Assembly: GCA_016841365.1 (NCBI GenBank)
Contig: JAENZI010000003.1
Coordinates: 205,423 to 269,422, forward strand
Source: Anaerolineaceae bacterium
GTDB taxonomy: Bacteria > Chloroflexota > Anaerolineae > Anaerolineales > Anaerolineaceae
DNA: 64,000 bases
Reading direction: 5' to 3'
This document shows, piece by piece, positions 1 through 64,000 of this stretch. The notes under the pieces are model-generated. The model made no database searches and was not told where the DNA came from. It saw only the letters and a list, made by a program, of their open reading frames with translations. Position numbers and translations under genes: made by a program. Position 1 is the first letter of the stretch; every line of letters starts with the position of its first letter.

Positions 1-222
1 GTGGGTGAAGCAGTAGACACATTCACATTTATCGCTGTGGCCACAGCACTGGGCGTGTTCCCGCTGAGCCTATTCTGGAGCCTGACGGTCACCAACTATA
101 TCTTTAAAGTCCTCATCGAAGCATCAGTCACGCCGCTCACCTACTGGGTGGTCAACACACTCAAACGCAACGAGGGCATCGACACCTTCGATAACGATCT
201 CCACTCGATCAAACTTCCCTGA
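1..222 (+). CDS. Queuosine precursor transporter (VUT/YhhQ family), C-terminal fragment
   Basis: Only the last 73 residues are visible; the gene enters from outside the window, so its true start is not seen. The fragment has a hydrophobic stretch, then the pattern NYIFKVLIEASVTPLTYWVV and a short charged tail containing GIDTFDND. This resembles the last membrane helix and cytoplasmic end of VUT-family (YhhQ-like) integral membrane proteins, which import queuosine precursors such as preQ0/preQ1. The assignment rests on this tail only. It ends three bases before the stop of the convergent rsmI gene, so the two genes meet tail to tail. Confidence 0.65.
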   Translation: MGEAVDTFTFIAVATALGVFPLSLFWSLTVTNYIFKVLIEASVTPLTYWVVNTLKRNEGIDTFDNDLHSIKLP

Positions 223-225
223 ACC

Positions 226-894
226 TCAATCCCGCAGTCCTTCAATCACCACGGTATATTCACCGCGTGGGTCTTCTTCTTTAAATTGGGCAATCAGCTC
301 ACTCAAACGCCCGCGCGACACCTTCTCAAACTTCTTCGTCAGGTCGTTGGCAACCGCCGCCTGACGATCACCCAAGACTTCCAACGCGTCCTCAAGAAAA
401 GCGAGCAGACGATACGGGCTTTCATAGAATATTTGCGTGTGCGATGAATCAGCATCCTCCGCGATGAAACGTTTGCGTGCGCCCGACTTTCGGGGCGGAA
501 AACCCTTGTAAGTAAAACTATGCGCAGGCAAGCCCGCAAGGGTCAACGCCATCACCACCGCTGCTGCGCCAGGGATGGCAGTTACAGGTATATCATTCTC
601 GATTGCCGCCTGAACGATTGAATAGCCCGGGTCAGAAATGGCGGGCGTTCCCGCACTGGTCACCACGGCGATTGACTTCCCATCCAAGAGCTGTTCGATC
701 AGCAGCGGGACGACTTTTTTCTCATTGAAGGCATGATAACTTTTTTGTGGTTTATGAATGTCGTAATGGTGCAGCAAAATGGATGTTTTGCGTGTGTCTT
801 CACTGGCAATCAAGTCCACCGAGCGCAGTACTTCTAGTGCCCGCAGCGTGATATCACCTAAATTACCGATTGGTGTGGCAACAAGATAAAGCAC
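226..894 (-). CDS. rsmI: 16S rRNA (cytidine(1402)-2'-O)-methyltransferase
   Basis: RsmI uses SAM to methylate the 2'-hydroxyl of C1402 in the decoding centre of 16S rRNA. The protein has the tetrapyrrole-methylase fold. Visible family marks are the N-terminal [19 protein letters not shown], then ASEDTRKT near residue 32, and the SAM-loop segment [14 protein letters not shown] around residues 77-90. The length of 222 residues is somewhat short for the family (commonly 270-290), so it lacks the C-terminal extension found in many members. It lies three bases downstream of the HAD phosphatase gene on the same strand, so the two probably share a transcript. Identification is secure. Confidence 0.95.
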
Positions 895-897
895 CTT

Positions 898-1521
898 TCA
901 CTCCTTGTGGTTGAGAATGTCAGTAACTTCATGGATCGCCTGTTGGGTATCGATGAACTGTACAGCCTGCATCCCGAATTCCCGCGCAGCCAGTACGTTT
1001 TCCTCATAATCATCGAGCAACAAGGAGCGTTCTGGTGTCGTATTCAGCCGCTGCATGGCGATTTCAAAGATTTTCGGGTCCGGTTTGATCACGCCCTCTT
1101 CAGCAGAAATTATGATCTCATCCACATAATTATCCAGATGATAATGCGCTTCCATGAGCTGACGCGTTTGGTCGCCCGCATTGCTCAGGATAGCCGTCTG
1201 ATAATCACTCCGAAGGGACGCCACAAATTTAAGCAATGCTTCATTTAAATTCTGCTTCGATCTCATGCGCTGCTTTAATTTTTTGATTAGCACCGGACGA
1301 ACGCCCCAATCCTCAGCCATCTTTTCCCATAGGGCATCTTCTGGTAAATTGCCCAAACAAATCTCTGTAATCAATGGAGATTCATTGGGTTCTGCCAGCA
1401 TTTGGTCGATCTCAGGCGAATCTTGCCAGCCCAAGATCTTTTTCCAACGTTGAATCGCGTTTTGGTTCGGCGTTTTGACGATTACCCCGCCAAAATCAAT
1501 AAAGATGGTTTTAATCGACAT
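898..1521 (-). CDS. HAD superfamily hydrolase (subfamily IA phosphatase)
   Basis: This 207-residue protein has the four haloacid-dehalogenase motifs in order. DFGGV at residues 9-13 carries the nucleophile Asp9, but the usual second acid is Gly, as in several HAD-IA groups. Motif II is ILSNAG near residue 112, motif III is the lysine of KPDPKIF near 147, and motif IV is LLLDDYEENV near 167. The insert between motifs I and II is a helical C1 cap. Such enzymes hydrolyse small phosphate esters; the substrate cannot be read from sequence. It lies upstream of rsmI with only three bases between them and is probably co-transcribed with it. Confidence 0.88.
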   Translation of the reverse strand: MSIKTIFIDFGGVIVKTPNQNAIQRWKKILGWQDSPEIDQMLAEPNESPLITEICLGNLPEDALWEKMAEDWGVRPVLIKKLKQRMRSKQNLNEALLKFVASLRSDYQTAILSNAGDQTRQLMEAHYHLDNYVDEIIISAEEGVIKPDPKIFEIAMQRLNTTPERSLLLDDYEENVLAAREFGMQAVQFIDTQQAIHEVTDILNHKE

Positions 1522-1710
1522 CGTCTAAATTCCCATAAAATTACTTCAATGCAAATAACATAATTATTATATCAGCAGAGGCACACTAAGAATTTCTTCA
1601 TTAATAAACGCATGGTAAGAAATCCCTGAAAAAACAGGTAAAATTAGGCATAATCATTTTTTACAAAACCGTTATCATCCCATCAATCACATTTGATGGA
1701 AAGGGAAACT

Positions 1711-3453
1711 ATGGAAAGATCCGTCCCAACCCGGGCATCTGAAGAAATCGACCTTTATATCCGCACAATCTATTCCTTGCTGCGCTCCACCACACCGGTT
1801 CGTATCCGAACCCTTGAAGAGGTGCACGCCGGGATGAACTCCTCGCTGCACCCGCTGGTCCGGCAGGATTCACCTGACATATCCTCATTCATCTATGCGA
1901 ACCTACGCTTGCCGGATTGCCTGCCGGATGTGTGCGCCGTGCTGTTAGGGCAGAGCGCCACAGTCTTTGAACAATATGGCTACCAGCAGGTGGAAAATTG
2001 GCAGGAGGTTTCCGCTCGTGCCCGCCGGCGGCGCTGCTTTTACGATGGCGAGTGCACTCTTGCGTGCTATATTGCTTCCCGATCGGATATTGACGATGTC
2101 GTCCCGATGCTGACCGCTTATCAGATCGAGTGGAACAAGATGCACAATCTCCTTCAAGGATTATCGGAGGATGAGTTTGCTACCCTTTCGCCTGACTCCG
2201 ATAAAGACTTGAAGCATCTTTCAACCGTTTTACAAATTACTTTAGAAGAACTTTTGAGGCTTGAAACCATTTGGGGCGATCAGTTCAAAGACATGCTTGG
2301 CAGAATAAGGGGAAAAAAACTGGATCTTGAAGTACAGCTCTTCAGCGGTTCATTAAACGAATACCGCCGGGCAACCCGTTTTTGGTGGGAGAATATTGAA
2401 GACAAATTCCCTGAAATCAAACAGCGCCCAGTTTATTTTATATCCAGCAATACCCACAGCATCCCCAATCTGCTGACCGGGTTCGCACTGATGGAAAAAG
2501 ACCGCCTGACGGACTATCTCCAGTCGGATGGGGACGAAACCCTGCTGGCAGAGTGGCAGGATATCAGCCGTGAAGAAGTGCCGTCACGCCCTGAGAACTT
2601 CCTATATTACATTCTCAAAAAATACCAGGCAACCGCACAAGGGCAGGACCTGATCAAAGCCCAGGCGGATTATGAAGACCAATACGGAGTCCATAGACTG
2701 CCAAGCGAACACGCCTTCGACATTGAAGCCCAAATCATCGACCTTTCAGAACTCAACCCGGAAACAATAGACCCGCGGCTGACGCCGGAGAGTTTCGCCG
2801 GCGAGCACACCGACTGGTCGTTCCTCGCAAAGAGCAATGCGCTTATTCTAAACATTGATTATCCCCTGGGTTTGGCTGCTTACAACTTGCTTGTCAAAAT
2901 TGCCGAACACACCTGCCCCATGCTGGGCATCTATGTAATGGGCAAAGCCGCCACGCTCAACGGGCGCCGCGGGGATGTGATGATCCCTAATGTGACCTAC
3001 GACGAGCATTCTCACAACACCTATATGTATAACAACTGCTTCAAAGCCGGTGATGTCAGCCCCTACCTGATGTATGGCACTGTTCTTGACAACCAAAAAT
3101 CAGTATCCGTTTTGGGCACTTATTTACAAAATGCCCGGGTGATGGAAGTCATCTATCGGGAAGGTTACACAGACATTGAAATGGAAGCAGGGCCGTATTT
3201 GTCGGGCGTGTCCGAACTGTACCGTCCCACACGCCATCCGGTCAACGAGATCGTCAACCTATATGGTTTACCTTTCGAACTGGGCATCCTTCACTACGCC
3301 TCCGATACGCCGCTCACCAAAGGCGAAAATCTCGGTGCGGGCACGCTCTCTTATTTTGGCGTGGATTCGACTTACGCCACTTCGCTGGCAATCCTGCGTC
3401 GAATCATGCAGCATGAGCATGACCGTGTCGTAAACGGAAAACCAAAGAGATAA
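1711..3453 (+). CDS. Unrecognised 580-residue protein (DUF6909-like)
   Basis: I do not know a function for this protein. It opens with ERSVPTRASEEIDLYIRTIY and continues as a long soluble protein with no signal peptide or membrane helix. From memory it resembles DUF6909, a family of long uncharacterised proteins in Chloroflexota; this is a tentative match. The second half is rich in aromatic and glycine motifs such as ILNIDYPLGLAAYNLL and TYDEHSHNTYMYNN, which look like a folded enzyme domain rather than a repeat. The ATG at 1711 is chosen because AAAGGGA lies about six bases before it; in-frame TTG and ATG codons at 1693 and 1696 have no ribosome binding site. It stands alone and converges with valS across a shared terminator. 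Confidence 0.7.
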   Translation: MERSVPTRASEEIDLYIRTIYSLLRSTTPVRIRTLEEVHAGMNSSLHPLVRQDSPDISSFIYANLRLPDCLPDVCAVLLGQSATVFEQYGYQQVENWQEVSARARRRRCFYDGECTLACYIASRSDIDDVVPMLTAYQIEWNKMHNLLQGLSEDEFATLSPDSDKDLKHLSTVLQITLEELLRLETIWGDQFKDMLGRIRGKKLDLEVQLFSGSLNEYRRATRFWWENIEDKFPEIKQRPVYFISSNTHSIPNLLTGFALMEKDRLTDYLQSDGDETLLAEWQDISREEVPSRPENFLYYILKKYQATAQGQDLIKAQADYEDQYGVHRLPSEHAFDIEAQIIDLSELNPETIDPRLTPESFAGEHTDWSFLAKSNALILNIDYPLGLAAYNLLVKIAEHTCPMLGIYVMGKAATLNGRRGDVMIPNVTYDEHSHNTYMYNNCFKAGDVSPYLMYGTVLDNQKSVSVLGTYLQNARVMEVIYREGYTDIEMEAGPYLSGVSELYRPTRHPVNEIVNLYGLPFELGILHYASDTPLTKGENLGAGTLSYFGVDSTYATSLAILRRIMQHEHDRVVNGKPKR

Positions 3454-3482
3454 GTTTGTTGTGACAACCTGTTTAAACTAAA

Positions 3483-3515
3483 AGCCAGAGCATCTCAACA
3501 ATCACTGCTCTGGCT
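3483..3515. terminator. Bidirectional terminator between DUF6909-like gene and valS
   Basis: A perfect 10-bp stem (AGCCAGAGCA with TGCTCTGGCT) encloses a 13-base loop. On the plus strand it is followed by ATTGTTTAATT, and on the minus strand by TTTTAGTTT. It sits between two convergent genes and can serve both. Confidence 0.8.
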
Positions 3516-3532
3516 ATTGTTTAATTAATTGC

Positions 3533-6223
3533 TCACCCTAATTGCTGGCGTATCCGTTCTGCCGTCTCTCGGTACTCCGTCAACCGATCCCGCTCTTTAT
3601 TGACCACTTCTTCAGGCGCTTTTTGGGCGAAGGGGCTGGCCAACAGCTTCTCAAGCCGCTCAATCTGAGAAAGTGCATCGGCCAATTCCTTCTCCAACCG
3701 TTCTCGTTCAGCCTCAACATCCACCAAACCTGCCAGGGGCAGTGAAATTTCCACAGGCGTGACCACCAGGGTCACACGGTCATCCGACGGTGCCAGCGGC
3801 TTTTCCACAATTTCCAATCCATCCAGGTCAACGCCAGCCAGTGATGAAAAGATCTGCTTTTGTGATTGCATCAGGGTGGTTTTCTTGCCAGCGCTGATCG
3901 TGCAAGCAATCTTATGGGCAGGCTGCACCTTATATTCCGCTCGAATATTGCGGATGGCGCGCACCATTTCCTGCACGAGTGTGAAGTTTTCGATTGCGTC
4001 ATCCTCCCAACCCTCGGTTGGGGTAGGCTCAGGCCACCTGGCAACGATCAACGCGTCTTCCCAACCGCTTTCTGGCGCAAGTTCTGCCGACACTTCTTCG
4101 CTGGCTGCCTTCAAATGTCCCCAAAGCTCTTCGGTCACAAAGGGCGTAAAGGGATGCAGAAAACGCAAGCAGGTATCGAACACACGCACCAGCGTCTGAA
4201 TGGTGTAATATGCACGATCACCGCCTTCAGCGATCTGATCCTTTGAAATCTCCAGGTACCAGTCTGCAAACTCCGTCCAGAAGAAGTCATAGATCTGCCG
4301 GCCCGCTTCACCAAACTGATAGCCTTCGAACAACCGGTTCACCGTGGCTTTCAATTCCCTCAGCCTTGCCCAAATCCAGCTATCCGCCAGGGTCCAATCC
4401 GGTTCACCTTCCACTGTTGCCGGCATATGTTCCAGATTGCCGATAATAAACCGTCCTGCATTCCACAATTTGTTGGCAAAGTTGCGATTGGCTTCCACCT
4501 TCTTGATTGAAAGGTTCGTGTCATTCCCCGGCGTTGACCCAACCAGCAGCGTGAAGCGCAGTGCGTCTGTGCCCAGTTCATCCATCACTTCCAAGGGGTC
4601 AATGTCGTTATCCTTGGTTTTGCTCATCTTCTGGCCATGCTCATCCCTTATCAACCCGTGCAAATACACCGTATGGAACGGCACTTCACCAGTGAACTCC
4701 AAGCCCATCATGATCATCCGTGCGACCCAGAAGAATAGAATATCGTAACCGGTCTCCATCACACTGGTGGGATAAAAATACTCAAGGTCAGGCGTCTGTT
4801 CCGGCCAGCCCAGTGTTGAAAACGGCCACAAGCCAGAAGAAAACCAGGTGTCCAGCACATCCGGGTCCTGCCGCAGATTTGCGCTGCCGCAGTGCAGGCA
4901 GGTGTCCGGGTCTTCGCGGGCAACAGTCATTTCATTGCAGTCATCGCAATACCAAACCGGGATGCGATGCCCCCACCACAACTGCCGGCTGATGCACCAG
5001 TCCTGAATGTTTTCCATCCAGTTGTAATAAACCTTTTTGAATCGTTCCGGGATGATCTCGATCCGCACATCGCGCACGGCTTCCAAGGCTGCCTCAGCCA
5101 TTTCTTTGATATCGATGAACCACTGTGTAGAAACCATTGGCTCAACAATTTCACCGCCCCGTTGAGAGCGCGGCACTTTCATCAAATAGGGTTCAACCTT
5201 GATCACCAACCCGGCGTCTTCCATATCCGCCCACAATTTTTTACGGCAGTCAAAACGATCCAACCCCTGATAAGAGCCGCCTTCTTCATTAATGGTCGCG
5301 TCCTTATTTAACACATTGATAAAGGCTAAATTGTGCCGCATGCCGATATCATAATCGTTCGGGTCATGGGCAGGTGTGATCTTCAACGCTCCGGTGCCAA
5401 ACTCACGGTCCACATATTCATCTGCGATCACCGGGATCTCACGGCCTAGCATTGGCACAAGCGCTTTCTTCCCCACCAGGTGTGCAAAGCGTTCATCATT
5501 AGGGTGGACAGCTACGGCAGTGTCGCCGAGGATCGTTTCTGGACGGGTGGTCGCTACGGGGATAAATTCATCGCTGCCAGCAATCATGTATTTGAAGTAA
5601 TACAGCTTGCCATCCTCCTGCGAATATTCCACTTCCAGGTCAGAGACTGCCGTCTGAAGGCCTGGCGACCAGTTGATCATACGCGGCCCGCGGTAGATCC
5701 AACCCTTCTCATACAGCGTTACGAAAGCCTCCCGCACAGCCTTTGATAATCCCTCATCCAGGGTGAACCGTTCCCGTGTCCAATCACAGGATGCGCCAAG
5801 ACGACGGATCTGCTGGGTGATAATCCCGCCATACTCTTCCTTCCAAGCCCAAATCCGTTCTAAAAATTTTTCACGGCCTAATGCCAGTCGGCTGGTGCCC
5901 TCTTCGCGCAGTCTAAGTTCAACCTTCAATTGGGTCGCGATCCCGGCATGATCGACGCCAGGCACCCAAAGCGTCGGTTCGCCCTTCATGCGGTGATAGC
6001 GGATCATCAAATCTTCCAAGGATACAAACAGCGCATGCCCCAGGTGCAGCCTGCCCGTTACGTTGGCAGGCGGGATTGAAATCACAAAAGGCTTAATCTT
6101 TGGGTCAAAGTTTGGCTTATTTGGGTCATTTGAGGGCTCAAAATAACCCGCATCCCACCACTGTTGATACAGGCGCTGCTCGGTTTCAGTAAAATCGTAA
6201 GTTTTAGGCAATGTTTTCGCCAT
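3533..6223 (-). CDS. valS: Valine--tRNA ligase
   Basis: ValS charges tRNA-Val with valine and hydrolyses mischarged Thr-tRNA-Val in its editing domain. The 896 residues are normal for the family. The class I signatures are HLGH at residues 60-63 and KMSKTKDND near residue 545. Between them are the editing domain (TTRPETILGDTAVAVHP) and a CxxC pair region (YCDDCNEM...CLHCGSANL) typical of the zinc-containing subgroup. The C-terminus forms the usual valyl coiled-coil arm rich in Glu, Arg and Leu (ERERLEKELADALSQIERLE). AGGAGG lies just before the ATG. Expression is controlled by the valine T-box leader upstream. Confidence 0.98.
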   Translation of the reverse strand: MAKTLPKTYDFTETEQRLYQQWWDAGYFEPSNDPNKPNFDPKIKPFVISIPPANVTGRLHLGHALFVSLEDLMIRYHRMKGEPTLWVPGVDHAGIATQLKVELRLREEGTSRLALGREKFLERIWAWKEEYGGIITQQIRRLGASCDWTRERFTLDEGLSKAVREAFVTLYEKGWIYRGPRMINWSPGLQTAVSDLEVEYSQEDGKLYYFKYMIAGSDEFIPVATTRPETILGDTAVAVHPNDERFAHLVGKKALVPMLGREIPVIADEYVDREFGTGALKITPAHDPNDYDIGMRHNLAFINVLNKDATINEEGGSYQGLDRFDCRKKLWADMEDAGLVIKVEPYLMKVPRSQRGGEIVEPMVSTQWFIDIKEMAEAALEAVRDVRIEIIPERFKKVYYNWMENIQDWCISRQLWWGHRIPVWYCDDCNEMTVAREDPDTCLHCGSANLRQDPDVLDTWFSSGLWPFSTLGWPEQTPDLEYFYPTSVMETGYDILFFWVARMIMMGLEFTGEVPFHTVYLHGLIRDEHGQKMSKTKDNDIDPLEVMDELGTDALRFTLLVGSTPGNDTNLSIKKVEANRNFANKLWNAGRFIIGNLEHMPATVEGEPDWTLADSWIWARLRELKATVNRLFEGYQFGEAGRQIYDFFWTEFADWYLEISKDQIAEGGDRAYYTIQTLVRVFDTCLRFLHPFTPFVTEELWGHLKAASEEVSAELAPESGWEDALIVARWPEPTPTEGWEDDAIENFTLVQEMVRAIRNIRAEYKVQPAHKIACTISAGKKTTLMQSQKQIFSSLAGVDLDGLEIVEKPLAPSDDRVTLVVTPVEISLPLAGLVDVEAERERLEKELADALSQIERLEKLLASPFAQKAPEEVVNKERDRLTEYRETAERIRQQLG

Positions 6224-6257
6224 TTTTTCGTCCTCCTTTTTCCTGCTGCATTAAAAT

Positions 6258-6515
6258 TAAAAACCCTTTCATCCAGAGGACGAAAGGGCATTCTTCCGCG
6301 GTACCACCTCATTTCGCTGCACTCAGCAACGCACTCTGCCCGGACCAACATCCGGTCACGCTTTATCGGGCGCACCCGTGCTGTTCTACTCACCCAATGG
6401 GATTTCTTCAGCAATTCCCTGCGGCGACTTCATCCATTCCAATCCTGCGGACGCTCTCAGCCTGTGGCAGTCCTTCTCTTTCAGCGGGAAATGCATTACT
6501 CTTCCGCAGCATTTC
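6258..6515 (-). promoter_or_regulatory. T-box riboswitch leader of valS (specifier GTC, valine)
   Basis: The leader RNA senses uncharged tRNA and controls terminator/antiterminator choice upstream of valS. Stem I starts with CTGCGG near 6508 and closes with CCGCAG near 6424. Inside it are the 5' AGTA of the specifier loop (6497-6500), the GGCTGAGAG apical region, and GAAGTC on the 3' side. The specifier triplet GTC lies at 6426-6428 (minus strand) and reads valine, matching the gene. The conserved T-box AGGTGGTACCGCGG is at 6296-6309. It is followed by a terminator with stem CCCTTTCgTCC/GGAtGAAAGGG and a T-run ending near 6258. Confidence 0.93.
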
Positions 6516-6525
6516 AAGTAATCAG

Positions 6526-6554
6526 ATTATAGCCATAAATAACAATTTTTTCAA
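6526..6554 (-). promoter_or_regulatory. Sigma70-type promoter of the valS T-box leader
   Basis: On the minus strand TTGAAA (6549-6554) is followed after exactly 17 bases by TATAAT (6526-6531). The -10 box lies about 15 bases before stem I of the T-box, so the leader would start close to the riboswitch fold. Confidence 0.8.
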
Positions 6555-6702
6555 GACTTGATACTAAACCTAAAATCTTAGACTTAATATATTTTAATAT
6601 TTTCGCCTTTTATGCTACAAAAGAAATAGAAGATCCTACGCATTAGGTATATCCCCCTGCATTTTAAACCAAACTTCCAATACTCAAATCGAGGAGGTTC
6701 AA

Positions 6703-7107
6703 ATGAATAAATTTTATAAGATTTTCGGAATATTGACATTGTGTTTTTTAGTTTTGTTAAGTGCTTGTGGAACCTCTGTCATCAAAGGAAAAGTCGTCGG
6801 CATTAATGGGAAAGCCCCATTTTCTGGTGATGGAATCAACACCAGCAGACTCACCTTAAATGAGGAGCTGATGGTCACATTGGGTAATGGCACAACAATT
6901 ACTGCAAACTGCCCGAAGGAACTGCTATCCGCTATCCGGTTGCCTGATAAAGAATTTGAGTATAGTATCGGCAGTATTCCGCTTGATCCAATGAGCGGTC
7001 AGTTTATTGCCAATATCACCATCTTCTTGGATTTTGACCAATACGTTTCATTAAAACCCGAGGATCCAGACACCTGGACGGTTACCAGTGTTGACCCGGT
7101 TCCGTAA
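6703..7107 (+). CDS. Small lipoprotein of unknown function
   Basis: The protein begins with MNKFYKIFGILTLCFLVLLS followed by AC, a type II signal peptide with a lipobox ending LLSAC (Cys22). It should be exported, lipidated and anchored to the outside of the cytoplasmic membrane. The mature part is about 113 residues, mostly beta-strand-like, with no motif I recognise. A strong ribosome binding site, GAGGAGG, lies seven bases before the ATG. The upstream 150 bases are AT-rich and divergent from the valS T-box promoter. It is a stand-alone gene, ending before a bidirectional terminator shared with gmd. Confidence 0.75.
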   Translation: MNKFYKIFGILTLCFLVLLSACGTSVIKGKVVGINGKAPFSGDGINTSRLTLNEELMVTLGNGTTITANCPKELLSAIRLPDKEFEYSIGSIPLDPMSGQFIANITIFLDFDQYVSLKPEDPDTWTVTSVDPVP

Positions 7108-7221
7108 ATCTGACTAAAAGGCAAATGAACGTAATATTATCGTTAAATCATTAAATATCTGCTCCTCGCAAGGATAAACCAATTTATTTTATTTTCCTGT
7201 TTAATAATCCTGAAGGATAAT

Positions 7222-7253
7222 AAAAATGCGGCTCATAATGAACCGCAATTTTT
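7222..7253. terminator. Bidirectional terminator between lipoprotein gene and gmd
   Basis: The hairpin AAAATGCGG(c)TCAT/ATGA(a)CCGCATTTT-like pairs TGCGG (7227-7231) with CCGCA (7243-7247), with A/T runs on both outer sides. It lies between convergent genes. Confidence 0.7.
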
Positions 7254-7280
7254 AAGTTGAAATATTATATTAAATCCAAA

Positions 7281-8351
7281 TTATCTCCCCATTGAGACGA
7301 CCTGGTCTTCCCAGCGGTGCCAATCTGAAAATTTTTCTTCGATGATCTTGCGGCCTTCCCCAGGCGCGTCAAGCCCAACCAGTTCTAAATCAGCATCAAC
7401 CATAATGCGTACCAGCTCATGGAATTTCACTTTAGGTTCCCAATCAAGCTGTTCCCGCACTTTTCGGGTATCCGCTTCTAAAAAGTCCACCTCTGTTGGG
7501 CGATAATAACGCGGGTCGATCCGCACATAATCATGCCAGTCCAAATCAACATAGCCAAAAGCTTCATCGAGGAAATCAGAAATCTTATGGGCTTCCCCTG
7601 TACCAACCACGTAATCTTCCGGCTTGTCACCCTGGAGCATCCGGTGCATCACCTCCACATACTCCGGTGCATAACCCCAGTCACGCCGCGATTCAAGATT
7701 GCCTAAGTAGAGGTGTTTTTGTTCCCCTGCCATGATATTCGCCAGGGCGCGTGTGATCTTACGGGTCACAAAGGTTTCACCCCGCCTTGGTGATTCATGG
7801 TTGAACAAGATCCCATTAACGGCAAACATCCCATAGCCTTCGCGGTAATTATGCGCCATCCAATAAGCATATAGCTTGGCCGCGGCATAGGGGCTGCGGG
7901 GTTGGAAGGGTGTGTTTTCATTTTGAGGGGGTTTGGAGTTACCATATAACTCACTGGAGGATGCCTGGTAAAAGCGGGATTTCATCCCTGCCTTACGGAT
8001 CGCCTCGAGAATACGGGTTGTCCCTAACCCGGTCACATCGCCAGTGTATTCTGGCATATCAAAGCTCACCCGCACATGGCTCTGCGCAGCCAAATGGTAA
8101 ACCTCATCGGGCTTCACGTTATATAACACATCCAGCAGCGTATCACCCGCAGTGACATCGCCGTAATGCAAGAAAAGCTTGACCTTGCCGTGGTTGCCGT
8201 GCGGGTCACGATAGATGTGATCCAGCCGTCGTGTGTTAAATGTGCTCGATCGGCGGATCAAGCCGTGTACTTCGTATCCCTCATGTAAAAGCAGTTCTGC
8301 CAGGTAGGAACCATCCTGCCCGGTGATGCCTGTAATCAATGCAGTTTTCAA
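7281..8351 (-). CDS. gmd: GDP-mannose 4,6-dehydratase
   Basis: Gmd converts GDP-mannose to GDP-4-keto-6-deoxy-mannose, the first step to GDP-fucose, GDP-rhamnose and related sugars for surface glycans. The 356-residue length is standard. The NAD(P)-binding GxxGxxG appears as [15 protein letters not shown] from residue 7. The short-chain dehydrogenase YxxxK is in [12 protein letters not shown], and the substrate-region signature [19 protein letters not shown] is intact. No partner gene for the second step (GMER, RMD or Per) is adjacent, so the product nucleotide sugar is unknown. It is transcribed alone, away from the serine hydrolase gene. Confidence 0.97.
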
Positions 8352-8455
8352 GTGCGACCTCCAACAAATTCATTTAAAATAAGACACAAAAGTATAGCCC
8401 TTTGGAGAAGGACTGTCAAACCCCCAAAAACGAAAAGAGGGCATATTGGGGTTCG

Positions 8456-8484
8456 TTGACAAGTCTTTCATTTAATGGCATGAT
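8456..8484 (+). promoter_or_regulatory. Probable promoter of the serine hydrolase gene
   Basis: TTGACA at 8456-8461 is a perfect -35 box. Seventeen bases later comes CATGAT (8479-8484); the better -10 match GATAAT is three bases further and gives a long spacer. The start codon follows at 8516. Confidence 0.5.
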
Positions 8485-8515
8485 AATGCAGCCTTAAGTA
8501 TAACGGATATTCACC

Positions 8516-10000
8516 ATGCAAAGACACAAATTTCCACTTTTTCGTTGGGTTGCGATCATTATCATCCTGATCACAGTCGTGCTGGTCACAGTTCAGCTCG
8601 TAGCCTACAGCCGCATCCGAAACAATTTTCCGCTTGGTTTCCAGGTTGGTGGCATACCAATCGGCGGCCTGAACTATGAAGAGGCTGCTGAAAGGATTTA
8701 TACCGTCTATCGTGCCCCTATCGAACTGAATTATGCCGGCAATCCCATCCAGGTGCGCCCGGCTGTCTTGGGTTTTGAACCTGAAGTCGAGCGGATGCTG
8801 GCTGTTGCCGACAACCTGCGCGTATCAGAGCCATTTTGGGAAGGCTTTTGGAATTTCCTTTGGAATCAGAATATTGAGGTTACCAATATCCCCCTCAGCG
8901 CCGACTATGATGAGCCGCGCATCCGAGAATATCTCCGGCTTGAAATTGCCCCCCGCTACGACACGCCCGCCACACCCCCGCAACCAGTTCCCGGTTCGAC
9001 AACCTTCACGGCTGGTAGCCCCGGCACCCAGGTCGACTTCGATCGTGCTGCATTGCAGATCGTCGATGCCCTTGGCTCTGCCGCGAACCGCAAGGTCAAC
9101 CTTGCCTTAGATCAGACTTCTATCCCCGGCCCTGCTATTGGGGATTTGGAAATCATGCTTAAACAAATCATCGATGTTTCAGATTTTGACGGCACAGTCG
9201 AGTTGTATATGCAGGATATGGACACCAACCGCAACCTGCACATCGCCTACCAAGCCGAATCCGGCGATCTGCCCACCGATATCTCCTTTTCAGCCTGGAG
9301 CACGGTGAAAATCCCATTGATGGTGACAGCCTTCCGCTTTATGGAAGAACCCTGGCCTGAAGAATATTTGGAATTAATGGAAGAGATGATCGAGCAATCC
9401 GAAAACACGAGCACCGATGAGCTGGCAATGGCAGTCATTGACAGCAATCTCTCACCCCTGATCGTGACAGAAGATATACAGCGCTTAGGGCTTGAGAACA
9501 CCTTTTGGGGCGGTCATTTTTATGTAGGGGCTCCCCTCCTGCAGCGTTTTGAGACCCCCGCCAACCAGCGTGAAGATATCAATACCGACCCCGATATCTA
9601 CAATCAGACCACACCGGCAGACCTGGGCATGCTCATGGAAGATATTTACACCTGCGCCGAGCGCGGCGGCGGTGCCTTAATTGCCGCTTTCCCGGATGAG
9701 ATCACGCAGGCGGAGTGCAGGCAGATGATCACATACTTGTCGCGCAATCAGATTGCCGTTCTGATCCAGGCGGGCGTGCCATCCGGCATTACTGTCGCGC
9801 ACAAACACGGATGGGCAAATGAAACTGACGGTTTGATCCACACCATAGGCGACACAGCCCTTTTATATACACCAGGCGGAAATTATGTGCTGACGATCTT
9901 TGTCCATCACCCGGTGCAAGCCGTATTTGATCCGGTCAACGCGCTGTTCGCAGAATTAAGCCTGGCAATTTACAATTTTTATAATAATTTTGGTCAATAA
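8516..10000 (+). CDS. Membrane-anchored serine hydrolase, beta-lactamase/transpeptidase fold
   Basis: The protein has one N-terminal membrane helix (residues 10-32) and no lipobox, so the rest lies outside the membrane. Residues about 45-200 resemble the peptidoglycan-binding-like domain found in VanW-type proteins (YEEAAERIYTVY, VLGFEPEVE). The C-terminal half is a class A beta-lactamase-like domain: the SxxK box is STVK in FSAWSTVKIPLMV, SEN follows about 40 residues later in EQSENTSTDEL, and KHGW stands where KTG is expected. It may act on cell-wall peptides rather than antibiotics; this is inference. The 494-residue length fits Chloroflexota proteins of this layout. It is a single gene with its own terminator. 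Confidence 0.8.
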   Translation: MQRHKFPLFRWVAIIIILITVVLVTVQLVAYSRIRNNFPLGFQVGGIPIGGLNYEEAAERIYTVYRAPIELNYAGNPIQVRPAVLGFEPEVERMLAVADNLRVSEPFWEGFWNFLWNQNIEVTNIPLSADYDEPRIREYLRLEIAPRYDTPATPPQPVPGSTTFTAGSPGTQVDFDRAALQIVDALGSAANRKVNLALDQTSIPGPAIGDLEIMLKQIIDVSDFDGTVELYMQDMDTNRNLHIAYQAESGDLPTDISFSAWSTVKIPLMVTAFRFMEEPWPEEYLELMEEMIEQSENTSTDELAMAVIDSNLSPLIVTEDIQRLGLENTFWGGHFYVGAPLLQRFETPANQREDINTDPDIYNQTTPADLGMLMEDIYTCAERGGGALIAAFPDEITQAECRQMITYLSRNQIAVLIQAGVPSGITVAHKHGWANETDGLIHTIGDTALLYTPGGNYVLTIFVHHPVQAVFDPVNALFAELSLAIYNFYNNFGQ

Positions 10001-10036
10001 AAAACCGGCTCAAAGAATGAACCGGTTTATTTTTAT
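10001..10036. terminator. Terminator after the serine hydrolase gene
   Basis: AAACCGG (10002-10008) pairs with CCGGTTT (10022-10028), followed by ATTTTTAT. It starts directly after the stop codon. On the minus strand it could also end the SHOCT-like gene. Confidence 0.75.
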
Positions 10037-10049
10037 CTAAAAAACACCA

Positions 10050-10709
10050 TCACCCGATAAAAATTTCAACACTTTCGCCGTCGTCATCATCAACGTGGAT
10101 GTAAAACGGCTCCTCCGCAGATAAACCATCTAAAATTTCGGAGTACTGATCCACAGGTTGATCACGCAGACCGGGGATTTTATGCCCAAAATTTGAAAGC
10201 ACCCAGCGCGTCAGGCTGATGGGCATTGGCAGGCTCAAAGCGATCCTTTGCGGCGTCTCTCCGGGCTTTTGCTGAATTCTGAGATGCACCCACACGCTTC
10301 TACTGGACTGAAAACTCATCGCAAGGATAAATACCCCAGCTAAAAACGGCAGCCAAGCCAGCCAGAAGCCAAAACCAAAACCATTCGCCTCATAAGCCGA
10401 ATACATCCAGATCGCGCCCAAAGTGGTTATCAATAAGCCAATGCCAAAAGGCAAAATCCACCAGCGTTTTAAGCGCTTCATGCGATCCATCTCTTCTTGC
10501 GGGATCTGAGGATATGTTTCTGACTCCTCGAATATGACATCTGATTCAGCAATTACGGCGTTTTCTGCAGACTGAAACTCTTCAGCATCCTCTTGATTGC
10601 TCTCTTGCGATCCGCCACCCATCGCATTGATCAAGCGCAAGCCTTCTTCGGCAGTGATCTGCCCCTGCTGGATCATATCCATTATTTTGCGTTCAGCGTT
10701 ATCAACCAT
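10050..10709 (-). CDS. SHOCT-like domain membrane protein
   Basis: The first 30 residues (AERKIMDMIQQGQITAEEGL) form the short helical SHOCT-like/YvlB-type domain: two helices around a GxITxEEA-like turn. A linker rich in Glu and Gln follows, then two hydrophobic helices around residues 85-130 (WWILPFGIGLLITTLGAIWM and WLAWLPFLAGVFILAM), and an acidic C-terminal tail. The function is unknown. The same helical domain is found at the C-terminus of the upstream neighbour, eight bases away on the same strand, so the two probably form an operon and may interact through this domain. Confidence 0.75.
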   Translation of the reverse strand: MVDNAERKIMDMIQQGQITAEEGLRLINAMGGGSQESNQEDAEEFQSAENAVIAESDVIFEESETYPQIPQEEMDRMKRLKRWWILPFGIGLLITTLGAIWMYSAYEANGFGFGFWLAWLPFLAGVFILAMSFQSSRSVWVHLRIQQKPGETPQRIALSLPMPISLTRWVLSNFGHKIPGLRDQPVDQYSEILDGLSAEEPFYIHVDDDDGESVEIFIG

Positions 10710-10717
10710 CAGTTACC

Positions 10718-11938
10718 TCAATCATCCAATGCTTTAAACAATGTTTCTGCTTCATCCACGGTGATCTTATTATCCTGCAGCATTTTCAAGATCATCAAAC
10801 GTTCTTCATCGCTGGCACCCTTTTTACCTGCTGGGCGCGTGACGGACGGCGTTGCAGATATATCAATCCGTTTTTCGCTTACTTCGCCAGTATCCACATT
10901 AATGCTGAAGCCGCGTTGCTTTTCTACATTCTCCATGATTTTATCCAACCGGATTTCAGCCGCTTTCACCTTGGCTTCTGCCATTCTGGTTGCTTGGGTT
11001 ACCCTTTCCTGGATTAGTTCACTGAACGCTGATTCCTCATAAGCGAATTTATCAGAAAGATCCCCTACAAAGTCGTCTTGCAGTTCGGTTAATTCACGCA
11101 ACGAAACATCACCTCCAGCAGCAGCACTAATTGTGCGGCTGGCTTCTGGCATCTTGTAGGTGTAAGTGTGTTCAACCAGATCAAGATCATCCTGTCCAAT
11201 CAAGATACGGATGTCTTGGCCACCAGAGCGCATCTCGAAGTTTGTAGGCTCAAAATTGTCGCCCACTTCCATCCGGATCGAACCCCCTGCCCGTAGAGCT
11301 AATCCATCTTTAGAAGCCGCAAAATCCTTAAGCACGATGTCGCCGCCAGCGCGAATGTCTTCACTGATGGTCAAACTTTGAGCCTTGAACGAGCCCCCTA
11401 CCTTCTCAACTCGGATCAGCCCGTGTAATGTCTGGCCTTTGAAATCGCCACCCGCTTTCTCAAGCAGGAAGTCTCCCTGGATGTTTTTAGTCTTACAACT
11501 GCCGCCGATTTTTTCACATCGGAAAGATCCCACCTCATCCACGACAAGATTCCCGCCCACCTTTTCAATCTGAACAGCACCAGATGCTTTGCGAACCGAG
11601 AAGTTCCCACCAACTTTTCCGATTCTGACCTCACCCACATCATTAAGCACAAGATTGCCCAGGGCTTTTTCGCCATTGATTATGCCACGAACGCCTGAGA
11701 TCTTGACAGAGCCCATGGCACGTTCCAACTCGATTTGGGAATCAACTGGCACAGAGATCTCGCTTGAGGCATTTACAGTTAGGTAAACATGACCATTCTC
11801 CTCTACCAGGGTCGCAAGCTGTGGGGAATCAACCTCACAGGTGACAGACGACTGCTCAACACCCATTATCTTGATTCCGCTATAAGCTTTGATATGGATG
11901 ACGGGCTGATCGGACGAGAGATTCAATTGGAGCGACAT
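10718..11938 (-). CDS. DUF4097-like beta-repeat protein with C-terminal SHOCT-like helices
   Basis: Residues 1-280 form a series of short beta-strand repeats with a recurring E(K/V)VGG or xxVGG step (GKVGGNFSV, EKVGGNLVV, EKIGGSCKT, EKVGGSFKA). This is the pattern of DUF4097/adhesin-like beta-solenoids. A charged helical segment rich in Ala, Glu and Lys follows, and the last 30 residues (DEERLMILKMLQDNKITVDE) repeat the helical domain found at the start of the downstream gene. No signal peptide is seen, so the protein is probably cytoplasmic. AAAGGAT lies shortly before the ATG. In Firmicutes such proteins belong to envelope-stress operons; a similar role here is only a guess. Confidence 0.75.
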   Translation of the reverse strand: MSLQLNLSSDQPVIHIKAYSGIKIMGVEQSSVTCEVDSPQLATLVEENGHVYLTVNASSEISVPVDSQIELERAMGSVKISGVRGIINGEKALGNLVLNDVGEVRIGKVGGNFSVRKASGAVQIEKVGGNLVVDEVGSFRCEKIGGSCKTKNIQGDFLLEKAGGDFKGQTLHGLIRVEKVGGSFKAQSLTISEDIRAGGDIVLKDFAASKDGLALRAGGSIRMEVGDNFEPTNFEMRSGGQDIRILIGQDDLDLVEHTYTYKMPEASRTISAAAGGDVSLRELTELQDDFVGDLSDKFAYEESAFSELIQERVTQATRMAEAKVKAAEIRLDKIMENVEKQRGFSINVDTGEVSEKRIDISATPSVTRPAGKKGASDEERLMILKMLQDNKITVDEAETLFKALDD

Positions 11939-11991
11939 GGCTATCCTTTCGTTATTAAGAAAACAACTCTTGACTCAAATTATTTAAAGTT

Positions 11992-12019
11992 ATGATATCA
12001 TTTAATTAAGTTTTGTCAA
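11992..12019 (-). promoter_or_regulatory. Promoter of the DUF4097/SHOCT operon
   Basis: On the minus strand TTGACA (12014-12019) is followed after 16 bases by TATCAT (11992-11997), about 50 bases before the start codon of the DUF4097-like gene. Confidence 0.6.
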
Positions 12020-12457
12020 GTGTGGTATTAATTATATTTAACTAACAAAATAACAAGTCCACATGGCTATGCAACAATTTATGTCAAATTTTTATTACCC
12101 TACATAAAATCTTACCTTCTTGTTAACCGCTTGTTAAAAATAAACGAACCAAGCATGATAGAATACAACACTACAGGATTAAATAATTTCGATAATTTTG
12201 TGATAAACTGTAATTATCTCTTTAGCAAGTTTGGAGTAATGATCCTCCATGAAAGTCTTTAGCAAGAACTTCGTCTTTCAATATTCGTATTCCCATCCCA
12301 TTATTCATAATTAATTCTGCGCGTTAATTACCGGTTGTAGTCGCCGATATCTTGAGTCCTACCCTATTTAAATATTTCAAGGAGGTGCACCAGGAAAACC
12401 AATTAAACAACGAACCTTCAATTCAACCAAGAGTATATATTCAAGGAGAAGTATAAA
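12020..12457. other. Intergenic region upstream of the peptide ABC operon
   Basis: These AT-rich 438 bases separate two divergent operons. I see no gene. TTGTTA at 12131 and TAGAAT at 12159 are too far apart to be a convincing promoter pair. Near the end are two strong purine-rich ribosome-binding-like stretches, AAGGAGG at about 12381 and AAGGAG at about 12443. Only the second has an ATG at a useful distance (12458). Confidence 0.4.
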
Positions 12458-14119
12458 ATGAGAACGAAGAAGTTTTTTGTCTTACTTTCAGTGTTGGTTT
12501 TAGCCGGCTTATTGCTTTCAGCCTGCCAGCCAGCCGCTGAAACAGCAGAACCAGTTGAAGAAACTGAAGCACCGGTTGCCGAAGAAACTGAAGAACCTGA
12601 AGTTGAAGAACCTGAATTTCTGTGGACTCAGAAATTACGCCAGGCAGTCGCTGCTTCCATTGACCGAGAGGTCATTGTAGACCGTGTATTCGAGGGGCGC
12701 AACATTCCTGCCTACCACATGGTGCCTGAAGGCTATCCCTACGCCACACAGCCATTTTTCGACAAATACGGCACACGTGATCTCGACATGGCCATTCAGT
12801 TGCTGACCGAGGAAGGTTATACTGAGGATAATCCCTTCGTATTTGACCTTTGGTTCCCCCCCGAGCACTACGGCACCACCACGGCTGACGTGATGCAGGT
12901 CATCAAGGAACAGCTTGAAGAGACCGGCTTGATGGTCGTCAACCTTAACAGCATGAACTGGGCAGAATACGTCGACGGTTTTGTCGCCGGCGATCTCCCC
13001 TTCTTTATGTTAGGTTGGTTCCCGGACTTTGCTGACCCAGAGAACTGGCTTTCACCCTTTGCTTCCTGCCTGCAGTCACCCGATAACGGCGTGAACTACT
13101 GCAACGAGCAAATGGATTCACTTTTACAGTCAGCGGCAGCTTCTGCTGATCCTGCTGAACGAGAAGACCTCTATCAACAAATCGGTGAACTGTATGCTGA
13201 AGATGTTCCCACTATCCCATTATTCTGGGAGCCCGAATTTGTTTCCTATCGTGATGGTGTGGAAGGCGTGATCGTAGGTGCACCTTTCGAATTCAACTAT
13301 CATGTCCTCAGCTTCTCTGATGATGCTGAAACTGCCTCTGGCAGCACCGATACGATCATCATTGGCACCACAGATGAGGTCAACAGCCTTGACGCAAGCG
13401 ATGCTTATGCCACCCACGACTGGGAGATCATCAAGAACACAGGCGTCGCCCTGATGTCCTATGTTCCTGGCACGTCAGAACTGGTCCCTGGTGCTGCTGC
13501 AGCAGCCCCCGAGGTTAGCGAAGATGGCCTGACCTATACCTTCACCCTGCGTGATGACCTGAAATTTGCTGATGGCACTCCTGTCACCGCTCAGAATTAC
13601 GTCGATTCTTGGAACCGTCTCAACACACTCGAAGGCCAGGTTTCCGGCTTGGTCCAGCTCTATGTGGAAAGCGTTGAAGCGACCGATGACTTAACAGTTG
13701 TCTACAACTTGAAAGATTCCTTTGGTTTCTTCCCGGCACTGGCAGCCACAGCCCCCTTCGTGGTGACCAATCCTGCCACGTTCGTTGCGGATGAGATCGT
13801 TCAATTCCCAGAGTCTTTTGACGGCATTGGCGCCTACCGCTTGGTTTCCTTCACACCTGGTGAACAATTGGTTTTGGAAGCAAACCCCGAGTATTTCGGC
13901 GAAGCGCCACTCATTCCCAATGTAATTGTTCGCTACTTTGCCGATCCCACCACCATGTCAAACGCCATCGAATCCGGCGCAATTGACGTTGCCTGGCGGA
14001 CCTTAGGCCCAGTAGAAGCCATCCGTCTGCAGGATGTTGAAGGCGTGACGGTTGACAAAGTTGAAGCCCCAGCACTTCGCTACATGGTCTTCAACCACAC
14101 GTTCTCAGTTTCAGAGTAA
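12458..14119 (+). CDS. Peptide ABC transporter substrate-binding lipoprotein, circularly permuted
   Basis: This is a family 5 (DppA/OppA-type) solute-binding protein with its two halves in swapped order. Residues 1-23 are a lipoprotein signal (LLSAC, Cys23), followed by an acidic Glu/Pro linker. Residues 54-288 match the usual C-terminal half: QKLRQAVAASIDREVIVDRV, then GWFPDFADPENWLSPF, then the terminal VPTIPLFWEPE...VEGV. Residues 298-550 match the usual N-terminal half: DTIIIGTTDEVNSLDASDAY, then SEDGLTYTFTLRDDLKFADG, then the mid-protein YMVFNHTF. The reading frame is intact and all fold elements appear once. AAGGAGAAG precedes the ATG. It heads the peptide importer operon. Confidence 0.88.
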   Translation: MRTKKFFVLLSVLVLAGLLLSACQPAAETAEPVEETEAPVAEETEEPEVEEPEFLWTQKLRQAVAASIDREVIVDRVFEGRNIPAYHMVPEGYPYATQPFFDKYGTRDLDMAIQLLTEEGYTEDNPFVFDLWFPPEHYGTTTADVMQVIKEQLEETGLMVVNLNSMNWAEYVDGFVAGDLPFFMLGWFPDFADPENWLSPFASCLQSPDNGVNYCNEQMDSLLQSAAASADPAEREDLYQQIGELYAEDVPTIPLFWEPEFVSYRDGVEGVIVGAPFEFNYHVLSFSDDAETASGSTDTIIIGTTDEVNSLDASDAYATHDWEIIKNTGVALMSYVPGTSELVPGAAAAAPEVSEDGLTYTFTLRDDLKFADGTPVTAQNYVDSWNRLNTLEGQVSGLVQLYVESVEATDDLTVVYNLKDSFGFFPALAATAPFVVTNPATFVADEIVQFPESFDGIGAYRLVSFTPGEQLVLEANPEYFGEAPLIPNVIVRYFADPTTMSNAIESGAIDVAWRTLGPVEAIRLQDVEGVTVDKVEAPALRYMVFNHTFSVSE

Positions 14120-14210
14120 TCACAGCAACATCAGTCAAGTCAGTGAGGCGTTTACAAAGAAGAACACATGATAACCAGCTAATCTGAAGACTGATATCAA
14201 TAAGCACAAA

Positions 14211-14238
14211 TTGGGGGCGAGGGAAACCTTGCCCCCAA
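14211..14238 (+). terminator. Stem-loop after the binding-protein gene
   Basis: TTGGGGGC (14211-14218) pairs with GCCCCCAA (14231-14238), with an inner AGG/CCT extension, and no T-run follows. It lies between the binding protein and first permease and probably stabilises the upstream mRNA or partly stops transcription, giving more binding protein than permease. Confidence 0.55.
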
Positions 14239-14268
14239 CGCATACCTAATCATAGTGGGAGTGAAATT

Positions 14269-15291
14269 ATGTCTACTTCCTTGCGGAGATTTTTGATCAC
14301 TCGAATACTGCTGACAATTCCCATGGTGCTCATTTTGGTCACGATGATCTTTTTTGTCATGCGTGTCTTACCGGGCGATCCCATCCGTTCCCAACTTGGC
14401 CCGCGTGTGAGCGAAGAGCAAGCCGATGCCCTCCGCGAGCGCCTCGGGCTGAACCGCCCCCTTTACATCCAGTATTTTGACTTTTTATGGGATATGGTCA
14501 CTTTTAATTTCGGCAATGCCCTTACACAGGGCGAAAGGCCAATTAAAGATGAACTTGGCGAAAGACTGCCGGCAACCATCGAGTTGACCATTCCTGCCAT
14601 CAGCCTGACGGCTTTGATTGGCATATTCTCTGGCGCATTTGCCGCCAAAAATCGCAAAAAACCAATCGACTATATCATCCGGCTGATTAGCATTGCCATT
14701 TATTCGATCCCTATCTTCTTTATGGGACTTATCTTCCAGATACTTTTTTCTGTCAGGATCCCAATCTTCCCGCTTGCTGGGCGAATGGATACCCTGATGT
14801 TAACGAATTTCCGGTCAATAACAAATTTCTATGTCCTGGATGCCATCCTCACACAAAATTGGCCGGCACTGTGGTCAGCCATCATGCACCTGGCAATGCC
14901 ATCCATCACACTCGGGCTAGCCCTCTCAGGCGTTTTCGTCCGGCTCACCCGGGTGAACATGATTGAAATGCTCCAGTCGGACTTCATCACAGCAGGACGT
15001 GCAAGGGGTATCCCCGAGAATAAACTGACCTACAGACATGCCCTGCGCAACACATTTATCCCCATTCTGACGATGCTAGGGCTTCAATTTGCAATCCTTC
15101 TTGCAGGGGCTGTGTTGACCGAAACGACATTTTCCTGGCCTGGTGTTGGCCGTTATCTCGTAGAACGCATTCAGCTCCGCGACTATACCGCTGTTCAGGC
15201 AACCGTCGGCGTTTTTGCCTTATTTGTGGCCCTGATCAGTTTGTTGATGGATGTCCTGTATGCATTTATCGATCCACGAATTCGCTACTAA
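14269..15291 (+). CDS. dppB: Peptide ABC transporter permease, DppB type
   Basis: This is the first membrane subunit of a dipeptide/oligopeptide importer. It has the family start RRFLITRILLTIPMVLILVT (helix 1), the periplasmic motif LPGDPIRSQLGP, and five more helices. The cytoplasmic EAA-like loop, which contacts the ATPases, is in the segment DFITAGRARGIPENKLTYRH. The 340-residue length is normal. It is followed 30 bases later by the second permease. Whether the substrate is peptides or another compound such as a nickel chelate or sugar cannot be told from the permease. Confidence 0.93.
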   Translation: MSTSLRRFLITRILLTIPMVLILVTMIFFVMRVLPGDPIRSQLGPRVSEEQADALRERLGLNRPLYIQYFDFLWDMVTFNFGNALTQGERPIKDELGERLPATIELTIPAISLTALIGIFSGAFAAKNRKKPIDYIIRLISIAIYSIPIFFMGLIFQILFSVRIPIFPLAGRMDTLMLTNFRSITNFYVLDAILTQNWPALWSAIMHLAMPSITLGLALSGVFVRLTRVNMIEMLQSDFITAGRARGIPENKLTYRHALRNTFIPILTMLGLQFAILLAGAVLTETTFSWPGVGRYLVERIQLRDYTAVQATVGVFALFVALISLLMDVLYAFIDPRIRY

Positions 15292-15321
15292 GACACCATA
15301 CCGGATTTGGAGTTATACCCA

Positions 15322-16584
15322 ATGAAAAACATGAATATTGAAAACGAAAAACAAGAAACATCAGAGGAAACCCCGGAATGGCTTTTGGATTTGGATAAAG
15401 TCGGATTTGTACGCAGGCTCTTCATCGCACGCAAGTGGTATGGCGGCGATTGGTGGTTTGTGGCAATCAGTGCTGTACTGTTGATCTTCATCATCATCGT
15501 GGGTATTTTCCCCCAATGGTTTGCACCTTACGACCCCCGAGCTGAAGTCGGGCCTTCCCTGCTTGCACCAGGAGAACCACCTCCATCCTATCTATTGGTC
15601 ACGCCGGTTGAAAGCGGTGATATCCGCTTCAGAGATATTGCAGATAGAACAAATAATATTGGTTTTATCATCGGCAGCGCGGCCAGCCAGGCAATGCGTG
15701 AGGCTGTGGACGCCTTGAACGCCGAGGCACCTGAAGGCACCCGCTATCAACCCCGCCAGCAGCGCTATGAAACCCTTGAAGAAGGACTTGATGCTCTTGC
15801 CAATGGTGAAATTGATGGGTTTATCGCCTCTCCGGAAGAACTGGGCGAAACCCTGGCTGACTACGCTACTCTTCAGCAGATTTCGACTCTGCGTGAAGAA
15901 GGCGATAAGGGCTTTCTATTTGGGACCAACCAGATTGGTCAGGATGTATTGAGCAGGATCATTTGGGGCACACGCATCGCGCTGATTGTAGGTCTGAGTT
16001 CGGCAGTCGTTTCATTTGTGATCGGTGTGCCGCTGGGTTTGATCAGCGGTTTTGTGGGTGGACCTTTTGACCGCGTCCTCACGCTGTTGATGGACAGCCT
16101 GTATTCCTTCCCTGGTTTGATCCTGGCGATTACCATTGCAGCGGTTTTAGGCGCAGGTATCGGAAATATTATCGTCTCGATTGCTGTGTTATATATCCCA
16201 ACCTACTACCGCATTGTCAGGGGTCAGACGCTGCAGGTTAAAAAAGAGCTGTATGTTGAAGCGGCTCGCAGTCTGGGGACCAAATCGAGAAAGATTTTGA
16301 CAAAGTACATCTTCCCGAACGTGATCCCATCTGTTGTGATCATCTTCTCAGTTAATGTAGGCGATGCCATCCTGACTGAAGCCGGGTTGAGCTTCCTCGG
16401 CTTTGGTTTACCGCCAGATACCCCCGATTGGGGCATTGACCTGGCACGCGGCCAGGATTATGTCCGCCGGGCGTGGTGGCTGATCACCTATCCTGGTTTG
16501 ATGGTGACATTGGTGACCCTCTCGTTCAGTATGCTTGGCGAGAGTTTATCTGAAATTCTAAACCCGCGTCTCACGGAGCGCTAA
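15322..16584 (+). CDS. dppC: Peptide ABC transporter permease, DppC type, with a large external insertion
   Basis: The second membrane subunit pairs with DppB. After helix 1 (residues about 45-65) the family normally reaches the FGTDxxGRDVLSR motif within a few dozen residues. Here FGTNQIGQDVLSR comes only near residue 200. Between them lies an extra segment of about 105 residues, with the pattern FIIGSAASQAMREAVDALN and LEEGLDALANGEIDGFIAS, which looks like part of a small binding domain facing outward. The remaining helices and the EAA loop (LYVEAARSLGTKSRKIL) are ordinary. The ATG at 15322 has GGAG nine bases upstream, so it is preferred over the TTG at 15307. Confidence 0.9.
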   Translation: MKNMNIENEKQETSEETPEWLLDLDKVGFVRRLFIARKWYGGDWWFVAISAVLLIFIIIVGIFPQWFAPYDPRAEVGPSLLAPGEPPPSYLLVTPVESGDIRFRDIADRTNNIGFIIGSAASQAMREAVDALNAEAPEGTRYQPRQQRYETLEEGLDALANGEIDGFIASPEELGETLADYATLQQISTLREEGDKGFLFGTNQIGQDVLSRIIWGTRIALIVGLSSAVVSFVIGVPLGLISGFVGGPFDRVLTLLMDSLYSFPGLILAITIAAVLGAGIGNIIVSIAVLYIPTYYRIVRGQTLQVKKELYVEAARSLGTKSRKILTKYIFPNVIPSVVIIFSVNVGDAILTEAGLSFLGFGLPPDTPDWGIDLARGQDYVRRAWWLITYPGLMVTLVTLSFSMLGESLSEILNPRLTER

Positions 16585-16585
16585 A

Positions 16586-17602
16586 ATGACGACAAACAAA
16601 GAAATATTAATGGAAATACGTGATCTCTCTGTCGAATATACAACCAGGCTTGGGCAGGTCAGCGCTGTGGACAAGATCTCCTTTGATATCTACAAAGGTG
16701 AAATTCTCGGTCTGGTTGGCGAATCCGGTTGCGGAAAGAGCACAATGGGCAAAGCGCTGATGCGCATGATCCAGCCGCCAGGTAAGATCACTGGCGGTCA
16801 GATCATTTTCGATGGTGAAGATATCATGACCTACGACGATGATCAGATGCGGGATTTTCGGGGACGCAGGGTGAGCATGATCTTCCAGGATCCCATGACA
16901 TCCCTCAACCCCGTCCAGCGCGTGGATGAACATGTCATCGAGGCGATCCAGGTTCACGAACCTGAAACAAAAACCGAAACTGCTCTGAAAAGAGCAGAAA
17001 AACTGATCCAGAAGCTGGGCATCCGCAAGAACCGCATGAACAGCTACCCCCACCAGCTCTCAGGCGGCATGCGCCAAAGGGTCATGGTCGGCTTGGGATT
17101 GGTTCTCAACGCCGATCTGATCGTCGCGGACGAGGCAACAACCTCCTTGGACGTGATCGTTGAAGCAAAATTGGCCGATCAACTCCGCCAAATTCGTGAG
17201 GATTTTGATGTTTCTCTGCTGGTCATCACTCACAATATCGCTTTAGTCGCCGAATTATCCGACCGGGTCGCTGTGATGTATGCAGGGCATGTCGTTGAAA
17301 TTGCTGATGTCGAACCGATTTTTGACAATCCACTCCATCCCTACACCAAAGGCCTGCTGGACTCGATCCCGAATATTAAGCTGGATGAGAAGGAAGTGCT
17401 GTATAAAATGCCCGGTGAGCCACCCAACCTGACCCATCCCCCTTCAGGTTGCCGGTTTCACCCACGCTGTCCATTCGCCATGCCGATCTGCTCAAAATAT
17501 GAGCCAGACTTCAAAGAGGTAACACCCGGAAGACAGGTCAAATGCTGGCTGTACATCGACCATCCCGAAAAAGAACAAGCAACCATCGAGGTGCAAGCAT
17601 GA
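16586..17602 (+). CDS. dppD: Peptide ABC transporter ATP-binding protein, DppD type
   Basis: One of the two ATPases energising the importer, acting on the cytoplasmic side. Walker A is GESGCGKST near residue 46, the signature is LSGGMRQRVMVGLGL near 158, and Walker B is LIVADEATTSLDV near 177. The C-terminal oligopeptide-transporter extension carries the cysteine cluster [19 protein letters not shown], which in this family often binds an iron-sulfur cluster. It begins one base after the stop of dppC and overlaps the next ATPase gene by four bases, so translation is coupled. Confidence 0.95.
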   Translation: MTTNKEILMEIRDLSVEYTTRLGQVSAVDKISFDIYKGEILGLVGESGCGKSTMGKALMRMIQPPGKITGGQIIFDGEDIMTYDDDQMRDFRGRRVSMIFQDPMTSLNPVQRVDEHVIEAIQVHEPETKTETALKRAEKLIQKLGIRKNRMNSYPHQLSGGMRQRVMVGLGLVLNADLIVADEATTSLDVIVEAKLADQLRQIREDFDVSLLVITHNIALVAELSDRVAVMYAGHVVEIADVEPIFDNPLHPYTKGLLDSIPNIKLDEKEVLYKMPGEPPNLTHPPSGCRFHPRCPFAMPICSKYEPDFKEVTPGRQVKCWLYIDHPEKEQATIEVQA

Positions 17603-18627
17603 CAATTCCAAGCGAAAACCAGAACAACGAGGATTACCTGGTGCAGGTGACCAACTTAAAGAAGTGGTTCCCCGTTCAGACCAGCTTCATAGATCAATTG
17701 TTTGCAGAAGAACGAGAGTTCGTCAGGGCGGTTGATGGTGTAACCTTCAACATCAAACGCGGTGAGGTGCTCGGGTTAGCCGGCGAAAGTGGCAGCGGCA
17801 AAACGACCATCGGTCGGGTGACGATCGGGCTTGATGAAAAAACCGATGGTGAGGTAATTTTCGACGGCATCAACCTTTCAACACTTTCACAAGAACAACT
17901 GCGTAAAATGCGCCGCCGGATGCAAGTTATCTTTCAAGATCCTTTAGCTTCGCTTAACCCCCGCATGTCTTTGGGAGATGCGATCAAACAGGGTTTGGAG
18001 ATCCACTATCCTGAAACCAAAGATCAGCACCGCGATATTGTTCTGGAAATGATGGAAGAGGTGGGTTTAAGCCCGGCAAAATTCTTCTACAACAAATTCC
18101 CCCATCAAATCTCCGGCGGGCAGCGACAGAGGGTTGTGATCGCCAGGGCACTCGTAACCAAGCCTGACCTTGTGCTGGCAGATGAACCTATCGCCATGGC
18201 AGATGTCAGCGTAAGAGCCTTGCTGCTGGATCTGATGGTAAAGCTGAAGAATGACTATAACCTGACTTACCTGTTCATCACGCACGACCTGGCAACCGCC
18301 AAGTATATTTGCGACCGCATCGCGATTTTGTATCTCGGCAAAATTGTTGAGATCAGCGATTTACGTGAGGTTTATGCCCACCCGCTGCACCCCTACACCA
18401 TTGCACTCCTGGCAGCCGTGCCCGTACCCAACCCGCACGAACGGCGCGAAGAACCCATGCCCAAAGGTGAAATCCCCAACCCGATCCATCCACCCTCGGG
18501 CTGCCGCTTCCATCCGCGCTGCCCTTATGCCCAGGCTGTTTGCTCGGAAAAAGAACCAGAACTGCGAGAATTGCGCCCAGATCATCTCGTCGCCTGCCAT
18601 TTTGCGGAGCAATTCTTAGACTCCTGA
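17599..18627 (+). CDS. dppF: Peptide ABC transporter ATP-binding protein, DppF type
   Basis: The second ATPase of the importer. Walker A is GESGSGKTT, the signature is [15 protein letters not shown], and Walker B is [13 protein letters not shown], where Ile-Ala-Met replaces the more usual Val-Ser-Met/Leu. The C-terminus repeats the cysteine motif [16 protein letters not shown]. The ATG at 17599 overlaps the TGA of dppD (ATGA) and has GAGGTG just before it. It is the last gene of the operon and is followed by a terminator. Confidence 0.95.
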
Positions 18628-18670
18628 TCAAATAAGCGGCAAACAAACAAGTTAATACTTAAGTTAATGA

Positions 18671-18700
18671 ACATGCGATGTCTTCATCGCATGTTTTATA
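18671..18700 (+). terminator. Terminator of the peptide ABC operon
   Basis: ACATGCGATG pairs with CATCGCATGT around a short TCTT loop, followed by TTTATA. It lies 44 bases after the stop of dppF. Confidence 0.8.
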
Positions 18701-18718
18701 TACTCACGATACTTGGCT

Positions 18719-19624
18719 TTATTGATAACGTTTCAGTAAATCAATAATCGCTTGATGGTTGGTCAGTGAAAGGATCGAACAAAGCTGTTCGCTGAATTGC
18801 CATACCGGTCCTTCTGTCTTCTCGATCAACGATCGGTAAGCCGGATACCGTCCATTTAACGCAGCAACTCTTTCACCAAACGGGACAATGCGGTCGCCCT
18901 CAACCAGCTTATCACAGAAGAAGACTAGCTTAATCTCCCATGGGCGGCGGTCAAATTCGGGACGCAAAATTGAAGAAAGGTTGTGTTCCCGGACGATCTC
19001 GGCAACCTGGGGATAACCTTGATCCTTTAGAAAATCAGCCCCCATTTCCCCGTGAGCGCCTGAAATCCTGAGCGTTTTGATCTTATCCAGATCGTGCAGC
19101 AGTCCGCCCCGATGCGTGAGTATGGGATCAACAGCGTAACCCAAATTTCGCATCAGGACGGCTAAGACATATGCCGCCCGGCTCACCGTCTGTACATGCT
19201 GCCGGATGTTTTCTGGCAGGTCCCATTCATCCCACCAATCAATACATTGCGCGAGTGTGGGTTTATTGAGCATTTTGAGCAAATCGGTCAACTCACTTGA
19301 TGACCTTAATTCAACATCGTGAGCTGGAGAAACATCAGGAAGTATCTCCCCACTCTTATTTACCCAAACCGTTTTGATACCTTCCTTAGAAAAAAGGTTG
19401 CATTGAACGTAATCCTCACACATGAAAAAGACATCCGCAGCATTAGATGGTTGTGCAATTAAACCAACGGTCTCATCAACGGGTAACAATTGGTCTATCA
19501 ATCTCAACTGAACCTGATCAGAAATCGCTGCAATATTCATATTATCATCAGTGGTGGACTCACCCTGGGCAGCCTTATTGAATAGCTCCTTTGAGAGTGT
19601 ATAAACGAGAAACTCGCGAACCAT
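18719..19624 (-). CDS. HD-domain phosphohydrolase with an N-terminal HAD-like part
   Basis: The C-terminal half (residues about 140-300) is an HD domain: His in IRQHVQTVSRAAYVLA, the HD pair in GGLLHDLDKIKT, and further metal-ligand histidines in GAHGEMGADFL and IVREHNLSS. These proteins are metal-dependent phosphohydrolases, often acting on nucleotides. The N-terminal half resembles the end of a HAD fold (VFFMCEDYVQCNLFSKEGIK) but lacks a clear catalytic DxD, so it may be inactive. AAAGG precedes the ATG. It is a lone gene converging with the peptide operon. The substrate is unknown. Confidence 0.75.
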   Translation of the reverse strand: MVREFLVYTLSKELFNKAAQGESTTDDNMNIAAISDQVQLRLIDQLLPVDETVGLIAQPSNAADVFFMCEDYVQCNLFSKEGIKTVWVNKSGEILPDVSPAHDVELRSSSELTDLLKMLNKPTLAQCIDWWDEWDLPENIRQHVQTVSRAAYVLAVLMRNLGYAVDPILTHRGGLLHDLDKIKTLRISGAHGEMGADFLKDQGYPQVAEIVREHNLSSILRPEFDRRPWEIKLVFFCDKLVEGDRIVPFGERVAALNGRYPAYRSLIEKTEGPVWQFSEQLCSILSLTNHQAIIDLLKRYQ

Positions 19625-19815
19625 AAAATAACCTTTACCCGAACGAAGACATCATTGAATAGAAGATACCTGAGCCAATCCCTCACAAAAAAACTCTCAT
19701 TGATTATAACGGGGTTGCAGCCATCCGACAAACACTATGGGACATGAGTGCCATTTCCACAAAACACAATATTAATGGCACTAAGAAATATGGGTTCAAC
19801 CAATCGCCAATCCGG

Positions 19816-19845
19816 TTTACTTTACGGGAATTTTCGCGGTATAAT
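19816..19845 (+). promoter_or_regulatory. Promoter of tRNA-Arg
   Basis: TTTACT (19816-19821) is followed after 18 bases by a perfect TATAAT (19840-19845), 11 bases before the first base of the tRNA. Confidence 0.65.
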
Positions 19846-19856
19846 AATCCCTGCTC

Positions 19857-19932
19857 GCCCCCGTAGCTCAATGGACAGAGTACCTGACTTCGAATCAGTA
19901 GGTTGGGCGTTCGAGTCGCCCCGGGGGCGCCA
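19857..19932 (+). tRNA. tRNA-Arg (anticodon TCG)
   Basis: The gene folds into a normal cloverleaf with encoded CCA. The acceptor stem is GCCCCCG/CGGGGGC, with discriminator G at 19929 and CCA at 19930-19932. The anticodon stem CTGA/TCAG encloses the loop CTTCGAA, anticodon TCG (19889-19891 region), reading CGA. The T arm is GGGCG/CGCCC with loop TTCGAGT. It is the integration target of the element: the segment from the anticodon loop to the T loop is repeated at 62720-62743. The 3' end present here was therefore supplied or shared by the element. Confidence 0.95.
19888..19911 (+). repeat. attL core, 24-bp direct repeat in tRNA-Arg
   Basis: The block starts CTTCGAATCAG and ends TTGGGCGTT. It runs from the anticodon loop into the T loop and is repeated exactly at 62720-62743. 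Flanking bases differ on both sides. Confidence 0.9.
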
Positions 19933-19957
19933 AATATGGCGGTAAACCCACCATACA

Positions 19958-20029
19958 CCCCCATATACAGGGGTAAAAAGAGCCTTACATGTGATAAGGC
20001 TCTTTTTTTACAGCTACGTTACAGCTACG
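19958..20029 (+). repeat. Left-end subterminal repeats (candidate integrase arm sites)
   Basis: CCCCCATATACAGG (19958-19971) recurs in near-identical form at 62653 and 62684. Two tandem 11-bp copies of TTACAGCTACG occupy 20008-20018 and 20019-20029 and match a tandem pair at 62588-62609. All copies point the same way on the plus strand. Arm-type binding by the adjacent integrase is inferred from position and pairing. Confidence 0.65.
19975..20009. terminator. Bidirectional terminator between tRNA-Arg and integrase
   Basis: AAAAAGAGCCTTA and TAAGGCTCTTTTTTT form a perfect long stem around CATGTGA. It can end tRNA transcripts rightward and the integrase transcript leftward. Confidence 0.88.
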
Positions 20030-20040
20030 GAGAAATATCT

Positions 20041-21201
20041 TTATTTGTTTTCTGATTTCTTTATCTTATTCAGTTCATCACTAACTTCAGTCAATGTAAA
20101 CAGTTCATCCATCTTCTGTGCTGCCTCTTCTTGCATCGAAGGTAAAACATGAGAGTAAGTATTCAAGGTAAGACTGATGTCAGAATGTCCCAAACGCTCC
20201 TGAACAACTTTTGGATTGATCTCTTGCTGAAGCATAAGCGTTGCAGCACTATGCCTAAGGTCATGAAATCGTAGGTCTGGCAATCCTGCCATTTCTAAAC
20301 ACCTTTTATAAGCTTTCAATACATTTGCGCAATCCTGCGGTGTTCCAATGGGTGTAGGAAAAATTAAATCATTTTCCTGCCACTTATCTCCTGCAAGAAG
20401 CCGCTCTTTATATTGCTTTTCTCTGTGCTCCCGTAATATATCTACGGTTTTTTCACCTAGACTAACCACTCTTCTACCAGAAGCAGATTTGGGCTCGCAA
20501 AAAACCAGTCCCTCACCTTTTCTGCGCTGGACCTGTCTTTGTATTTGCATTCTTCCAGTTTGCCAATCAAGATCTGACCATTTCAAACCCAATATCTCAC
20601 CTTGGCGCAATCCGGTTGTAACCGCAATCCGTAACAGTACACGCATACGTGTTCCTTCTGCAGCCTGGAGTAACTGACGGACTTGATAGTCATCCAATGT
20701 TTTCATCTCTTTACGCGGCACTTTTGGCAATGTCGCTGCATCTGAGACATTTCTGACAACCAGTCCGAGCTTTAGGGCATGGTTTAAGGCTCTATGAAGC
20801 ACCGAATGAATTATCCGTGTCGTTCTAGGACTTATTCCTTCTTCCAATTTCCTTGTGTAAAGGCTTTGAACATGATTTGGCTTCAAATCTCGCAACAAAA
20901 TCTCTCCAAGATGAGGATTGATATGTTGATGCACTATTTGAGCATATTGATCACCAGTATTGGGTCGAACTGAGGTTCTAGCTACAACCAGCCAATCATC
21001 CAGAAATTTCGAGAGTGGCACCCTAGCCCCCAAAATGTTTAGCCCTTGTCGTCTTTGTTCAACCTTTTTATGGCGCCAATCATTTGCCTCTTTTTGTGTA
21101 TCAAAATATTTTATTTCCCGATTTTTCCCAGAACCCACCTGCCCTACCCAGCGCTTACCCCTCTTATAAACACTACCTTCACCAGCAGCTCTCTTACCCA
21201 T
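20041..21201 (-). CDS. int: Tyrosine recombinase (integrase) of the element
   Basis: The enzyme inserts and excises the element at the tRNA-Arg site. Residues 7-50 form an AP2-like arm-binding domain (GEGSVYKRGKRWVGQV), residues 60-150 the core-binding SAM-like domain, and the rest the catalytic domain. The catalytic residues are visible: Arg199 in TTGLRQGE, a Lys near 238, His313 and Arg316 in HDLRHSAA, His339 in LGHSD and Tyr349 in NTYSHVLP. The 386-residue length is normal. AAAGGAG lies seven bases before the ATG. It is transcribed toward the tRNA gene, the usual place for a tRNA-targeting integrase. All key residues are present, so it is probably active. Confidence 0.96.
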   Translation of the reverse strand: MGKRAAGEGSVYKRGKRWVGQVGSGKNREIKYFDTQKEANDWRHKKVEQRRQGLNILGARVPLSKFLDDWLVVARTSVRPNTGDQYAQIVHQHINPHLGEILLRDLKPNHVQSLYTRKLEEGISPRTTRIIHSVLHRALNHALKLGLVVRNVSDAATLPKVPRKEMKTLDDYQVRQLLQAAEGTRMRVLLRIAVTTGLRQGEILGLKWSDLDWQTGRMQIQRQVQRRKGEGLVFCEPKSASGRRVVSLGEKTVDILREHREKQYKERLLAGDKWQENDLIFPTPIGTPQDCANVLKAYKRCLEMAGLPDLRFHDLRHSAATLMLQQEINPKVVQERLGHSDISLTLNTYSHVLPSMQEEAAQKMDELFTLTEVSDELNKIKKSENK

Positions 21202-21282
21202 TTATTTCTCCTTTACATAATTATTGGTTGTCATATCAGATTTTAGATGCGTAGATAATAACCTTCATCTACACTTCTACAT

Positions 21283-22668
21283 CTACACATCAAGATTGTC
21301 GAAGTCTTCATCGTACCTATGTGTTTTTCCAGAAGGAATCTTTTTGATTTTTCCATCTAATATAAGCTCTTCAAGGATTACATCAACAGTTGCTGCTTTG
21401 AAATGAGTCAATTGCTGAATTTCCCGACTTGTCAAGCCACCTCTTGTTCTTATTAAGTCATGTATTCGCTCTAAAGGATCCGGCTTAAAAGAACACATAG
21501 CTGAATTGCTGTTTGGCAAAGTTTTGTAGTATAAACGATGCAAATTTTCTCGCCATTCCTCAGCGATGTTCTGGCCAAAACCCCAATGGGTTAATGTCAC
21601 TTCACTATCATTATTTAAACTAGCTATTAACACAGCTATACGTAAGGCCATATCAGGATATCGGATGTAGTTACCTGCAAGATCTAATTCTTTAGAGTTT
21701 TGAATCTGATCTTTCATATCCCTTCTGTATGCATAATAAGCACATTTGACATCACCAGTAATGTTATACAATTGACCTTTGGCGGGTATTACCTTAAATT
21801 CTGGTAATAAATGAATTTGCGGAACACCTAGTCGTTCATGCCAATCTCGGATTTTTTTAACAAGAGCCTTCGGAACTTTCATCTCACCATCTGGAAATTC
21901 TTTATCTCTCCTAAAATCATCTGGTGGACAAATAAAAGCAATCCTGGAAAGAAAACCATCTGTCCATATTTTAGATCCCTTCATTGCATGGGGTGAGAGG
22001 TCCTTTGGGGTCATTCCCCCCAACAAGACTAAGTAAGGATATTGGATTACCTCATCATCCCTAACAATCGTGGAATTACTTAACTCTGGTCTGTTATCGT
22101 ATAATTTTTTTAGAAGTTCACAAAAACTAGCGTTATAATGAGATTTTTGCATCATTTCCCGAATAAGACTGCCAAACTCATCAAAAATCCAACCCCGTTG
22201 TCCAATGAATGCTTGCTTTTTTTGGATAGAATTGATTATCATCTTCTTCTCATCGGCATCTTTATTGTCAAAGTCTTGAGGGATCTGAATGCACATTGAA
22301 GAAAACAACTTTTGAGCTGTAACAGTATCGGAATGTAACAAAAAGTCTAAACCTGACTCTTTGATAATAGCTCGAACCAATTTCATCACTGTCGTTTTTG
22401 CTGACATACCAGAAGTATCCACTAAAAGAATATACATTGATGGAGCTTGACGGCTACCAAATAGATATTCAACTCGCCTGGCTGATATAATCGATACTGT
22501 TGCAAGTGCACAAGGTAGATAATATCCTTCATATGACTCTGGACTCCATAATCTAAATAATCCAACAATATCACTTAGTAAAGGACAGACATCTTCCACT
22601 TTAATATCTGGAAATCTCAGATTGAGGGGTAATTCATTAAACTCAGGAACTTGAGAATTCATAATCAT
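21283..22668 (-). CDS. DUF3987-like replication ATPase
   Basis: The protein resembles the DUF3987 group of primase-helicase-associated ATPases in plasmids and integrative elements. It has a Walker-A-like loop, DTSGMSAKTT near residue 83, in which the expected GKT is AKT. A Walker-B-like GWIFDEFGS follows, then the conserved LLGGMTPKDL and GFLSRIAFICPP segments. The C-terminus (residues about 400-460) looks like a winged helix (HDLIRTRGGLTSREIQQLTH). It probably helps replicate the excised element; this is inference. The ATG at 22668 has AAAGG just upstream; a TTG at 22695 would extend it by nine residues. A hairpin lies immediately upstream. Confidence 0.72.
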   Translation of the reverse strand: MIMNSQVPEFNELPLNLRFPDIKVEDVCPLLSDIVGLFRLWSPESYEGYYLPCALATVSIISARRVEYLFGSRQAPSMYILLVDTSGMSAKTTVMKLVRAIIKESGLDFLLHSDTVTAQKLFSSMCIQIPQDFDNKDADEKKMIINSIQKKQAFIGQRGWIFDEFGSLIREMMQKSHYNASFCELLKKLYDNRPELSNSTIVRDDEVIQYPYLVLLGGMTPKDLSPHAMKGSKIWTDGFLSRIAFICPPDDFRRDKEFPDGEMKVPKALVKKIRDWHERLGVPQIHLLPEFKVIPAKGQLYNITGDVKCAYYAYRRDMKDQIQNSKELDLAGNYIRYPDMALRIAVLIASLNNDSEVTLTHWGFGQNIAEEWRENLHRLYYKTLPNSNSAMCSFKPDPLERIHDLIRTRGGLTSREIQQLTHFKAATVDVILEELILDGKIKKIPSGKTHRYDEDFDNLDV

Positions 22669-22689
22669 TAAGCCTTTCTCTAATTTTAA

Positions 22690-22722
22690 GATCAAGTCTT
22701 CATTGAACGTGAAGACTTGATC
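22690..22722 (-). terminator. Strong inverted repeat just upstream of the DUF3987-like gene
   Basis: GATCAAGTCTTCA and TGAAGACTTGATC form a perfect 13-bp stem around seven bases. The minus strand continues TTAAAATTA and then the AAAGG ribosome binding site. It may be a weak terminator for the upstream gene, an attenuator, or a protein-binding palindrome. Confidence 0.6.
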
Positions 22723-22731
22723 TCGTAAAAC

Positions 22732-23301
22732 CTATCTATTTTTATGAGGAATATTTACTCCGAACCATTCATTTATTATTTGCATAAAACTGAATTCACC
22801 TAATTCACAAAATCCGATGAAATCTATGAGCAAACTATATTTCTTTGTCAAATATTCAGCAAAATTTAGAGGCCGAAGCAAAAGAAAGCCCCCCATACTA
22901 CATATCACTTCACTTGCAATAGAACATGAAACCAAGAAATCATCCAAGCTACAATCACGTATCTCATCGAAATCATAGAATTCCACTTGGAACACTTCTC
23001 GATTTGAAAACCTATCTGCATTAGTTACCATTTTTCTTAATGCTTTGGCTATATTCTTTGCATCTTGATCTGAGATCCATCCTATATGTGGGAATAAATA
23101 ATCAGACTCAAAATCCGAATTGAAAGGACCTTCTTCAGAATTTAAAACCAGGACATATCCTTCAGGTTTCCATCCATTGCGTTTTGCTTCTCGTAAGAAT
23201 AGTGCATAATCTGGTAAATCAATTCGTAAATTTGTTCCATCAGATCTTTCAAGAACAATTTGCGGTTTACCAATCGTCGTAAATTCTATTTCATTAGCCA
23301 T
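22732..23301 (-). CDS. Hypothetical protein of the element backbone
   Basis: I do not recognise this 189-residue protein. It is soluble and acidic with no signal peptide. The middle contains DYLFPHIGWISDQDAKNIAKAL, suggesting a mixed alpha/beta fold, and the end is helical. AAGGAG lies just before the ATG. Its start overlaps the stop of the excisionase-like gene by eight bases, so translation is probably coupled. The position between an excisionase-like regulator and the replication ATPase suggests a role in element maintenance, without direct evidence. Confidence 0.6.
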   Translation of the reverse strand: MANEIEFTTIGKPQIVLERSDGTNLRIDLPDYALFLREAKRNGWKPEGYVLVLNSEEGPFNSDFESDYLFPHIGWISDQDAKNIAKALRKMVTNADRFSNREVFQVEFYDFDEIRDCSLDDFLVSCSIASEVICSMGGFLLLRPLNFAEYLTKKYSLLIDFIGFCELGEFSFMQIINEWFGVNIPHKNR

Positions 23302-23488
23302 TTTGGTCTCCTTTATATATTTTATGAGTTGATATATACTGATTTAGATCTTCATTACTGACCCTAACATTCTTGCCAATCTTTATTGTAGGAATTTCAC
23401 TTAGTCGAAGCATTCGATAGGCTTTGGAACGACTAATTCCTAATATTTCTGCAACTTGTCCCGCGTTTAACAATTTTCTTTCACTCAT
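23294..23488 (-). CDS. Excisionase-like helix-turn-helix protein (copy 1)
   Basis: This 64-residue protein is a MerR-type winged helix as found in excisionases (PF12728-like): LLNAGQVAEILGISRSKAYR, then IPTIKIGKNVRVSNEDLNQY. Such proteins bend DNA near att sites to favour excision, or act as small repressors. AAGGAGG lies eight bases upstream. It is a clear paralogue of the protein at 23714-23911, sharing EILGISRSKAYRMLRL almost exactly. It is the first gene of a coupled set with the next protein and the DUF3987-like ATPase. Confidence 0.85.
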   Translation of the reverse strand: MSERKLLNAGQVAEILGISRSKAYRMLRLSEIPTIKIGKNVRVSNEDLNQYISTHKIYKGDQNG

Positions 23489-23592
23489 ATTGTGCCTCCT
23501 TAAACAAAATTTTTTTCGAACTCATCAGATACTTTGAAGCTAATTAACTCAAACAAAATACCATTTGAGATAAACCAAACCATAAGAATTAA

Positions 23593-23690
23593 TTGATTTT
23601 TGGGGGAAATGTGTTAATATTATAAATAGAAGACTCCTTTCAATCGGGTGTTTTCAAACTGACCCACTGCCTGGCCGTAGTGGGTTTTTT
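23593..23690 (+). ncRNA. Candidate short RNA between two excisionase-like genes
   Basis: On the plus strand, opposite to the neighbouring genes, TTGATT (23593-23598) and TAATAT (23615-23620) form a plausible promoter with a 16-base spacer. About 40 bases later comes a strong terminator, CCCACT...AGTGGG followed by TTTTTT (23663-23690). The predicted transcript of roughly 60 bases holds no open reading frame. It could be a small regulatory RNA; no homologue is known to me. Confidence 0.4.
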
Positions 23691-23713
23691 CATTTAATGA
23701 ATCCTATACTTTC

Positions 23714-23911
23714 TTAATCATTTAAGCCTTTCTCATGTATACGACTTTGTGATATATAACTTTCCAAATCATCTTTACTGACCCGAACATTTTTGCCTAT
23801 TGTTATTGTTGGGATCTCCTGAAGGCGCATCATTTTATACGCCTTAGATCTGCTAATCCCCAAGACTTCGGCAACTTCATCTGCTGTCAATAGTTTTTCT
23901 TCAATAATCAT
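23714..23911 (-). CDS. Excisionase-like helix-turn-helix protein (copy 2)
   Basis: A 65-residue winged-helix protein: LLTADEVAEVLGISRSKAYK, then IPTITIGKNVRVSKDDLESY. It is a duplicate of the protein encoded at 23294-23488. One copy may control excision and the other transcription. The ATG at 23911 is chosen because AAGGAG lies six bases upstream; the longer frame starting at 23947 has no ribosome binding site and would run through a terminator hairpin. It lies directly behind that hairpin. Confidence 0.85.
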   Translation of the reverse strand: MIIEEKLLTADEVAEVLGISRSKAYKMMRLQEIPTITIGKNVRVSKDDLESYISQSRIHEKGLND

Positions 23912-23927
23912 TGTTACTCCTTGGAAT

Positions 23928-23960
23928 AAAAAAAACGTGTAATCCAATTGTTACACGTTT
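23928..23960 (-). terminator. Terminator-like hairpin directly before excisionase-like copy 2
   Basis: AACGTGTAA (23934-23942) pairs with TTACACGTT (23951-23959); the minus strand continues with eight T. Only about 16 bases separate the T-run from the start codon of the next gene. Confidence 0.8.
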
Positions 23961-23986
23961 ATTATGACTTACTATAATATTAATAT

Positions 23987-24844
23987 TTATGGGAAAAAAG
24001 TTTTAATTTTTCCCACATCTATGGGATTCAGAGCACCCGTTACTAAATTTCTAGACCAATCTGTATAGATTTCAGTCCTTAGTTTATTCCATTTAACAAA
24101 TCTATTTTCAAAAAAATCTTGTATTCCATAAGATTTTTCCCACAACTTAAGTAAAGCCTTCCTTTTATTTATTGATTCCAGATCAGAAAACTCTTTTAGT
24201 TTACTAGGCATCCAATCAATTGATAATCCGTGGTTATCAACTTTATCTTTAAATTGTCTCACTTTTTCTCTGACCATTGATCTGGTTATTGGACCTGATT
24301 CAGGAAGCCAAGGGAATTTTTCTTTATTTATATTTTCCTCTGCGAATTTTGACCATTCTCTAGCCTCTTCAGATGAAATACCAAACGAAATTAAGCAATC
24401 CTCAAATCCAGAAGAGTTATCATCACCATTTAGATGTATATCCGTTGGAATTAAATCAATCCCTGTTAATAGAAATAATATTTCAAAGTTAAGAAAATCT
24501 GCAATATCTTTGTAACTCATGTGGTATTCCTCATGTAATCTGTAAGCTGTGTTGTGAAATACCAACTCTGATTTAGAATAATCACCATAAGCAGAAGCAA
24601 TATTATCCCGAATACTTGCTATTTTCCACCAATCTTCAAGAATATCTCGTATGGTTGTACTTGAAGTGATAATCAAAACTAAACAAACACGTTTAACATT
24701 TTTGGCGGCTGAGACACAACTAGCAACCTTTACATGGTCAAGCATAGAAACATTACTTATATTTGAATTCCAAAATTCAAGATTATCTGGAAATTGGTAT
24801 AAATAGACTTTTTTGTTTTCATCATAATCATTTGTTGTATCCAT
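23987..24844 (-). CDS. Hypothetical protein of the element backbone
   Basis: I do not recognise this 285-residue protein. It is mainly helical, rich in Trp and charged residues, without signal peptide. The segment EEYHMSYKDIADFLNFEIL could be a helix-turn-helix, but this is weak. The leader just before the ATG contains TCCTT and AAGGA, which can pair and would hide the ribosome binding site AAGGAAGG. It is strongly AT-rich compared with the R-M genes of the same element. Confidence 0.55.
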   Translation of the reverse strand: MDTTNDYDENKKVYLYQFPDNLEFWNSNISNVSMLDHVKVASCVSAAKNVKRVCLVLIITSSTTIRDILEDWWKIASIRDNIASAYGDYSKSELVFHNTAYRLHEEYHMSYKDIADFLNFEILFLLTGIDLIPTDIHLNGDDNSSGFEDCLISFGISSEEAREWSKFAEENINKEKFPWLPESGPITRSMVREKVRQFKDKVDNHGLSIDWMPSKLKEFSDLESINKRKALLKLWEKSYGIQDFFENRFVKWNKLRTEIYTDWSRNLVTGALNPIDVGKIKTFFP

Positions 24845-24893
24845 TTCAAAACCTTCCTTTACATTTTCGAAGGATTAATATTACAGTTAAGTA

Positions 24894-25706
24894 TCAACTC
24901 ATTACTTCTTCTAACAATACATTTCTGATAATCCGAGAAGCACACTGAAGTATCCTACTATAATCTTCCAAAATTTTCTTCGAGGAAACCTCATATAAAG
25001 ACATATAATTTGCACTTGCTAATTCACCAATCTTAAAATACTTGCAAACTATATACCCAACAGCTTCCGCTTCCATTTCTTTTTCAGCTCTTGACAATTG
25101 ACAAGACTCCACCTGGTGGAGAAGTTCATGGGCTAACTCATGAACTAATGTCTTTGTTCCTGCTTGTGGAGATATAACAACACGTCCACCCATACTCACT
25201 CCCTGAGTTTCTCCATCAAATGCTTCTATTGTAACCGTAATCCCATTGATTTCAGCAAATTTGATCAACTTTTTTTGCAACTCTAGATTTTTCTCTGGGC
25301 TCTTCCAATTTGGTTGCTCTGGTAATGGTTCACCATCAGTTTGACTTACATCAAATACATGTGCCACATGGAAGCCAATACGTTCAATATCATTCCCATC
25401 ACTATCTTCTTCATTCCAAAAATGTGGCGCTAAAATAGGTATTCCCGTTTCACTTCTCCTCACATATCTACCTAGTATTTTCCAAGCATTGAACCCAGCT
25501 ACATGAGTTGCATTTGGATTGGCAAATAGTATAAGCCAAACATTTGACGGGCTGTATTGATAGAATTTAGCGCAGAAATCCAGATAGCGAAGCATTTCTT
25601 CGCTGGTTCTGGCTTTATCAGTCGCTTGTGCTAATTCCTCGAGATGCTGCTCAATCTTGTTTTTCAAATCTTTGGCTGAAGTTTTTGATTTGTTTAAGGT
25701 GTTCAT
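24894..25706 (-). CDS. ArdC-like antirestriction protein with metallopeptidase domain
   Basis: The N-terminal 130 residues resemble the ssDNA-binding domain of ArdC (SEEMLRYLDFCAKFYQYSPSN, then FNAWKILGRYV). The C-terminal part is an ImmA/IrrE-like zinc metallopeptidase: HELAHELLH gives the HExxH, and EMEAEAVGYIV provides the third ligand. ArdC-type proteins are carried by conjugative plasmids and protect incoming DNA from host restriction. AGAAAGGAAA precedes the ATG. A terminator-like hairpin sits just upstream. The family match is clear; the antirestriction role is by analogy. Confidence 0.82.
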   Translation of the reverse strand: MNTLNKSKTSAKDLKNKIEQHLEELAQATDKARTSEEMLRYLDFCAKFYQYSPSNVWLILFANPNATHVAGFNAWKILGRYVRRSETGIPILAPHFWNEEDSDGNDIERIGFHVAHVFDVSQTDGEPLPEQPNWKSPEKNLELQKKLIKFAEINGITVTIEAFDGETQGVSMGGRVVISPQAGTKTLVHELAHELLHQVESCQLSRAEKEMEAEAVGYIVCKYFKIGELASANYMSLYEVSSKKILEDYSRILQCASRIIRNVLLEEVMS

Positions 25707-25726
25707 TTCAATTTCCTTTCTTAAAT

Positions 25727-25759
25727 GAAAAGATGGAGCAAGCCTAAACCTGCTCCATC
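25727..25759 (-). terminator. Terminator-like hairpin directly before the ArdC-like gene
   Basis: GATGGAGCA (25732-25740) pairs with TGCTCCATC (25751-25759) and the minus strand continues TTTTCATTT. The start codon of the ArdC-like gene follows about 20 bases later. Confidence 0.75.
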
Positions 25760-25783
25760 ATCATGAATAGTTTCCGATTCTTT

Positions 25784-26149
25784 TTAGAGGTAAGAGCCCA
25801 AAGGCAATTCCCCATCTCTAAACATTTGCGCCAACTTCTTTGCCGTTTCGATTGCTTGGGCATTGCGAGGATCGGTATAATCCTGCTCACTTAGTCCAAC
25901 AATCATCCCCAAGGCAAAGCAGACAGCAAGACGCTGGAGGGTTCTATGGGTATGCCGTAGATGCAGCCCAATCAACCGCCCTTCCTGAAACTGCTTGCCT
26001 CCAAGATTGAGATAATCCTCAAATAGTTTGGCAAAGTTCTCGGGCGTCATTGATTTAGCAACTTTGTAAATGGACACTTCCTCGCCTGTGGGCTGTCGCA
26101 TACAGGTTTCGTTATTCCATTGCTTTAATTGAATGGTATTTTTATTCAT
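25784..26149 (-). CDS. Hypothetical protein of the element backbone
   Basis: I do not recognise this protein of about 121 residues. It has a helical centre with many His and Arg residues (GLHLRHTHRTLQRLAVCFAL) and the end TAKKLAQMFRDGELPLGSYL. No signal peptide or clear membrane helix. The start at 26149 follows GAGGAGAA; a longer frame begins at 26176 inside the HIRAN gene. It overlaps or abuts the HIRAN gene and is probably translated from the same mRNA. Confidence 0.55.
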   Translation of the reverse strand: MNKNTIQLKQWNNETCMRQPTGEEVSIYKVAKSMTPENFAKLFEDYLNLGGKQFQEGRLIGLHLRHTHRTLQRLAVCFALGMIVGLSEQDYTDPRNAQAIETAKKLAQMFRDGELPLGSYL

Positions 26150-26163
26150 CATTTCTCCTCTTG

Positions 26164-26634
26164 CTAAAAGTCCCAATCATCATACCAATTATCAAATGTT
26201 GGGACCTGACCATTGTTTTTTAACTTTTTTGGCATTGGCAACATAAATAGAATGACCACGCCCAGGCTATAGCCATCCCAACGGCTGCCGGTCAATAAAG
26301 CAACCCTGCCCTCTACTGGATAACCGTAAGCCCGGAAGTAATGGACAATATCGGCTGCCAGAAGACGGTTGATATAACCGAATTGTTCACCATTTTCACG
26401 GGTTACCATGACAGCATTACGGTCATAGGGATTATTCGGCTCCATCTCCAGCCAGATTCGGTCACCCATCTTGAGACGGGCTACAATTTCCTGACGACCC
26501 TCGAATGAAACCCCAACCACACGAGTTGAGATAAGACGACCTTTAATTGTTGTGTAAGGGTAGTAAGCCCGTAATTCAGGTAGGTATGTCTCCTGCGAGG
26601 ATTTTCCAATATTTTCTACAACTAAACTTTCCAT
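26164..26634 (-). CDS. HIRAN-domain protein
   Basis: Residues about 35-125 form a HIRAN domain: TRVVGVSFEGRQEIVARLKMGDR, then LEMEPNNPYDRNAVMV and FGYINRLLAADI. HIRAN domains bind 3' DNA ends in eukaryotic HLTF and occur as stand-alone small proteins in bacterial mobile elements. No nuclease or helicase domain is fused here. GAAGGTG lies before the ATG. A terminator-like hairpin is just upstream. The role in the element is unknown; binding of DNA ends is the family-based guess. Confidence 0.82.
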   Translation of the reverse strand: MESLVVENIGKSSQETYLPELRAYYPYTTIKGRLISTRVVGVSFEGRQEIVARLKMGDRIWLEMEPNNPYDRNAVMVTRENGEQFGYINRLLAADIVHYFRAYGYPVEGRVALLTGSRWDGYSLGVVILFMLPMPKKLKNNGQVPTFDNWYDDWDF

Positions 26635-26662
26635 TTTTGCACCTTCTTTCTTTAAATAATTA

Positions 26663-26693
26663 GAGGACAGCCTTTGGAAATAAGACTGTCCTC
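26663..26693 (-). terminator. Hairpin between the SymE-like gene and the HIRAN gene
   Basis: GAGGACAG (26663-26670) pairs with CTGTCCTC (26686-26693); on the minus strand TAATTATTT follows, a weaker T-run than its neighbours. It lies about 29 bases before the HIRAN start. Confidence 0.6.
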
Positions 26694-26711
26694 ATGGGTT
26701 AGTTATGCCTG

Positions 26712-26903
26712 TTATTCCAAGCACTTAAGTATGAGCACCCCAGGTTGGGGGTTGGTGACCTGCACCCTAGTATCCGGCTGCAGACCTGCAACTAGCAACC
26801 AATTACCCTGAAGTCTAATCTGTGGGGTGACCTCCTTTCTGTAATAGTCTCCTATATTATGGACCTTAATCGTTCTGGGTTTGAGTAGGCTTTTCGTGCT
26901 CAT
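26712..26903 (-). CDS. SymE-like toxin family protein
   Basis: The 63-residue product has the SymE signature: RTIKVHNIGDYYRKEVTPQI, then LQGNWLLVAGLQPDTRVQV and the end PGVLILKCLE. SymE is an AbrB-fold-like small protein; in E. coli it is an RNA-cleaving or nucleoid-condensing toxin kept silent by the antisense RNA SymR and the SOS response. No LexA box or obvious antisense gene is seen here. The ATG at 26903 overlaps the TGA of the upstream gene by four bases, so its translation depends on that gene. The toxin role is by homology only. Confidence 0.75.
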   Translation of the reverse strand: MSTKSLLKPRTIKVHNIGDYYRKEVTPQIRLQGNWLLVAGLQPDTRVQVTNPQPGVLILKCLE

Positions 26904-27289
26904 TGCTCTTCGCCGTTGCACCAGCCATCATTCCAGCGATGGGAGTACCAGGTACGCCCGTTCTTTGACCATTTTTGCATCTCCACACCGTGGAGAGGGC
27001 AAATAGGGTTCTTGCCATTACCATCTGGCTTAAGAAGGACAGTAAGCTCTGAGCTTTTTCCGTTCGATTTGTTGCCGCCATTGTGGCTTTCTTTACGAAC
27101 AGGGATACATTTGGCTTCAATCAGGTGTGATAAAGCACCCTCAGCCTTTTTAAGAGCCTCTGCGCCCGTCCCAGCCTGAATGGATAAAATGCACTCAAAC
27201 CCACTCGGATCGAGATAACGTACAGACCAAGTGGAAATGCTTTCCGAGAATCCACTCAAGGTCTCAAAATTTGTAGATGTGTCTGACAT
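26900..27289 (-). CDS. Hypothetical protein with a C-terminal zinc-finger-like motif
   Basis: The 129-residue product has a small N-terminal beta-rich domain (SVRYLDPSGFECILSIQAGT, followed by KKAEGALSHLIEAKC), a Gly/Asn-rich linker, and a C-terminal cluster CPLHGVEMQKW...WYSHRWNDGWCNG. The Cys and His residues there could bind zinc, as in short zinc ribbons of mobile-element proteins. AAAGGAG precedes the ATG. It is translationally coupled to the SymE-like gene. A comparable layout occurs in phage and plasmid ssDNA-binding accessory proteins, but I cannot assign a function. Confidence 0.6.
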   Translation of the reverse strand: MSDTSTNFETLSGFSESISTWSVRYLDPSGFECILSIQAGTGAEALKKAEGALSHLIEAKCIPVRKESHNGGNKSNGKSSELTVLLKPDGNGKNPICPLHGVEMQKWSKNGRTWYSHRWNDGWCNGEEQ

Positions 27290-27308
27290 ACCGAACTCCT
27301 TTGGTAAA

Positions 27309-27348
27309 CAAAAAAAGAGCGCCCTCCCAAATGAATGGAAGAGCGCTC
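27309..27348 (-). terminator. Terminator-like hairpin directly before the zinc-finger/SymE gene pair
   Basis: On the minus strand GAGCGCTCTTCC pairs with GGGAGGGCGCTC around ATTCATTT, followed by seven T. The AAAGGAG ribosome binding site and start codon of the next gene follow within 20 bases. Confidence 0.82.
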
Positions 27349-27372
27349 ATTGGATAAAATAGTGGCTGTAAC

Positions 27373-27675
27373 CTAATCCAGGACCTCACCGCAATCGCTG
27401 CAGATCTCCGTAATATCATCCCAGACCTCACCAGCAGAGAAATGGTGCCCACCATTGCGCACGACATGCTCATGGGGACATTCGACCTGTTCCAGTAGTT
27501 GCTTGAACTCTGCTAGATTAATCCACTTGCCACTCAGGCCAGTGCCATGACATTTAGGGCAGGAAAAATAACGCATGTAGCGTTCTCCCTTGGTATCCAC
27601 GGTCTCTCCGGCTGGGAGATAGGCCTGGCCATTACAATACGAACACTTACTGAGAATCTTGACCTTGATTATCAT
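27373..27675 (-). CDS. Small zinc-ribbon protein
   Basis: The 100-residue protein begins with CSYCNGQAYLP and CPKCHGTGLSGKW, two CxxCxG-type knuckles like the zinc domain of DnaJ, and ends with CPHEH and CSDCGEVLD, a further possible metal site. It has no J-domain and no catalytic motif. AAAGGAGG precedes the ATG. A terminator-like hairpin lies immediately upstream and another immediately downstream. It is the first gene of the minus-strand backbone block after the palindrome-rich region. The function is unknown; binding of nucleic acid or a protein is plausible. Confidence 0.65.
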   Translation of the reverse strand: MIIKVKILSKCSYCNGQAYLPAGETVDTKGERYMRYFSCPKCHGTGLSGKWINLAEFKQLLEQVECPHEHVVRNGGHHFSAGEVWDDITEICSDCGEVLD

Positions 27676-27696
27676 ATGCCTCCTTTGGTGGTTAAA

Positions 27697-27723
27697 ACAA
27701 AAAACCCGCCAATCAAGGCGGGT
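27697..27723 (-). terminator. Terminator-like hairpin directly before the zinc-ribbon gene
   Basis: ACCCGCC (27704-27710) pairs with GGCGGGT (27717-27723); the minus strand continues TTTTTGTTTT. A second stem, CCTGCG/CGCAGG (27730-27748 region), lies just upstream. The only thing upstream on this strand is the non-coding region, so a leader RNA or small RNA would end here. Confidence 0.78.
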
Positions 27724-28479
27724 AGGGTGCCTGCGCCATGGTCGCAGGTGTTAAAATAAATTGACCCCCATGTTCACTTAGGGCTATAGTACCACTAGAT
27801 ATCACTTACTGAATCTTATGCAGGGATATTTTGACCCGAAACGATTTTAGGACTCCACTGGTGGAGAAGGCTGTTTTCGTATGAAAACGTCATATTGGTC
27901 TATTGCTATTTAAAAACAATAACAATGATGCTTAGAGTTATTTAATAACCTTTCACGGGGGTATAGAGATGCTCTGATGTCAATTATTCACAACAAAAAT
28001 TGCCCCGCTGGTGGAGAATGCGGTTTTCTTTAGAAAACTGAACTTTAGTCTATTGCAACTAGAGAAAACAGAATAGTTTAACAATTAACACAAAAATTAA
28101 TTTTAACAAGCCTGTGGGAGGGAGTTAGAAGCTTGAGTTTGTAGTAATAATTTTCTCCACCCGGTGGAGAAATCAATTTTGTTTGTAATAAGATAATACT
28201 CCATTAACAATCGAGAAATTACAAACTAAAAATAACAATAAACTATTCTCCGCAGGTGTAAAGTGCCGTTTACGTCACTTTACGTAAACGATTTACGGGA
28301 AAAATGAAAATTTAAGTAAGAGTGGGAAAAGTAAAAAATAGGCTTTCACGGGGGTATCGTTCATATCTAACGAATTGAAATTTTACAATTAATTTCCACA
28401 CCATGTGGAGAAAGAAATTTTTAGGCATTTCATTTTATGCGAGTTGATCAGTTAATTTTTCCCTATAAATTACAGATTT
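27724..28479. repeat. Palindrome-rich non-coding region (candidate origin or control region)
   Basis: About 750 bases hold no gene but several copies of a CTCCAC..GTGGAG palindrome: 27853-27866, a half site at 28005-28017, a perfect 10-bp-arm copy at 28152-28172, a degenerate one near 28247, and one at 28394-28410. Two copies are followed by a GTTTTC/GAAAAC pair and then AGTCTATTGC-like or GGTCTATTGC. CTTTCACGGGGGTAT occurs twice (27950 and 28343). Near 28267 is TTTACGT/ACGTAAA. Such repeated palindromes between gene blocks are typical of replication origins, partition sites or a master regulator's operators; which one applies is not decided by sequence alone. Confidence 0.6.
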
Positions 28480-29112
28480 TCATCTTAGCAAAAGCTCTTC
28501 AAGAAACATAAACTCTTTTTGATTTAAAGTCTCACCGCCCACATGCTGCACATTCCACAAGCCAGTTTTCCGGATCTTTTCCACTGGAGAATAACGTCCC
28601 AGCCAATTATCGGATGGTTTGCATTCTGAGCATTGCGCTATGGTAGCGATTATCCGGGATTCATATAGCCTTCGGATTTCTCCCATATTCATTGGTATTA
28701 GTGAAAAACTAAAATTTGTACGGATAACAGCGGTCACTTTTGATTCTACGATTGCTTGTTTATCACTATCCGCTTGACTCCAGTAGTTCTCCTTTGCCCT
28801 CCTTGTTGTCCGATCCATGTCCCACTTATCCAGGAATTCATCCCCATTCTTAGCTAACAAAGCCCTCCCAATATTTTTCCTAAATATACTGCGATCTTTA
28901 TTTTCATTGATGTAATGCTCATCCAGCCTACCAATTAATCGATCATCGCCCCGATGCGATCCAACACGAACAATACGGTCGCATCCATGGGCTTTTTCTC
29001 CCCGCTCAAATAACACGTAAATGCCATTCTTGGGAGCTTGGTACAAATCATAAGGAAAATGATACCGAGGTAATTGGTTGAATAATTGATGCAGATCAAA
29101 ACACAAATTCAT
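28480..29112 (-). CDS. GIY-YIG-like nuclease family protein
   Basis: The 210-residue protein carries a GIY-YIG-type core: NGIYVLFERGEKAHG, then RIVRVGSHRGDDRLIGRLDEH, where Gly-Ile-Tyr, the Arg and the later Glu/His positions match this nuclease group. The rest is helical, with CSECKPSDNWLGRYSP near the end, as in the subfamily often found beside restriction systems. Its ATG overlaps the TAA of the DUF6884 gene (TAATG), so the two are made together. Cleavage of DNA is the family role; whether it restricts foreign DNA or acts in modification is unknown. Confidence 0.72.
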   Translation of the reverse strand: MNLCFDLHQLFNQLPRYHFPYDLYQAPKNGIYVLFERGEKAHGCDRIVRVGSHRGDDRLIGRLDEHYINENKDRSIFRKNIGRALLAKNGDEFLDKWDMDRTTRRAKENYWSQADSDKQAIVESKVTAVIRTNFSFSLIPMNMGEIRRLYESRIIATIAQCSECKPSDNWLGRYSPVEKIRKTGLWNVQHVGGETLNQKEFMFLEELLLR

Positions 29113-29528
29113 TATGATGACGTCCTCCTTTTTAATTCGCTTAATAATTTTCCAATTGGCAATCCTTTAAAAGGGACCTGGTAATTCTTCATTTCGGGAA
29201 GCAAGAATTGTCTGTATTTTTCTCCCGCTAAAATTACAAATAAATCGTTCACAATATCGGTTCTTTCTTTGAGCTGTGCCACAACCCTCTTTGCCCAGCG
29301 CCGTCGATCAGGAGTACTCATGTTATTTAATGTCAACTCATAAGGTTCAACAACCATATCAAGCGGAAGCAACCCATATTTAGCTGACAAGATGTAAATG
29401 TCATCGGGTTTTTGTTGTTGAGCATATTTGAGACTTAACTTGAAAAGTGTGCTCGTATATAAATTTCTTGCTTTGGCAGAGTGGGGAAGCTTACTCTTTA
29501 CACAGGAAATCAAGTAGATTTCTTTCAT
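29112..29528 (-). CDS. DUF6884-like protein
   Basis: This 138-residue protein starts KEIYLISCVKSKLPHSAKAR, continues IYILSAKYGLLPLDMVVEPY, and ends with a basic helix. The SCVKSK and SAKYGLL motifs are typical of DUF6884, a family found in phages and genomic islands and of unresolved function. The ATG at 29528 has GGAAGAG about nine bases upstream; a longer frame begins at 29564 without such a site. It is the first gene of a two-gene operon with the GIY-YIG-like protein. Confidence 0.68.
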   Translation of the reverse strand: MKEIYLISCVKSKLPHSAKARNLYTSTLFKLSLKYAQQQKPDDIYILSAKYGLLPLDMVVEPYELTLNNMSTPDRRRWAKRVVAQLKERTDIVNDLFVILAGEKYRQFLLPEMKNYQVPFKGLPIGKLLSELKRRTSS

Positions 29529-29636
29529 GCCAAAAACTCTTCCTGTCCATTTAATAAAGAACAAGTAGATTCTAACGATTATTGGATTTTCGTTTCAGAT
29601 TTTTTACTCTAAATTTAAAACTCAGCTATATAACCT

Positions 29637-30023
29637 TTATTCGCTAATCTTCCGATAAGGATATGAGATCTTCCATTCCTCATATACTTTTTCGCATTCA
29701 TTTTGCCAAAAAGCATCCTCATCTTGGCCTTCTGCAAGCACGCCTAGCTCTCTTGCCCAATTGTAGAAGCCTTCTCCGGGTTTGCCACTGACTCCCACAA
29801 CAATTGCGCTCATCATGGGTCGACCTTGTTCCAACTCATTTTTCGATATGAGACCAATCACCCCACCTATCAGTTTACTCATGTAATTCCCGACCAATGG
29901 CCAGGCGTTCGCTTGCGCAATTTCCTGGTAGGTCGCAAAACCATGATGTCGGGCAGCATTGACAAGAATGCTATAAGTTACAACATATTCTTTGGTATTC
30001 ATCCATTGATCAGTATCAGGCAT
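29637..30023 (-). CDS. Small protein resembling an MGMT-type winged helix
   Basis: I cannot name this 128-residue protein. Its middle, FATYQEIAQANAWPLVGNYMS followed by RPMMSAIVVGVSGKPGEGF, has the spacing of the DNA-binding winged helix of O6-alkylguanine transferases and alkyltransferase-like proteins (TYGEIA...RPxxxVV). The catalytic PCHR motif is missing, so it cannot be an active alkyltransferase. It lies alone between the DUF6884/GIY-YIG pair and the helicase-R-M block. It may recognise DNA in the defence system; this is weak inference. Confidence 0.5.
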   Translation of the reverse strand: MPDTDQWMNTKEYVVTYSILVNAARHHGFATYQEIAQANAWPLVGNYMSKLIGGVIGLISKNELEQGRPMMSAIVVGVSGKPGEGFYNWARELGVLAEGQDEDAFWQNECEKVYEEWKISYPYRKISE

Positions 30024-30128
30024 TTTCCCTCCAGCTTTTACTCAGAATAAACACATTCCTCTGGTTCTTAGGAACCAGCACTCCAATATTCTAATACCAC
30101 TCCTCTACATTTCTACGCATCTAAAATT

Positions 30129-32192
30129 TTACATCATTAAATCATCCAAAAACTCAGATGCGGGTTCAACACTGGTCAACAATAGATGATCTCGCGCCCG
30201 GGTACACGCCACATACAGCAAATGCCTTTCAGTGTTATAGACATCCAGCAAATCAGATTCATCCACAACTCGCTCGATCCGTTCCTGCAGAGGAATAATT
30301 TCATCATCGCACGCCATCACAGCCACAGCCCTAAACTCTAAGCCCTTAGCAAGATGCATTGTGCAAATCGAGATATTCCCGTCTGTCGTTGATACTTTCT
30401 CATCAAGAATGCTATACGGCAATTTAGTAGATTCAACCGCCGCTTTTGCGCGGTTAAGTTCATTCTCCGATCGTACGAATACTCCAATTTCGTTCAACGT
30501 CAAACCATGCTCAACCCATTGTTCCAGATGAGAACTCACAGCATCAATTTCCTCGCCAAAAGTTTTACATTTGCGGATGATTGGCTCGGGTCCATTAAAG
30601 ATCGAGATCGTTCCGGTGCGCTCTTCTGTCACACCATCCACATCCGAGATCTCAGGGCCAAGAAGTTTATCCGCTTGCATCCGAATCTGGTGTGAGGTGC
30701 GATAGTTAATTTTCAATATCTTGCTGCGCCCCCGAATATCGACACCCAATGCCAACCAAGAAAATGGCTGTTGGAAGATTCGTTGTCCCAGATCACCAGC
30801 AAAGAAGAGGCTGTTTGCTCTATTCTTGCCTAGTGCTGCCAACAACTTTAGCTGGGCAACACTGATATCTTGAGATTCATCAACAACAATAAAATCAAAG
30901 GGGGAAGGATTACCCCCTTGATAATGCTCTGTTAATCGATGAAATATCGATGCTCGTGTAATCAAATCATTAGACTTTAATTCTTTACGAACAATCTCAA
31001 AAATAGACCAGAGTACTCTCCGCCTTTCTTCAGGCAATCTTGTTTTACGACCCAGCCGCAATACATTTTTATATTCTTCCCAAGCGTTTAATTGCCATGC
31101 ATCAATGACTTCTTCCCATTCTGTCATGAGAAAACGTTGGCTGAAATGATGATTTTCGACCTGGTTTGAAGCCATTAAAATCAATTCCAAAATAGCTTCT
31201 TTAGTTGCAATTTGGAACTCTCCAAAATTCATGCGATAAAGGCGCTCACCAATCGTGTTCATCGCATAGACTTCAATCTGGTCAGCTAACCGAGGTTGAT
31301 GGTAGATTAACCTTCGCAATTTTTCTTTCAATGCATGTGCTAATGTCTCAGAAAAAGTGGAAAGAAGCACACGGGATTCAGGGTGTGATTTTGCCAGGAA
31401 TACAGCCCGGTGCAATGCAACCACAGTCTTGCCAGTGCCTGCTGAACCAGACACCCGGGCGGGACCGGAATAATCTGCCTCGACAAATTCCTTTTGTGTT
31501 GGATGAAGGAATATCGTCCATTTTTCCCATGGGAAAGCTAATGCCTGCTCCAATTCCTCAACATTATCCATAACCCGGAACCGACGCAAAGCATCGGGAT
31601 GTTCGAATGGATCCTCCACTGGTTCTTCAACAGGTGTTATCCGAGGTTTTCCACCAGTAGCCAATTCCAACACGGCTTCTGCGGCTTCGGCTGGTAAATG
31701 CTCAGCCAATTCCAGAATGTTATCCTCATTTGCAACTTTAACATCTTCTAACCATTCAGTGGGCACACCGTACAACAGCAAATCCTCATCCGTGACATTT
31801 TCAAGAAGGGGCGGTTTTGGACGTTCTTCGGCGATGTAAGTTGGGATGACAATCTCTTCAACCGTCTCACGTACTTCTACCAATTGTGCTGCGCCTGTTG
31901 TGGGATGCGTTTCAAGTTTACGACGCCCTGCCCAATCATAGGCATCATCATGATGACCGACATAGCACAACATCAGGTTGGATTTGGTACGATGCACAAT
32001 GATCCGGATATCTCGATTTACTTTTATTGAAACAAAATTTGGATCTTGCGCACGATCTAATTTATGGTAATCCAAACCTGGCCTGGATGGGTCGAGCTGC
32101 AAATCGAACGCGGAAGTCTTTGCTGCTTTTTGTTCCTGACTCGTCAATTTTGTTAGGCTATCGGTAAAAGTATCGGCAATCAAAAAACGCAT
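30129..32192 (-). CDS. UvrD-family helicase with RelE/ParE-like N-terminal domain
   Basis: Residues 1-90 resemble the RelE/ParE toxin fold (LTSQEQKAAKTSAFDLQLDP, then IKVNRDIRIIVHRTKSNLML and YVGHHDDAYDWA). The rest is a superfamily 1 helicase: Walker A GSAGTGKT near 248-255, Walker B VVDESQDIS, then FAGDLGQRIFQ, and the C-terminal CTMHLAKGLEFRAVAV and TRARDHLLLT. It unwinds DNA 3' to 5'. The stop codon is two bases from the start of the type III R-M modification gene's neighbour order, so it is the last gene of the res-mod-helicase run. The toxin-like domain may serve as nucleic-acid binding rather than killing. Confidence 0.85.
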   Translation of the reverse strand: MRFLIADTFTDSLTKLTSQEQKAAKTSAFDLQLDPSRPGLDYHKLDRAQDPNFVSIKVNRDIRIIVHRTKSNLMLCYVGHHDDAYDWAGRRKLETHPTTGAAQLVEVRETVEEIVIPTYIAEERPKPPLLENVTDEDLLLYGVPTEWLEDVKVANEDNILELAEHLPAEAAEAVLELATGGKPRITPVEEPVEDPFEHPDALRRFRVMDNVEELEQALAFPWEKWTIFLHPTQKEFVEADYSGPARVSGSAGTGKTVVALHRAVFLAKSHPESRVLLSTFSETLAHALKEKLRRLIYHQPRLADQIEVYAMNTIGERLYRMNFGEFQIATKEAILELILMASNQVENHHFSQRFLMTEWEEVIDAWQLNAWEEYKNVLRLGRKTRLPEERRRVLWSIFEIVRKELKSNDLITRASIFHRLTEHYQGGNPSPFDFIVVDESQDISVAQLKLLAALGKNRANSLFFAGDLGQRIFQQPFSWLALGVDIRGRSKILKINYRTSHQIRMQADKLLGPEISDVDGVTEERTGTISIFNGPEPIIRKCKTFGEEIDAVSSHLEQWVEHGLTLNEIGVFVRSENELNRAKAAVESTKLPYSILDEKVSTTDGNISICTMHLAKGLEFRAVAVMACDDEIIPLQERIERVVDESDLLDVYNTERHLLYVACTRARDHLLLTSVEPASEFLDDLMM

Positions 32193-32194
32193 GT

Positions 32195-35002
32195 TTACAC
32201 CCTAAAGACTTTCATCACCTCATCACCCAAATGGTTGATCACTTTAACCGCAATTCGGCCTGATTTTGGTTTATCAAATGGTCTTGATGTATCGCTATAC
32301 AAGGACTCCCAGGCTTCCTCATTGATCTCTGACTTCAAAGTTCTTTTGAGGGAGTCGTAAGGGTCATTTGCTCCCAGGAAGTAGGCATGCCGCACAAAGA
32401 AGCTCTCTTCGTTGTAATCGGTGTCAATGAACCAACAGGCAATCCCATCCGCGTTGTCGCTGCGGACTTCCCCGGTGCTGGGGTCAAAAACATCCACACC
32501 ATTGATCTTGACCTGAACTTGATCCTCATCCAATTTTAGAATTTCAATATCTGGTTCACCAAAAATGACGAAAAGATTGCCCTTGCCCGTATTTTTAAGG
32601 TCATCTGCCATGTGTAAATCGGCATTCATCCGGGCTTTGAGCACGGGCACTTTGCCAAGTTTGTCGAACTCTGTGGATTGCGCATCAAAATTGAAAGCGC
32701 AGGCGATCAAAACATCAAAACCCGCATCGGCTGCTTCACGGGCGGCGGCCACCAGGTCCGGCCTAGCAACGGTACCAAACTCCGGCCCCAAGAAGATGGC
32801 TGCTCGTTTTTGAACCTCTGTTTCCTCCTTACCCTTGTAATATTTGCCTTCCGCACAAATAAGATCTCCTGGCCAGGGGATCAGTGAAGCAAAATTGATC
32901 TTGTCCTCTTTATGGGCTTGCTGTACGCCTGCAGATTTCAGGTTTTCAAGGACCATTTGTGTAAAACTCTGACCCTCCCCATATCCAACCTTTCCTTCGG
33001 CGATGCCATCAATCAATTCATCATTTTCATCTACACCAACCAAGCGATGTGGTGAGAGTGATTCCACCGTAAATGGTCCAGCAACACGAACGATAGAGTT
33101 ATCCTCATAAGGTCGATCATAAAGATAATCAAATTCAGATTTGGCAAGGATTGATGCGTTTATTTCCTTTTGACGCTCAATAATGATACTTTTCCACATC
33201 TTATGTAAACTTCTTGCTTTTTCTGGCCATTCACGTTTTGGTTTTTTTGGTATTTCCCATTGTTTAAAATTTTCATCTAAATACGAGTTGAATTCATTTA
33301 ATACAGAATTTAATTTAGATTGAAAATTATCCCAAATCAATTCAAGTTCTGAGTTGTTAGCTATCGTGCCAAGAGTAATATGAGGAGCCCTCTCATAAAC
33401 AAATCCTTGGTCTAATTTCCCATAAGTTGGTAGGATTGATGGTGGGGTTCTAGAAATCTCAGCCTCCTTCGTTTGACCTTCTTCTGAATCTACCAATAAA
33501 TAAAAAGGATAACGAGAACCCATTAACCTAATCCGAGCTAATGCTAAAGCAACTCGAGAGGTATCTATTGTTATCCATCTTCTTCCCCATTGTTCAGCAA
33601 CATAAGCTGTTGTTCCTGATCCACAGGTCGGATCTAGAACTAAATCTCCAGGATCTGTAACCATTAACAAACATCTTTCTATGACCCGCGTAGCTGTTTG
33701 AACGACATAACTCATGTTCGTTTCACCACGGGTATCAGTCCAAATACTAGTCAATGGAGAATATGGAAAATCATCAAAAAATCGTTTATAAATCCGCAAA
33801 CCTTTTCTATGTACTAACCTTCCAATTTTCCAAAGAAGTTTAGTTCCTTCAACACCTACAGACCAATGACGCCTTGAACCACATGAAAGTGTATAGTTCT
33901 TCCCTTTCGATTCAACCGTTATATCAGCCGAGCCTGCTTCAGAATAACCTTGTGAAACAATTGGCCCAGTAGCATAGACACGTGCACCATTAGGCAACTT
34001 TGTTGGATCGAATAGCTCTTCTTTGGTGATATTTGTTTGTCTGGTGGTGCCATCTAGCAATTCAACATGGCGATGCTCTTTTGACCCCTCTTCACCAAGT
34101 ACTTTTGGAGAAAACAATTGCCTATATTTCATCAATTCAATGTTTTTAGCATATATAATTAAATAATCAGATGATATAGGTACAAAATTAGTTTTTGTTT
34201 GACCACTTGTTTTGGTGAATGAAATAGTTGCCACATAATTATCTGGACCAAAAATCTCACTCATCAACTCCCGTATCCTATGAACGTTTTCATCTCCGAT
34301 TTGAACAATGATACATCCTGATTCTTTAAGCAAATCCCGCCCTACTATCATTCGATCCCGCAAGTAAGTTAAATATGAATGAATACCATCTCTCCATGTA
34401 TCTCTGAAAGCTTTAACTTGTTCAGGCTCCCGAGTGATATGCCCGACATTACCATCTTTTACGTTTCTACTTGTAGTGGACCATTGAAAATTTGAGTTAA
34501 ACTTTATGCCATAGGGTGGATCAATATAGATACATTGTACCTGTCTTCGCAGTCCCTCTCGTTCCGCCAATGAAGCCATCACAAAAAGGCTATCGCCCAA
34601 AATCATGCGGTTGCTCCAGTTAGCATCGTGCTGGTAGAACTCAGTCTTGGCAGCCTCATCCGGTAAGCCATTAAAATCCTCAAACAAGTCCAATTGCTGC
34701 GGAGCACCTTCCTGCTCCTGCGCCTCCGTCATTCGCTGAAGGTCGTCAATCAAAACCTTAGGATGAATTTTCTCCTGGATATAGAGGGGTGGCGCTGGTA
34801 CGACCAGATCGGTCCAATCCTGCAAGTCTTTACCCCGCCAAACCAACTGCGGGTCCAGATCCGGGTTGCGCCGCTCATAAGCGACCAGCAAAGGTGATTT
34901 ATCCTCATCACGTACCAGGGGTTCTAGTTCTGCTGTGGGAATGTGCCTTCTCGAAGCTTCATCGTGCGTAAAGTTTTCAACAGATTTCTTGTTAGCCATC
35001 AT
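32195..35002 (-). CDS. mod: Type III restriction-modification methyltransferase (Mod)
   Basis: Mod recognises the target sequence and methylates adenine in one strand; it also forms the restriction complex with Res. The beta-class order is visible: catalytic DPPYGIKF at residues 161-168, then the SAM-binding DPTCGSGTTAYVAEQW about 300 residues later. The segment between is the target-recognition region. The C-terminal 400 residues are an extension including AACAFNFDAQ-like alpha/beta elements, larger than in EcoP1 Mod. The 935-residue length fits the long subgroup. Its start overlaps the stop of the res gene by four bases (ATGA). Confidence 0.93.
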   Translation of the reverse strand: MMANKKSVENFTHDEASRRHIPTAELEPLVRDEDKSPLLVAYERRNPDLDPQLVWRGKDLQDWTDLVVPAPPLYIQEKIHPKVLIDDLQRMTEAQEQEGAPQQLDLFEDFNGLPDEAAKTEFYQHDANWSNRMILGDSLFVMASLAEREGLRRQVQCIYIDPPYGIKFNSNFQWSTTSRNVKDGNVGHITREPEQVKAFRDTWRDGIHSYLTYLRDRMIVGRDLLKESGCIIVQIGDENVHRIRELMSEIFGPDNYVATISFTKTSGQTKTNFVPISSDYLIIYAKNIELMKYRQLFSPKVLGEEGSKEHRHVELLDGTTRQTNITKEELFDPTKLPNGARVYATGPIVSQGYSEAGSADITVESKGKNYTLSCGSRRHWSVGVEGTKLLWKIGRLVHRKGLRIYKRFFDDFPYSPLTSIWTDTRGETNMSYVVQTATRVIERCLLMVTDPGDLVLDPTCGSGTTAYVAEQWGRRWITIDTSRVALALARIRLMGSRYPFYLLVDSEEGQTKEAEISRTPPSILPTYGKLDQGFVYERAPHITLGTIANNSELELIWDNFQSKLNSVLNEFNSYLDENFKQWEIPKKPKREWPEKARSLHKMWKSIIIERQKEINASILAKSEFDYLYDRPYEDNSIVRVAGPFTVESLSPHRLVGVDENDELIDGIAEGKVGYGEGQSFTQMVLENLKSAGVQQAHKEDKINFASLIPWPGDLICAEGKYYKGKEETEVQKRAAIFLGPEFGTVARPDLVAAAREAADAGFDVLIACAFNFDAQSTEFDKLGKVPVLKARMNADLHMADDLKNTGKGNLFVIFGEPDIEILKLDEDQVQVKINGVDVFDPSTGEVRSDNADGIACWFIDTDYNEESFFVRHAYFLGANDPYDSLKRTLKSEINEEAWESLYSDTSRPFDKPKSGRIAVKVINHLGDEVMKVFRV

Positions 35003-38000
35003 GCGACCTCGTCATTCTTAATCATCGTAGCTGAAGCAACTAATTTTCCAAATTCTTCATCGATTTTTGCGGTAAATTGTTCTTCCATCGCCCATACATT
35101 TTTCAATTCAACAAAAGCCCACCGACCAAAGGCACCTGCGTTATTGACCCCTTCAACCCAGTAGGTTTCCATGGTTTGTTTCTTGATTTTGGCGTCTTCC
35201 CCGCGGTAGCCTTTGATCTCTACCACCAGATTCAATAAATCTTCCTGTCCATCATCAACCCGGACGATATAATCGGGGATGTATTTTTTGGCAATCGATC
35301 CGTAGCGGTAAGGCACTTCTAACCCAAGTCCCTGGTTTTTAACATAGGAATGCACCTGGGGATGCGATTCAACCACTCGGCAAAACTCACCTTCCCAGCC
35401 ACTATCCAGCACCGCCCAGTTGATATGACATTTGCGTGCGTCCGTCTGCCATCGTCGGGCTTTAGAAGTATAGAAATTGACATGCATTGTGGAACCTTGC
35501 GGGTTATAGGGATCCAAAACAGCCAGTATGCGTTTTTCGCCACGAAAGAAACGATTGATCCCAGCATGGATGCGATCACATGCCATTTCTGCTAGTTCCC
35601 GATACATCAACTGACCGGGATATGTCCCCCCACGACACACTAAATAATTATCCAACCACGCTTTAGTGATCCGCTTTAACTGACCAAAAAGATGCAATTC
35701 TGGATTGCCATCTTTATCCCGATAACGGGAATAGAGCAATTGATGGGTGACATTAAACAGGATTGTGGACGGCCGGAGATCGGCCAGGTGTTCTAAATTC
35801 AGATTGACACTTTCGCCAATGATGCCGGCATCAAGTGTAATCGAAGGCCCGACGATATCAGGGGTCAATTCTAAAATTGAATCCTCATTAAAGTCCGCTT
35901 CCAGACGTTCATCAGGCAGTTCCACTCGATAACCTTCAACCCTTGGGAACCTAATCTCCATATCATCCCGCTCCGGCCTTATGGCACGCACATGCACAGA
36001 TTCTCGCGGCGGTTGCGGTTTAGAAATCACAGGTTTTGCTGTGAAATCAAAGGGAATCCCTAAAATATCGGCATATTCCACATCAAACAGGCCTTCAGGG
36101 TTATATTCATCCGCATAATCGGGATTGAGGTCGTAGGACTGTCGGCGCAACGCTCGCCCAACCACTTGTTCACACAACAATTGAGTGCCAAACGCACGGA
36201 TGCCCAAAATGTGCGTGACCGTATTTGCATCCCACCCTTCAGTCAGCATCGCCACAGAAACCACGCAACGGATGGATTCTCCCAAACGCCCTTGTTTACC
36301 AACGGTATTCATCACTTCACGCAGCAAGTCCTGGTCCGTGATATTATCCGCTGCTTGTTGATCACCAGTTCTTTGCCGAATATCTCTCCTGAACCTTTCG
36401 ATTTCTTCCTCTGCCATCTTGCGAAAGTTTCTATCCAATGCCTCACCAGATTCAAGCTGCTCACTATCAATTAACAGCGTGTTTGGCCTGGCTAGGGGAT
36501 TGCCATGTTCATCAAAATTCCGGAACAACTTCAGGCGACCGTTCGCTAAGGTTGTTGATCCATCTTCATTTTCCTGCTCAAAACCTGATATGAAATCGTA
36601 AACCAATTTTGAGATTGAAGTATTCTGACAGACAATAATGAAACAAGGGGGTGTACTGATCCCTGCTTCCTTCCATAAATCAAATGTCTTTTTGTAATGA
36701 CCATAAAGGGCTTCTAATGCCGTTTGAAGTTCGACAGGTAAACTAAGAGGGTCCAAATTACCAGACTTACCTCTACCCTTTTTAGGCATTTTGTTTCGGA
36801 TAAACTCCCACAATTTGCGGAATTTTGGCATGTCTCCACCCGGGATATTATCTGCAACAGGCACACGGGGCAGTTTGACGATCCCACATTCAATAGCATC
36901 CATCAGTGAGAAATCACTGACGGTCCAGGGGAAGATGGTGCCTTCCGCATAGCCTGAGCCCTTTAAAAAGAAAGGCGTTGCAGATAGGTCAACAACCTGG
37001 CTAATCCCCAGCTTATTTTTTACCATCTCAAGGCCGGATATCCATAAGCGAGCTGCTTCATTGTTCTTATTAGCCTCTGCCCGATCATCTCCCTTAAGCT
37101 GGGCTTCTTCATCAGAATCGGGTTTTTCTCGATAGCAATGATGCGCTTCATCATTGAGAACCATGATCTTCTTCATGCCCATTAATTCCGGTATGACTCG
37201 TTGTAGCATCTGACCTTCGGTTTCAAGTGTGTTGAGCTCATCTCCCCGCCCTTGAAGTAACGAACGGCTCCCCCTGGAGAGGTCCATCTTTTCTCTGAGT
37301 TTGAAGGCGTGATAATTGGTGATCACAATTTCTGCTTTATTTAGTTCTGGGAGGAGATCGTTGGGAACCAATTCTCTGTCCCGATAATAAGCATCAGGGT
37401 CATTTGGCTGAAGGACACGTAAACGGTCCTTAATCGTGATGCCAGGTGTAACCACTAAAAATCCTTTAGTAAACCTGGAGCTGGTTGGCCTTCTGACAGC
37501 ATTAATCGTTTGCCAGGCGATAATCATTGCCATGACCATTGTTTTGCCCGAACCCGTCGCCATTTTTAAGGCAATCCGTTCAAGCTCGGGATTAGCTTCA
37601 TGACTGGCGTTCTTCAGGCGCTCCAACAAATCTTTTTCCCGTTTACCAGCCTGGGGGGCAACTTCTGTCAACCAGATCAGTGTTTCAACAGCCTCGATCT
37701 GACAGAAGAAAGGGCGCATGCTGCTGAAAGGATGACTGCGCCAGTGTTGAAGTAGCCTGGCTGTTTCAGGTGTCACATGCCAATCATTTGGGTTAGGAAT
37801 CCTGCGCCAATTATCGATGAATTGCCGGATTAAATTGATATTCCCTGTGGGATCATATTGCTGCTCTGCGGTCGAAAGCCCCTCACCTTCATCTAAAACC
37901 AACTCCATCTGACTGGCAGAGCTTTTTTGTCTCCTGGGTTTTGGGATAGGCGTGATAAACTCAGCCCCTCTTCGGCGTTCAATAATTCGTTGGGTTGGTT

Positions 38001-38103
38001 GTCCTGACTTGTCGAGTTCCCAATGTCTTGAAGGATATTCGTAAGGAGAGTTAAGAATGGGTTGCGTGAAAAAACGATTTTCCATAAGTGGTTCCATTTT
38101 CAT
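34999..38103 (-). CDS. res: Type III restriction enzyme, Res subunit
   Basis: Res is the ATP-driven motor and nuclease of the type III system. Walker A is MATGSGKT at residues 181-188, the DEAD-like box is LNDEAHHCY, and motif VI lies in EQVVGRALRR after GWDANTVTHILGI. The C-terminal nuclease domain shows PDYIVRVDDG and LVVEIKGYRG, an IxxxE-x-K type PD-(D/E)xK site. The 1034-residue length is normal. The start at 38103 lacks a clear ribosome binding site; ATG codons at residues 3 and 7 are alternatives. It is co-transcribed with mod and the RelE-like helicase. Confidence 0.93.
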   Translation of the reverse strand: MKMEPLMENRFFTQPILNSPYEYPSRHWELDKSGQPTQRIIERRRGAEFITPIPKPRRQKSSASQMELVLDEGEGLSTAEQQYDPTGNINLIRQFIDNWRRIPNPNDWHVTPETARLLQHWRSHPFSSMRPFFCQIEAVETLIWLTEVAPQAGKREKDLLERLKNASHEANPELERIALKMATGSGKTMVMAMIIAWQTINAVRRPTSSRFTKGFLVVTPGITIKDRLRVLQPNDPDAYYRDRELVPNDLLPELNKAEIVITNYHAFKLREKMDLSRGSRSLLQGRGDELNTLETEGQMLQRVIPELMGMKKIMVLNDEAHHCYREKPDSDEEAQLKGDDRAEANKNNEAARLWISGLEMVKNKLGISQVVDLSATPFFLKGSGYAEGTIFPWTVSDFSLMDAIECGIVKLPRVPVADNIPGGDMPKFRKLWEFIRNKMPKKGRGKSGNLDPLSLPVELQTALEALYGHYKKTFDLWKEAGISTPPCFIIVCQNTSISKLVYDFISGFEQENEDGSTTLANGRLKLFRNFDEHGNPLARPNTLLIDSEQLESGEALDRNFRKMAEEEIERFRRDIRQRTGDQQAADNITDQDLLREVMNTVGKQGRLGESIRCVVSVAMLTEGWDANTVTHILGIRAFGTQLLCEQVVGRALRRQSYDLNPDYADEYNPEGLFDVEYADILGIPFDFTAKPVISKPQPPRESVHVRAIRPERDDMEIRFPRVEGYRVELPDERLEADFNEDSILELTPDIVGPSITLDAGIIGESVNLNLEHLADLRPSTILFNVTHQLLYSRYRDKDGNPELHLFGQLKRITKAWLDNYLVCRGGTYPGQLMYRELAEMACDRIHAGINRFFRGEKRILAVLDPYNPQGSTMHVNFYTSKARRWQTDARKCHINWAVLDSGWEGEFCRVVESHPQVHSYVKNQGLGLEVPYRYGSIAKKYIPDYIVRVDDGQEDLLNLVVEIKGYRGEDAKIKKQTMETYWVEGVNNAGAFGRWAFVELKNVWAMEEQFTAKIDEEFGKLVASATMIKNDEVA

Positions 38104-38231
38104 ATAACATGTTTGTAGTCGTTGTATTTCCCCAGAACAAAACCATCATATGGCAATGTGTTATGGAAAATGCCAACACTAGCATCTTAATCATAATACA
38201 AAAATTGAAGTCCTAAAAACGCTGAATTCGT

Positions 38232-38584
38232 TTAGTCTTCAAGAAAAATATACTTCCTGATTAATCCTTCGATCCTTGGCACATCAATCCCACCATCCTC
38301 ATTATCCCGTGAAGTGATCACGATCGGGAATTGGCCTGGTTCTAGGTGAGCGTGTAACAAAAATCAGCGTTATGGGCTTTAAGGGTATCAAAGAGCGAGC
38401 CCTGAACCATGGCGCGGGACGCGGGTTCATCGACAGTCTCGATTTTTTGAAGGGGCATGGTGATTCCGGCGATATCCACCTCGCGGCGGTTGCCATATTC
38501 ATCGTATTTACCCTCCCAGATCAGTTCCGTGCGAATGGTTGAAAAGGGATGGGGATTATCAGGTCCACAAGGTTTTTCTGGCAT
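38232..38584 (-). pseudogene. Frameshifted fragment, possibly of another methyltransferase gene
   Basis: The first frame encodes 80 residues starting MPEKPCGPDNPHPF and containing ELIWEGKYDEYGNRREVDIA and ETVDEPASRA. From memory this resembles the N-terminus of a second group of type III Mod proteins; the match is uncertain. After LKAHNADFCY the frame breaks, and a different frame continues as LEPGQFPIVITSRDNEDGGI to a stop at 38232. The join makes better sense as one decayed gene than as two small ones. It sits just upstream of res, suggesting remains of an earlier R-M system. Confidence 0.5.
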
Positions 38585-38721
38585 GGGGGTCCCTCCTGAA
38601 TCGTTTTATATAAACTCAAATATATGATACCATAATCAGATAAGGCATACTGAAGATCATCGGAACAGCAAGTTAGAGAAGCCAGCAAAATAGACAATGA
38701 CAAAGTATGAGAGGGAAAACA

Positions 38722-39894
38722 ATGGGTGATTTCGGATACATCGAGAATATTCGAGTCTACATAAATCGTGATGAACATGTATTAGTCCAAGGTACACGGC
38801 CAACCAGGATGGGGCATGACAAATTCTTTGACCTCCATCTGTGTGAAACAATTACGTTATCAGAAGCCTCTGAAAGAGAGCCACTGGTTGAAATTGATGA
38901 AAATGAAAAGAAAATCGCATTTCGATTGTATAACCAATGGAAACAATGGGGCAAAAAGGACAAAATTATTGAGCAAGCAGAGGCCTATCTTTCATTGAAT
39001 TACAACCGGATTAGGCAGGAAGAACAACAAAACGCACAATCTTCAAATGACCGAATAACGAACCAATATCCCAACACAAAACAAAATCCTTTCGACAAAG
39101 AACTTGAGCAAAGACAAAAGAAAACCTCACAGGCTGCAATCAAACAACAAAATAAACCCCGAGTAAAAGAAACTCAGAAAATTGAACAAGCTCTAAACCC
39201 CAAAGAAAAAGCCATAAAGAAAATCGTTGAAGAACGAAAGATAACATCGTTGTTTCATTTCACACATATTCAAAACTTGAAAAGTATTATGAAACGGGGA
39301 TTATTGAGCCGAACTGAGGTCGAAGAATTAGCTAAAACAGAATTGTTACAAATTAATGATAACAAGAGATTAGACAAGCAAAGAGAGGCCATTTGCCTAA
39401 GTATTGGATTCCCCAACTATCTGATGTTTTACAGTTATCATCAAGGAAATTATGATGATTGGGTTGTAATCAGCTTAGAACCGGAGATACTTTGGAAATA
39501 TAACTGTGCATTCTGTCATAGAAATGCAGCCTCAAACGAATGCCAACATATTGATATCAATTCAAGAAAATGGGTGGAAGCATTGAAACGATTATTCGAT
39601 GATATTAATGATGTTAAGAGAGAAGATTTACATTTACCAAAGAGTTTTCCAACCGACCCCCAAGCTGAAGTCTTAGTGTTTGATAGAATACCAGTTGATG
39701 ATATACAAAAAATATATTTCTACAACAATGAGAAAATGATCTACTACCAAGTTTTGTTTGATAAGTACCCAAAAACACTTTTTGATTGTGAAATAGATTA
39801 TTTTAAATGGCGTGTCGATTATGAACATTGGCGCGTTAACCAAAATAATTTCGACAATAAAGCAAATTTTAATGAAGATGATATCCCATTTTAG
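38722..39894 (+). CDS. darT: DarT1-type DNA ADP-ribosyltransferase toxin
   Basis: DarT transfers ADP-ribose from NAD+ onto DNA bases, blocking replication, and can abort phage infection. The DarT core starts near residue 180: LFHFTHIQNLKSIMKRGLLS, then REAICLSIGFPNYLMFYSYH, and ends with AEVLVFDRIPVDDIQKIYF, where the Glu is the expected catalytic residue. The first 90 residues are an extra domain of unknown role, followed by a Gln/Lys-rich linker of about 70 residues. ATG at 38722 follows GAGGG by six bases. The NADAR antitoxin gene begins eight bases after its stop, the usual DarT1 arrangement. Confidence 0.88.
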   Translation: MGDFGYIENIRVYINRDEHVLVQGTRPTRMGHDKFFDLHLCETITLSEASEREPLVEIDENEKKIAFRLYNQWKQWGKKDKIIEQAEAYLSLNYNRIRQEEQQNAQSSNDRITNQYPNTKQNPFDKELEQRQKKTSQAAIKQQNKPRVKETQKIEQALNPKEKAIKKIVEERKITSLFHFTHIQNLKSIMKRGLLSRTEVEELAKTELLQINDNKRLDKQREAICLSIGFPNYLMFYSYHQGNYDDWVVISLEPEILWKYNCAFCHRNAASNECQHIDINSRKWVEALKRLFDDINDVKREDLHLPKSFPTDPQAEVLVFDRIPVDDIQKIYFYNNEKMIYYQVLFDKYPKTLFDCEIDYFKWRVDYEHWRVNQNNFDNKANFNEDDIPF

Positions 39895-39902
39895 GAGGCT
39901 GT

Positions 39903-40634
39903 ATGGCAAAAAGACCAATATTCATCCACAGCCTCGAATTCCCATTTGTAAGAGAAGAAATTTTAGAATTTGAGTGGTTCCCGGGGTTTTCAAAGGCACA
40001 GGCACAAAAATCAATAAGGTCATTACACCGATCTGCGCATAAAAAGGGGATTGAACCTGTTTTAGAAATCTCCTCAAAATCACCTTCTTCAATGGGGGTA
40101 GAACTGAGTGCGTTTAATCTGATGATGACGTTTGAAAATGGTCATTCGTTGAGTGTTGAATGCGCCTTCCAGGGCAGCAAGGTATTTGAATTGGGCGGCC
40201 CCTACCAGGAGATTTATGAGGGAACCAGCATCGAGGCAAAGAAGGATGAGCGGCTAAGAACATCGGGGGATGTGATCGGGTTCCAATTATTAGATGAGAC
40301 CTTCCCGACAGAACCAAAGACTGCATTTTATGATTGGTTATATATCAAGGCACTTTCTCAAAATTCTGTGTATGCGAAAATGTTACTGAAATATAATGGA
40401 TTTTCAGATATCGCATTTAATCCACAAAAATCGATCAATTGCCAGGCGAGGGCAGCTGCGTTGTTTGTATCGCTGGGAAATAAGGGAGTATTGGAAGCGG
40501 TTCTTGAGGATCGAGTTGCTTACTTATCTACTATCAATGGTCCACAAAAAGATGAACAAGAAAAGAAATCATCAGTAGAGCAAGGCAAACTACCATTCAA
40601 TTTTGAAAATGAAGAAAATAGATATGTGATGTAA
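39903..40634 (+). CDS. NADAR-family antitoxin of DarT1
   Basis: NADAR proteins remove ADP-ribose from DNA and neutralise DarT1. The protein starts KRPIFIHSLEFPFVREEILE and has the family blocks FEWFPGFSKAQAQKSIRSLH, then LEISSKS...GVELSAFNL, VECAFQGSKVFELGGPY, TAFYDWLYIKAL and NPQKSINCQARAAALFVSL. The 243-residue length is normal. AGGAGG lies just before the ATG, right after the darT stop, so both are translated from one mRNA. All conserved blocks are present, so the antitoxin looks functional. Confidence 0.88.
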   Translation: MAKRPIFIHSLEFPFVREEILEFEWFPGFSKAQAQKSIRSLHRSAHKKGIEPVLEISSKSPSSMGVELSAFNLMMTFENGHSLSVECAFQGSKVFELGGPYQEIYEGTSIEAKKDERLRTSGDVIGFQLLDETFPTEPKTAFYDWLYIKALSQNSVYAKMLLKYNGFSDIAFNPQKSINCQARAAALFVSLGNKGVLEAVLEDRVAYLSTINGPQKDEQEKKSSVEQGKLPFNFENEENRYVM

Positions 40635-40748
40635 AATTGAAATTAAGAGAAAAATAATCAATAGTGACTTTATTAATGAAGTGAGCGGGAAAAATGTTGA
40701 TTTGATAGATTTCCATTAAAGATTTTATCTAATACAAGGCAGGGATTA

Positions 40749-41066
40749 ATGATAAAAAAGTGGAGATTAGGAAAATTCAAATGCATAAGAGATCAATCCG
40801 AGTTTGAATTTAGGCCATTAACAATTCTCGCTGGAACCAACAGCAGCGGGAAAAGGACTTTAATTCAATCAATATTGCTCATTAGTCAGACACTCGCAAG
40901 TCGTGTACACAAAAGCTCTGTTGTTTTGAATGGACCGCTTCGAAAACTTCGGCTTTTTGTTTGTCATATTGGTCCCCAAAATTGCTTAAAACTAAGAAGG
41001 AAATCCAATGATACTATGAAAATAAGATGGTTTCAGCTATGTTTTATCCACCTATTGAACTTTTGA
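40749..41066 (+). pseudogene. Truncated AAA/ABC-type ATPase gene (OLD/DUF3696-like)
   Basis: The first 70 residues match the N-terminus of SMC-like AAA ATPases of the OLD/DUF3696 type: LGKFKCIRDQSEFEFRPLTI, then LAGTNSSGKRTLIQSILLIS. The Walker A carries Arg where Ser/Thr is expected (GKR instead of GKS), which would impair ATP binding. After NGPLRKLRLF the similarity stops and the frame drifts into unrelated residues. About 300 or more residues of a normal protein are missing. It is a decayed defence-type gene. Confidence 0.65.
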
Positions 41067-41085
41067 ATGATAAGATTTCCACCCG

Positions 41086-43182
41086 CTATAACTTAGACTC
41101 CTCACACCAGGTTACATGATCTTTTAAGGTATCCAGGATTTTTGGCCATTTTTGTTGATAGCAAAGGTAAAGATCTGAGCGTGCCCGGGACATCATCATA
41201 TAGGTCATCATCCTTTGACGACTCTGATCCTCATCCCAACTCAAATCCGTATCGCGATCAAAGAGTTTTTGAACTTGTGGAATAAATACTATTGAATATT
41301 CTAGCCCTGTTTGCCGGCGAGCTTCGTAAATGTTCACTCCCCGAGGCAATATTTGGCGAAATTTGTCCAGAACAAAGTGTTTAGTATGAAGAACCCCAAT
41401 TTCCTGTGGGACAACCCCTTCATCGAGAAGTAAATTTACCTTGTTTTTGATGTAATCTGCTTCGGCGGGAACATCTGAAAAATGGCAAACTTTTGGTTTT
41501 GGCCCATCGCGAAGATCATAACTATCAATCGCTTCTAGTATTTCTGTTTCGTCCTCACTCAATAATTGTTGTGCCAGATCGTCATTGGCAATCAGGGAGA
41601 AAGCTGCTTTAAAGATTTGCCTGGTATTGCGATATGGAATTCTCAACCAACGGGTTCGGCCGACGACATCCACACCTTTCTGTTTCCAGCTGAAAAAGCG
41701 ATAGACGCTTTGGGACGGGTCATCACAAATGAACATCGACCCATTTGGTTTCAAGAAATAATACAAAATAGGTATCCAATTAGGTGCAAAATGCTGGGCT
41801 TCATCAACCAGGATGACATCATACTTTTTCTTTGGTTGTGTTCCAGATTGCAAAAATTCAAAGGTCAAATTATGCCTATCAACCCAATCATGGGCAGGGA
41901 TGTAACTTAACTCCTTTTGATAAAGTACAAAAATATCGAAAACTTCTGATTTCATATTTTGAGAGAGCGTTTTTCCTTTAACGCCACCTCTCCCTTCCCG
42001 GACATTATTGCAATATTCGTCACGTGTGACTCGACCGACCTCCTTCATCCAGGTGATCTCGTCAGCTAGAAAATCAACGCCCCATTCATTGATAGCAGGT
42101 ATGTCTTTAGCCAGTCTGTTAAGAACTCCTCTCATATTTTGAGCTTTGGTTAATTGACCCCTTTTAATCATGTGGATTTCAGCGCAGAGCTTATCAAAAT
42201 TGATCACATCGACCCTATCCAGGTGCGCCAGTTCAGGTCTCAATCGATTATCAAGGATGGGTTTATTAAAGGTGGTGACTAAAATATCGATATCTTGATA
42301 GAGTTTATGTAAATAATTCGCTCTTAGAATAAGGACATCTGTTTTCCCAGTACCGGCGAAACCCCTGAGGAGACGAATATTTGTATTTGATTTTAAATCG
42401 GCAATATCAGGCGGCATCTCGCGTTCTAAATGCTTCAACCTTTTTTCGGGATCTGCCAAATCAACAGAAGTAAACAAGTTTGTTTGGTGCTTTTGCTCGG
42501 CATCTCGATCATTTTGTTCAAAATTAAGAGGCTCTTTGAATATTTCTTCCTGGGTTTCATCATAGACACCTCTGAACTTGTCAGTGACGAGATCCATAAC
42601 CTTCAATTCTCTATCGATAATCGCACAAGCTGCACGCAATTGTTTTTGAGACATTTCTTTTCTGTAAACAAAGGGAATACTAATTTTTATAAGCTTTTCC
42701 TCAAGAATCTCAGGAGCCATGTCATCTCTACCAAAAACATGGGTCTCACCCCAAACTCTTTCCAATTTTTTTATCGCACTGCCAGGAATATGTGGTAAAA
42801 CTCCAGCATATCGATATGGAAAATCCAATCTTCCTGCCCAATCATGAAGGTCTTCATCTTCTTGAAGCATATCTGCTAATAAAAGTACAGCGATCCTTGC
42901 CTGTTCCACAGGACTGGTCTTTTTTTCTGGCGTATCGCTTGCACGACGCTGCACCATCGCATAATCAGGACCCGCTCTTGTTATCGTAACCCAATCTTTG
43001 ACTTCTAAAACGACAACACCTACTGTCTTGTGAACAATGACATAATCAGGATCTCGTCGTTTGTCTTTATAAATTAAGGGGGGTTGAGCATAAACACGAA
43101 AACCGTTTGGTAATTTTTCCAGAACTTGAAAAAGCTGCTGATCTCCCCATTCGTCACCGGGTTGCCCAAAAATCCTCGCCAT
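41086..43182 (-). CDS. NERD-domain UvrD/REP-like helicase
   Basis: Residues 1-130 form a NERD nuclease-like domain: GDEWGDQQLFQVLEKLPNGF, then DPDYVIVHKTVGVVVLEVKD, in which Asp46 and Glu60-x-Lys62 match the nuclease core. The rest is a superfamily 1 helicase with Walker A GFAGTGKT at 274-281, Walker B VILVDEAQHFAP, and motif-VI-like SRARSDLYLCYQ. NERD helicases occur in phage-defence islands and in DNA repair. The 698-residue length fits. It is transcribed alone, convergent with the truncated ATPase gene. Confidence 0.85.
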   Translation of the reverse strand: MARIFGQPGDEWGDQQLFQVLEKLPNGFRVYAQPPLIYKDKRRDPDYVIVHKTVGVVVLEVKDWVTITRAGPDYAMVQRRASDTPEKKTSPVEQARIAVLLLADMLQEDEDLHDWAGRLDFPYRYAGVLPHIPGSAIKKLERVWGETHVFGRDDMAPEILEEKLIKISIPFVYRKEMSQKQLRAACAIIDRELKVMDLVTDKFRGVYDETQEEIFKEPLNFEQNDRDAEQKHQTNLFTSVDLADPEKRLKHLEREMPPDIADLKSNTNIRLLRGFAGTGKTDVLILRANYLHKLYQDIDILVTTFNKPILDNRLRPELAHLDRVDVINFDKLCAEIHMIKRGQLTKAQNMRGVLNRLAKDIPAINEWGVDFLADEITWMKEVGRVTRDEYCNNVREGRGGVKGKTLSQNMKSEVFDIFVLYQKELSYIPAHDWVDRHNLTFEFLQSGTQPKKKYDVILVDEAQHFAPNWIPILYYFLKPNGSMFICDDPSQSVYRFFSWKQKGVDVVGRTRWLRIPYRNTRQIFKAAFSLIANDDLAQQLLSEDETEILEAIDSYDLRDGPKPKVCHFSDVPAEADYIKNKVNLLLDEGVVPQEIGVLHTKHFVLDKFRQILPRGVNIYEARRQTGLEYSIVFIPQVQKLFDRDTDLSWDEDQSRQRMMTYMMMSRARSDLYLCYQQKWPKILDTLKDHVTWCEESKL

Positions 43183-43265
43183 GTTGAAATTCCTCCTAAT
43201 CTCGACTATGTAAAAGGAATCATACCATGAAGATTAATTGCCATGAGAAAACATAAATACTGTGA

Positions 43266-43691
43266 CGGCATGAGATAGAAATCAAGAATAACCAGTGGTT
43301 GAAGCTTTACGTCACATCTATCACGACCACCAGCAACCGGAAACCGGTGCTGAATAAATGGTATCGAGATCGGATTAATTTACCGATTGCTGATCTAATA
43401 AATAAATGGGAACCCGTCACAGGTGAGAAAGTCTCTGATTGGGGAGTGAAGAAAATGAAGACTAAATGGTGAAGCTGCACCATTGAGTATTGGCGGATCT
43501 GGATAAATCTGGAACTATCTAAAAAATCGCCGGAATGCCTGGATTATATCGTTGTGCATGAAATGTTGCATCTTCGCGAACGTCATCACAATGATTTTTT
43601 GTTTTGCATAGATACCTTTTTGCGAGATTGGCGCTCGAGGCGAGATTTATTGAATAGTTATCCTTTAGCTCACAAAAATTGGATTTATTGA
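43266..43691 (+). pseudogene. YgjP/SprT-like M48 metallopeptidase, N-terminally truncated with internal stop
   Basis: The frame through 43311 reads as the C-terminal two thirds of a YgjP-like (DUF45) protein: PVLNKWYRDRINLPIADLIN, then VKKMKTKW, a TGA at 43470, then SCTIEYWRIWINLELSKKSP and the zinc site HEMLHLRERHH, ending with LAHKNWIY. Normal members have KTKWGSC, so TGA replaces the Gly codon. The N-terminal third is absent. These genes usually accompany type I restriction genes; none is nearby. It is a pseudogene. Confidence 0.8.
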
Positions 43692-43720
43692 TATCAACTT
43701 TGTTAATAACGTTGTTGAGC

Positions 43721-43736
43721 AATCCGACGTCGGATT
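43721..43736. repeat. Palindrome left of the metabolic module
   Basis: AATCCGACGTCGGATT is a perfect 16-bp palindrome. Its 12-bp core TCCGACGTCGGA recurs at 58425-58436, to the right of the Tat genes. The role is unknown. Confidence 0.55.
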
Positions 43737-43839
43737 AATTTAATCAGAATATGATGAAGTAGTAAGACCAGCAAAGGGCTTTAATTCAAATTGCCTTAAG
43801 AGCAAGAATTGATTTCTTTCAGATTGTAGCGCTTGTTTA

Positions 43840-44895
43840 TTATCTTCGAACCCTACCAGACGCATCGCCACCTAAAAGACGGTTTACCTCTTCTACACTC
43901 ACACGGTTTGCATCTCCTGGAATCGAATGTTTTAAACACGACGCTGCAATAGCAAACTTCAAAGCAACTTCATGTTCCATGCCAGAAATCAAACCATAAA
44001 TCAAGCCGCCCGAAAATGCATCTCCTCCGCCCACTCGATCAACCAGATGGGTAATCTCGTAATTAGGACCCATATAAAAATTTTCTCGATCATGTAGACA
44101 AGCTGACCACCCATTATGACTGGCGCTATAACTTCTCCTCAAGGTAATTGCCTGGATTGCTAAATTTGGAAATTTTTCCAAAACTTTTTCACATAATGCC
44201 TGATATTTTTCAGGATCCAATTTCCCTGATGTGACATCACTTTCTAAATCTTTTTCCGGAAGTGTTACACCGAGAGCAAGCTGACAATCCTCTTCATTAG
44301 CGATACCCACATCCACAAATTTGACAATTTCGCTCATCACCTCTTCAGCTTTTTTCCCGTATTTCCATAATTTCCCACGATAATTATAGTCACAGGAAAC
44401 GGTAAGCCCTTTCTCTTTTGCTTTCTTAACCGCCACTAATGATAGGTCAGCAGCGCTTTGACTGATAGCGGGAGTGATGCCAGTAATATGAAACCAATTT
44501 GTTCCGGCAAAAATTTTATCCCAATCAAAATCCTCTGGTTTTGCCTCTGAAATAGAAGAATGTGATCTGTCATAAATCACTAATGAAGGCCGCTGATTCG
44601 CGCCGGTTTCAACATAATAAACGCCAATCCTTTGACCTCCTCGCAAAATTAAAGAGGTATCCACATTCCTGCTTCTTAGAAATGAAATACAAGCATCTGT
44701 TAATTTATTGTCTGGAAGAACAGTAACAAATGCCGCATCGATACCAAAATTTCCTAAGGATTCGGCGACATTTGCCTCGGCTCCGCCAAAAGTGGCCCGG
44801 AGATTTTCTGATTGTAGCAGACGCTCATAGCCTGGCGAATTCAAACGAAGCATAATTTCACCCAAAGTAACAACCCGCAAGGATTCTGAATTCAT
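43840..44895 (-). CDS. kdgK: 2-keto-3-deoxygluconate kinase (PfkB family)
   Basis: KdgK phosphorylates 2-keto-3-deoxygluconate to KDPG. The protein is a PfkB-fold sugar kinase: N-terminal [32 protein letters not shown] near residue 36, and the C-terminal [20 protein letters not shown] with the catalytic Asp. The 351-residue length and the KDG-kinase-like [13 protein letters not shown] segment fit. AGGAGG precedes the ATG. It is the last gene of the module and acts just before the aldolase encoded two genes upstream, which supports the assignment. Confidence 0.88.
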
Positions 44896-44955
44896 TTTTC
44901 CTCCTCTTTACAAGGTAATTAATCGATTAATTATCTTATCTCGTCAAATCTTTTT

Positions 44956-46071
44956 TTACCGGCCAGAAAGACTTTTATTAAAATCGTCAAGTGCATATAA
45001 GACTTCATCAATATCATCCTCTGAAACACTTGGCGACATATGACCGATTCTAAAAACTTTATTCTTTAATTTTCCCAAACCTCCTGCGATTTTTATTCCA
45101 TGCTTTTCACCAAGGAAATCAACTATTTCACTCGTTGGAATGCCACCAGGTCCATAAGCAGCAGTTAATACAGGAGCCATAATCTCATCAGGAGTGAGAG
45201 GAGGCATTCCAATTTTCCGTAAGCCTCTTCGTAGCCTGAGTGCTAAATTGCGGTATCGAGATAATCTATTTTCTATACCCTCCTCCAGCAGGTCTTCTAA
45301 ACTGGTGTGGAGGGCTGTTACATTGTTTGTTGCCATAGTAATTGGAAAAGGATGCCAATCTGCCCAATCCTCTGCATATTGCTTCCATGTTCGTAAATTT
45401 AAATACCATCCATGTTTGCTGTGTTTATTTTTTTCTATTGATTCCCACCCAAATTCACTAATAGCGACTGGTGCTAATCCCGGAGGTGATCCAAGGCATT
45501 TTTGTGAAGCAGTAGCACATAAATCAATTCCCCAATCATCCATCCGAAAATTCAGGCCACCCAATGAAGATACAGCATCAACAAAAAAAGTTAGATTTTC
45601 TTCTCTCGCAAGTTGTCCTAGTTTCTCAATGGGGTTAACAATAGTAGTTGAGGTTTCTAAATGGACTACAGCAATACCTTTAATGTCGGATTGACTCTTT
45701 AACACCTTTTTTATTTCTTCAATCTGAATTTCTTCACCATATGGACTGATTACAGGAAGAACCTCAATGCCATAACTTTCTGAGATAGCTTTCAATCTCT
45801 CGCCAAAAAATCCATTAATTGGAATGACAACTTTATCCCCAGTTCCAAACGCAGAACCCAAACATGCATCAATGGCAGACGATCCAGAACCAACAATTAT
45901 GTGAACATCTCCTTTGGTTATAAATACCTTTTTAAGGTAATCAAGTGTTTCATTATAATACTCTGTCCATTCTTTACCGTAATGAGCACGAACAGGAGAC
46001 CCAATCGCTTGAAGAACCTTAGTGTCAGGTTGAATTGGTCCAGGGATCATCAATTTTTTTTCTTTCATCAT
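44956..46071 (-). CDS. Class V aminotransferase (alanine-glyoxylate/serine-pyruvate type)
   Basis: A PLP enzyme of the alanine-glyoxylate aminotransferase family. Visible marks are the start KKLMIPGPIQPDTKVLQAIG, the PLP-phosphate loop VGSGSSAIDACLGS, Asp in FFVDAVSSLGGLNFRMDDWG and the Schiff-base lysine in ATASQKCLGSPPGLA. It could transfer amino groups between alanine or serine and glyoxylate or pyruvate, or act on a phosphonate or sugar-acid intermediate. Its start overlaps the stop of the aldolase gene by four bases, so it belongs to the same pathway unit. Confidence 0.88.
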   Translation of the reverse strand: MMKEKKLMIPGPIQPDTKVLQAIGSPVRAHYGKEWTEYYNETLDYLKKVFITKGDVHIIVGSGSSAIDACLGSAFGTGDKVVIPINGFFGERLKAISESYGIEVLPVISPYGEEIQIEEIKKVLKSQSDIKGIAVVHLETSTTIVNPIEKLGQLAREENLTFFVDAVSSLGGLNFRMDDWGIDLCATASQKCLGSPPGLAPVAISEFGWESIEKNKHSKHGWYLNLRTWKQYAEDWADWHPFPITMATNNVTALHTSLEDLLEEGIENRLSRYRNLALRLRRGLRKIGMPPLTPDEIMAPVLTAAYGPGGIPTSEIVDFLGEKHGIKIAGGLGKLKNKVFRIGHMSPSVSEDDIDEVLYALDDFNKSLSGR

Positions 46072-46712
46072 TGCCGTCCCTCTTGAACTAATGCAATAAA
46101 CTTTTCTGCCCGACGGGTAATCTCTTGATAATCACCATTTTCCAATAATTGATCATTGACCAAAGAAGAACCTACACCTAATGCGATTGCTCCATTCTTT
46201 ATGTATACCAGTGCATTTTCAAGATTTATTCCTCCTACCGGGATAATTTCCAATTGAGGAAAAGGTGCCAACACTGCTTTGATCATCTTCTGACTGAGAA
46301 TACTTGCAGGAAACAATTTTATAAATGTCGCACCGGATTCCCATGCATTAATCATTTCTGAAGGAGTGAAGCATCCGGGAACTACTGGAATCCCGTATCT
46401 ATTGCAAAGGAATATCATTTCTTTATCGAGTGAGGGAGCAACAATAAAGTCCGCTCCCGCCAGAATCGCCATCCGAGCGGTTTCAGAATCAAAGACTGAT
46501 CCTGCCCCAAACAATATCTCTGAACGATATTTTTCTTTAGCCTCTTTAATGACATCTAAGGCCCCAGGTGTTGTCATTGTTACTTCAATGGCCCGAACGC
46601 CACCCTTTCTTATTGCTTCTGTGGCATGAATTAACGCCTGCGAGGAGCTTGCACGCATTATTGCAATAATACCTGTTTCTCGAATTAATTTAGCTTTCTC
46701 ATCTTTCCTCAT
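46068..46712 (-). CDS. eda: KDPG/KHG aldolase
   Basis: The enzyme splits 2-keto-3-deoxy-6-phosphogluconate into pyruvate and glyceraldehyde 3-phosphate, and in some members 4-hydroxy-2-oxoglutarate into pyruvate and glyoxylate. Family blocks are GIIAIMRASSSQALIHATEA, Glu in IEVTMTTPGAL, LFGAGSVFDSE, the Schiff-base lysine in FIKLFPAS and PVGGINLEN. The start at 46712 follows AAAGGAGTG; a longer frame from 46745 lacks a site. Together with kdgK it gives a complete KDG to pyruvate route. Confidence 0.93.
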   Translation of the reverse strand: MRKDEKAKLIRETGIIAIMRASSSQALIHATEAIRKGGVRAIEVTMTTPGALDVIKEAKEKYRSEILFGAGSVFDSETARMAILAGADFIVAPSLDKEMIFLCNRYGIPVVPGCFTPSEMINAWESGATFIKLFPASILSQKMIKAVLAPFPQLEIIPVGGINLENALVYIKNGAIALGVGSSLVNDQLLENGDYQEITRRAEKFIALVQEGRQ

Positions 46713-46750
46713 TATTTCACTCCTTTTAAATAATCTCATGTCCACAACAA

Positions 46751-47509
46751 CTATTCATAATACTCTGGTGATACCTTAATTGTTTTCCACCAATCAGGGT
46801 CATGCCCGAAAAATAGCTCAGCATCGTTTGCTGAAGCAAAAGCATCAAGCCGCTTGGCACTATTTTTAGCTAAAACAGGATTCCAAAACCCTTCCCATAA
46901 ATCGTCGATCAGGCTTTCCTTCAATGAAATCGCATCACTTGCTATAACTATTGTCCTACCGTTATTAAATCTTAGAATTACACACATCATTCCAGGAACA
47001 TGGCCAGGGCAACAAATAAAATCAATTCCCGGAAGAAAGGTTGTTTCTCCATCAAGCAAGTGATAGTTTAACCCTGGTATTAAAAAGTACTTAGGAGGAA
47101 ATGATTCGGGATGATCTAAAGCATATCGATAATGTTCTCTTTGCACAAGGAAGGTCGCATTGGGAAAGAATGAATTGCATCCACAATGATCAAAATGTAA
47201 ATGAGTATTTATGACAAAATCGATATCTTCAGGCTTTATCTTCAACAATTCTAATTGATACAAAATCGAGTCTTCCTTGTTCATCATCGGAATAATCAAT
47301 TCTTCATATTGTGTACCTTTAAAAGTTGCATCTGGATTTTCAATATGAATTGGATGCATTCCTGTATCTAAAAGAATGTTTAATCCTTGGGTCTGAATAA
47401 GACCTGCCCAATTCGGAGCAACAACTCTTACCCCTTCATCTTTTCCTGGAGTAAAGACTTTACCTTTATCATCTTCACAATTCCCAACAGGCAATACGTA
47501 GAATCTCAT
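46751..47509 (-). CDS. MBL-fold hydrolase, N-acyl homoserine lactonase-like
   Basis: The metallo-beta-lactamase zinc motif is NTHLHFDHCG, with further ligands His in CPGHVPGMM, Asp in IASDAISL and a late His in FFGHDPDWW. The start LLDTGMHP and the overall 250-residue length place it with AhlD/AttM-type lactonases. Next to sugar-acid genes it more likely opens a sugar lactone than a quorum-sensing signal; that is inference. The ATG at 47509 follows AAAGGA; the TTG at 47524 overlaps the IclR stop. It is translated right after the regulator gene. Confidence 0.85.
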   Translation of the reverse strand: MRFYVLPVGNCEDDKGKVFTPGKDEGVRVVAPNWAGLIQTQGLNILLDTGMHPIHIENPDATFKGTQYEELIIPMMNKEDSILYQLELLKIKPEDIDFVINTHLHFDHCGCNSFFPNATFLVQREHYRYALDHPESFPPKYFLIPGLNYHLLDGETTFLPGIDFICCPGHVPGMMCVILRFNNGRTIVIASDAISLKESLIDDLWEGFWNPVLAKNSAKRLDAFASANDAELFFGHDPDWWKTIKVSPEYYE

Positions 47510-47520
47510 TGGTGTCCTTT

Positions 47521-48330
47521 TCAATATCGAGAGTGTTTTTCAAACAAATCAACAGAGATTTGATCTTGTAATTTTTTTGATATCTTCTGGGCTGCATTGA
47601 TGGTAATGTCAATTAATTTTCGGTCATCCTGAATTTCAGCCATTCTGCTTCTGGGGCCTGAAACACTTAAGGCAGCTATGACTTTTCCATCCCCATCAAT
47701 AATTGGCGCTCCCACACAATAAACCTCAGGTTCATGCTCTTCCAAATCCAAAGCGTAACCATCTTTTTTAATAATCTCCAATTGGCTTATCAGATCGTCA
47801 ACCGTTTGTATTGTTGATGATGTATACCTTTCCATTTTGTGCTGATTAAAATAGGAATAGACTTTCTCATGATCTTCGTATGCTATTAAGACTTTTCCTA
47901 ATCCAGTGCAGTAGGTGGGAGATCTTCGACCTAATGCAGAAGCCATTAACCCGATTGCATGCAATCCTTGTAGCTTTTCAATATAAAGCACTTCCATATT
48001 ATCCAGTATGCCAAGATGGACAGATTCCCCTGTTGCATCTCTTAACTGCTTTAATTCATCGATAGCAATTCGCCGTAAATCATCTCGATCATAATAATCA
48101 CCTGCTAATTCAAGACACCTCAATCCCAAACGGTATTCTTTCGTTTTATCATCGAGTGTCACAAAACTGTAGGATTCCAATGTCTTTAAAATCCTAAAAA
48201 CTGTGCTGTTATTCATGTTTAGTTCGTTGCTGATTTGGGTTAAATTTAATGGCATTTTCTTCGATAACAAATTTAGAACACTAAGTGTTCTCTCAATTAC
48301 TCGAATATTGTAGTCTTTACTGTTAGCCAT
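47521..48330 (-). CDS. IclR-family transcriptional regulator
   Basis: Residues 1-65 are the winged helix-turn-helix (VIERTLSVLNLLSKKMPLNL, then NNSTVFRILKTLESYSFV). The rest is the IclR effector domain with the glycine-rich GLGKVLIAYED and the YALDLEEHEPEVYCVGAPII strand. IclR proteins such as KdgR usually repress nearby sugar-acid genes until a metabolite binds. It lies in the middle of the module, followed by the lactonase, aldolase, aminotransferase and kinase genes, so it probably controls them. No operator can be assigned from one copy. Confidence 0.92.
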   Translation of the reverse strand: MANSKDYNIRVIERTLSVLNLLSKKMPLNLTQISNELNMNNSTVFRILKTLESYSFVTLDDKTKEYRLGLRCLELAGDYYDRDDLRRIAIDELKQLRDATGESVHLGILDNMEVLYIEKLQGLHAIGLMASALGRRSPTYCTGLGKVLIAYEDHEKVYSYFNQHKMERYTSSTIQTVDDLISQLEIIKKDGYALDLEEHEPEVYCVGAPIIDGDGKVIAALSVSGPRSRMAEIQDDRKLIDITINAAQKISKKLQDQISVDLFEKHSRY

Positions 48331-48433
48331 TATAGTGAATAAATACTCCCTAACTAAAATTTTTTGTTAAAATTTTTCATTTTTTCAATCAAGATTTATT
48401 TCTAACCTGTTGAAAATCTATCCAATCCTGGAT

Positions 48434-49780
48434 TTAAAATCTTGATATAATGCGAGCAATTTGTTTTGTTCCATTGATAAAGTCCTTTATGCGAATATGC
48501 TCATTTGGGGCATGTGAGCGATTATCCCAATATCCAATACCAGGATTCACCACAGGAATATCCATAAACCCTCCAACAGCATACGCAGGACTACTTCCAC
48601 CTGAAAGCGGACCAATTAATGTTTGCTTTCCATAAACCTCAAATCCGGCCTCGGCTGTCAATCTTACCAAGGGATCATCCATAGGCGTGGTAAATGGCCA
48701 CATTTTCCCCAATACATTAATTTCTACATCTTCAAAACCATTAACATCCAGGAATTTTCGTAATTTCCTGAGAATATCTTCCGGATCCTGATCAGGCACT
48801 AAGCGAAAATCAACTTTTGCTTTTGCTTTTGCGGGAATAATTGTTTTTGTGCCTGGTCCTTGATAACCTGATCCGAATCCCGCAATATTACATGTCGGAT
48901 TAAAAACAGCATATCTTAGCTGATTTCCACTCACTCCATTGATAAATTTATCTATTCCAAATTGGGTTCTTAAATCAGTTTCAAGGTCTGGCCAAGCATC
49001 GAATGCATTTAGTTCCTCATTAGTTGGCTGCCTGACGTTATCATAAAACCCCGGAATGAGAATATTGTCCTCGTTATCTTTTAATAATGCAAGTGCTCGG
49101 TTGAGATGCCATGCTGCGTTTGGAAGAATATGGGCATAGCCTGAATGAGCATCTATTTTCATTTTGTTAACCAAGAGTTCAATGTACAATACACCACGTA
49201 CACCTAGAAGAAGTGAAGGTTGGTCACCATATTCCAATTTTCCTTCTTCCCAAATAGCACCATTTGCCTTAAGCAGATCCTCGTGCTCCCGCACGAATTT
49301 TGCAATATTTGGACTTCCACTCTCCTCCTCACCTTCTAATAAAAACACAAGATTACAAGGAAGTTCTTCATAGGTATCCATTATTGCATCATAAGCTGCG
49401 AGACGAGAAACAAACTCCCCTTTATCATCCTTAGCTCCCCGAGCATATATAGCGTCATCAGTAACTCTTGGTTCAAAAGGTGGAGATAACCACAAATCTA
49501 ATGGCTCTGGTGGTTGGACATCATAGTGATTGTAAAACAAAAGTGTCTTATCCCCAGCGCCCTGGACTCGTCCAACAATTATTGGATTGCCGTCTGTTTT
49601 AAATATTGTGTTTTCAATCCCATGTTCACTTAATAATTCTCCAACAAGGTTTGCACAATCAACAACACCTTCCCCGGTAGAAGAAACGCTTGGTTGGGAA
49701 CATAATCGAACGACTTCATCTATATAACGTTCGATATTCTTTTCAATATACTTATCGATTGTTGTATCAAAATTATTCAT
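48434..49780 (-). CDS. M20-family metallopeptidase/deacylase (dipeptidase-like)
   Basis: The two-zinc M20 signatures are clear: LLFYNHYDVQPPEPLDLWLS with the first ligands, IYARGAKDDKGEFVS, the catalytic EGEEESGSPN and a late His in NRSHAPNEHIRI. The dimerisation insert lies in residues about 195-320. Members cleave dipeptides, N-acyl amino acids or N-carbamoyl compounds. The 448-residue length is standard for the dipeptidase group. It is the gene between the ABC importer and the regulator, so it may process the imported compound. Confidence 0.9.
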   Translation of the reverse strand: MNNFDTTIDKYIEKNIERYIDEVVRLCSQPSVSSTGEGVVDCANLVGELLSEHGIENTIFKTDGNPIIVGRVQGAGDKTLLFYNHYDVQPPEPLDLWLSPPFEPRVTDDAIYARGAKDDKGEFVSRLAAYDAIMDTYEELPCNLVFLLEGEEESGSPNIAKFVREHEDLLKANGAIWEEGKLEYGDQPSLLLGVRGVLYIELLVNKMKIDAHSGYAHILPNAAWHLNRALALLKDNEDNILIPGFYDNVRQPTNEELNAFDAWPDLETDLRTQFGIDKFINGVSGNQLRYAVFNPTCNIAGFGSGYQGPGTKTIIPAKAKAKVDFRLVPDQDPEDILRKLRKFLDVNGFEDVEINVLGKMWPFTTPMDDPLVRLTAEAGFEVYGKQTLIGPLSGGSSPAYAVGGFMDIPVVNPGIGYWDNRSHAPNEHIRIKDFINGTKQIARIISRF

Positions 49781-49791
49781 TGCATCCCTCG

Positions 49792-50274
49792 CTAATTTCG
49801 ATACTTCTCAGCCCACTCTGACCCGGTCCAGGATATTGTTTTTTCTGGAATTATCTTTACTAAATATCGGGGTCTTTCCTGAGTTAAATCAGAATAGTCA
49901 GACCCATGTTCTCCCATGTATTTGGCACTCATTTTCCTTCCAATTTCCGCCATCTTACCACTTGGAGGTTTCGGGCCCTCAACTATCTCTGCCCTGCCAA
50001 GAAATAGAACCCGTGTCCATGGAGTTGAATCAAGCGCACAAGAAACTGCTACTCGCGGATCCCTCTGAATGTGCTTCACAAAAATCGAGCGCTCCCTTGG
50101 AATAATCCACATATTTTCCCCATCAAAGTATTGCCAAACTGGAGCAACATAAGGAGCACCACTTTTTCTTGTTGTAGCTATCCTTGCCACAATTGGTCCT
50201 GACAAAAACTGTGAAATTTCGTCATCTGTTAAACTCCTATTTTCGCCTAACCAATCTCCCGTATCCTTGGCCAC
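49792..50274 (-). CDS. Pyridoxamine 5'-phosphate oxidase-fold flavoprotein
   Basis: A small split-barrel protein of about 160 residues: LTDDEISQFLSGPIVARIAT, then PVWQYFDGENMWIIPRERSI and FVKHIQRDPRVAVSCALD. Such proteins bind FMN, F420 or haem and reduce or oxidise small molecules. The GTG at 50274 has a perfect GGAGGT four bases upstream, whereas the ATG at 50286 does not, so GTG is preferred. It lies 12 bases before the M20 gene and is in the same operon. The substrate is unknown. Confidence 0.78.
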   Translation of the reverse strand: MAKDTGDWLGENRSLTDDEISQFLSGPIVARIATTRKSGAPYVAPVWQYFDGENMWIIPRERSIFVKHIQRDPRVAVSCALDSTPWTRVLFLGRAEIVEGPKPPSGKMAEIGRKMSAKYMGEHGSDYSDLTQERPRYLVKIIPEKTISWTGSEWAEKYRN

Positions 50275-50317
50275 AATTACCTCCATTTCTTAAGATGTCT
50301 GACAGAAGTCATTTATT

Positions 50318-51292
50318 CTATTTTTTTTGCTTATAAATTGCTACGGCAAGAATAACAATTATGCCTTTGATCAGTAACTGATAATACATATTCACATTTG
50401 ACATAACCATAATATTGTTGATTAAACCGAGCAAAAATACACCGCCAAGTGTGCCAATTAAGCTACCCCTTCCCCCCATGAAACTGATACCACCAATTAC
50501 TGATGCTGTTATTGCGTCAAACTCCATTCCCTGACCAGCTAGTGGATCGCCTATGCCCATACGTCCTGTGGCAATTAATGCCGCAATTGACACCAATAGA
50601 CCAACGAATGTATAACGAATGATTTTTATTTTCTCAACCTTGATTCCAGATCTTCTGGCAACCTCCGCATCTCCGCCAATTGCATAAATATTTCGACCGA
50701 TTTTTGTGAATTTTAAAAGAACATAAACCAATATAAAAATCAAAAAGAAATAAATGACGGGTAATGGGATTGGCCCTAATTGACCATAGTACAATAACTC
50801 ACTTAATTCTGGTGTGATACCTCCCTTAGGAACAGTCGTGTATGCATAAGCAATACCTTGGATGATTGAAAAAGTCGCTAATGTAACAATAAAGGGCTCA
50901 AGTTTTAACTTTGTAGTTAATAAACCATGGATAAAACCAATCCCCGTTCCAATAAATAATCCAAACAAAACCATAGGGATTACCAACGGTTCTCTACTGT
51001 CCATTATTCCGGCAACAACCAAACTGATGAGTGTAACTGTTGATCCCATTGACAAATCAATAGCCCCTGAAATAATTAATATTGACTGACCAACAGCCAA
51101 AATTCCTAAGACTGTTGCTTGTTTTAGCAATGTTATCAAGTTATAAGTAGAAAGAAAAAAAGGTGAACTTAAAGAGGCAAATATCACCATAATCAAGATC
51201 ACACCATAAATAGTAAATATCAACAGGTTATCTTTGAATACCCTGGTAATTTGTTGTTTTAGATCATTTGCCTTAGGTGAAGCTGTTGACAT
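50318..51292 (-). CDS. Ribose-type ABC sugar transporter permease (second copy)
   Basis: A membrane subunit of the RbsC/BPD_transp_2 family: helices from residue 20 on, the conserved AVGQSILIISGAIDLSMGS, then ATFSIIQGIAYAYT and the EAA-like YAIGGDAEVARRSGI. Near the end is GGISFMGGRGSLIGTLGGVF. The 324-residue length is normal. AAGGAAGG precedes the ATG. It follows the ATPase gene directly. With the permease at 54192-55250 it probably forms a heterodimeric channel. Confidence 0.92.
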   Translation of the reverse strand: MSTASPKANDLKQQITRVFKDNLLIFTIYGVILIMVIFASLSSPFFLSTYNLITLLKQATVLGILAVGQSILIISGAIDLSMGSTVTLISLVVAGIMDSREPLVIPMVLFGLFIGTGIGFIHGLLTTKLKLEPFIVTLATFSIIQGIAYAYTTVPKGGITPELSELLYYGQLGPIPLPVIYFFLIFILVYVLLKFTKIGRNIYAIGGDAEVARRSGIKVEKIKIIRYTFVGLLVSIAALIATGRMGIGDPLAGQGMEFDAITASVIGGISFMGGRGSLIGTLGGVFLLGLINNIMVMSNVNMYYQLLIKGIIVILAVAIYKQKK

Positions 51293-51333
51293 TAATTCCT
51301 TCCTTTCTATCGCGGTTCGATAAATATCTCAAG

Positions 51334-52833
51334 TTATTCTCCTATGGCTAACCGAAGGATTCGTTCTTCACTTGCTTCATCTGACTTCAATTCTCCTGCT
51401 ATTTCGCCCTGATGCATAACCAAGATTCTATCGCTCATACCTAGAATTTCTAAAAGCTCAGAAGACATCATTATTACACCAGCTCCATCTTCTGCTAGAT
51501 CACGAATTATGTTGTACATTTCTTTCTTGGTTCCAACATCGATACCCCGCGTTGGTTCATCTAAAATAAATACATTTGGGTTAGTCCCTAACCACTTTGC
51601 CACAACTACTTTCTGTTGGTTACCACCACTTAATTGCTGAACTACTGTATTAATTCCTGGCGCTTTGATCTCTAAAGCTTGCATATGGTCTTTTACGTAT
51701 TTAATTTCAAGATTCTTTTTGATTAGCCCAATCTTAGTGAAAAATTTTAACACAGGCAAAGTTATATTTTTCTTGATTGATAGCTTTAAGACCAACCCCT
51801 GCGATTTTCGGTCTTCGGGAACCAAACCAATACCTAACTCAACGGCCTTTTTGGGGTCAATATTTTTAACTGTTTTTTCATCAATGATTATTTGGCCGTT
51901 AGTCAGGGAGTCTACTCCAAAAAGGGCACGTGCTAATTCCGTTTTCCCACTCCCCACAAGGCCTGCAATACCTAAAACCTCTCCCTTATGAAGAATAAAT
52001 GATACATTATTAATTAAATTTTTAGTGCTAATATTCTTTACTTCTAAGATTTTTTTGCCAGTTCCATTTGATGATTTTGGGAATGTCTCATCTAAAGTTC
52101 GGCCTATCATCATTTCAATTAGTTCAGATTTTTCTGCATCCTGAATCTTTAATGTGCCAACTAATTTTCCGTCCTTCAAAACTGTAGCCCGATCAGCAAT
52201 TTCAAAAATCTCATCCAAACGATGTGAGATGTATACTACTGTTATTCCACGTTCTTTTAGCGATCGAATTACTTCAAAAAGATAATTTAATTCCTCTCCG
52301 GCTAATACAGCACTGGGCTCATCCATTATGATGATTCTTGCGTTCAATGATAAAGCTTTGCCAATTTCAACAATTTGTTTTTGTGCCACACTTAGATCTT
52401 TTAAGAATGTCCGAGGATCGATATCAAGATTTAAGGACAATAATATTTCACTTGCATTTGAATTTGCTTTTTTCCAATCAATAATTCCAGATTTTTTTGT
52501 AGGTAAGCGACCAAGAAAAATATTTTCAGTAACTGATAGATATGGAAGAAGGTTAAACTCTTGATAAATTACACTGACTCCACATTCCTGTGCAATAATG
52601 GGATTGTTTAGTTCGACTTCTTCACCTGCGATTTTAATTACACTCTTATTCCCGTCTGGTCGAAAAACGCCAGCCAAAATCTTTATCAAAGTCGATTTGC
52701 CTGCACCATTTTCACCCACCAATGCATGAACCTCACCCGAGATGACTTTCATGGACACATTATCCAGTGCCCGCACACCTGGAAATGTTTTTGTAATATC
52801 AATTAACTCGATTAAATAATCCGACATTTTCAC
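51334..52833 (-). CDS. Ribose-type ABC sugar transporter ATP-binding protein
   Basis: The protein has two fused ABC domains as in RbsA/MglA. The first has Walker A GENGAGKSTL near residue 40, a VAQKQIVEIGKAL-type signature and IIMDEPSAVL. The second has the altered Walker A GLVGSGKTEL near 290, the signature LSGGNQQKVVVAKWL and VFILDEPTRGIDVGTK. The start is a GTG at 52833 with AAGG five bases upstream, or the ATG two codons later. It powers import on the cytoplasmic side. Confidence 0.95.
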   Translation of the reverse strand: MKMSDYLIELIDITKTFPGVRALDNVSMKVISGEVHALVGENGAGKSTLIKILAGVFRPDGNKSVIKIAGEEVELNNPIIAQECGVSVIYQEFNLLPYLSVTENIFLGRLPTKKSGIIDWKKANSNASEILLSLNLDIDPRTFLKDLSVAQKQIVEIGKALSLNARIIIMDEPSAVLAGEELNYLFEVIRSLKERGITVVYISHRLDEIFEIADRATVLKDGKLVGTLKIQDAEKSELIEMMIGRTLDETFPKSSNGTGKKILEVKNISTKNLINNVSFILHKGEVLGIAGLVGSGKTELARALFGVDSLTNGQIIIDEKTVKNIDPKKAVELGIGLVPEDRKSQGLVLKLSIKKNITLPVLKFFTKIGLIKKNLEIKYVKDHMQALEIKAPGINTVVQQLSGGNQQKVVVAKWLGTNPNVFILDEPTRGIDVGTKKEMYNIIRDLAEDGAGVIMMSSELLEILGMSDRILVMHQGEIAGELKSDEASEERILRLAIGE

Positions 52834-52869
52834 CGAAGCCTTAACTCATCATTTAATATTTTGATTGGA

Positions 52870-52907
52870 ATCTGCACGAGTGTTAGTTTTTTCGCACTCG
52901 TGCAGAT
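52870..52907. terminator. Stem-loop between binding-protein and ATPase genes
   Basis: TCTGCACGAGTG and CACTCGTGCAGA form a perfect 12-bp stem. It lies between the binding-protein stop and the ATPase start. On the plus strand TTTTTACT follows; on the minus strand no T-run follows, so on the operon's mRNA it more likely stabilises the binding-protein message or reduces read-through. Confidence 0.6.
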
Positions 52908-52929
52908 TTTTACTAAAGATTTTTCAGAC

Positions 52930-54117
52930 TTATGCCGCAAACATTTTGTCAATATACTCGGCAGGAAAACGATAATCGACCCAAAGATCATCTGGCATGT
53001 CAGGTTTCAAAAAATCATCCAACTGCGACTTGTCAAATTCCATACCAGGCACATCAACATACCTTGGAACGACTTCGCCCATAAGAATCGAGACACACAT
53101 CCCAACAGTATCAAGAATATATGAGGAGGGATAGCCTTTACAGAAGAAATCAACATCATGCTGCTTTGCCAATTTCAAGAAACCATTCAGAGGTTCAGAA
53201 GTCATCGGTGGAATTTCTCTATTCGCCTCCACAAACGCCTCAACTGCTCCCCAAGCCATAAAAGCACTATCAGACCAAACAGCATCGATTTCTGGGAAGG
53301 ATGCAATCCAGGCTTCAAAACCCTTCTTTGCTTCACTTATGGACCAATCCATATAATCATGCGCTAAAATTTCGATTCCTGGATAGTTTGAAAAAACATC
53401 TCTTGCAGCTTCTAAGCGTAACTCGGCAGTGTCTGTTCCAGCAATACCGCTGGTCATCACTATTTTGCCTTGCCCCTGAAGCTTCTTCGCTACCCAATCC
53501 GCAAATTTTGCGCCAATAATATAATTGTCAGGATTAACAAAGCTAGTCCATTTATCGGACTCATAAGGGAGCTGGCCAATAACCGATGGGATACCCATGT
53601 CATATGCCCTGTCCCAAATCGCCTTTCCTGCAGCACCCAAGGCCCCCCCTATCATAATATCTGGCTCCTTAACCAAGATGCTTTCCACATCGCTGATTTG
53701 TTTTGCTGCGTTTCCTCCAGAATCAGCATAGTAATACTCACTGAAGAGACCTTTATATTTTTCCCAAACCGCATACTCCACATGCCAGTTATTCATCAAA
53801 GCCCATGAATTTGTTGCGCCTTGAGCGGGATAGGCAATTGTCCATGGTGGATCTTTCTTATACTTAGTACAATCTATCCAGTTTATTTGCATTGCATCCA
53901 CTGGACTGGAAACTGGGACTGCCACAAACCCTTCAGTCGAAACCGATTCCTCAGCTGCCAATTCTGTAGGTGTGGGTGGATTAGCCTGACAACTGATCAG
54001 TAAAGATTCTGCAGCAGTGACGCCTACTAATGCAACAGCAGCTTTGACAAAATCTCGTCGTGAAATACGATTCTTCCGATAATCATTAACTAGATTATCA
54101 ATTTTTTTGTCTTCCAT
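52930..54117 (-). CDS. ABC sugar-type substrate-binding lipoprotein with twin-arginine signal
   Basis: The N-terminus shows SRRDFVKAAVALVGVTAAES with Arg20-Arg21, followed by a lipobox LISC (Cys43). It is therefore expected to be exported folded by the Tat system and then lipid-anchored. The mature part is a periplasmic-binding-protein type 1 fold: PWTIAYPAQGATNSWALMNN, SDVESILVKEPDIMIGGALG and the hinge FSNYPGIEILAHDYMDWSIS. The ligand is not readable; sugars or sugar acids are usual. AAAGGAGAG precedes the ATG. TatA and TatC genes lie 3 kb upstream on the same strand. Confidence 0.9.
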   Translation of the reverse strand: MEDKKIDNLVNDYRKNRISRRDFVKAAVALVGVTAAESLLISCQANPPTPTELAAEESVSTEGFVAVPVSSPVDAMQINWIDCTKYKKDPPWTIAYPAQGATNSWALMNNWHVEYAVWEKYKGLFSEYYYADSGGNAAKQISDVESILVKEPDIMIGGALGAAGKAIWDRAYDMGIPSVIGQLPYESDKWTSFVNPDNYIIGAKFADWVAKKLQGQGKIVMTSGIAGTDTAELRLEAARDVFSNYPGIEILAHDYMDWSISEAKKGFEAWIASFPEIDAVWSDSAFMAWGAVEAFVEANREIPPMTSEPLNGFLKLAKQHDVDFFCKGYPSSYILDTVGMCVSILMGEVVPRYVDVPGMEFDKSQLDDFLKPDMPDDLWVDYRFPAEYIDKMFAA

Positions 54118-54191
54118 TTGATTCTCTCCTTTATCTTTTTAGATTGTTTAATTATCGAAAACCATGGTCTACACTTTATAAATATTCAAAC

Positions 54192-55250
54192 TTATTTTGC
54201 CTCCTTTCTAACCTTTACCTTTGATTTGATTCTTGAGATAAGTAAATTTGCGCCGTTACTCTTCGATCCCAAAGCAGATGTTTGCATTATTGAGTACATG
54301 AGAACAGCCGCTATTATGATTAAACCTTTAACAATCAGCTGAACATTAATTGGGAGACCTAACATCAATGTGATATTAAAGAGTATCGTCATAATCGCAA
54401 CACCCACTATGGTTCCCCCAATGCCTCCCATCCCCCCCTCAAAACTCGTTCCGCCTACTATTGTAGCAGCAACAGAATCCAGATTAAATCCTGTGCCCAG
54501 GTATCGATCACCATAACCTATATATCCGCTAAGAACCAAGCCTGCTAAAGCGGCAAAAAAACCTGAGATCATATAAGAAATAATCACAGTTCTATCAACT
54601 TTAATCCCTGAATATTTTGCCGCTTCAGGATTCCCCCCTACAGCAAATAATTTTCGTCCATATGGCGAATGATTTAGAATAATGCTTGCTATAGCAAAAA
54701 GAACAACCATAATGATTAATGGTACGGGGAAAAGGCCGTGAATCTTCGCCAACTCTCGAATAAAAGGTGCTGGCCTGCCACTAATAATTCCCTGAGTATA
54801 TGCAAGACGTGCCCCTTCTACTAATATTGACATGCCCAAGCTAACAACCAGAGGGGGCATATTTCGCTTTGTAATTAATAAACCATTTATTAGCCCAATA
54901 AAAACCCCGACTAAGAGGCATGCAATAATCCCGATCGCGACATTATTATTTTCACCTTTTGTTATTTCAGATATCAAAATCGCTGCAGTACCCATCGTCG
55001 CTCCCACCGAAAGGTCTGCGCCTCCCCCAATAATCACATATGTCTGTCCTATACTCACGATACCCAAGACCGCAGCAGATCTGAGCATATTTAGAATGTT
55101 GTCTGTTTTAAAAAATGAAGGAGAGAGAATTGATGACAACAATATTAATAGAACCAAAAATACATAAATCCCATGTTCTAATATAAATACTTTTATCTGG
55201 TTTATTGAAGGAGAAAATTTTTTTCGTTTATTTTTTGATGATGTCTCCAA
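54192..55250 (-). CDS. Ribose-type ABC sugar transporter permease (first copy)
   Basis: An RbsC-type membrane protein: FKTDNILNMLRSAAVLGIVS, then GQTYVIIGGGADLSVGATMG, MSILVEGARLAYTQ, LFAVGGNPEAAKYSGIKVDR and GGTSFEGGMGGIGGT. It is about 352 residues with a longer basic N-terminus (NKRKKFSPSI) and a basic tail. Translation starts at a TTG (55250), chosen because AGGAGG lies eight bases upstream. It precedes the binding-protein gene, while its partner permease follows the ATPase gene. Confidence 0.92.
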   Translation of the reverse strand: METSSKNKRKKFSPSINQIKVFILEHGIYVFLVLLILLSSILSPSFFKTDNILNMLRSAAVLGIVSIGQTYVIIGGGADLSVGATMGTAAILISEITKGENNNVAIGIIACLLVGVFIGLINGLLITKRNMPPLVVSLGMSILVEGARLAYTQGIISGRPAPFIRELAKIHGLFPVPLIIMVVLFAIASIILNHSPYGRKLFAVGGNPEAAKYSGIKVDRTVIISYMISGFFAALAGLVLSGYIGYGDRYLGTGFNLDSVAATIVGGTSFEGGMGGIGGTIVGVAIMTILFNITLMLGLPINVQLIVKGLIIIAAVLMYSIMQTSALGSKSNGANLLISRIKSKVKVRKEAK

Positions 55251-55321
55251 GATTACTGCCTCCTATAAACAGTTTACTAATTAAACAACAACTATCAGTA
55301 AAAATACACATAAGCAAACTC

Positions 55322-56242
55322 TCATTGCAAAGGTCGATAATCCTTTGGCATATTTCTTTTTAATCCCAATTTTTCTGAATTTTCTAAAAAAGTTGCATGC
55401 GTCCATAAAGCACTGGCTTTTAGAAGCATTTTTTGAGCTTTCCGAAAATCATGTAACTTTTTTGCATTAATTGTTTCAATAAGCGCTTCTCTCGCTTCTT
55501 CAAGCATTTTTACGGCTTCATTATTTTTAACTGTTCCTTGCGACAATGCATATTCAATCAATGAATCTTCCCATCGATAAGTACCTCGTGTAAGGTTGTA
55601 TAAGTAGGGGTCAAAGGCATTCCACGGTTTATCCATATAATAGAACCATGATTCCTCATCACTCAGATGATGGCGTCCCTCTTTTTCATCCTTTAATGCT
55701 GCCTCGCCAAGCTTTTTGCCCATAAACTGTGCTCGGTTGAGAGCCTCATCGTAATATACAGTATGAACAGGAATACCCTCAAGATACAACAATTTGTTTG
55801 TAAAAGCCCATTTTGCCAATTCAATTTCTGCAATATGCATCATCCCTTGATTCCCTGCACAAGATATTGATGCGAATGGCATCCCATGGAGTGTGTTATG
55901 GGATAAAAATGGGTACAATCTTTCAATAAACAAATGGGTTTTTGCAGTAGAACCCCAACAGTAGACCGGCTGCGCAATAATCATAGCATTTGCAGATAAT
56001 ACTTTCTTAAATAACTCACCTTCCCCCTTTTTCCCCATATCATCATTTAAAATACAATAATTTTCTGGATGTCTAATGCATGAAGAACATGCTGTACATG
56101 GTCCAAACTCATAATCATAAGCTCTGACTAAATCAATAGATACACCAGGAACAGCTTCGGCTGCCTCAATTGCCCTCTGTAATAAACCACTTGTAAATCC
56201 ACTTTTTCTTGGGCTCATTAACAATGCAAGTAGGTTAGCCAT
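55322..56242 (-). CDS. NAD(P)H-dependent FMN oxidoreductase (flavodoxin-like)
   Basis: Residues 1-180 form a flavodoxin-like FMN reductase: ALLMSPRKSGFTSGLLQRAI, the cysteine cluster FGPCTACSSCIRHPENYC, and AMIIAQPVYCWGSTAKTHLF. The CxxCxxC-like cluster is common in iron-sulfur flavoproteins and the multimeric flavodoxin WrbA-like groups. The C-terminal 120 residues are helical and specific to this protein. GGAGAG precedes the ATG. It is the first gene after the terminator that ends the tat transcript and leads the importer operon. Confidence 0.82.
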   Translation of the reverse strand: MANLLALLMSPRKSGFTSGLLQRAIEAAEAVPGVSIDLVRAYDYEFGPCTACSSCIRHPENYCILNDDMGKKGEGELFKKVLSANAMIIAQPVYCWGSTAKTHLFIERLYPFLSHNTLHGMPFASISCAGNQGMMHIAEIELAKWAFTNKLLYLEGIPVHTVYYDEALNRAQFMGKKLGEAALKDEKEGRHHLSDEESWFYYMDKPWNAFDPYLYNLTRGTYRWEDSLIEYALSQGTVKNNEAVKMLEEAREALIETINAKKLHDFRKAQKMLLKASALWTHATFLENSEKLGLKRNMPKDYRPLQ

Positions 56243-56361
56243 TGAAACTCTCCTGAGATCAGATAAAATCCAATGATTTAATGCTTATTAGTTCATATGT
56301 TGTACATCCACACCACTAAATAAATACTGATAAAAATCTAATTCTTTAATTGTGAAAATAA

Positions 56362-56393
56362 AAAAATCCCCGCGCATTACAGCACGGGGATTA
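56362..56393 (-). terminator. Terminator downstream of the tat genes
   Basis: On the minus strand AATCCCCGTGCTG...GCGCGGGGATT forms a stem (ATCCCCG with CGGGGAT), followed by TTTTTTT. It lies in the space between the tat genes and the FMN oxidoreductase gene. Confidence 0.8.
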
Positions 56394-56958
56394 ATTCAAA
56401 TTCTGATTGGAGAAAAATTTGACATTGGTTTTCTCACTCAGTGAAATTACTTTTCGTTAGATAAAATATAGCATGAAGTTTAAATCTTGTCAATATAATT
56501 TTGAAATTGAATTCTTGATTTGAAAACACTTTATCTCACAAAAAGCGAGCTCCCATTTATGAAATATTAAAACAAAAGATCAAAGCAATTTTTGGGGTTG
56601 CTTAATAGAAATTTCAACGAATTTTTTTATAAAGAGGGGTAAATTGAAAATTTATCCAAAAATCAATGTGGATCACATATTGAGTTTCTCTACATATTAA
56701 AAAACATGAGACCGCCTTAAAAGTTAATATTTTGGAATAGATAATGATATAGACTGATAATTTTAGTTTTTGCAGGTAAGGGAACAATAATATTTCGCTG
56801 AGGATCAAGGGGGCTACATAGATCAAGCCATTTTTGACCTGTATTCAGGAATTTTTTACTTAAAAAATCAGATGAGAATTATTACAATAAATAGATTAGA
56901 GAGAGAATAAGCTAATCCAATCGCATTAAGTGGGAAAATAAACGATTATCAAAGTGTC
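56394..56958. other. Non-coding space between tat genes and importer operon
   Basis: These 565 bases are very AT-rich. A 70-codon open frame on the minus strand (56614-56826) has no ribosome binding site and no recognisable product, so I do not call it. The region next to 56450 may hold the promoter of the importer operon, but no convincing pair stands out. Confidence 0.4.
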
Positions 56959-57333
56959 TTAAGAATTTTGATCATCCTTAGTCGACAGGTTTTCTGCAAT
57001 TTGGTCCTCAGTCAGATCCTGTTTACTCTCCTCATTCAAACGTTTATTTATTGATCTTCGAACATCATTTAATGAAGTGCCAATTATTGAAGCTTTTCCA
57101 TCCAACTCATTGATTGTGCCTGCGAAATCTTCATCATCCATGACTTTTTTGGGTAAATCTCTGATTTCCTTTGATGCAGAAACAAGTTCTTTCCAGAACG
57201 GGGATTTTACAAAATCTTTTACCCAACCCGCCACATCACCCGCAACCTTAATTGTTCTTTCCGGACCAAGAACAATTAAGGCTAGGATAACGATAAATAA
57301 AACTTCTAAAGCGCCTAAATTAAAAATCTTCAT
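56959..57333 (-). CDS. tatB: TatB/TatA-like twin-arginine translocase subunit
   Basis: The protein starts IFNLGALEVLFIVILALIVL, a single membrane helix, then the amphipathic helix GPERTIKVAGDVAGWVKDFV, and a long charged tail to residue 124. The Gly-Pro after the helix and the Glu in GALEVLF are typical of TatB rather than TatA. It is transcribed after tatA, with 20 bases between. TatB with TatC forms the receptor for twin-arginine signal peptides. Confidence 0.82.
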   Translation of the reverse strand: MKIFNLGALEVLFIVILALIVLGPERTIKVAGDVAGWVKDFVKSPFWKELVSASKEIRDLPKKVMDDEDFAGTINELDGKASIIGTSLNDVRRSINKRLNEESKQDLTEDQIAENLSTKDDQNS

Positions 57334-57353
57334 GTGAAGTTTGGTTGGGTTTG

Positions 57354-57542
57354 TTAATCGTCTTCAGCATTTTGATTGTTATCTTCGATATTTTCCTTTT
57401 TTTCACCGGAAATACCCTCCTTAAATGCTTTTATTCCTGCTCCTAATTCTCCTGCAATCTTACTTATCCTACCAACCCCAAAAACTAACAAAACAATAAC
57501 TAACAAAAGCAAAATTTCTGGCCATCCCATTGTTTTAAACAT
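57354..57542 (-). CDS. tatA: TatA twin-arginine translocase pore subunit
   Basis: The 62-residue protein is a typical TatA: GWPEILLLLVIVLLVFGVGR as the membrane helix and hinge, then ISKIAGELGAGIKAFKEGIS as the amphipathic helix, and an acidic tail. TatA oligomers form the translocation pore. It lies three bases after tatC on the same strand. The FGxGR hinge and the full helix are intact. Confidence 0.92.
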   Translation of the reverse strand: MFKTMGWPEILLLLVIVLLVFGVGRISKIAGELGAGIKAFKEGISGEKKENIEDNNQNAEDD

Positions 57543-57545
57543 AAA

Positions 57546-58268
57546 TTACTCCTTTTTCTTTCGTTGTTTTTGAGCTATTGCTGTGAAAAATATTCCCAAA
57601 ATATATAACCCCATTAAAGGGGTCATTAAAATTGCCATATTAATTGGATCAGGTGTGGGCGTTACTACCGCAGCAATCACTGCAATAATAACTAAAGCAT
57701 ATTGCCAATGTGTAACAAGCATCTTTGTATTGATTATCCCCAGTCTTGCTAATACAAACATCAATAAAGGTGCTTCAAAGCTTAATCCAATCCAAAACAA
57801 GATGCTTGTTACAAAATTAACATAATCCTTCCATTTTGGTAAAACATTTGGTCCGGGAAATTCTACAAGAAATGGAATAGCTGTTGGAAGCATAACTAAA
57901 TATGCAAAGGTGGCTCCCGCAAGAAATAAGAGTGTTCCAACCGGTACAATTGCAACTAACCAACGTCGTTCTTTATTCATCAATCCAGGGGAGATAAATA
58001 AATACAATTGAACAATAATAAACGGCAATGAGATAATGAAACCACTTAATAATGTAACACGAAAATAAACGCTTAAATTTTCAGCAACTTGTATAGAAAG
58101 TAAATTCTCTAATCCCCCAATAGGTTCCGCAACCATTTTAAGTAAGAAGTTCGTAAAAAAAGAACTGATTACAACACCCGCGACTAACGCAATGACAGAA
58201 AACAATAACCGTTTACGCAACTCATCTAAGTGTTGCCAAATTGACATTTCTTCTGTATGTTGTGACAT
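57546..58268 (-). CDS. tatC: TatC twin-arginine translocase receptor subunit
   Basis: TatC recognises the twin-arginine signal. The protein has the N-terminal signature MSIWQHLDELRKRLLFSVIA, six membrane helices, and the loop LYLFISPGLMNKERRW with the conserved Phe-x-x-Pro-Gly-Leu and Glu. The 240-residue length is normal. It heads the tatC-tatA-tatB run, an unusual order compared with tatABC. All three genes lie inside the mobile element. Confidence 0.95.
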   Translation of the reverse strand: MSQHTEEMSIWQHLDELRKRLLFSVIALVAGVVISSFFTNFLLKMVAEPIGGLENLLSIQVAENLSVYFRVTLLSGFIISLPFIIVQLYLFISPGLMNKERRWLVAIVPVGTLLFLAGATFAYLVMLPTAIPFLVEFPGPNVLPKWKDYVNFVTSILFWIGLSFEAPLLMFVLARLGIINTKMLVTHWQYALVIIAVIAAVVTPTPDPINMAILMTPLMGLYILGIFFTAIAQKQRKKKE

Positions 58269-58671
58269 ATCAAATTCTTAATAGGTGAATGGTTGTTATA
58301 AATCTAACACCGTGCTGAGAAAACATTATATCACACATAATTTTTGTTTTATTGATTCTGGAAATAATCGGAGGTATTACACAAATTATTTGAAAATTTT
58401 TTGTTTATCTTTTCTGGGAAACATTCCGACGTCGGAAGTTGGTGTAGCATATCCTGAAAGTTCAAGCCAGCATCAACCAACGATCCTTAACAATCGATTT
58501 AGTTACCAGGTTAAAAACGTATGCCTGTTTTCCTTACCTCGACGATCTCCATCAATCAACTGAAGACCAATATCAAATAAGAAGCTTCATTTAGAAACAT
58601 ACCAACGACGCTTGTTCTTCTGCGGATTTCTATTTTGCTCCTTTCCAAGGTATTTATGGTCCTTATCGACT
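58269..58671. other. Non-coding space with palindrome right of the metabolic module
   Basis: No gene is supported here. The notable feature is TTCCGACGTCGGAA at 58424-58437, a 14-bp palindrome sharing 12 bases with the one at 43721-43736. The left part must contain the tat promoter; I cannot define its boxes. The right part runs into the decayed transposase. Confidence 0.5.
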
Positions 58672-59435
58672 AAGATGGATTTGACACCGCTGCCATGCCA
58701 CACTTCATGGGACAGCTCTTCGATCCTCACCAAAACCCACATGTGCATTAATAGTCACCATTTTCACATTGTGCATACCTCTACCCCGCAAGCCTTAAAT
58801 AAATGACATCCAGCGGCTTTCATGGTCACTGCGGGATACAGAATATCCAAAAACCTGTCATTCGCCCTTTGGAGAGATCTCTCTAGCTACTAAAACAACC
58901 TCTCCGCGTAAAAATCAATCCTTACTGACCTTTTTGTAATGGACATCAGCAAACAGGTATTGCATTTCTCCGAGTGGTCGTTCACGCCATTCCTGCAAAA
59001 TTTCATCAAGCTGTTGTCCACCTCTACTGATTCACATGGGTAATATCCAAACCCACACAGTCCTTTCGTGATAGCCTTGACGCTTCTTGTCAACAAGCTC
59101 TGTACATTCATTTCGGCAAAGGCAATCAGAAGGGCTCGTTCGCTTCTCATGCCCTTTTCAAGTGCTGAAGAGTAGAAGCCTCCTTCACGCTTTTGTGGAA
59201 TGGCAAAGATAAAATCTTCAGACATGGTTCTGACCGTTTTAGGTTTGCATCCATTGGTATGGCCTTTACGATCTTGGGTTCGTTAGTATGCCGTTACCTG
59301 CAAATAGTTAGACTGTTTTACTTGCATCACATTGATGAGAATAACCCTGACTAATTCGGGAATGGCTTCCAGACCATTTCGTGTCAAATCTTACTTATTG
59401 CATTAAGAAAGATTATAATTTTCTTGATGAGTCAT
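58672..59435 (-). pseudogene. Decayed IS256-family transposase gene
   Basis: Reading across frames on the minus strand gives the parts of an IS256/mutator transposase in order. The start MTHQENYNL at 59433 follows AGGAG. Then come IPELVRVILINVMQV, the conserved REGGFYSSALEKGMRSERAL (59180-59130 region), LDEILQEWRERPLGEMQYLF and ADVHYKKVSKD, GMHNVKMVTINAHVG and WQRCQIHL at the left end. Several frameshifts and stops separate them, and the C-terminal third is missing. It is a dead insertion-sequence remnant. Confidence 0.82.
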
Positions 59436-59549
59436 TTAGCTCTCCTTTTCAGATGTTGTGGTCTATTTACGACACCTCTGAATCACCACTTTTGTTAAGG
59501 TTCAAGATTTTACAAATAGATTGTTACACCAACTTTAGAAGGAGTAGGG

Positions 59550-59876
59550 ATGAGTAAAAGAATGAAAGAAGCGCTCATTGGCGGAGCTTTATTGGGAATT
59601 ATCTGTGTGGTGGGCGCGTATATTCGCTCCGGTTCAAATGCCTCACCTGCTTTTGTTTTCTCACTATGGTACAATCGTGTAATTATCGGGCTGGCTATAG
59701 GCGCACCATGGAATGAAACGAGTAGAAGCAAGGCGTTACTTCGTGGCGCATTTCTGGGGCTTTTGGTGTCCTTTGCATTCTACAGCTCTACAGGTTTTCA
59801 AGATCATATAAGTTTTGTGGCTGGGATTTTGTATGGGGCGATAATAGAAGGATGGCTCACTCGATCTAAAAAATAA
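59550..59876 (+). CDS. Small membrane protein of unknown function
   Basis: The 108-residue protein has two or three hydrophobic helices: ALIGGALLGIICVVGAYIRS, then VIIGLAIGAPW and LLRGAFLGLLVSFAFYSSTG, with a last helix before EGWLTRSKK. No signal peptide cleavage site is apparent. AGAAGGAGTAGGG lies immediately before the ATG, a strong ribosome binding site. I know similar short proteins in diverse bacteria but no function. It has no operon partner on this strand. Confidence 0.65.
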   Translation: MSKRMKEALIGGALLGIICVVGAYIRSGSNASPAFVFSLWYNRVIIGLAIGAPWNETSRSKALLRGAFLGLLVSFAFYSSTGFQDHISFVAGILYGAIIEGWLTRSKK

Positions 59877-59881
59877 GGTGA

Positions 59882-60139
59882 TTATTGCAATTTAATCTGC
59901 CAAAGGTCCTTATATAAATAGGGAACACATCCCTCAAAGGCGAACACCTCTTCATAATCACCATTCCTTATGGTCACAAACAAACCAGAGAACTCAAAAG
60001 TATCATCGTCATAGGCTGATGGATACCCAAGATAGTTCAGGATCCAGTTAACCTCTAAAGGATCGGTGATCAGGATAAGGTCTTTTCGGTATTGAATAAC
60101 ATTGATTGTTCCAACATAATTTACAATTGGTTTTAACAT
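59882..60139 (-). CDS. Small hypothetical protein
   Basis: The product of about 85 residues reads LKPIVNYVGTINVIQYRKDL, then EVNWILNYLGYPSAYDDDTF and ends KDLWQIKLQ. It is soluble, acidic and rich in Tyr. I recognise no family. The ATG at 60139 is chosen because AAAGGAT lies nine bases upstream; a frame from 60217 would add 26 residues without such a site. It converges with the small membrane protein gene. Confidence 0.5.
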   Translation of the reverse strand: MLKPIVNYVGTINVIQYRKDLILITDPLEVNWILNYLGYPSAYDDDTFEFSGLFVTIRNGDYEEVFAFEGCVPYLYKDLWQIKLQ

Positions 60140-60233
60140 TGGTTTTATCCTTTCTGCTGGATACATAGCCTCCAGCAAGGCATATTGACTGATGAGAATA
60201 TCAAATCCCCCTGCCATACATAGGTCTTCGCCA

Positions 60234-60284
60234 ATAATATGCAGTGTAGAACCGTAGATGTGTAGATAAGGTGATACCTAAAAA
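60234..60284 (+). repeat. TGTAGA-rich repeat, copy A
   Basis: The 51-base block starts ATAATATGCAGTGTAGAAC and ends GATACCTAAAAA. It contains three close steps of (T)GTAGA. A near-identical block lies at 62418-62469 in the same orientation. Related TAGATG/GTAGA clusters occur at 21241-21290 and 30099-30126. Confidence 0.7.
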
Positions 60285-60645
60285 GTATCTTGTGTTTTGC
60301 TTAAGATGGAAATAAAAAAATGATAGAATTTGACACCATCTTATGCTTCCAATGCGATTGGTACATGAGATAACTAGATAAATAAAACCAATCTACTAGC
60401 AACTTACTGCCTGAACTTCTTTGTTATGATGGACAAGGTAGCAATGGGAGCACGGTTGAGATCATCAAAGCCCAGATGCGCGCCGATAAAATGATCACGA
60501 TTTAGCGGAGGTAACCCATTTAGCAATATTCCGTATGTTATAATCTCAATAAGGGTACTTTCAGAATCGTGCAGTTCTTAAATATATTGTCGTGCCTCAA
60601 CCCATCGTTGTGTAAATAAAAAATGGCCCATCATGAAAGGGAAAA
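60285..60645. other. Space upstream of the nuclease-like gene, with a possible gene remnant
   Basis: No complete gene is seen. A short plus-strand frame ending at 60505 reads LCYDGQGSNGSTVEIIKAQM and looks like the tail of a lost gene, but 28 residues are too few to identify. AAAGGGAAAA at about 60636 is the ribosome binding site of the next gene. Confidence 0.35.
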
Positions 60646-61860
60646 ATGATGCAAACCGACTTTATTGAGATTCTGATGAAACATATTATGGAAGCTACCA
60701 TGATACCCAAAGCACAAATCGAACGCGCAGTGGGGCCAATCCTGAGCATGTTTCTGGCGCAAGTACTGACAGAAACTCTACGAGACGACCCCGATCTGTC
60801 GGGGGTGATCGTAATGATTTGTCCGGAATTTCCGCTAAAGAAAGGTGGAAATCGCCAATCGACCAATATAGACTGGTTAATGCTCAATCCCTCACGGGAG
60901 ATGCTGTTGTTTGTGGAATTGAAGACATCCGATACATCCGTAAATGCCAACCAAAACGCCATCTATCACCAGAAAAAAGAAGAAGTTCGCAACCAGGGTG
61001 GGAGCTTCCTCGTCCATGATGTGGAAATTTTACGAGATGCATCAAACGAATCAGGTAAATACAGCTACATTCTCGAACACAGGATCGCCCCTCACCGAAA
61101 AATGATCACACGTTGCCGGGATGCCAGGGTGCTGTACATCGTCCCTGCCAGTGCAAAACGCAAAATGACCAGTGATATTGATAAAGTGATTACCTTCAGT
61201 AATCTGGCGGAACAGATATCAACGCCTTACCCGGATGCTTGGAAGGTGATCCATAAACACCTAAGCAAGCTGGATGAATCGTCACAGCGCTCCCGCAATC
61301 ACCGATATGCAACATCTTCAATGGAATTTGATGGAATAAACTATCAAGATAAATTGACCTTTAAGCCAATGATAGATTTGTGTGAGAAAAGGGGCAATGC
61401 TATTGTGGTGGGGTTTATGGGTGGTAGAACAGATCTGCTTAACAGCAATCGGGCTTACCTCGAAAACAGGCTTTACAAGTGGGATGTGGCTCGCGGGGGT
61501 GTAGGCAAAAAAGAAGGTCGCAATTGGATTCCCGGTGATGAGTTTCTCAGGATTGTTACAATGAATCTGAAAAGCCATGGATCACAGAAAGCCCGATATG
61601 CTGCACCAATCAGTCCGCGTAGAACTAACTGGGCAGGTACAGCCAAATTTGACGAGATGGTTGCCCTGTGCAAGGAGCACGGTGACGATATCGTAATTGG
61701 GTTTACCGGCGGCTGGAACGCCTTTGCCAATACACCCATAGAAAAACTCCGCAGCCGGAGCCATTATAAATGGGATTACAACAGAAATATGGGCAAGAAG
61801 AAGCGTTCGGATTGGTTGAGGGGAAAGACAGTGTTGCAGGTGCTGGAGCGGAAGATGTGA
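60646..61860 (+). CDS. PD-(D/E)xK-like nuclease-fold protein with duplicated C-terminal domain
   Basis: I do not recognise this 404-residue protein as a named family. The N-terminal 200 residues look like a restriction-endonuclease-type core: Glu26 in a leading helix, Asp76 in TNIDWLMLNPS, then Glu91-Leu-Lys93 in LLFVELKTSD, the order of a PD-(D/E)xK site. The C-terminal part contains two related units, about residues 231-306 and 333-401. Both share an M-x-x-LC core, IV(V/I)GF-x-GG, YKWD, GKK and W-x-x-G. These may bind DNA or another ligand. A strong AAAGGG site precedes ATGATG. A defence or mobile-element role is inferred from its place. Confidence 0.7.
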   Translation: MMQTDFIEILMKHIMEATMIPKAQIERAVGPILSMFLAQVLTETLRDDPDLSGVIVMICPEFPLKKGGNRQSTNIDWLMLNPSREMLLFVELKTSDTSVNANQNAIYHQKKEEVRNQGGSFLVHDVEILRDASNESGKYSYILEHRIAPHRKMITRCRDARVLYIVPASAKRKMTSDIDKVITFSNLAEQISTPYPDAWKVIHKHLSKLDESSQRSRNHRYATSSMEFDGINYQDKLTFKPMIDLCEKRGNAIVVGFMGGRTDLLNSNRAYLENRLYKWDVARGGVGKKEGRNWIPGDEFLRIVTMNLKSHGSQKARYAAPISPRRTNWAGTAKFDEMVALCKEHGDDIVIGFTGGWNAFANTPIEKLRSRSHYKWDYNRNMGKKKRSDWLRGKTVLQVLERKM

Positions 61861-62040
61861 AATAATTAGAAGCTTGGCTGCTTCTGTGATATCAAAATGA
61901 GTGTTGGAAAGGATGGGTAATTTTTTCAAGATTTATTTTAGATCATTTGAATCATCGATGTTTTTAATTTGCTGTAAGAAGTCTGGGAAAAAATTATTCT
62001 TTCCATAATAAGACTGATGAAAAGGTTTTAAAGGAGGTTT

Positions 62041-62283
62041 ATGATGGGTCGGTCAGATATAAAAGTTCGGGTTTTAAAAGAAGTAATCGCTGATCTTGGT
62101 CAGGAATTTTCCACGAAAGATGTATCGGAAGATGAACGAATGATTAAAGCACACCCCTTTGATGTAAGACATTCCCATTATCATGCATTTGTTGGTGGTG
62201 CGATCAGTGATAATCGAGGCTCCCTTAATTTGAAAGAGGTCAGAAAAGGAACAAAACGCGGATCAATTTGGAGAAAAATTTAG
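62041..62283 (+). CDS. Small hypothetical protein near the right end of the element
   Basis: The 80-residue protein is basic and contains VRVLKEVIADLGQEFSTKDV and HPFDVRHSHYHAFVGGAISD, with a His-rich centre. It has no recognisable family. A near-perfect AAAGGAGG lies just before ATGATG; the second ATG (62044) has the better spacing. It is the last gene before attR. Confidence 0.6.
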   Translation: MMGRSDIKVRVLKEVIADLGQEFSTKDVSEDERMIKAHPFDVRHSHYHAFVGGAISDNRGSLNLKEVRKGTKRGSIWRKI

Positions 62284-62497
62284 TTTCGTGTTGTAAATTC
62301 CAATATTATTGGATGGTTCCAATAATATTGCTTAATATATATTAATAAATACTATTTCATCATTTTGATATGTGAGGTGATACCCCATTTATGAGACCAC
62401 ATATGGTTAACTCACCTATAATATGTAGTGTAGAACTGTAGATGTGTAGATAAGGGGGTACCCTAAAAACCCAATCAATAAAATGAATGGTAGTGGT
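62284..62497. repeat. TGTAGA-rich repeat, copy B, in the right-end non-coding region
   Basis: At 62418-62469 lies the second copy of the block at 60234-60284, differing at a few bases and one inserted G. The two copies are direct repeats flanking about 2.1 kb that holds the nuclease-like gene and the small protein gene. No gene lies between 62284 and attR. Confidence 0.65.
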
Positions 62498-62546
62498 TTC
62501 TACCCCCGTGGAGTGATTTCTCCACCGAGTGGAGAAAGGGGTAGAA
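62498..62546. repeat. Nested inverted repeat near attR
   Basis: The inner palindrome TTTCTCCAC(cga)GTGGAGAAA (62517-62537) belongs to the same CTCCAC..GTGGAG family as the copies at 27.85-28.41 kb. It is enclosed by TTCTACCCC on the left and GGGGTAGAA on the right, and CGTGGAG adds a half site. Confidence 0.65.
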
Positions 62547-62587
62547 GAATTCTTTTATTGTTATTTTAGGGAAAAACAGTCGCTTTT

Positions 62588-62697
62588 TTACAGCTATCTT
62601 ACAGCTACCACAAAATACATAACGGAAGTAATGAACAAAATACACATTTTAACCCCCATATATGGTACACAATGGACACATTACCCCCATATATAGG
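62588..62697 (+). repeat. Right-end subterminal repeats (candidate integrase arm sites)
   Basis: Tandem 11-bp units TTACAGCTATC (62588-62598) and TTACAGCTACC (62599-62609) match the tandem pair at 20008-20029. CCCCCATATATGG (62653-62665) and CCCCCATATATAGG (62684-62697) match the left motif at 19958. Their distance from the core is similar at both ends. Confidence 0.65.
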
Positions 62698-62719
62698 CAC
62701 TGGAATTACTGGAGCGGAT

Positions 62720-62785
62720 CTTCGAATCAGTAGGTTGGGCGTTTCCCCCTGCGGAGGACAGGCGAGTCGCGCCGGGGGCGCTATT
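62720..62785 (+). repeat. attR core and degenerate tRNA-Arg 3' end
   Basis: The first 24 bases repeat attL exactly. About 19 foreign bases follow (TCCCCCTGCGGAGG...), then CGAGTCGCGCCGGGGGCGC, which matches the T loop and acceptor end of tRNA-Arg with one change and without CCA. This is the displaced original 3' end of the tRNA gene and cannot form a tRNA by itself. Confidence 0.82.
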
Positions 62786-62972
62786 CATTCAATTGACCGA
62801 AACATCGAATCACTCGCGTATCACACTCGAAGGGAACACAAGGGAACGACGTCAGTTGGTTGCACGTTCGTGTTTCCCGCTCAATCAGATATTCTTCACA
62901 GCCCCTGACAAATCGCAATTTGCCTCTATCCAAAATCGATTCAGTCGGATAGAATTATTACCCTGCAGGACA

Positions 62973-63004
62973 ACATCGGCCTGATCGGCCGGTGTTTTTT
63001 TATG
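62973..63004 (+). terminator. Terminator upstream of typA
   Basis: ACATCGGCC pairs with GGCCGGTGT around TGATC, followed by seven T. No plus-strand gene precedes it within the chromosome side, so it most likely terminated the tRNA-Arg transcript before the element inserted. Confidence 0.78.
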
Positions 63005-63044
63005 GAACGAACCTATCTCCTCATCAATCAGGACTTGTAGTTTT

Positions 63045-64000
63045 ATGCTTACAGAACGAACTGATCTAAGAAATATCGCCATCATTGCTCACGTTGACCA
63101 TGGCAAAACCACGCTGGTGGATGGCTTGCTAAAACAAGCCCATGTTTTCCGCGCAAATCAACACGTAGCCGAACGGGTTATGGACTCAAATGACTTAGAA
63201 CGCGAACGCGGTATCACAATTTTGGCCAAGAACACCGCTATCGAAATTTGGGATCAAAATGCGAAGCAAAAAGTTAAAATCAACATCGTCGATACTCCCG
63301 GGCATGCCGATTTTGGTGGAGAAGTAGAACGGGTCATGAATATGGTTGACGGCGTGCTGCTCCTGGTGGATGCAGCCGAAGGTCCCATGCCGCAGACACG
63401 TTTCGTGCTCAAAAAAGCCCTCGAAATGAATCACCGCGCCATCGTCGTCATCAATAAAGTGGATCGCAAAGGTGCTGATCCAGAGCAAGTGCTCAACCAA
63501 ACCTTTGATTTATTCATCGAATTAGGTGCCAGTGAGGAACAGGCATATTTTCCAGTGATTTACACCAATGCCGTCAGCGCCCAAGCTGGTCGAAGCCCAG
63601 ATTTGGGTCCCGACCTGCAACCTCTCTTTGATGCCATCTTAACTGAAATCCCCTGTCCACAAGTGGATCTCGATGCGCCTCTGAAAATGTTGGTTACCAA
63701 TCTGGGTTACGATCAATACCGCGGCGTGACAGCTATTGGCCGAATCCACGCCGGTCAGATGCGAGTCGACATGCCATTAGCCCGTATCCGCGTTGATGGT
63801 GAGATATTGCCTGAAAGTGTTCGCTATTTGAACATTCATGAAGGACTGGTCCAGGTTGCAGTTGATTACGCTCAAGCGGGGGATATCGTCGTCCTGGCTG
63901 GGTTGGAGGGGATTGCCATTGGTGAGACGCTGACCGATCCAGAGCACCCTCAACCTTTGCCTCCTATCCAGGTGGAGGAGCCGACTGTGCATATGACCTT
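63045..64000 (+). CDS. typA: GTPase TypA/BipA, N-terminal part
   Basis: TypA is a ribosome-associated translational GTPase needed for ribosome assembly and growth under stress. The window contains the first 318 codons; the gene runs off the end. The G1 loop is [17 protein letters not shown], the switch II G3 is [17 protein letters not shown]4 is [14 protein letters not shown], and the effector G2 region is [15 protein letters not shown]. Domain II begins with [19 protein letters not shown]. The start ATG at 63045 has only a weak AGGA site about 16 bases upstream. It is a chromosomal gene just beyond attR. Confidence 0.96.

Follow-up and report, generated by a model that had tools for sequence, protein, structure and literature searches.

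The window analysed here, a stretch of 64,000 nt from the genome of an Anaerolineaceae bacterium, contains an intact operon of five genes for a peptide-type ABC importer: a substrate-binding protein (SBP) gene followed by two permease and two ATPase genes. The SBP raises the question of whether a binding protein can have its two halves exchanged and still serve its transporter and, if so, how, and how often, such an order arises. The first-pass annotation, made from the letters alone, had proposed that the protein is a natural circular permutation of the SBP_bac_5 family. The parts of the gene are as follows; the domain names given for both halves are inferred from the domain limits of EppA.

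12443–12449, + strand: Shine-Dalgarno-like AAGGAGA, 5′ of the ATG (read in the sequence)
12458–14119, + strand: gene for the permuted SBP_bac_5 lipoprotein, 553 aa (ORF, Pfam and PDB matches, rotation test)
12458–12526, + strand: signal peptide and lipobox LSAC, residues 1–23 (by eye, from the translation and the homologue alignment rows reaching there)
12527–12619, + strand: acidic low-complexity linker, residues 24–54 (translation; model pLDDT below 50 at 22–49)
12620–13321, + strand: original C-half, residues 55–288, covering domain III, hinge strand 2 and the end of domain II (NCBIfam, PDB, rotation)
13211–13252, + strand: putative hinge strand 2, model strand 252–265 (model secondary structure read against EppA)
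13316–13348, + strand: junction of the old C- and N-termini, residues 287–297, SDDAETASGST (translation, alignment)
13349–14104, + strand: original N-half, residues 298–549, covering domain I and the start of domain II (Pfam, PDB, model comparison)
14045–14092, + strand: putative hinge strand 1, model strand 530–545, now C-terminal (model and EppA)

The translated frame is open over 553 codons, from the ATG at 12458 to the stop ending at 14119, as had been claimed. The protein begins MRTKKFFVLLSVLVLAGLLLSAC, in which a signal peptide and the lipobox LSAC can be read by eye, as in SBP_bac_5 lipoproteins, and the acidic linker comes next; export is thus predicted. The profile PF00496 matched the protein in two stretches (E = 2.5e-73; 247.8 bits against a gathering score of 32.4). 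The better of these paired residues 341–548 with profile positions 1–209 of 368, the start of the profile falling in the second half of the protein. The best stretches found with the NCBIfam models for OppA (residues 58–257 with positions 313–510), DppA (57–274 with 306–522) and NikA (347–515 with 52–223) revealed the same exchange, with scores far under the cut-offs of all three models. Against the sequence of the OppA structure 1b05, residues 59–258 paired with 288–485, and 301–522 with 16–253. The canonical N-half to C-half order in one PF00496 stretch, seen in the normal-order relative L061 (profile positions 1–366), was absent from the window protein, which is therefore filed as a permuted derivative and not as a canonical member.

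Rotation of the sequence to the canonical order (residues 289–553 followed by 55–288) raised the Smith-Waterman score against all 33 normal-order relatives compared, the median going from 513 to 961; these relatives were those, out of 54 normal-order proteins, for whose C-piece the best match was the window protein or L061. Homology over the whole length under rotation rules out a coincidence of motifs. The ORF at 12458–14119 is a natural circular permutation, with the C-half before the N-half, a claim upheld by the rotation, by homologues of the same order in many genomes and by the structural match to OppA and DppA described below. The limits first given for the halves (54–288 and 298–550) were right to within a few residues, and the short linker said to join the old termini proved to be the ∼11 residues SDDAETASGST.

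An AlphaFold2 model of the protein, built on an alignment whose 27 rows include four fragments of normal-order proteins, had a pLDDT of 80.9 and a pTM of 0.77; at the junction (residues 281–300) the pLDDT was 95–96. A sequential structure aligner placed model residues 283–544 on OppA 1–276 (1ola; Z 22.8) and 298–542 on DppA 1–266 (1dpp; Z 22.1). Among the best 50 structure matches listed (Z 21.6–23.5), no residue before model position 268 was aligned. As a control, the model of the normal-order L061, of moderate quality (pLDDT 68.3), was aligned over its whole length (40–552 on DppA 1–497, Z 27.7; Z 25.8–28.6 among the best 50 listed). The fold of the N-half is thus matched to solved structures, while the C-half, which the sequential aligner did not place, is confirmed by sequence and not by a structural match of its own. 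An alignment of the two halves in the standard order, which the first-pass annotation had named as contrary evidence, was not obtained; it is the second half that matches the first half of OppA and DppA. Searched with the junction fragment, the PDB gave no match whose best stretch spans the junction among the best 60 of 76 matching sequences. That the aligners used here caught only half of such a protein is a warning for permutation-blind pipelines in both annotation and structure analysis.

The cut lies between a segment ending in RYMVFNHT and a helix starting with LRQA, that is, between secondary-structure elements of the predicted model. For the cluster C protein EppA, the published description (PMC7312458) assigns the hinge to two antiparallel strands, 295–302 and 531–538, with domain III starting right after the first. 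Both strands are predicted in the model, where they would correspond to 530–545, at the C-terminus, and 252–265, respectively. The cut would then fall where hinge strand 1 ends and the chain is about to pass into the C-lobe, leaving each lobe contiguous and a single covalent crossover. Judged from the model, the lobes would be covalently linked by hinge strand 2 alone, alongside which strand 1, now C-terminal, would pair. The protein would still fold as a cluster C Venus flytrap, and its lipid anchor, going by the position of the lipobox, would sit on the C-lobe at the hinge instead of on the N-lobe.

The permuted order is not confined to the window. Among 147 genomes of the family, a set that includes the window's own, 28 matched at E 1e-35 or better: 24 are permuted by coordinates, five of these being fragmentary or split (G001, G016, G047, G066, G079), and four (G020, G073, G194, G197) have the normal order. 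In a sample of 396 genomes of the class, 35 matched: 11 in the permuted order of the window (counting the divergent G484) and one of a different permuted type (G265); of the remaining 23, 21 had both halves in the normal order and two (G210, G531) a single piece. The set used for sequence comparison contained 29 permuted and 24 normal proteins, after removal of duplicates and of proteins with too short a half match. Named carriers include Pelolinea submarina (a complete genome), Longilinea arvoryzae, Anaerolinea thermolimosa and Ornatilinea apprima, and the loci from isolates or complete chromosomes are L049, L051, L058 and L041. The search for homologues of the same order that had been asked for thus found them in many genomes, isolates and one complete genome among them. 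Purifying selection on the permuted protein is strong: dN/dS, computed for the mature part, was 0.033–0.056 in all five pairs compared, at a dS of 1.5–2.4, near saturation. Many carriers are metagenome assemblies, in which misassembly or wrong binning might have produced the order. The same order in isolates and in one complete genome rules out an assembly rearrangement; together with the 29 distinct sequences sharing that order and the selection on the gene, this makes the chance of any such artefact negligible.

The remaining genes of the operon, and a predicted structure ahead of them, are these.

14211–14238, + strand: stem-loop of 12 bp between the binding-protein gene and dppB (fold of 14120–14268, z −4.96)
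14269–15291, + strand: DppB-like permease (PF00528, PF19300)
15307–16584, + strand: DppC-like permease with an extra stretch (PF00528, alignment)
16586–17602, + strand: DppD-like ATPase (PF00005, PF08352)
17542–18627, + strand: DppF-like ATPase (PF00005, PF08352)

Several homologues of DppC begin at the position of an ATG at 15322, and homologue starts place the true start of DppF probably further in. Permuted genes head an SBP-B-C-D-F operon wherever the stretch fetched was long enough, among the loci listed, and in other members of the class the same operon begins with a normal-order orthologue. The orthologues L061 and L104–L114 are 37–48% identical to the window protein per half and differ from it in their canonical order and, in some cases (L108, L111), in an N-terminal SBP_bac_3 domain. 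An extra ∼120 residues in DppC (15559–15920), between the first membrane segment and the permease domain, occur in permuted and normal-order operons alike. As the six normal-order operons aligned all have a stretch like that of the window (it is shorter in L111 and L114), it is disfavoured as the cause of the permutation. By eye it somewhat resembles a lobe of an amino-acid binding protein; Pfam gave no support for an SBP_bac_3 piece, the sole match being ABC2_membrane_3, under its cut-off. Three further features were observed. The predicted stem-loop at 14211–14238 is strong and would suit unequal expression of the binding protein and the permeases. An integrase-like ORF (20041–21201) and a neighbouring unassigned ORF of 470 aa (21283–22695) lie just downstream of the operon; inspection of the ORF list by eye suggests that a mobile element may end here. 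Large insertions were found in the DppB-like permeases of L111 (5731–8067) and L109 (6356–7813), one matching a regulator-propeller repeat and one a bacterial SH3 domain just under the cut-off.

The arrangement suggests that the substrate-binding lipoprotein of a Dpp/Opp-type importer was permuted without leaving its operon, in some ancestor belonging to the class. The likely route would be a tandem duplication after which the copies were joined and the first N-half and last C-half were trimmed away, while the signal peptide and linker stayed. The resulting protein would take up a probably peptide-like substrate and hand it to the DppBCDF-like translocator. We give this explanation as a whole, including the flytrap fold and the anchor on the C-lobe, a probability of roughly 0.8. 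Trees built separately for each half, quick ones of 35 rows that included 11 of the 29 permuted proteins, agreed in their placement, both halves joining one larger clade (SH-aLRT 95 and 99), so that one parental lineage most likely supplied both. That both halves had come from different binding proteins could be suspected from their unequal identities to relatives (for example, 48% for the N-half and 37% for the C-half of L104); such a chimera is very unlikely, since each half falls with the f60 and L104/L107 groups and the rotated alignment is continuous. Of the two routes first suggested, duplication with trimming therefore fits the co-placement of the halves better than a fusion of two proteins does, although no duplication intermediate of the window protein was found. 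Many normal-order relatives have KPFDDP or a similar sequence in the loop where the cut lies, and the divergent permuted protein L096 retains PFID before VRQA. Tandem family-5 genes do occur elsewhere, two in one other locus and three in a row in Phyllobacterium, which is no proof of the route. The latter, ahead of oppB on a plasmid (L182, 1–4887), are the kind of raw material from which a permutation by duplication could be made.

How often this has happened was examined across the phylum. A search of 400 genomes gave single matches across the junction in distant proteins, 27–33% identical to that of the window. The order of three pieces (N1, N2 and C) was then read in 111 distinct proteins, all three pieces being required and proteins dropped if one was missing or scored below 35 bits: 54 had the normal order, 37 the order C-N1-N2 and 20 the order N2-C-N1. 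Group A, that of the window, comprises 32 of the 37 C-N1-N2 proteins. The other five (group B; G060, G075, G558, G485 and G269, with a fragment in G222) are cut at the same place in the hinge and belong to another subfamily, whose proteins are longer. Compared with its normal-order relative L174, a group B protein scored 2140 rotated and 1191 unrotated, a 1.8-fold difference over ∼620 aligned columns. With a group B query, 27 of 150 class genomes matched, and the match ran across the junction in just two of them, G269 and G222 (the fragment), which makes group B rare among its relatives. Group C, a widespread subfamily, is cut inside the N-lobe, at about position 61 of PF00496, and was present in 26 of the 34 matching genomes (201 of the phylum searched), the other eight matching only as a normal-order protein would. 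In family f40 an SBP_bac_3 domain precedes the group C protein in all three genomes; fusions of SBP_bac_3 with a family-5 protein (L095, L116, L117, L108, L111) include both canonical and permuted orders of the latter.

A tree of 87 proteins, from which near-duplicates of groups A and C were left out and in which long branches are present, required six changes of order, at least five of them forced by the starred branches for the normal label: one in group C, which forms one clade (100/100), two in group A and two to three in group B. Each of the groups A, B and C shares a starred branch with normal-order proteins, and the three branches are different. Three events are therefore firm if reversal is excluded, and any further ones hinge on L096 and on how the members of group B are placed. 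A single origin of all hinge-cut forms was rejected, as A and B occupy separate starred branches with normal-order proteins around each.

Within group A, the second change depends on L096, the divergent copy of G484. The hinge cut of this group may have arisen once, with L096 misplaced by long branches or not a simple permutation at all. L096 is indeed a long branch, and its contig begins inside the linker, so that the lipobox is out of view and an upstream N-half is possible; a test on the binding protein alone (53 rows) did not reject one clade (p-AU 0.0785). This was countered by the binding protein taken together with its partners B, C and D, for which one clade was rejected (p-AU 0.00245; 21 rows, 27 of the 53 loci having all three partners and six near-duplicates being dropped), and by the partner tree, which put L096 with normal-order operons (98/98). 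A single origin of group A is accordingly a tentative reading, to which we lend somewhat less than even credence.

Outside Chloroflexota, plasmid records were searched with the junction fragment. Of 1819 matching records, two covered 80% of the query in one place: the Phyllobacterium match, which spans two neighbouring genes and not one protein, and a protein of Subdoligranulum variabile (Bacillota). The latter ORF (L181, 3906–5696), a single record from a stretch without annotation, codes for an OppA-like lipoprotein of order N2-C-N1, cut inside the N-lobe. PF00496 matched it in two stretches, the best pairing residues 45–367 with positions 54–367, and Bacillus subtilis OppA paired residues 138–522 with 54–441 and 16–132 with 442–558. 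Low-complexity stretches rich in Ser and Ala follow the lipobox and stand at the C-terminus of this protein from a gut bacterium. Queried with the group C type L132, one of 1879 records covered 80% of the query, and none did among the 12 rows listed. With L181 itself, four of 333 did: L181 and H29–H31, two of which are pieced together from two parts and one of which lies under two annotated genes.

Taken together, these data make it likely that family-5 (cluster C) lipoproteins have repeatedly left the canonical topology, with at least three and perhaps six permutations in Chloroflexota, provided that the order never reverts, plus one in a Bacillota record, and that they form a new permuted subclass of cluster C. 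The same reading, at the same strength, includes two favoured cut sites: one at the hinge end of the C-lobe, used by two or more subfamilies, the other in a single loop of the N-lobe.

To our knowledge, circular permutations conserved in nature are uncommon. The window protein shares with OppA, DppA, NikA and EppA the PF00496 homology of both halves, the signal peptide and lipobox, the Dpp-type operon and both predicted hinge strands. It differs from them in that the C-half comes first, with new termini at the hinge, and would differ in having one covalent crossover instead of two and its anchor on the other lobe. The nearest precedent is TpMglB-2 (Tp0684) of Treponema pallidum, described as a naturally permuted, tethered SBP of 'Type Ic / Cluster Bc' with homologues of the same topology in other bacteria, its authors suggesting that this topology may suit anchoring (PMC4990184). 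TpMglB-2 has the sugar-binding fold of cluster B, and there the permutation raises the number of crossovers from three to four and changes the strand order of the N-lobe; the window protein belongs to cluster C, and its crossovers would go from two to one. Of the marks of Type Ic / Cluster Bc, the permutation of an SBP is present and the cluster B (MglB-like) fold absent, the homology being of the PF00496/OppA type. A permuted cluster C SBP was not found among the papers listed from the open-access literature, which leaves subscription papers and preprints mostly outside, and TpMglB-2 was the sole natural permuted SBP recognised there. Permutation of an SBP being already known from cluster B, its recurrence in cluster C is the most surprising part of these results.

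What the new order might do for import is suggested by Escherichia coli DppABCDF, where a scoop motif of DppB enters the cleft between both lobes of the binding protein (PMC12136057). Delivery thus depends on where the lobes lie near the membrane and, by analogy, an anchor relocated to the C-lobe at the hinge, with one hinge strand set free, could alter docking or closing. Tethering alone is no mark of the permuted proteins, as their normal-order relatives are mostly lipoproteins too: by a loose pattern, a lipobox-like motif was found in 39 of 54 normal-order proteins and, for the three permuted groups, in 26 of 32, 5 of 5 and 17 of 20, which speaks against a reading driven by the anchor. These similar frequencies would suit a permutation that is functionally neutral, a by-product of tandem family-5 duplication fixed by drift, as a flytrap whose termini are joined would fold and work with its chain opened at any of several points. 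The position of the cut between secondary-structure elements, the occurrence of tandem family-5 copies and the persistence of close normal-order proteins agree with this. Two observations hint at an advantage without proving one, namely the same hinge cut in two subfamilies, and the finding that the permuted gene is the lone close family member in the window genome, where the match that follows it has 26% identity. We regard neutrality as having close to, but not quite, an even chance.

Whether neutral or advantageous, permuted and canonical orthologues in the same operon context provide matched pairs with which the role of the anchor position and of the number of hinge strands can be asked. 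If the reading given here is true, the anchor and the hinge connectivity of these proteins can be moved by evolution, which would make this family a natural experiment on the design of tethering and hinge in ABC import.
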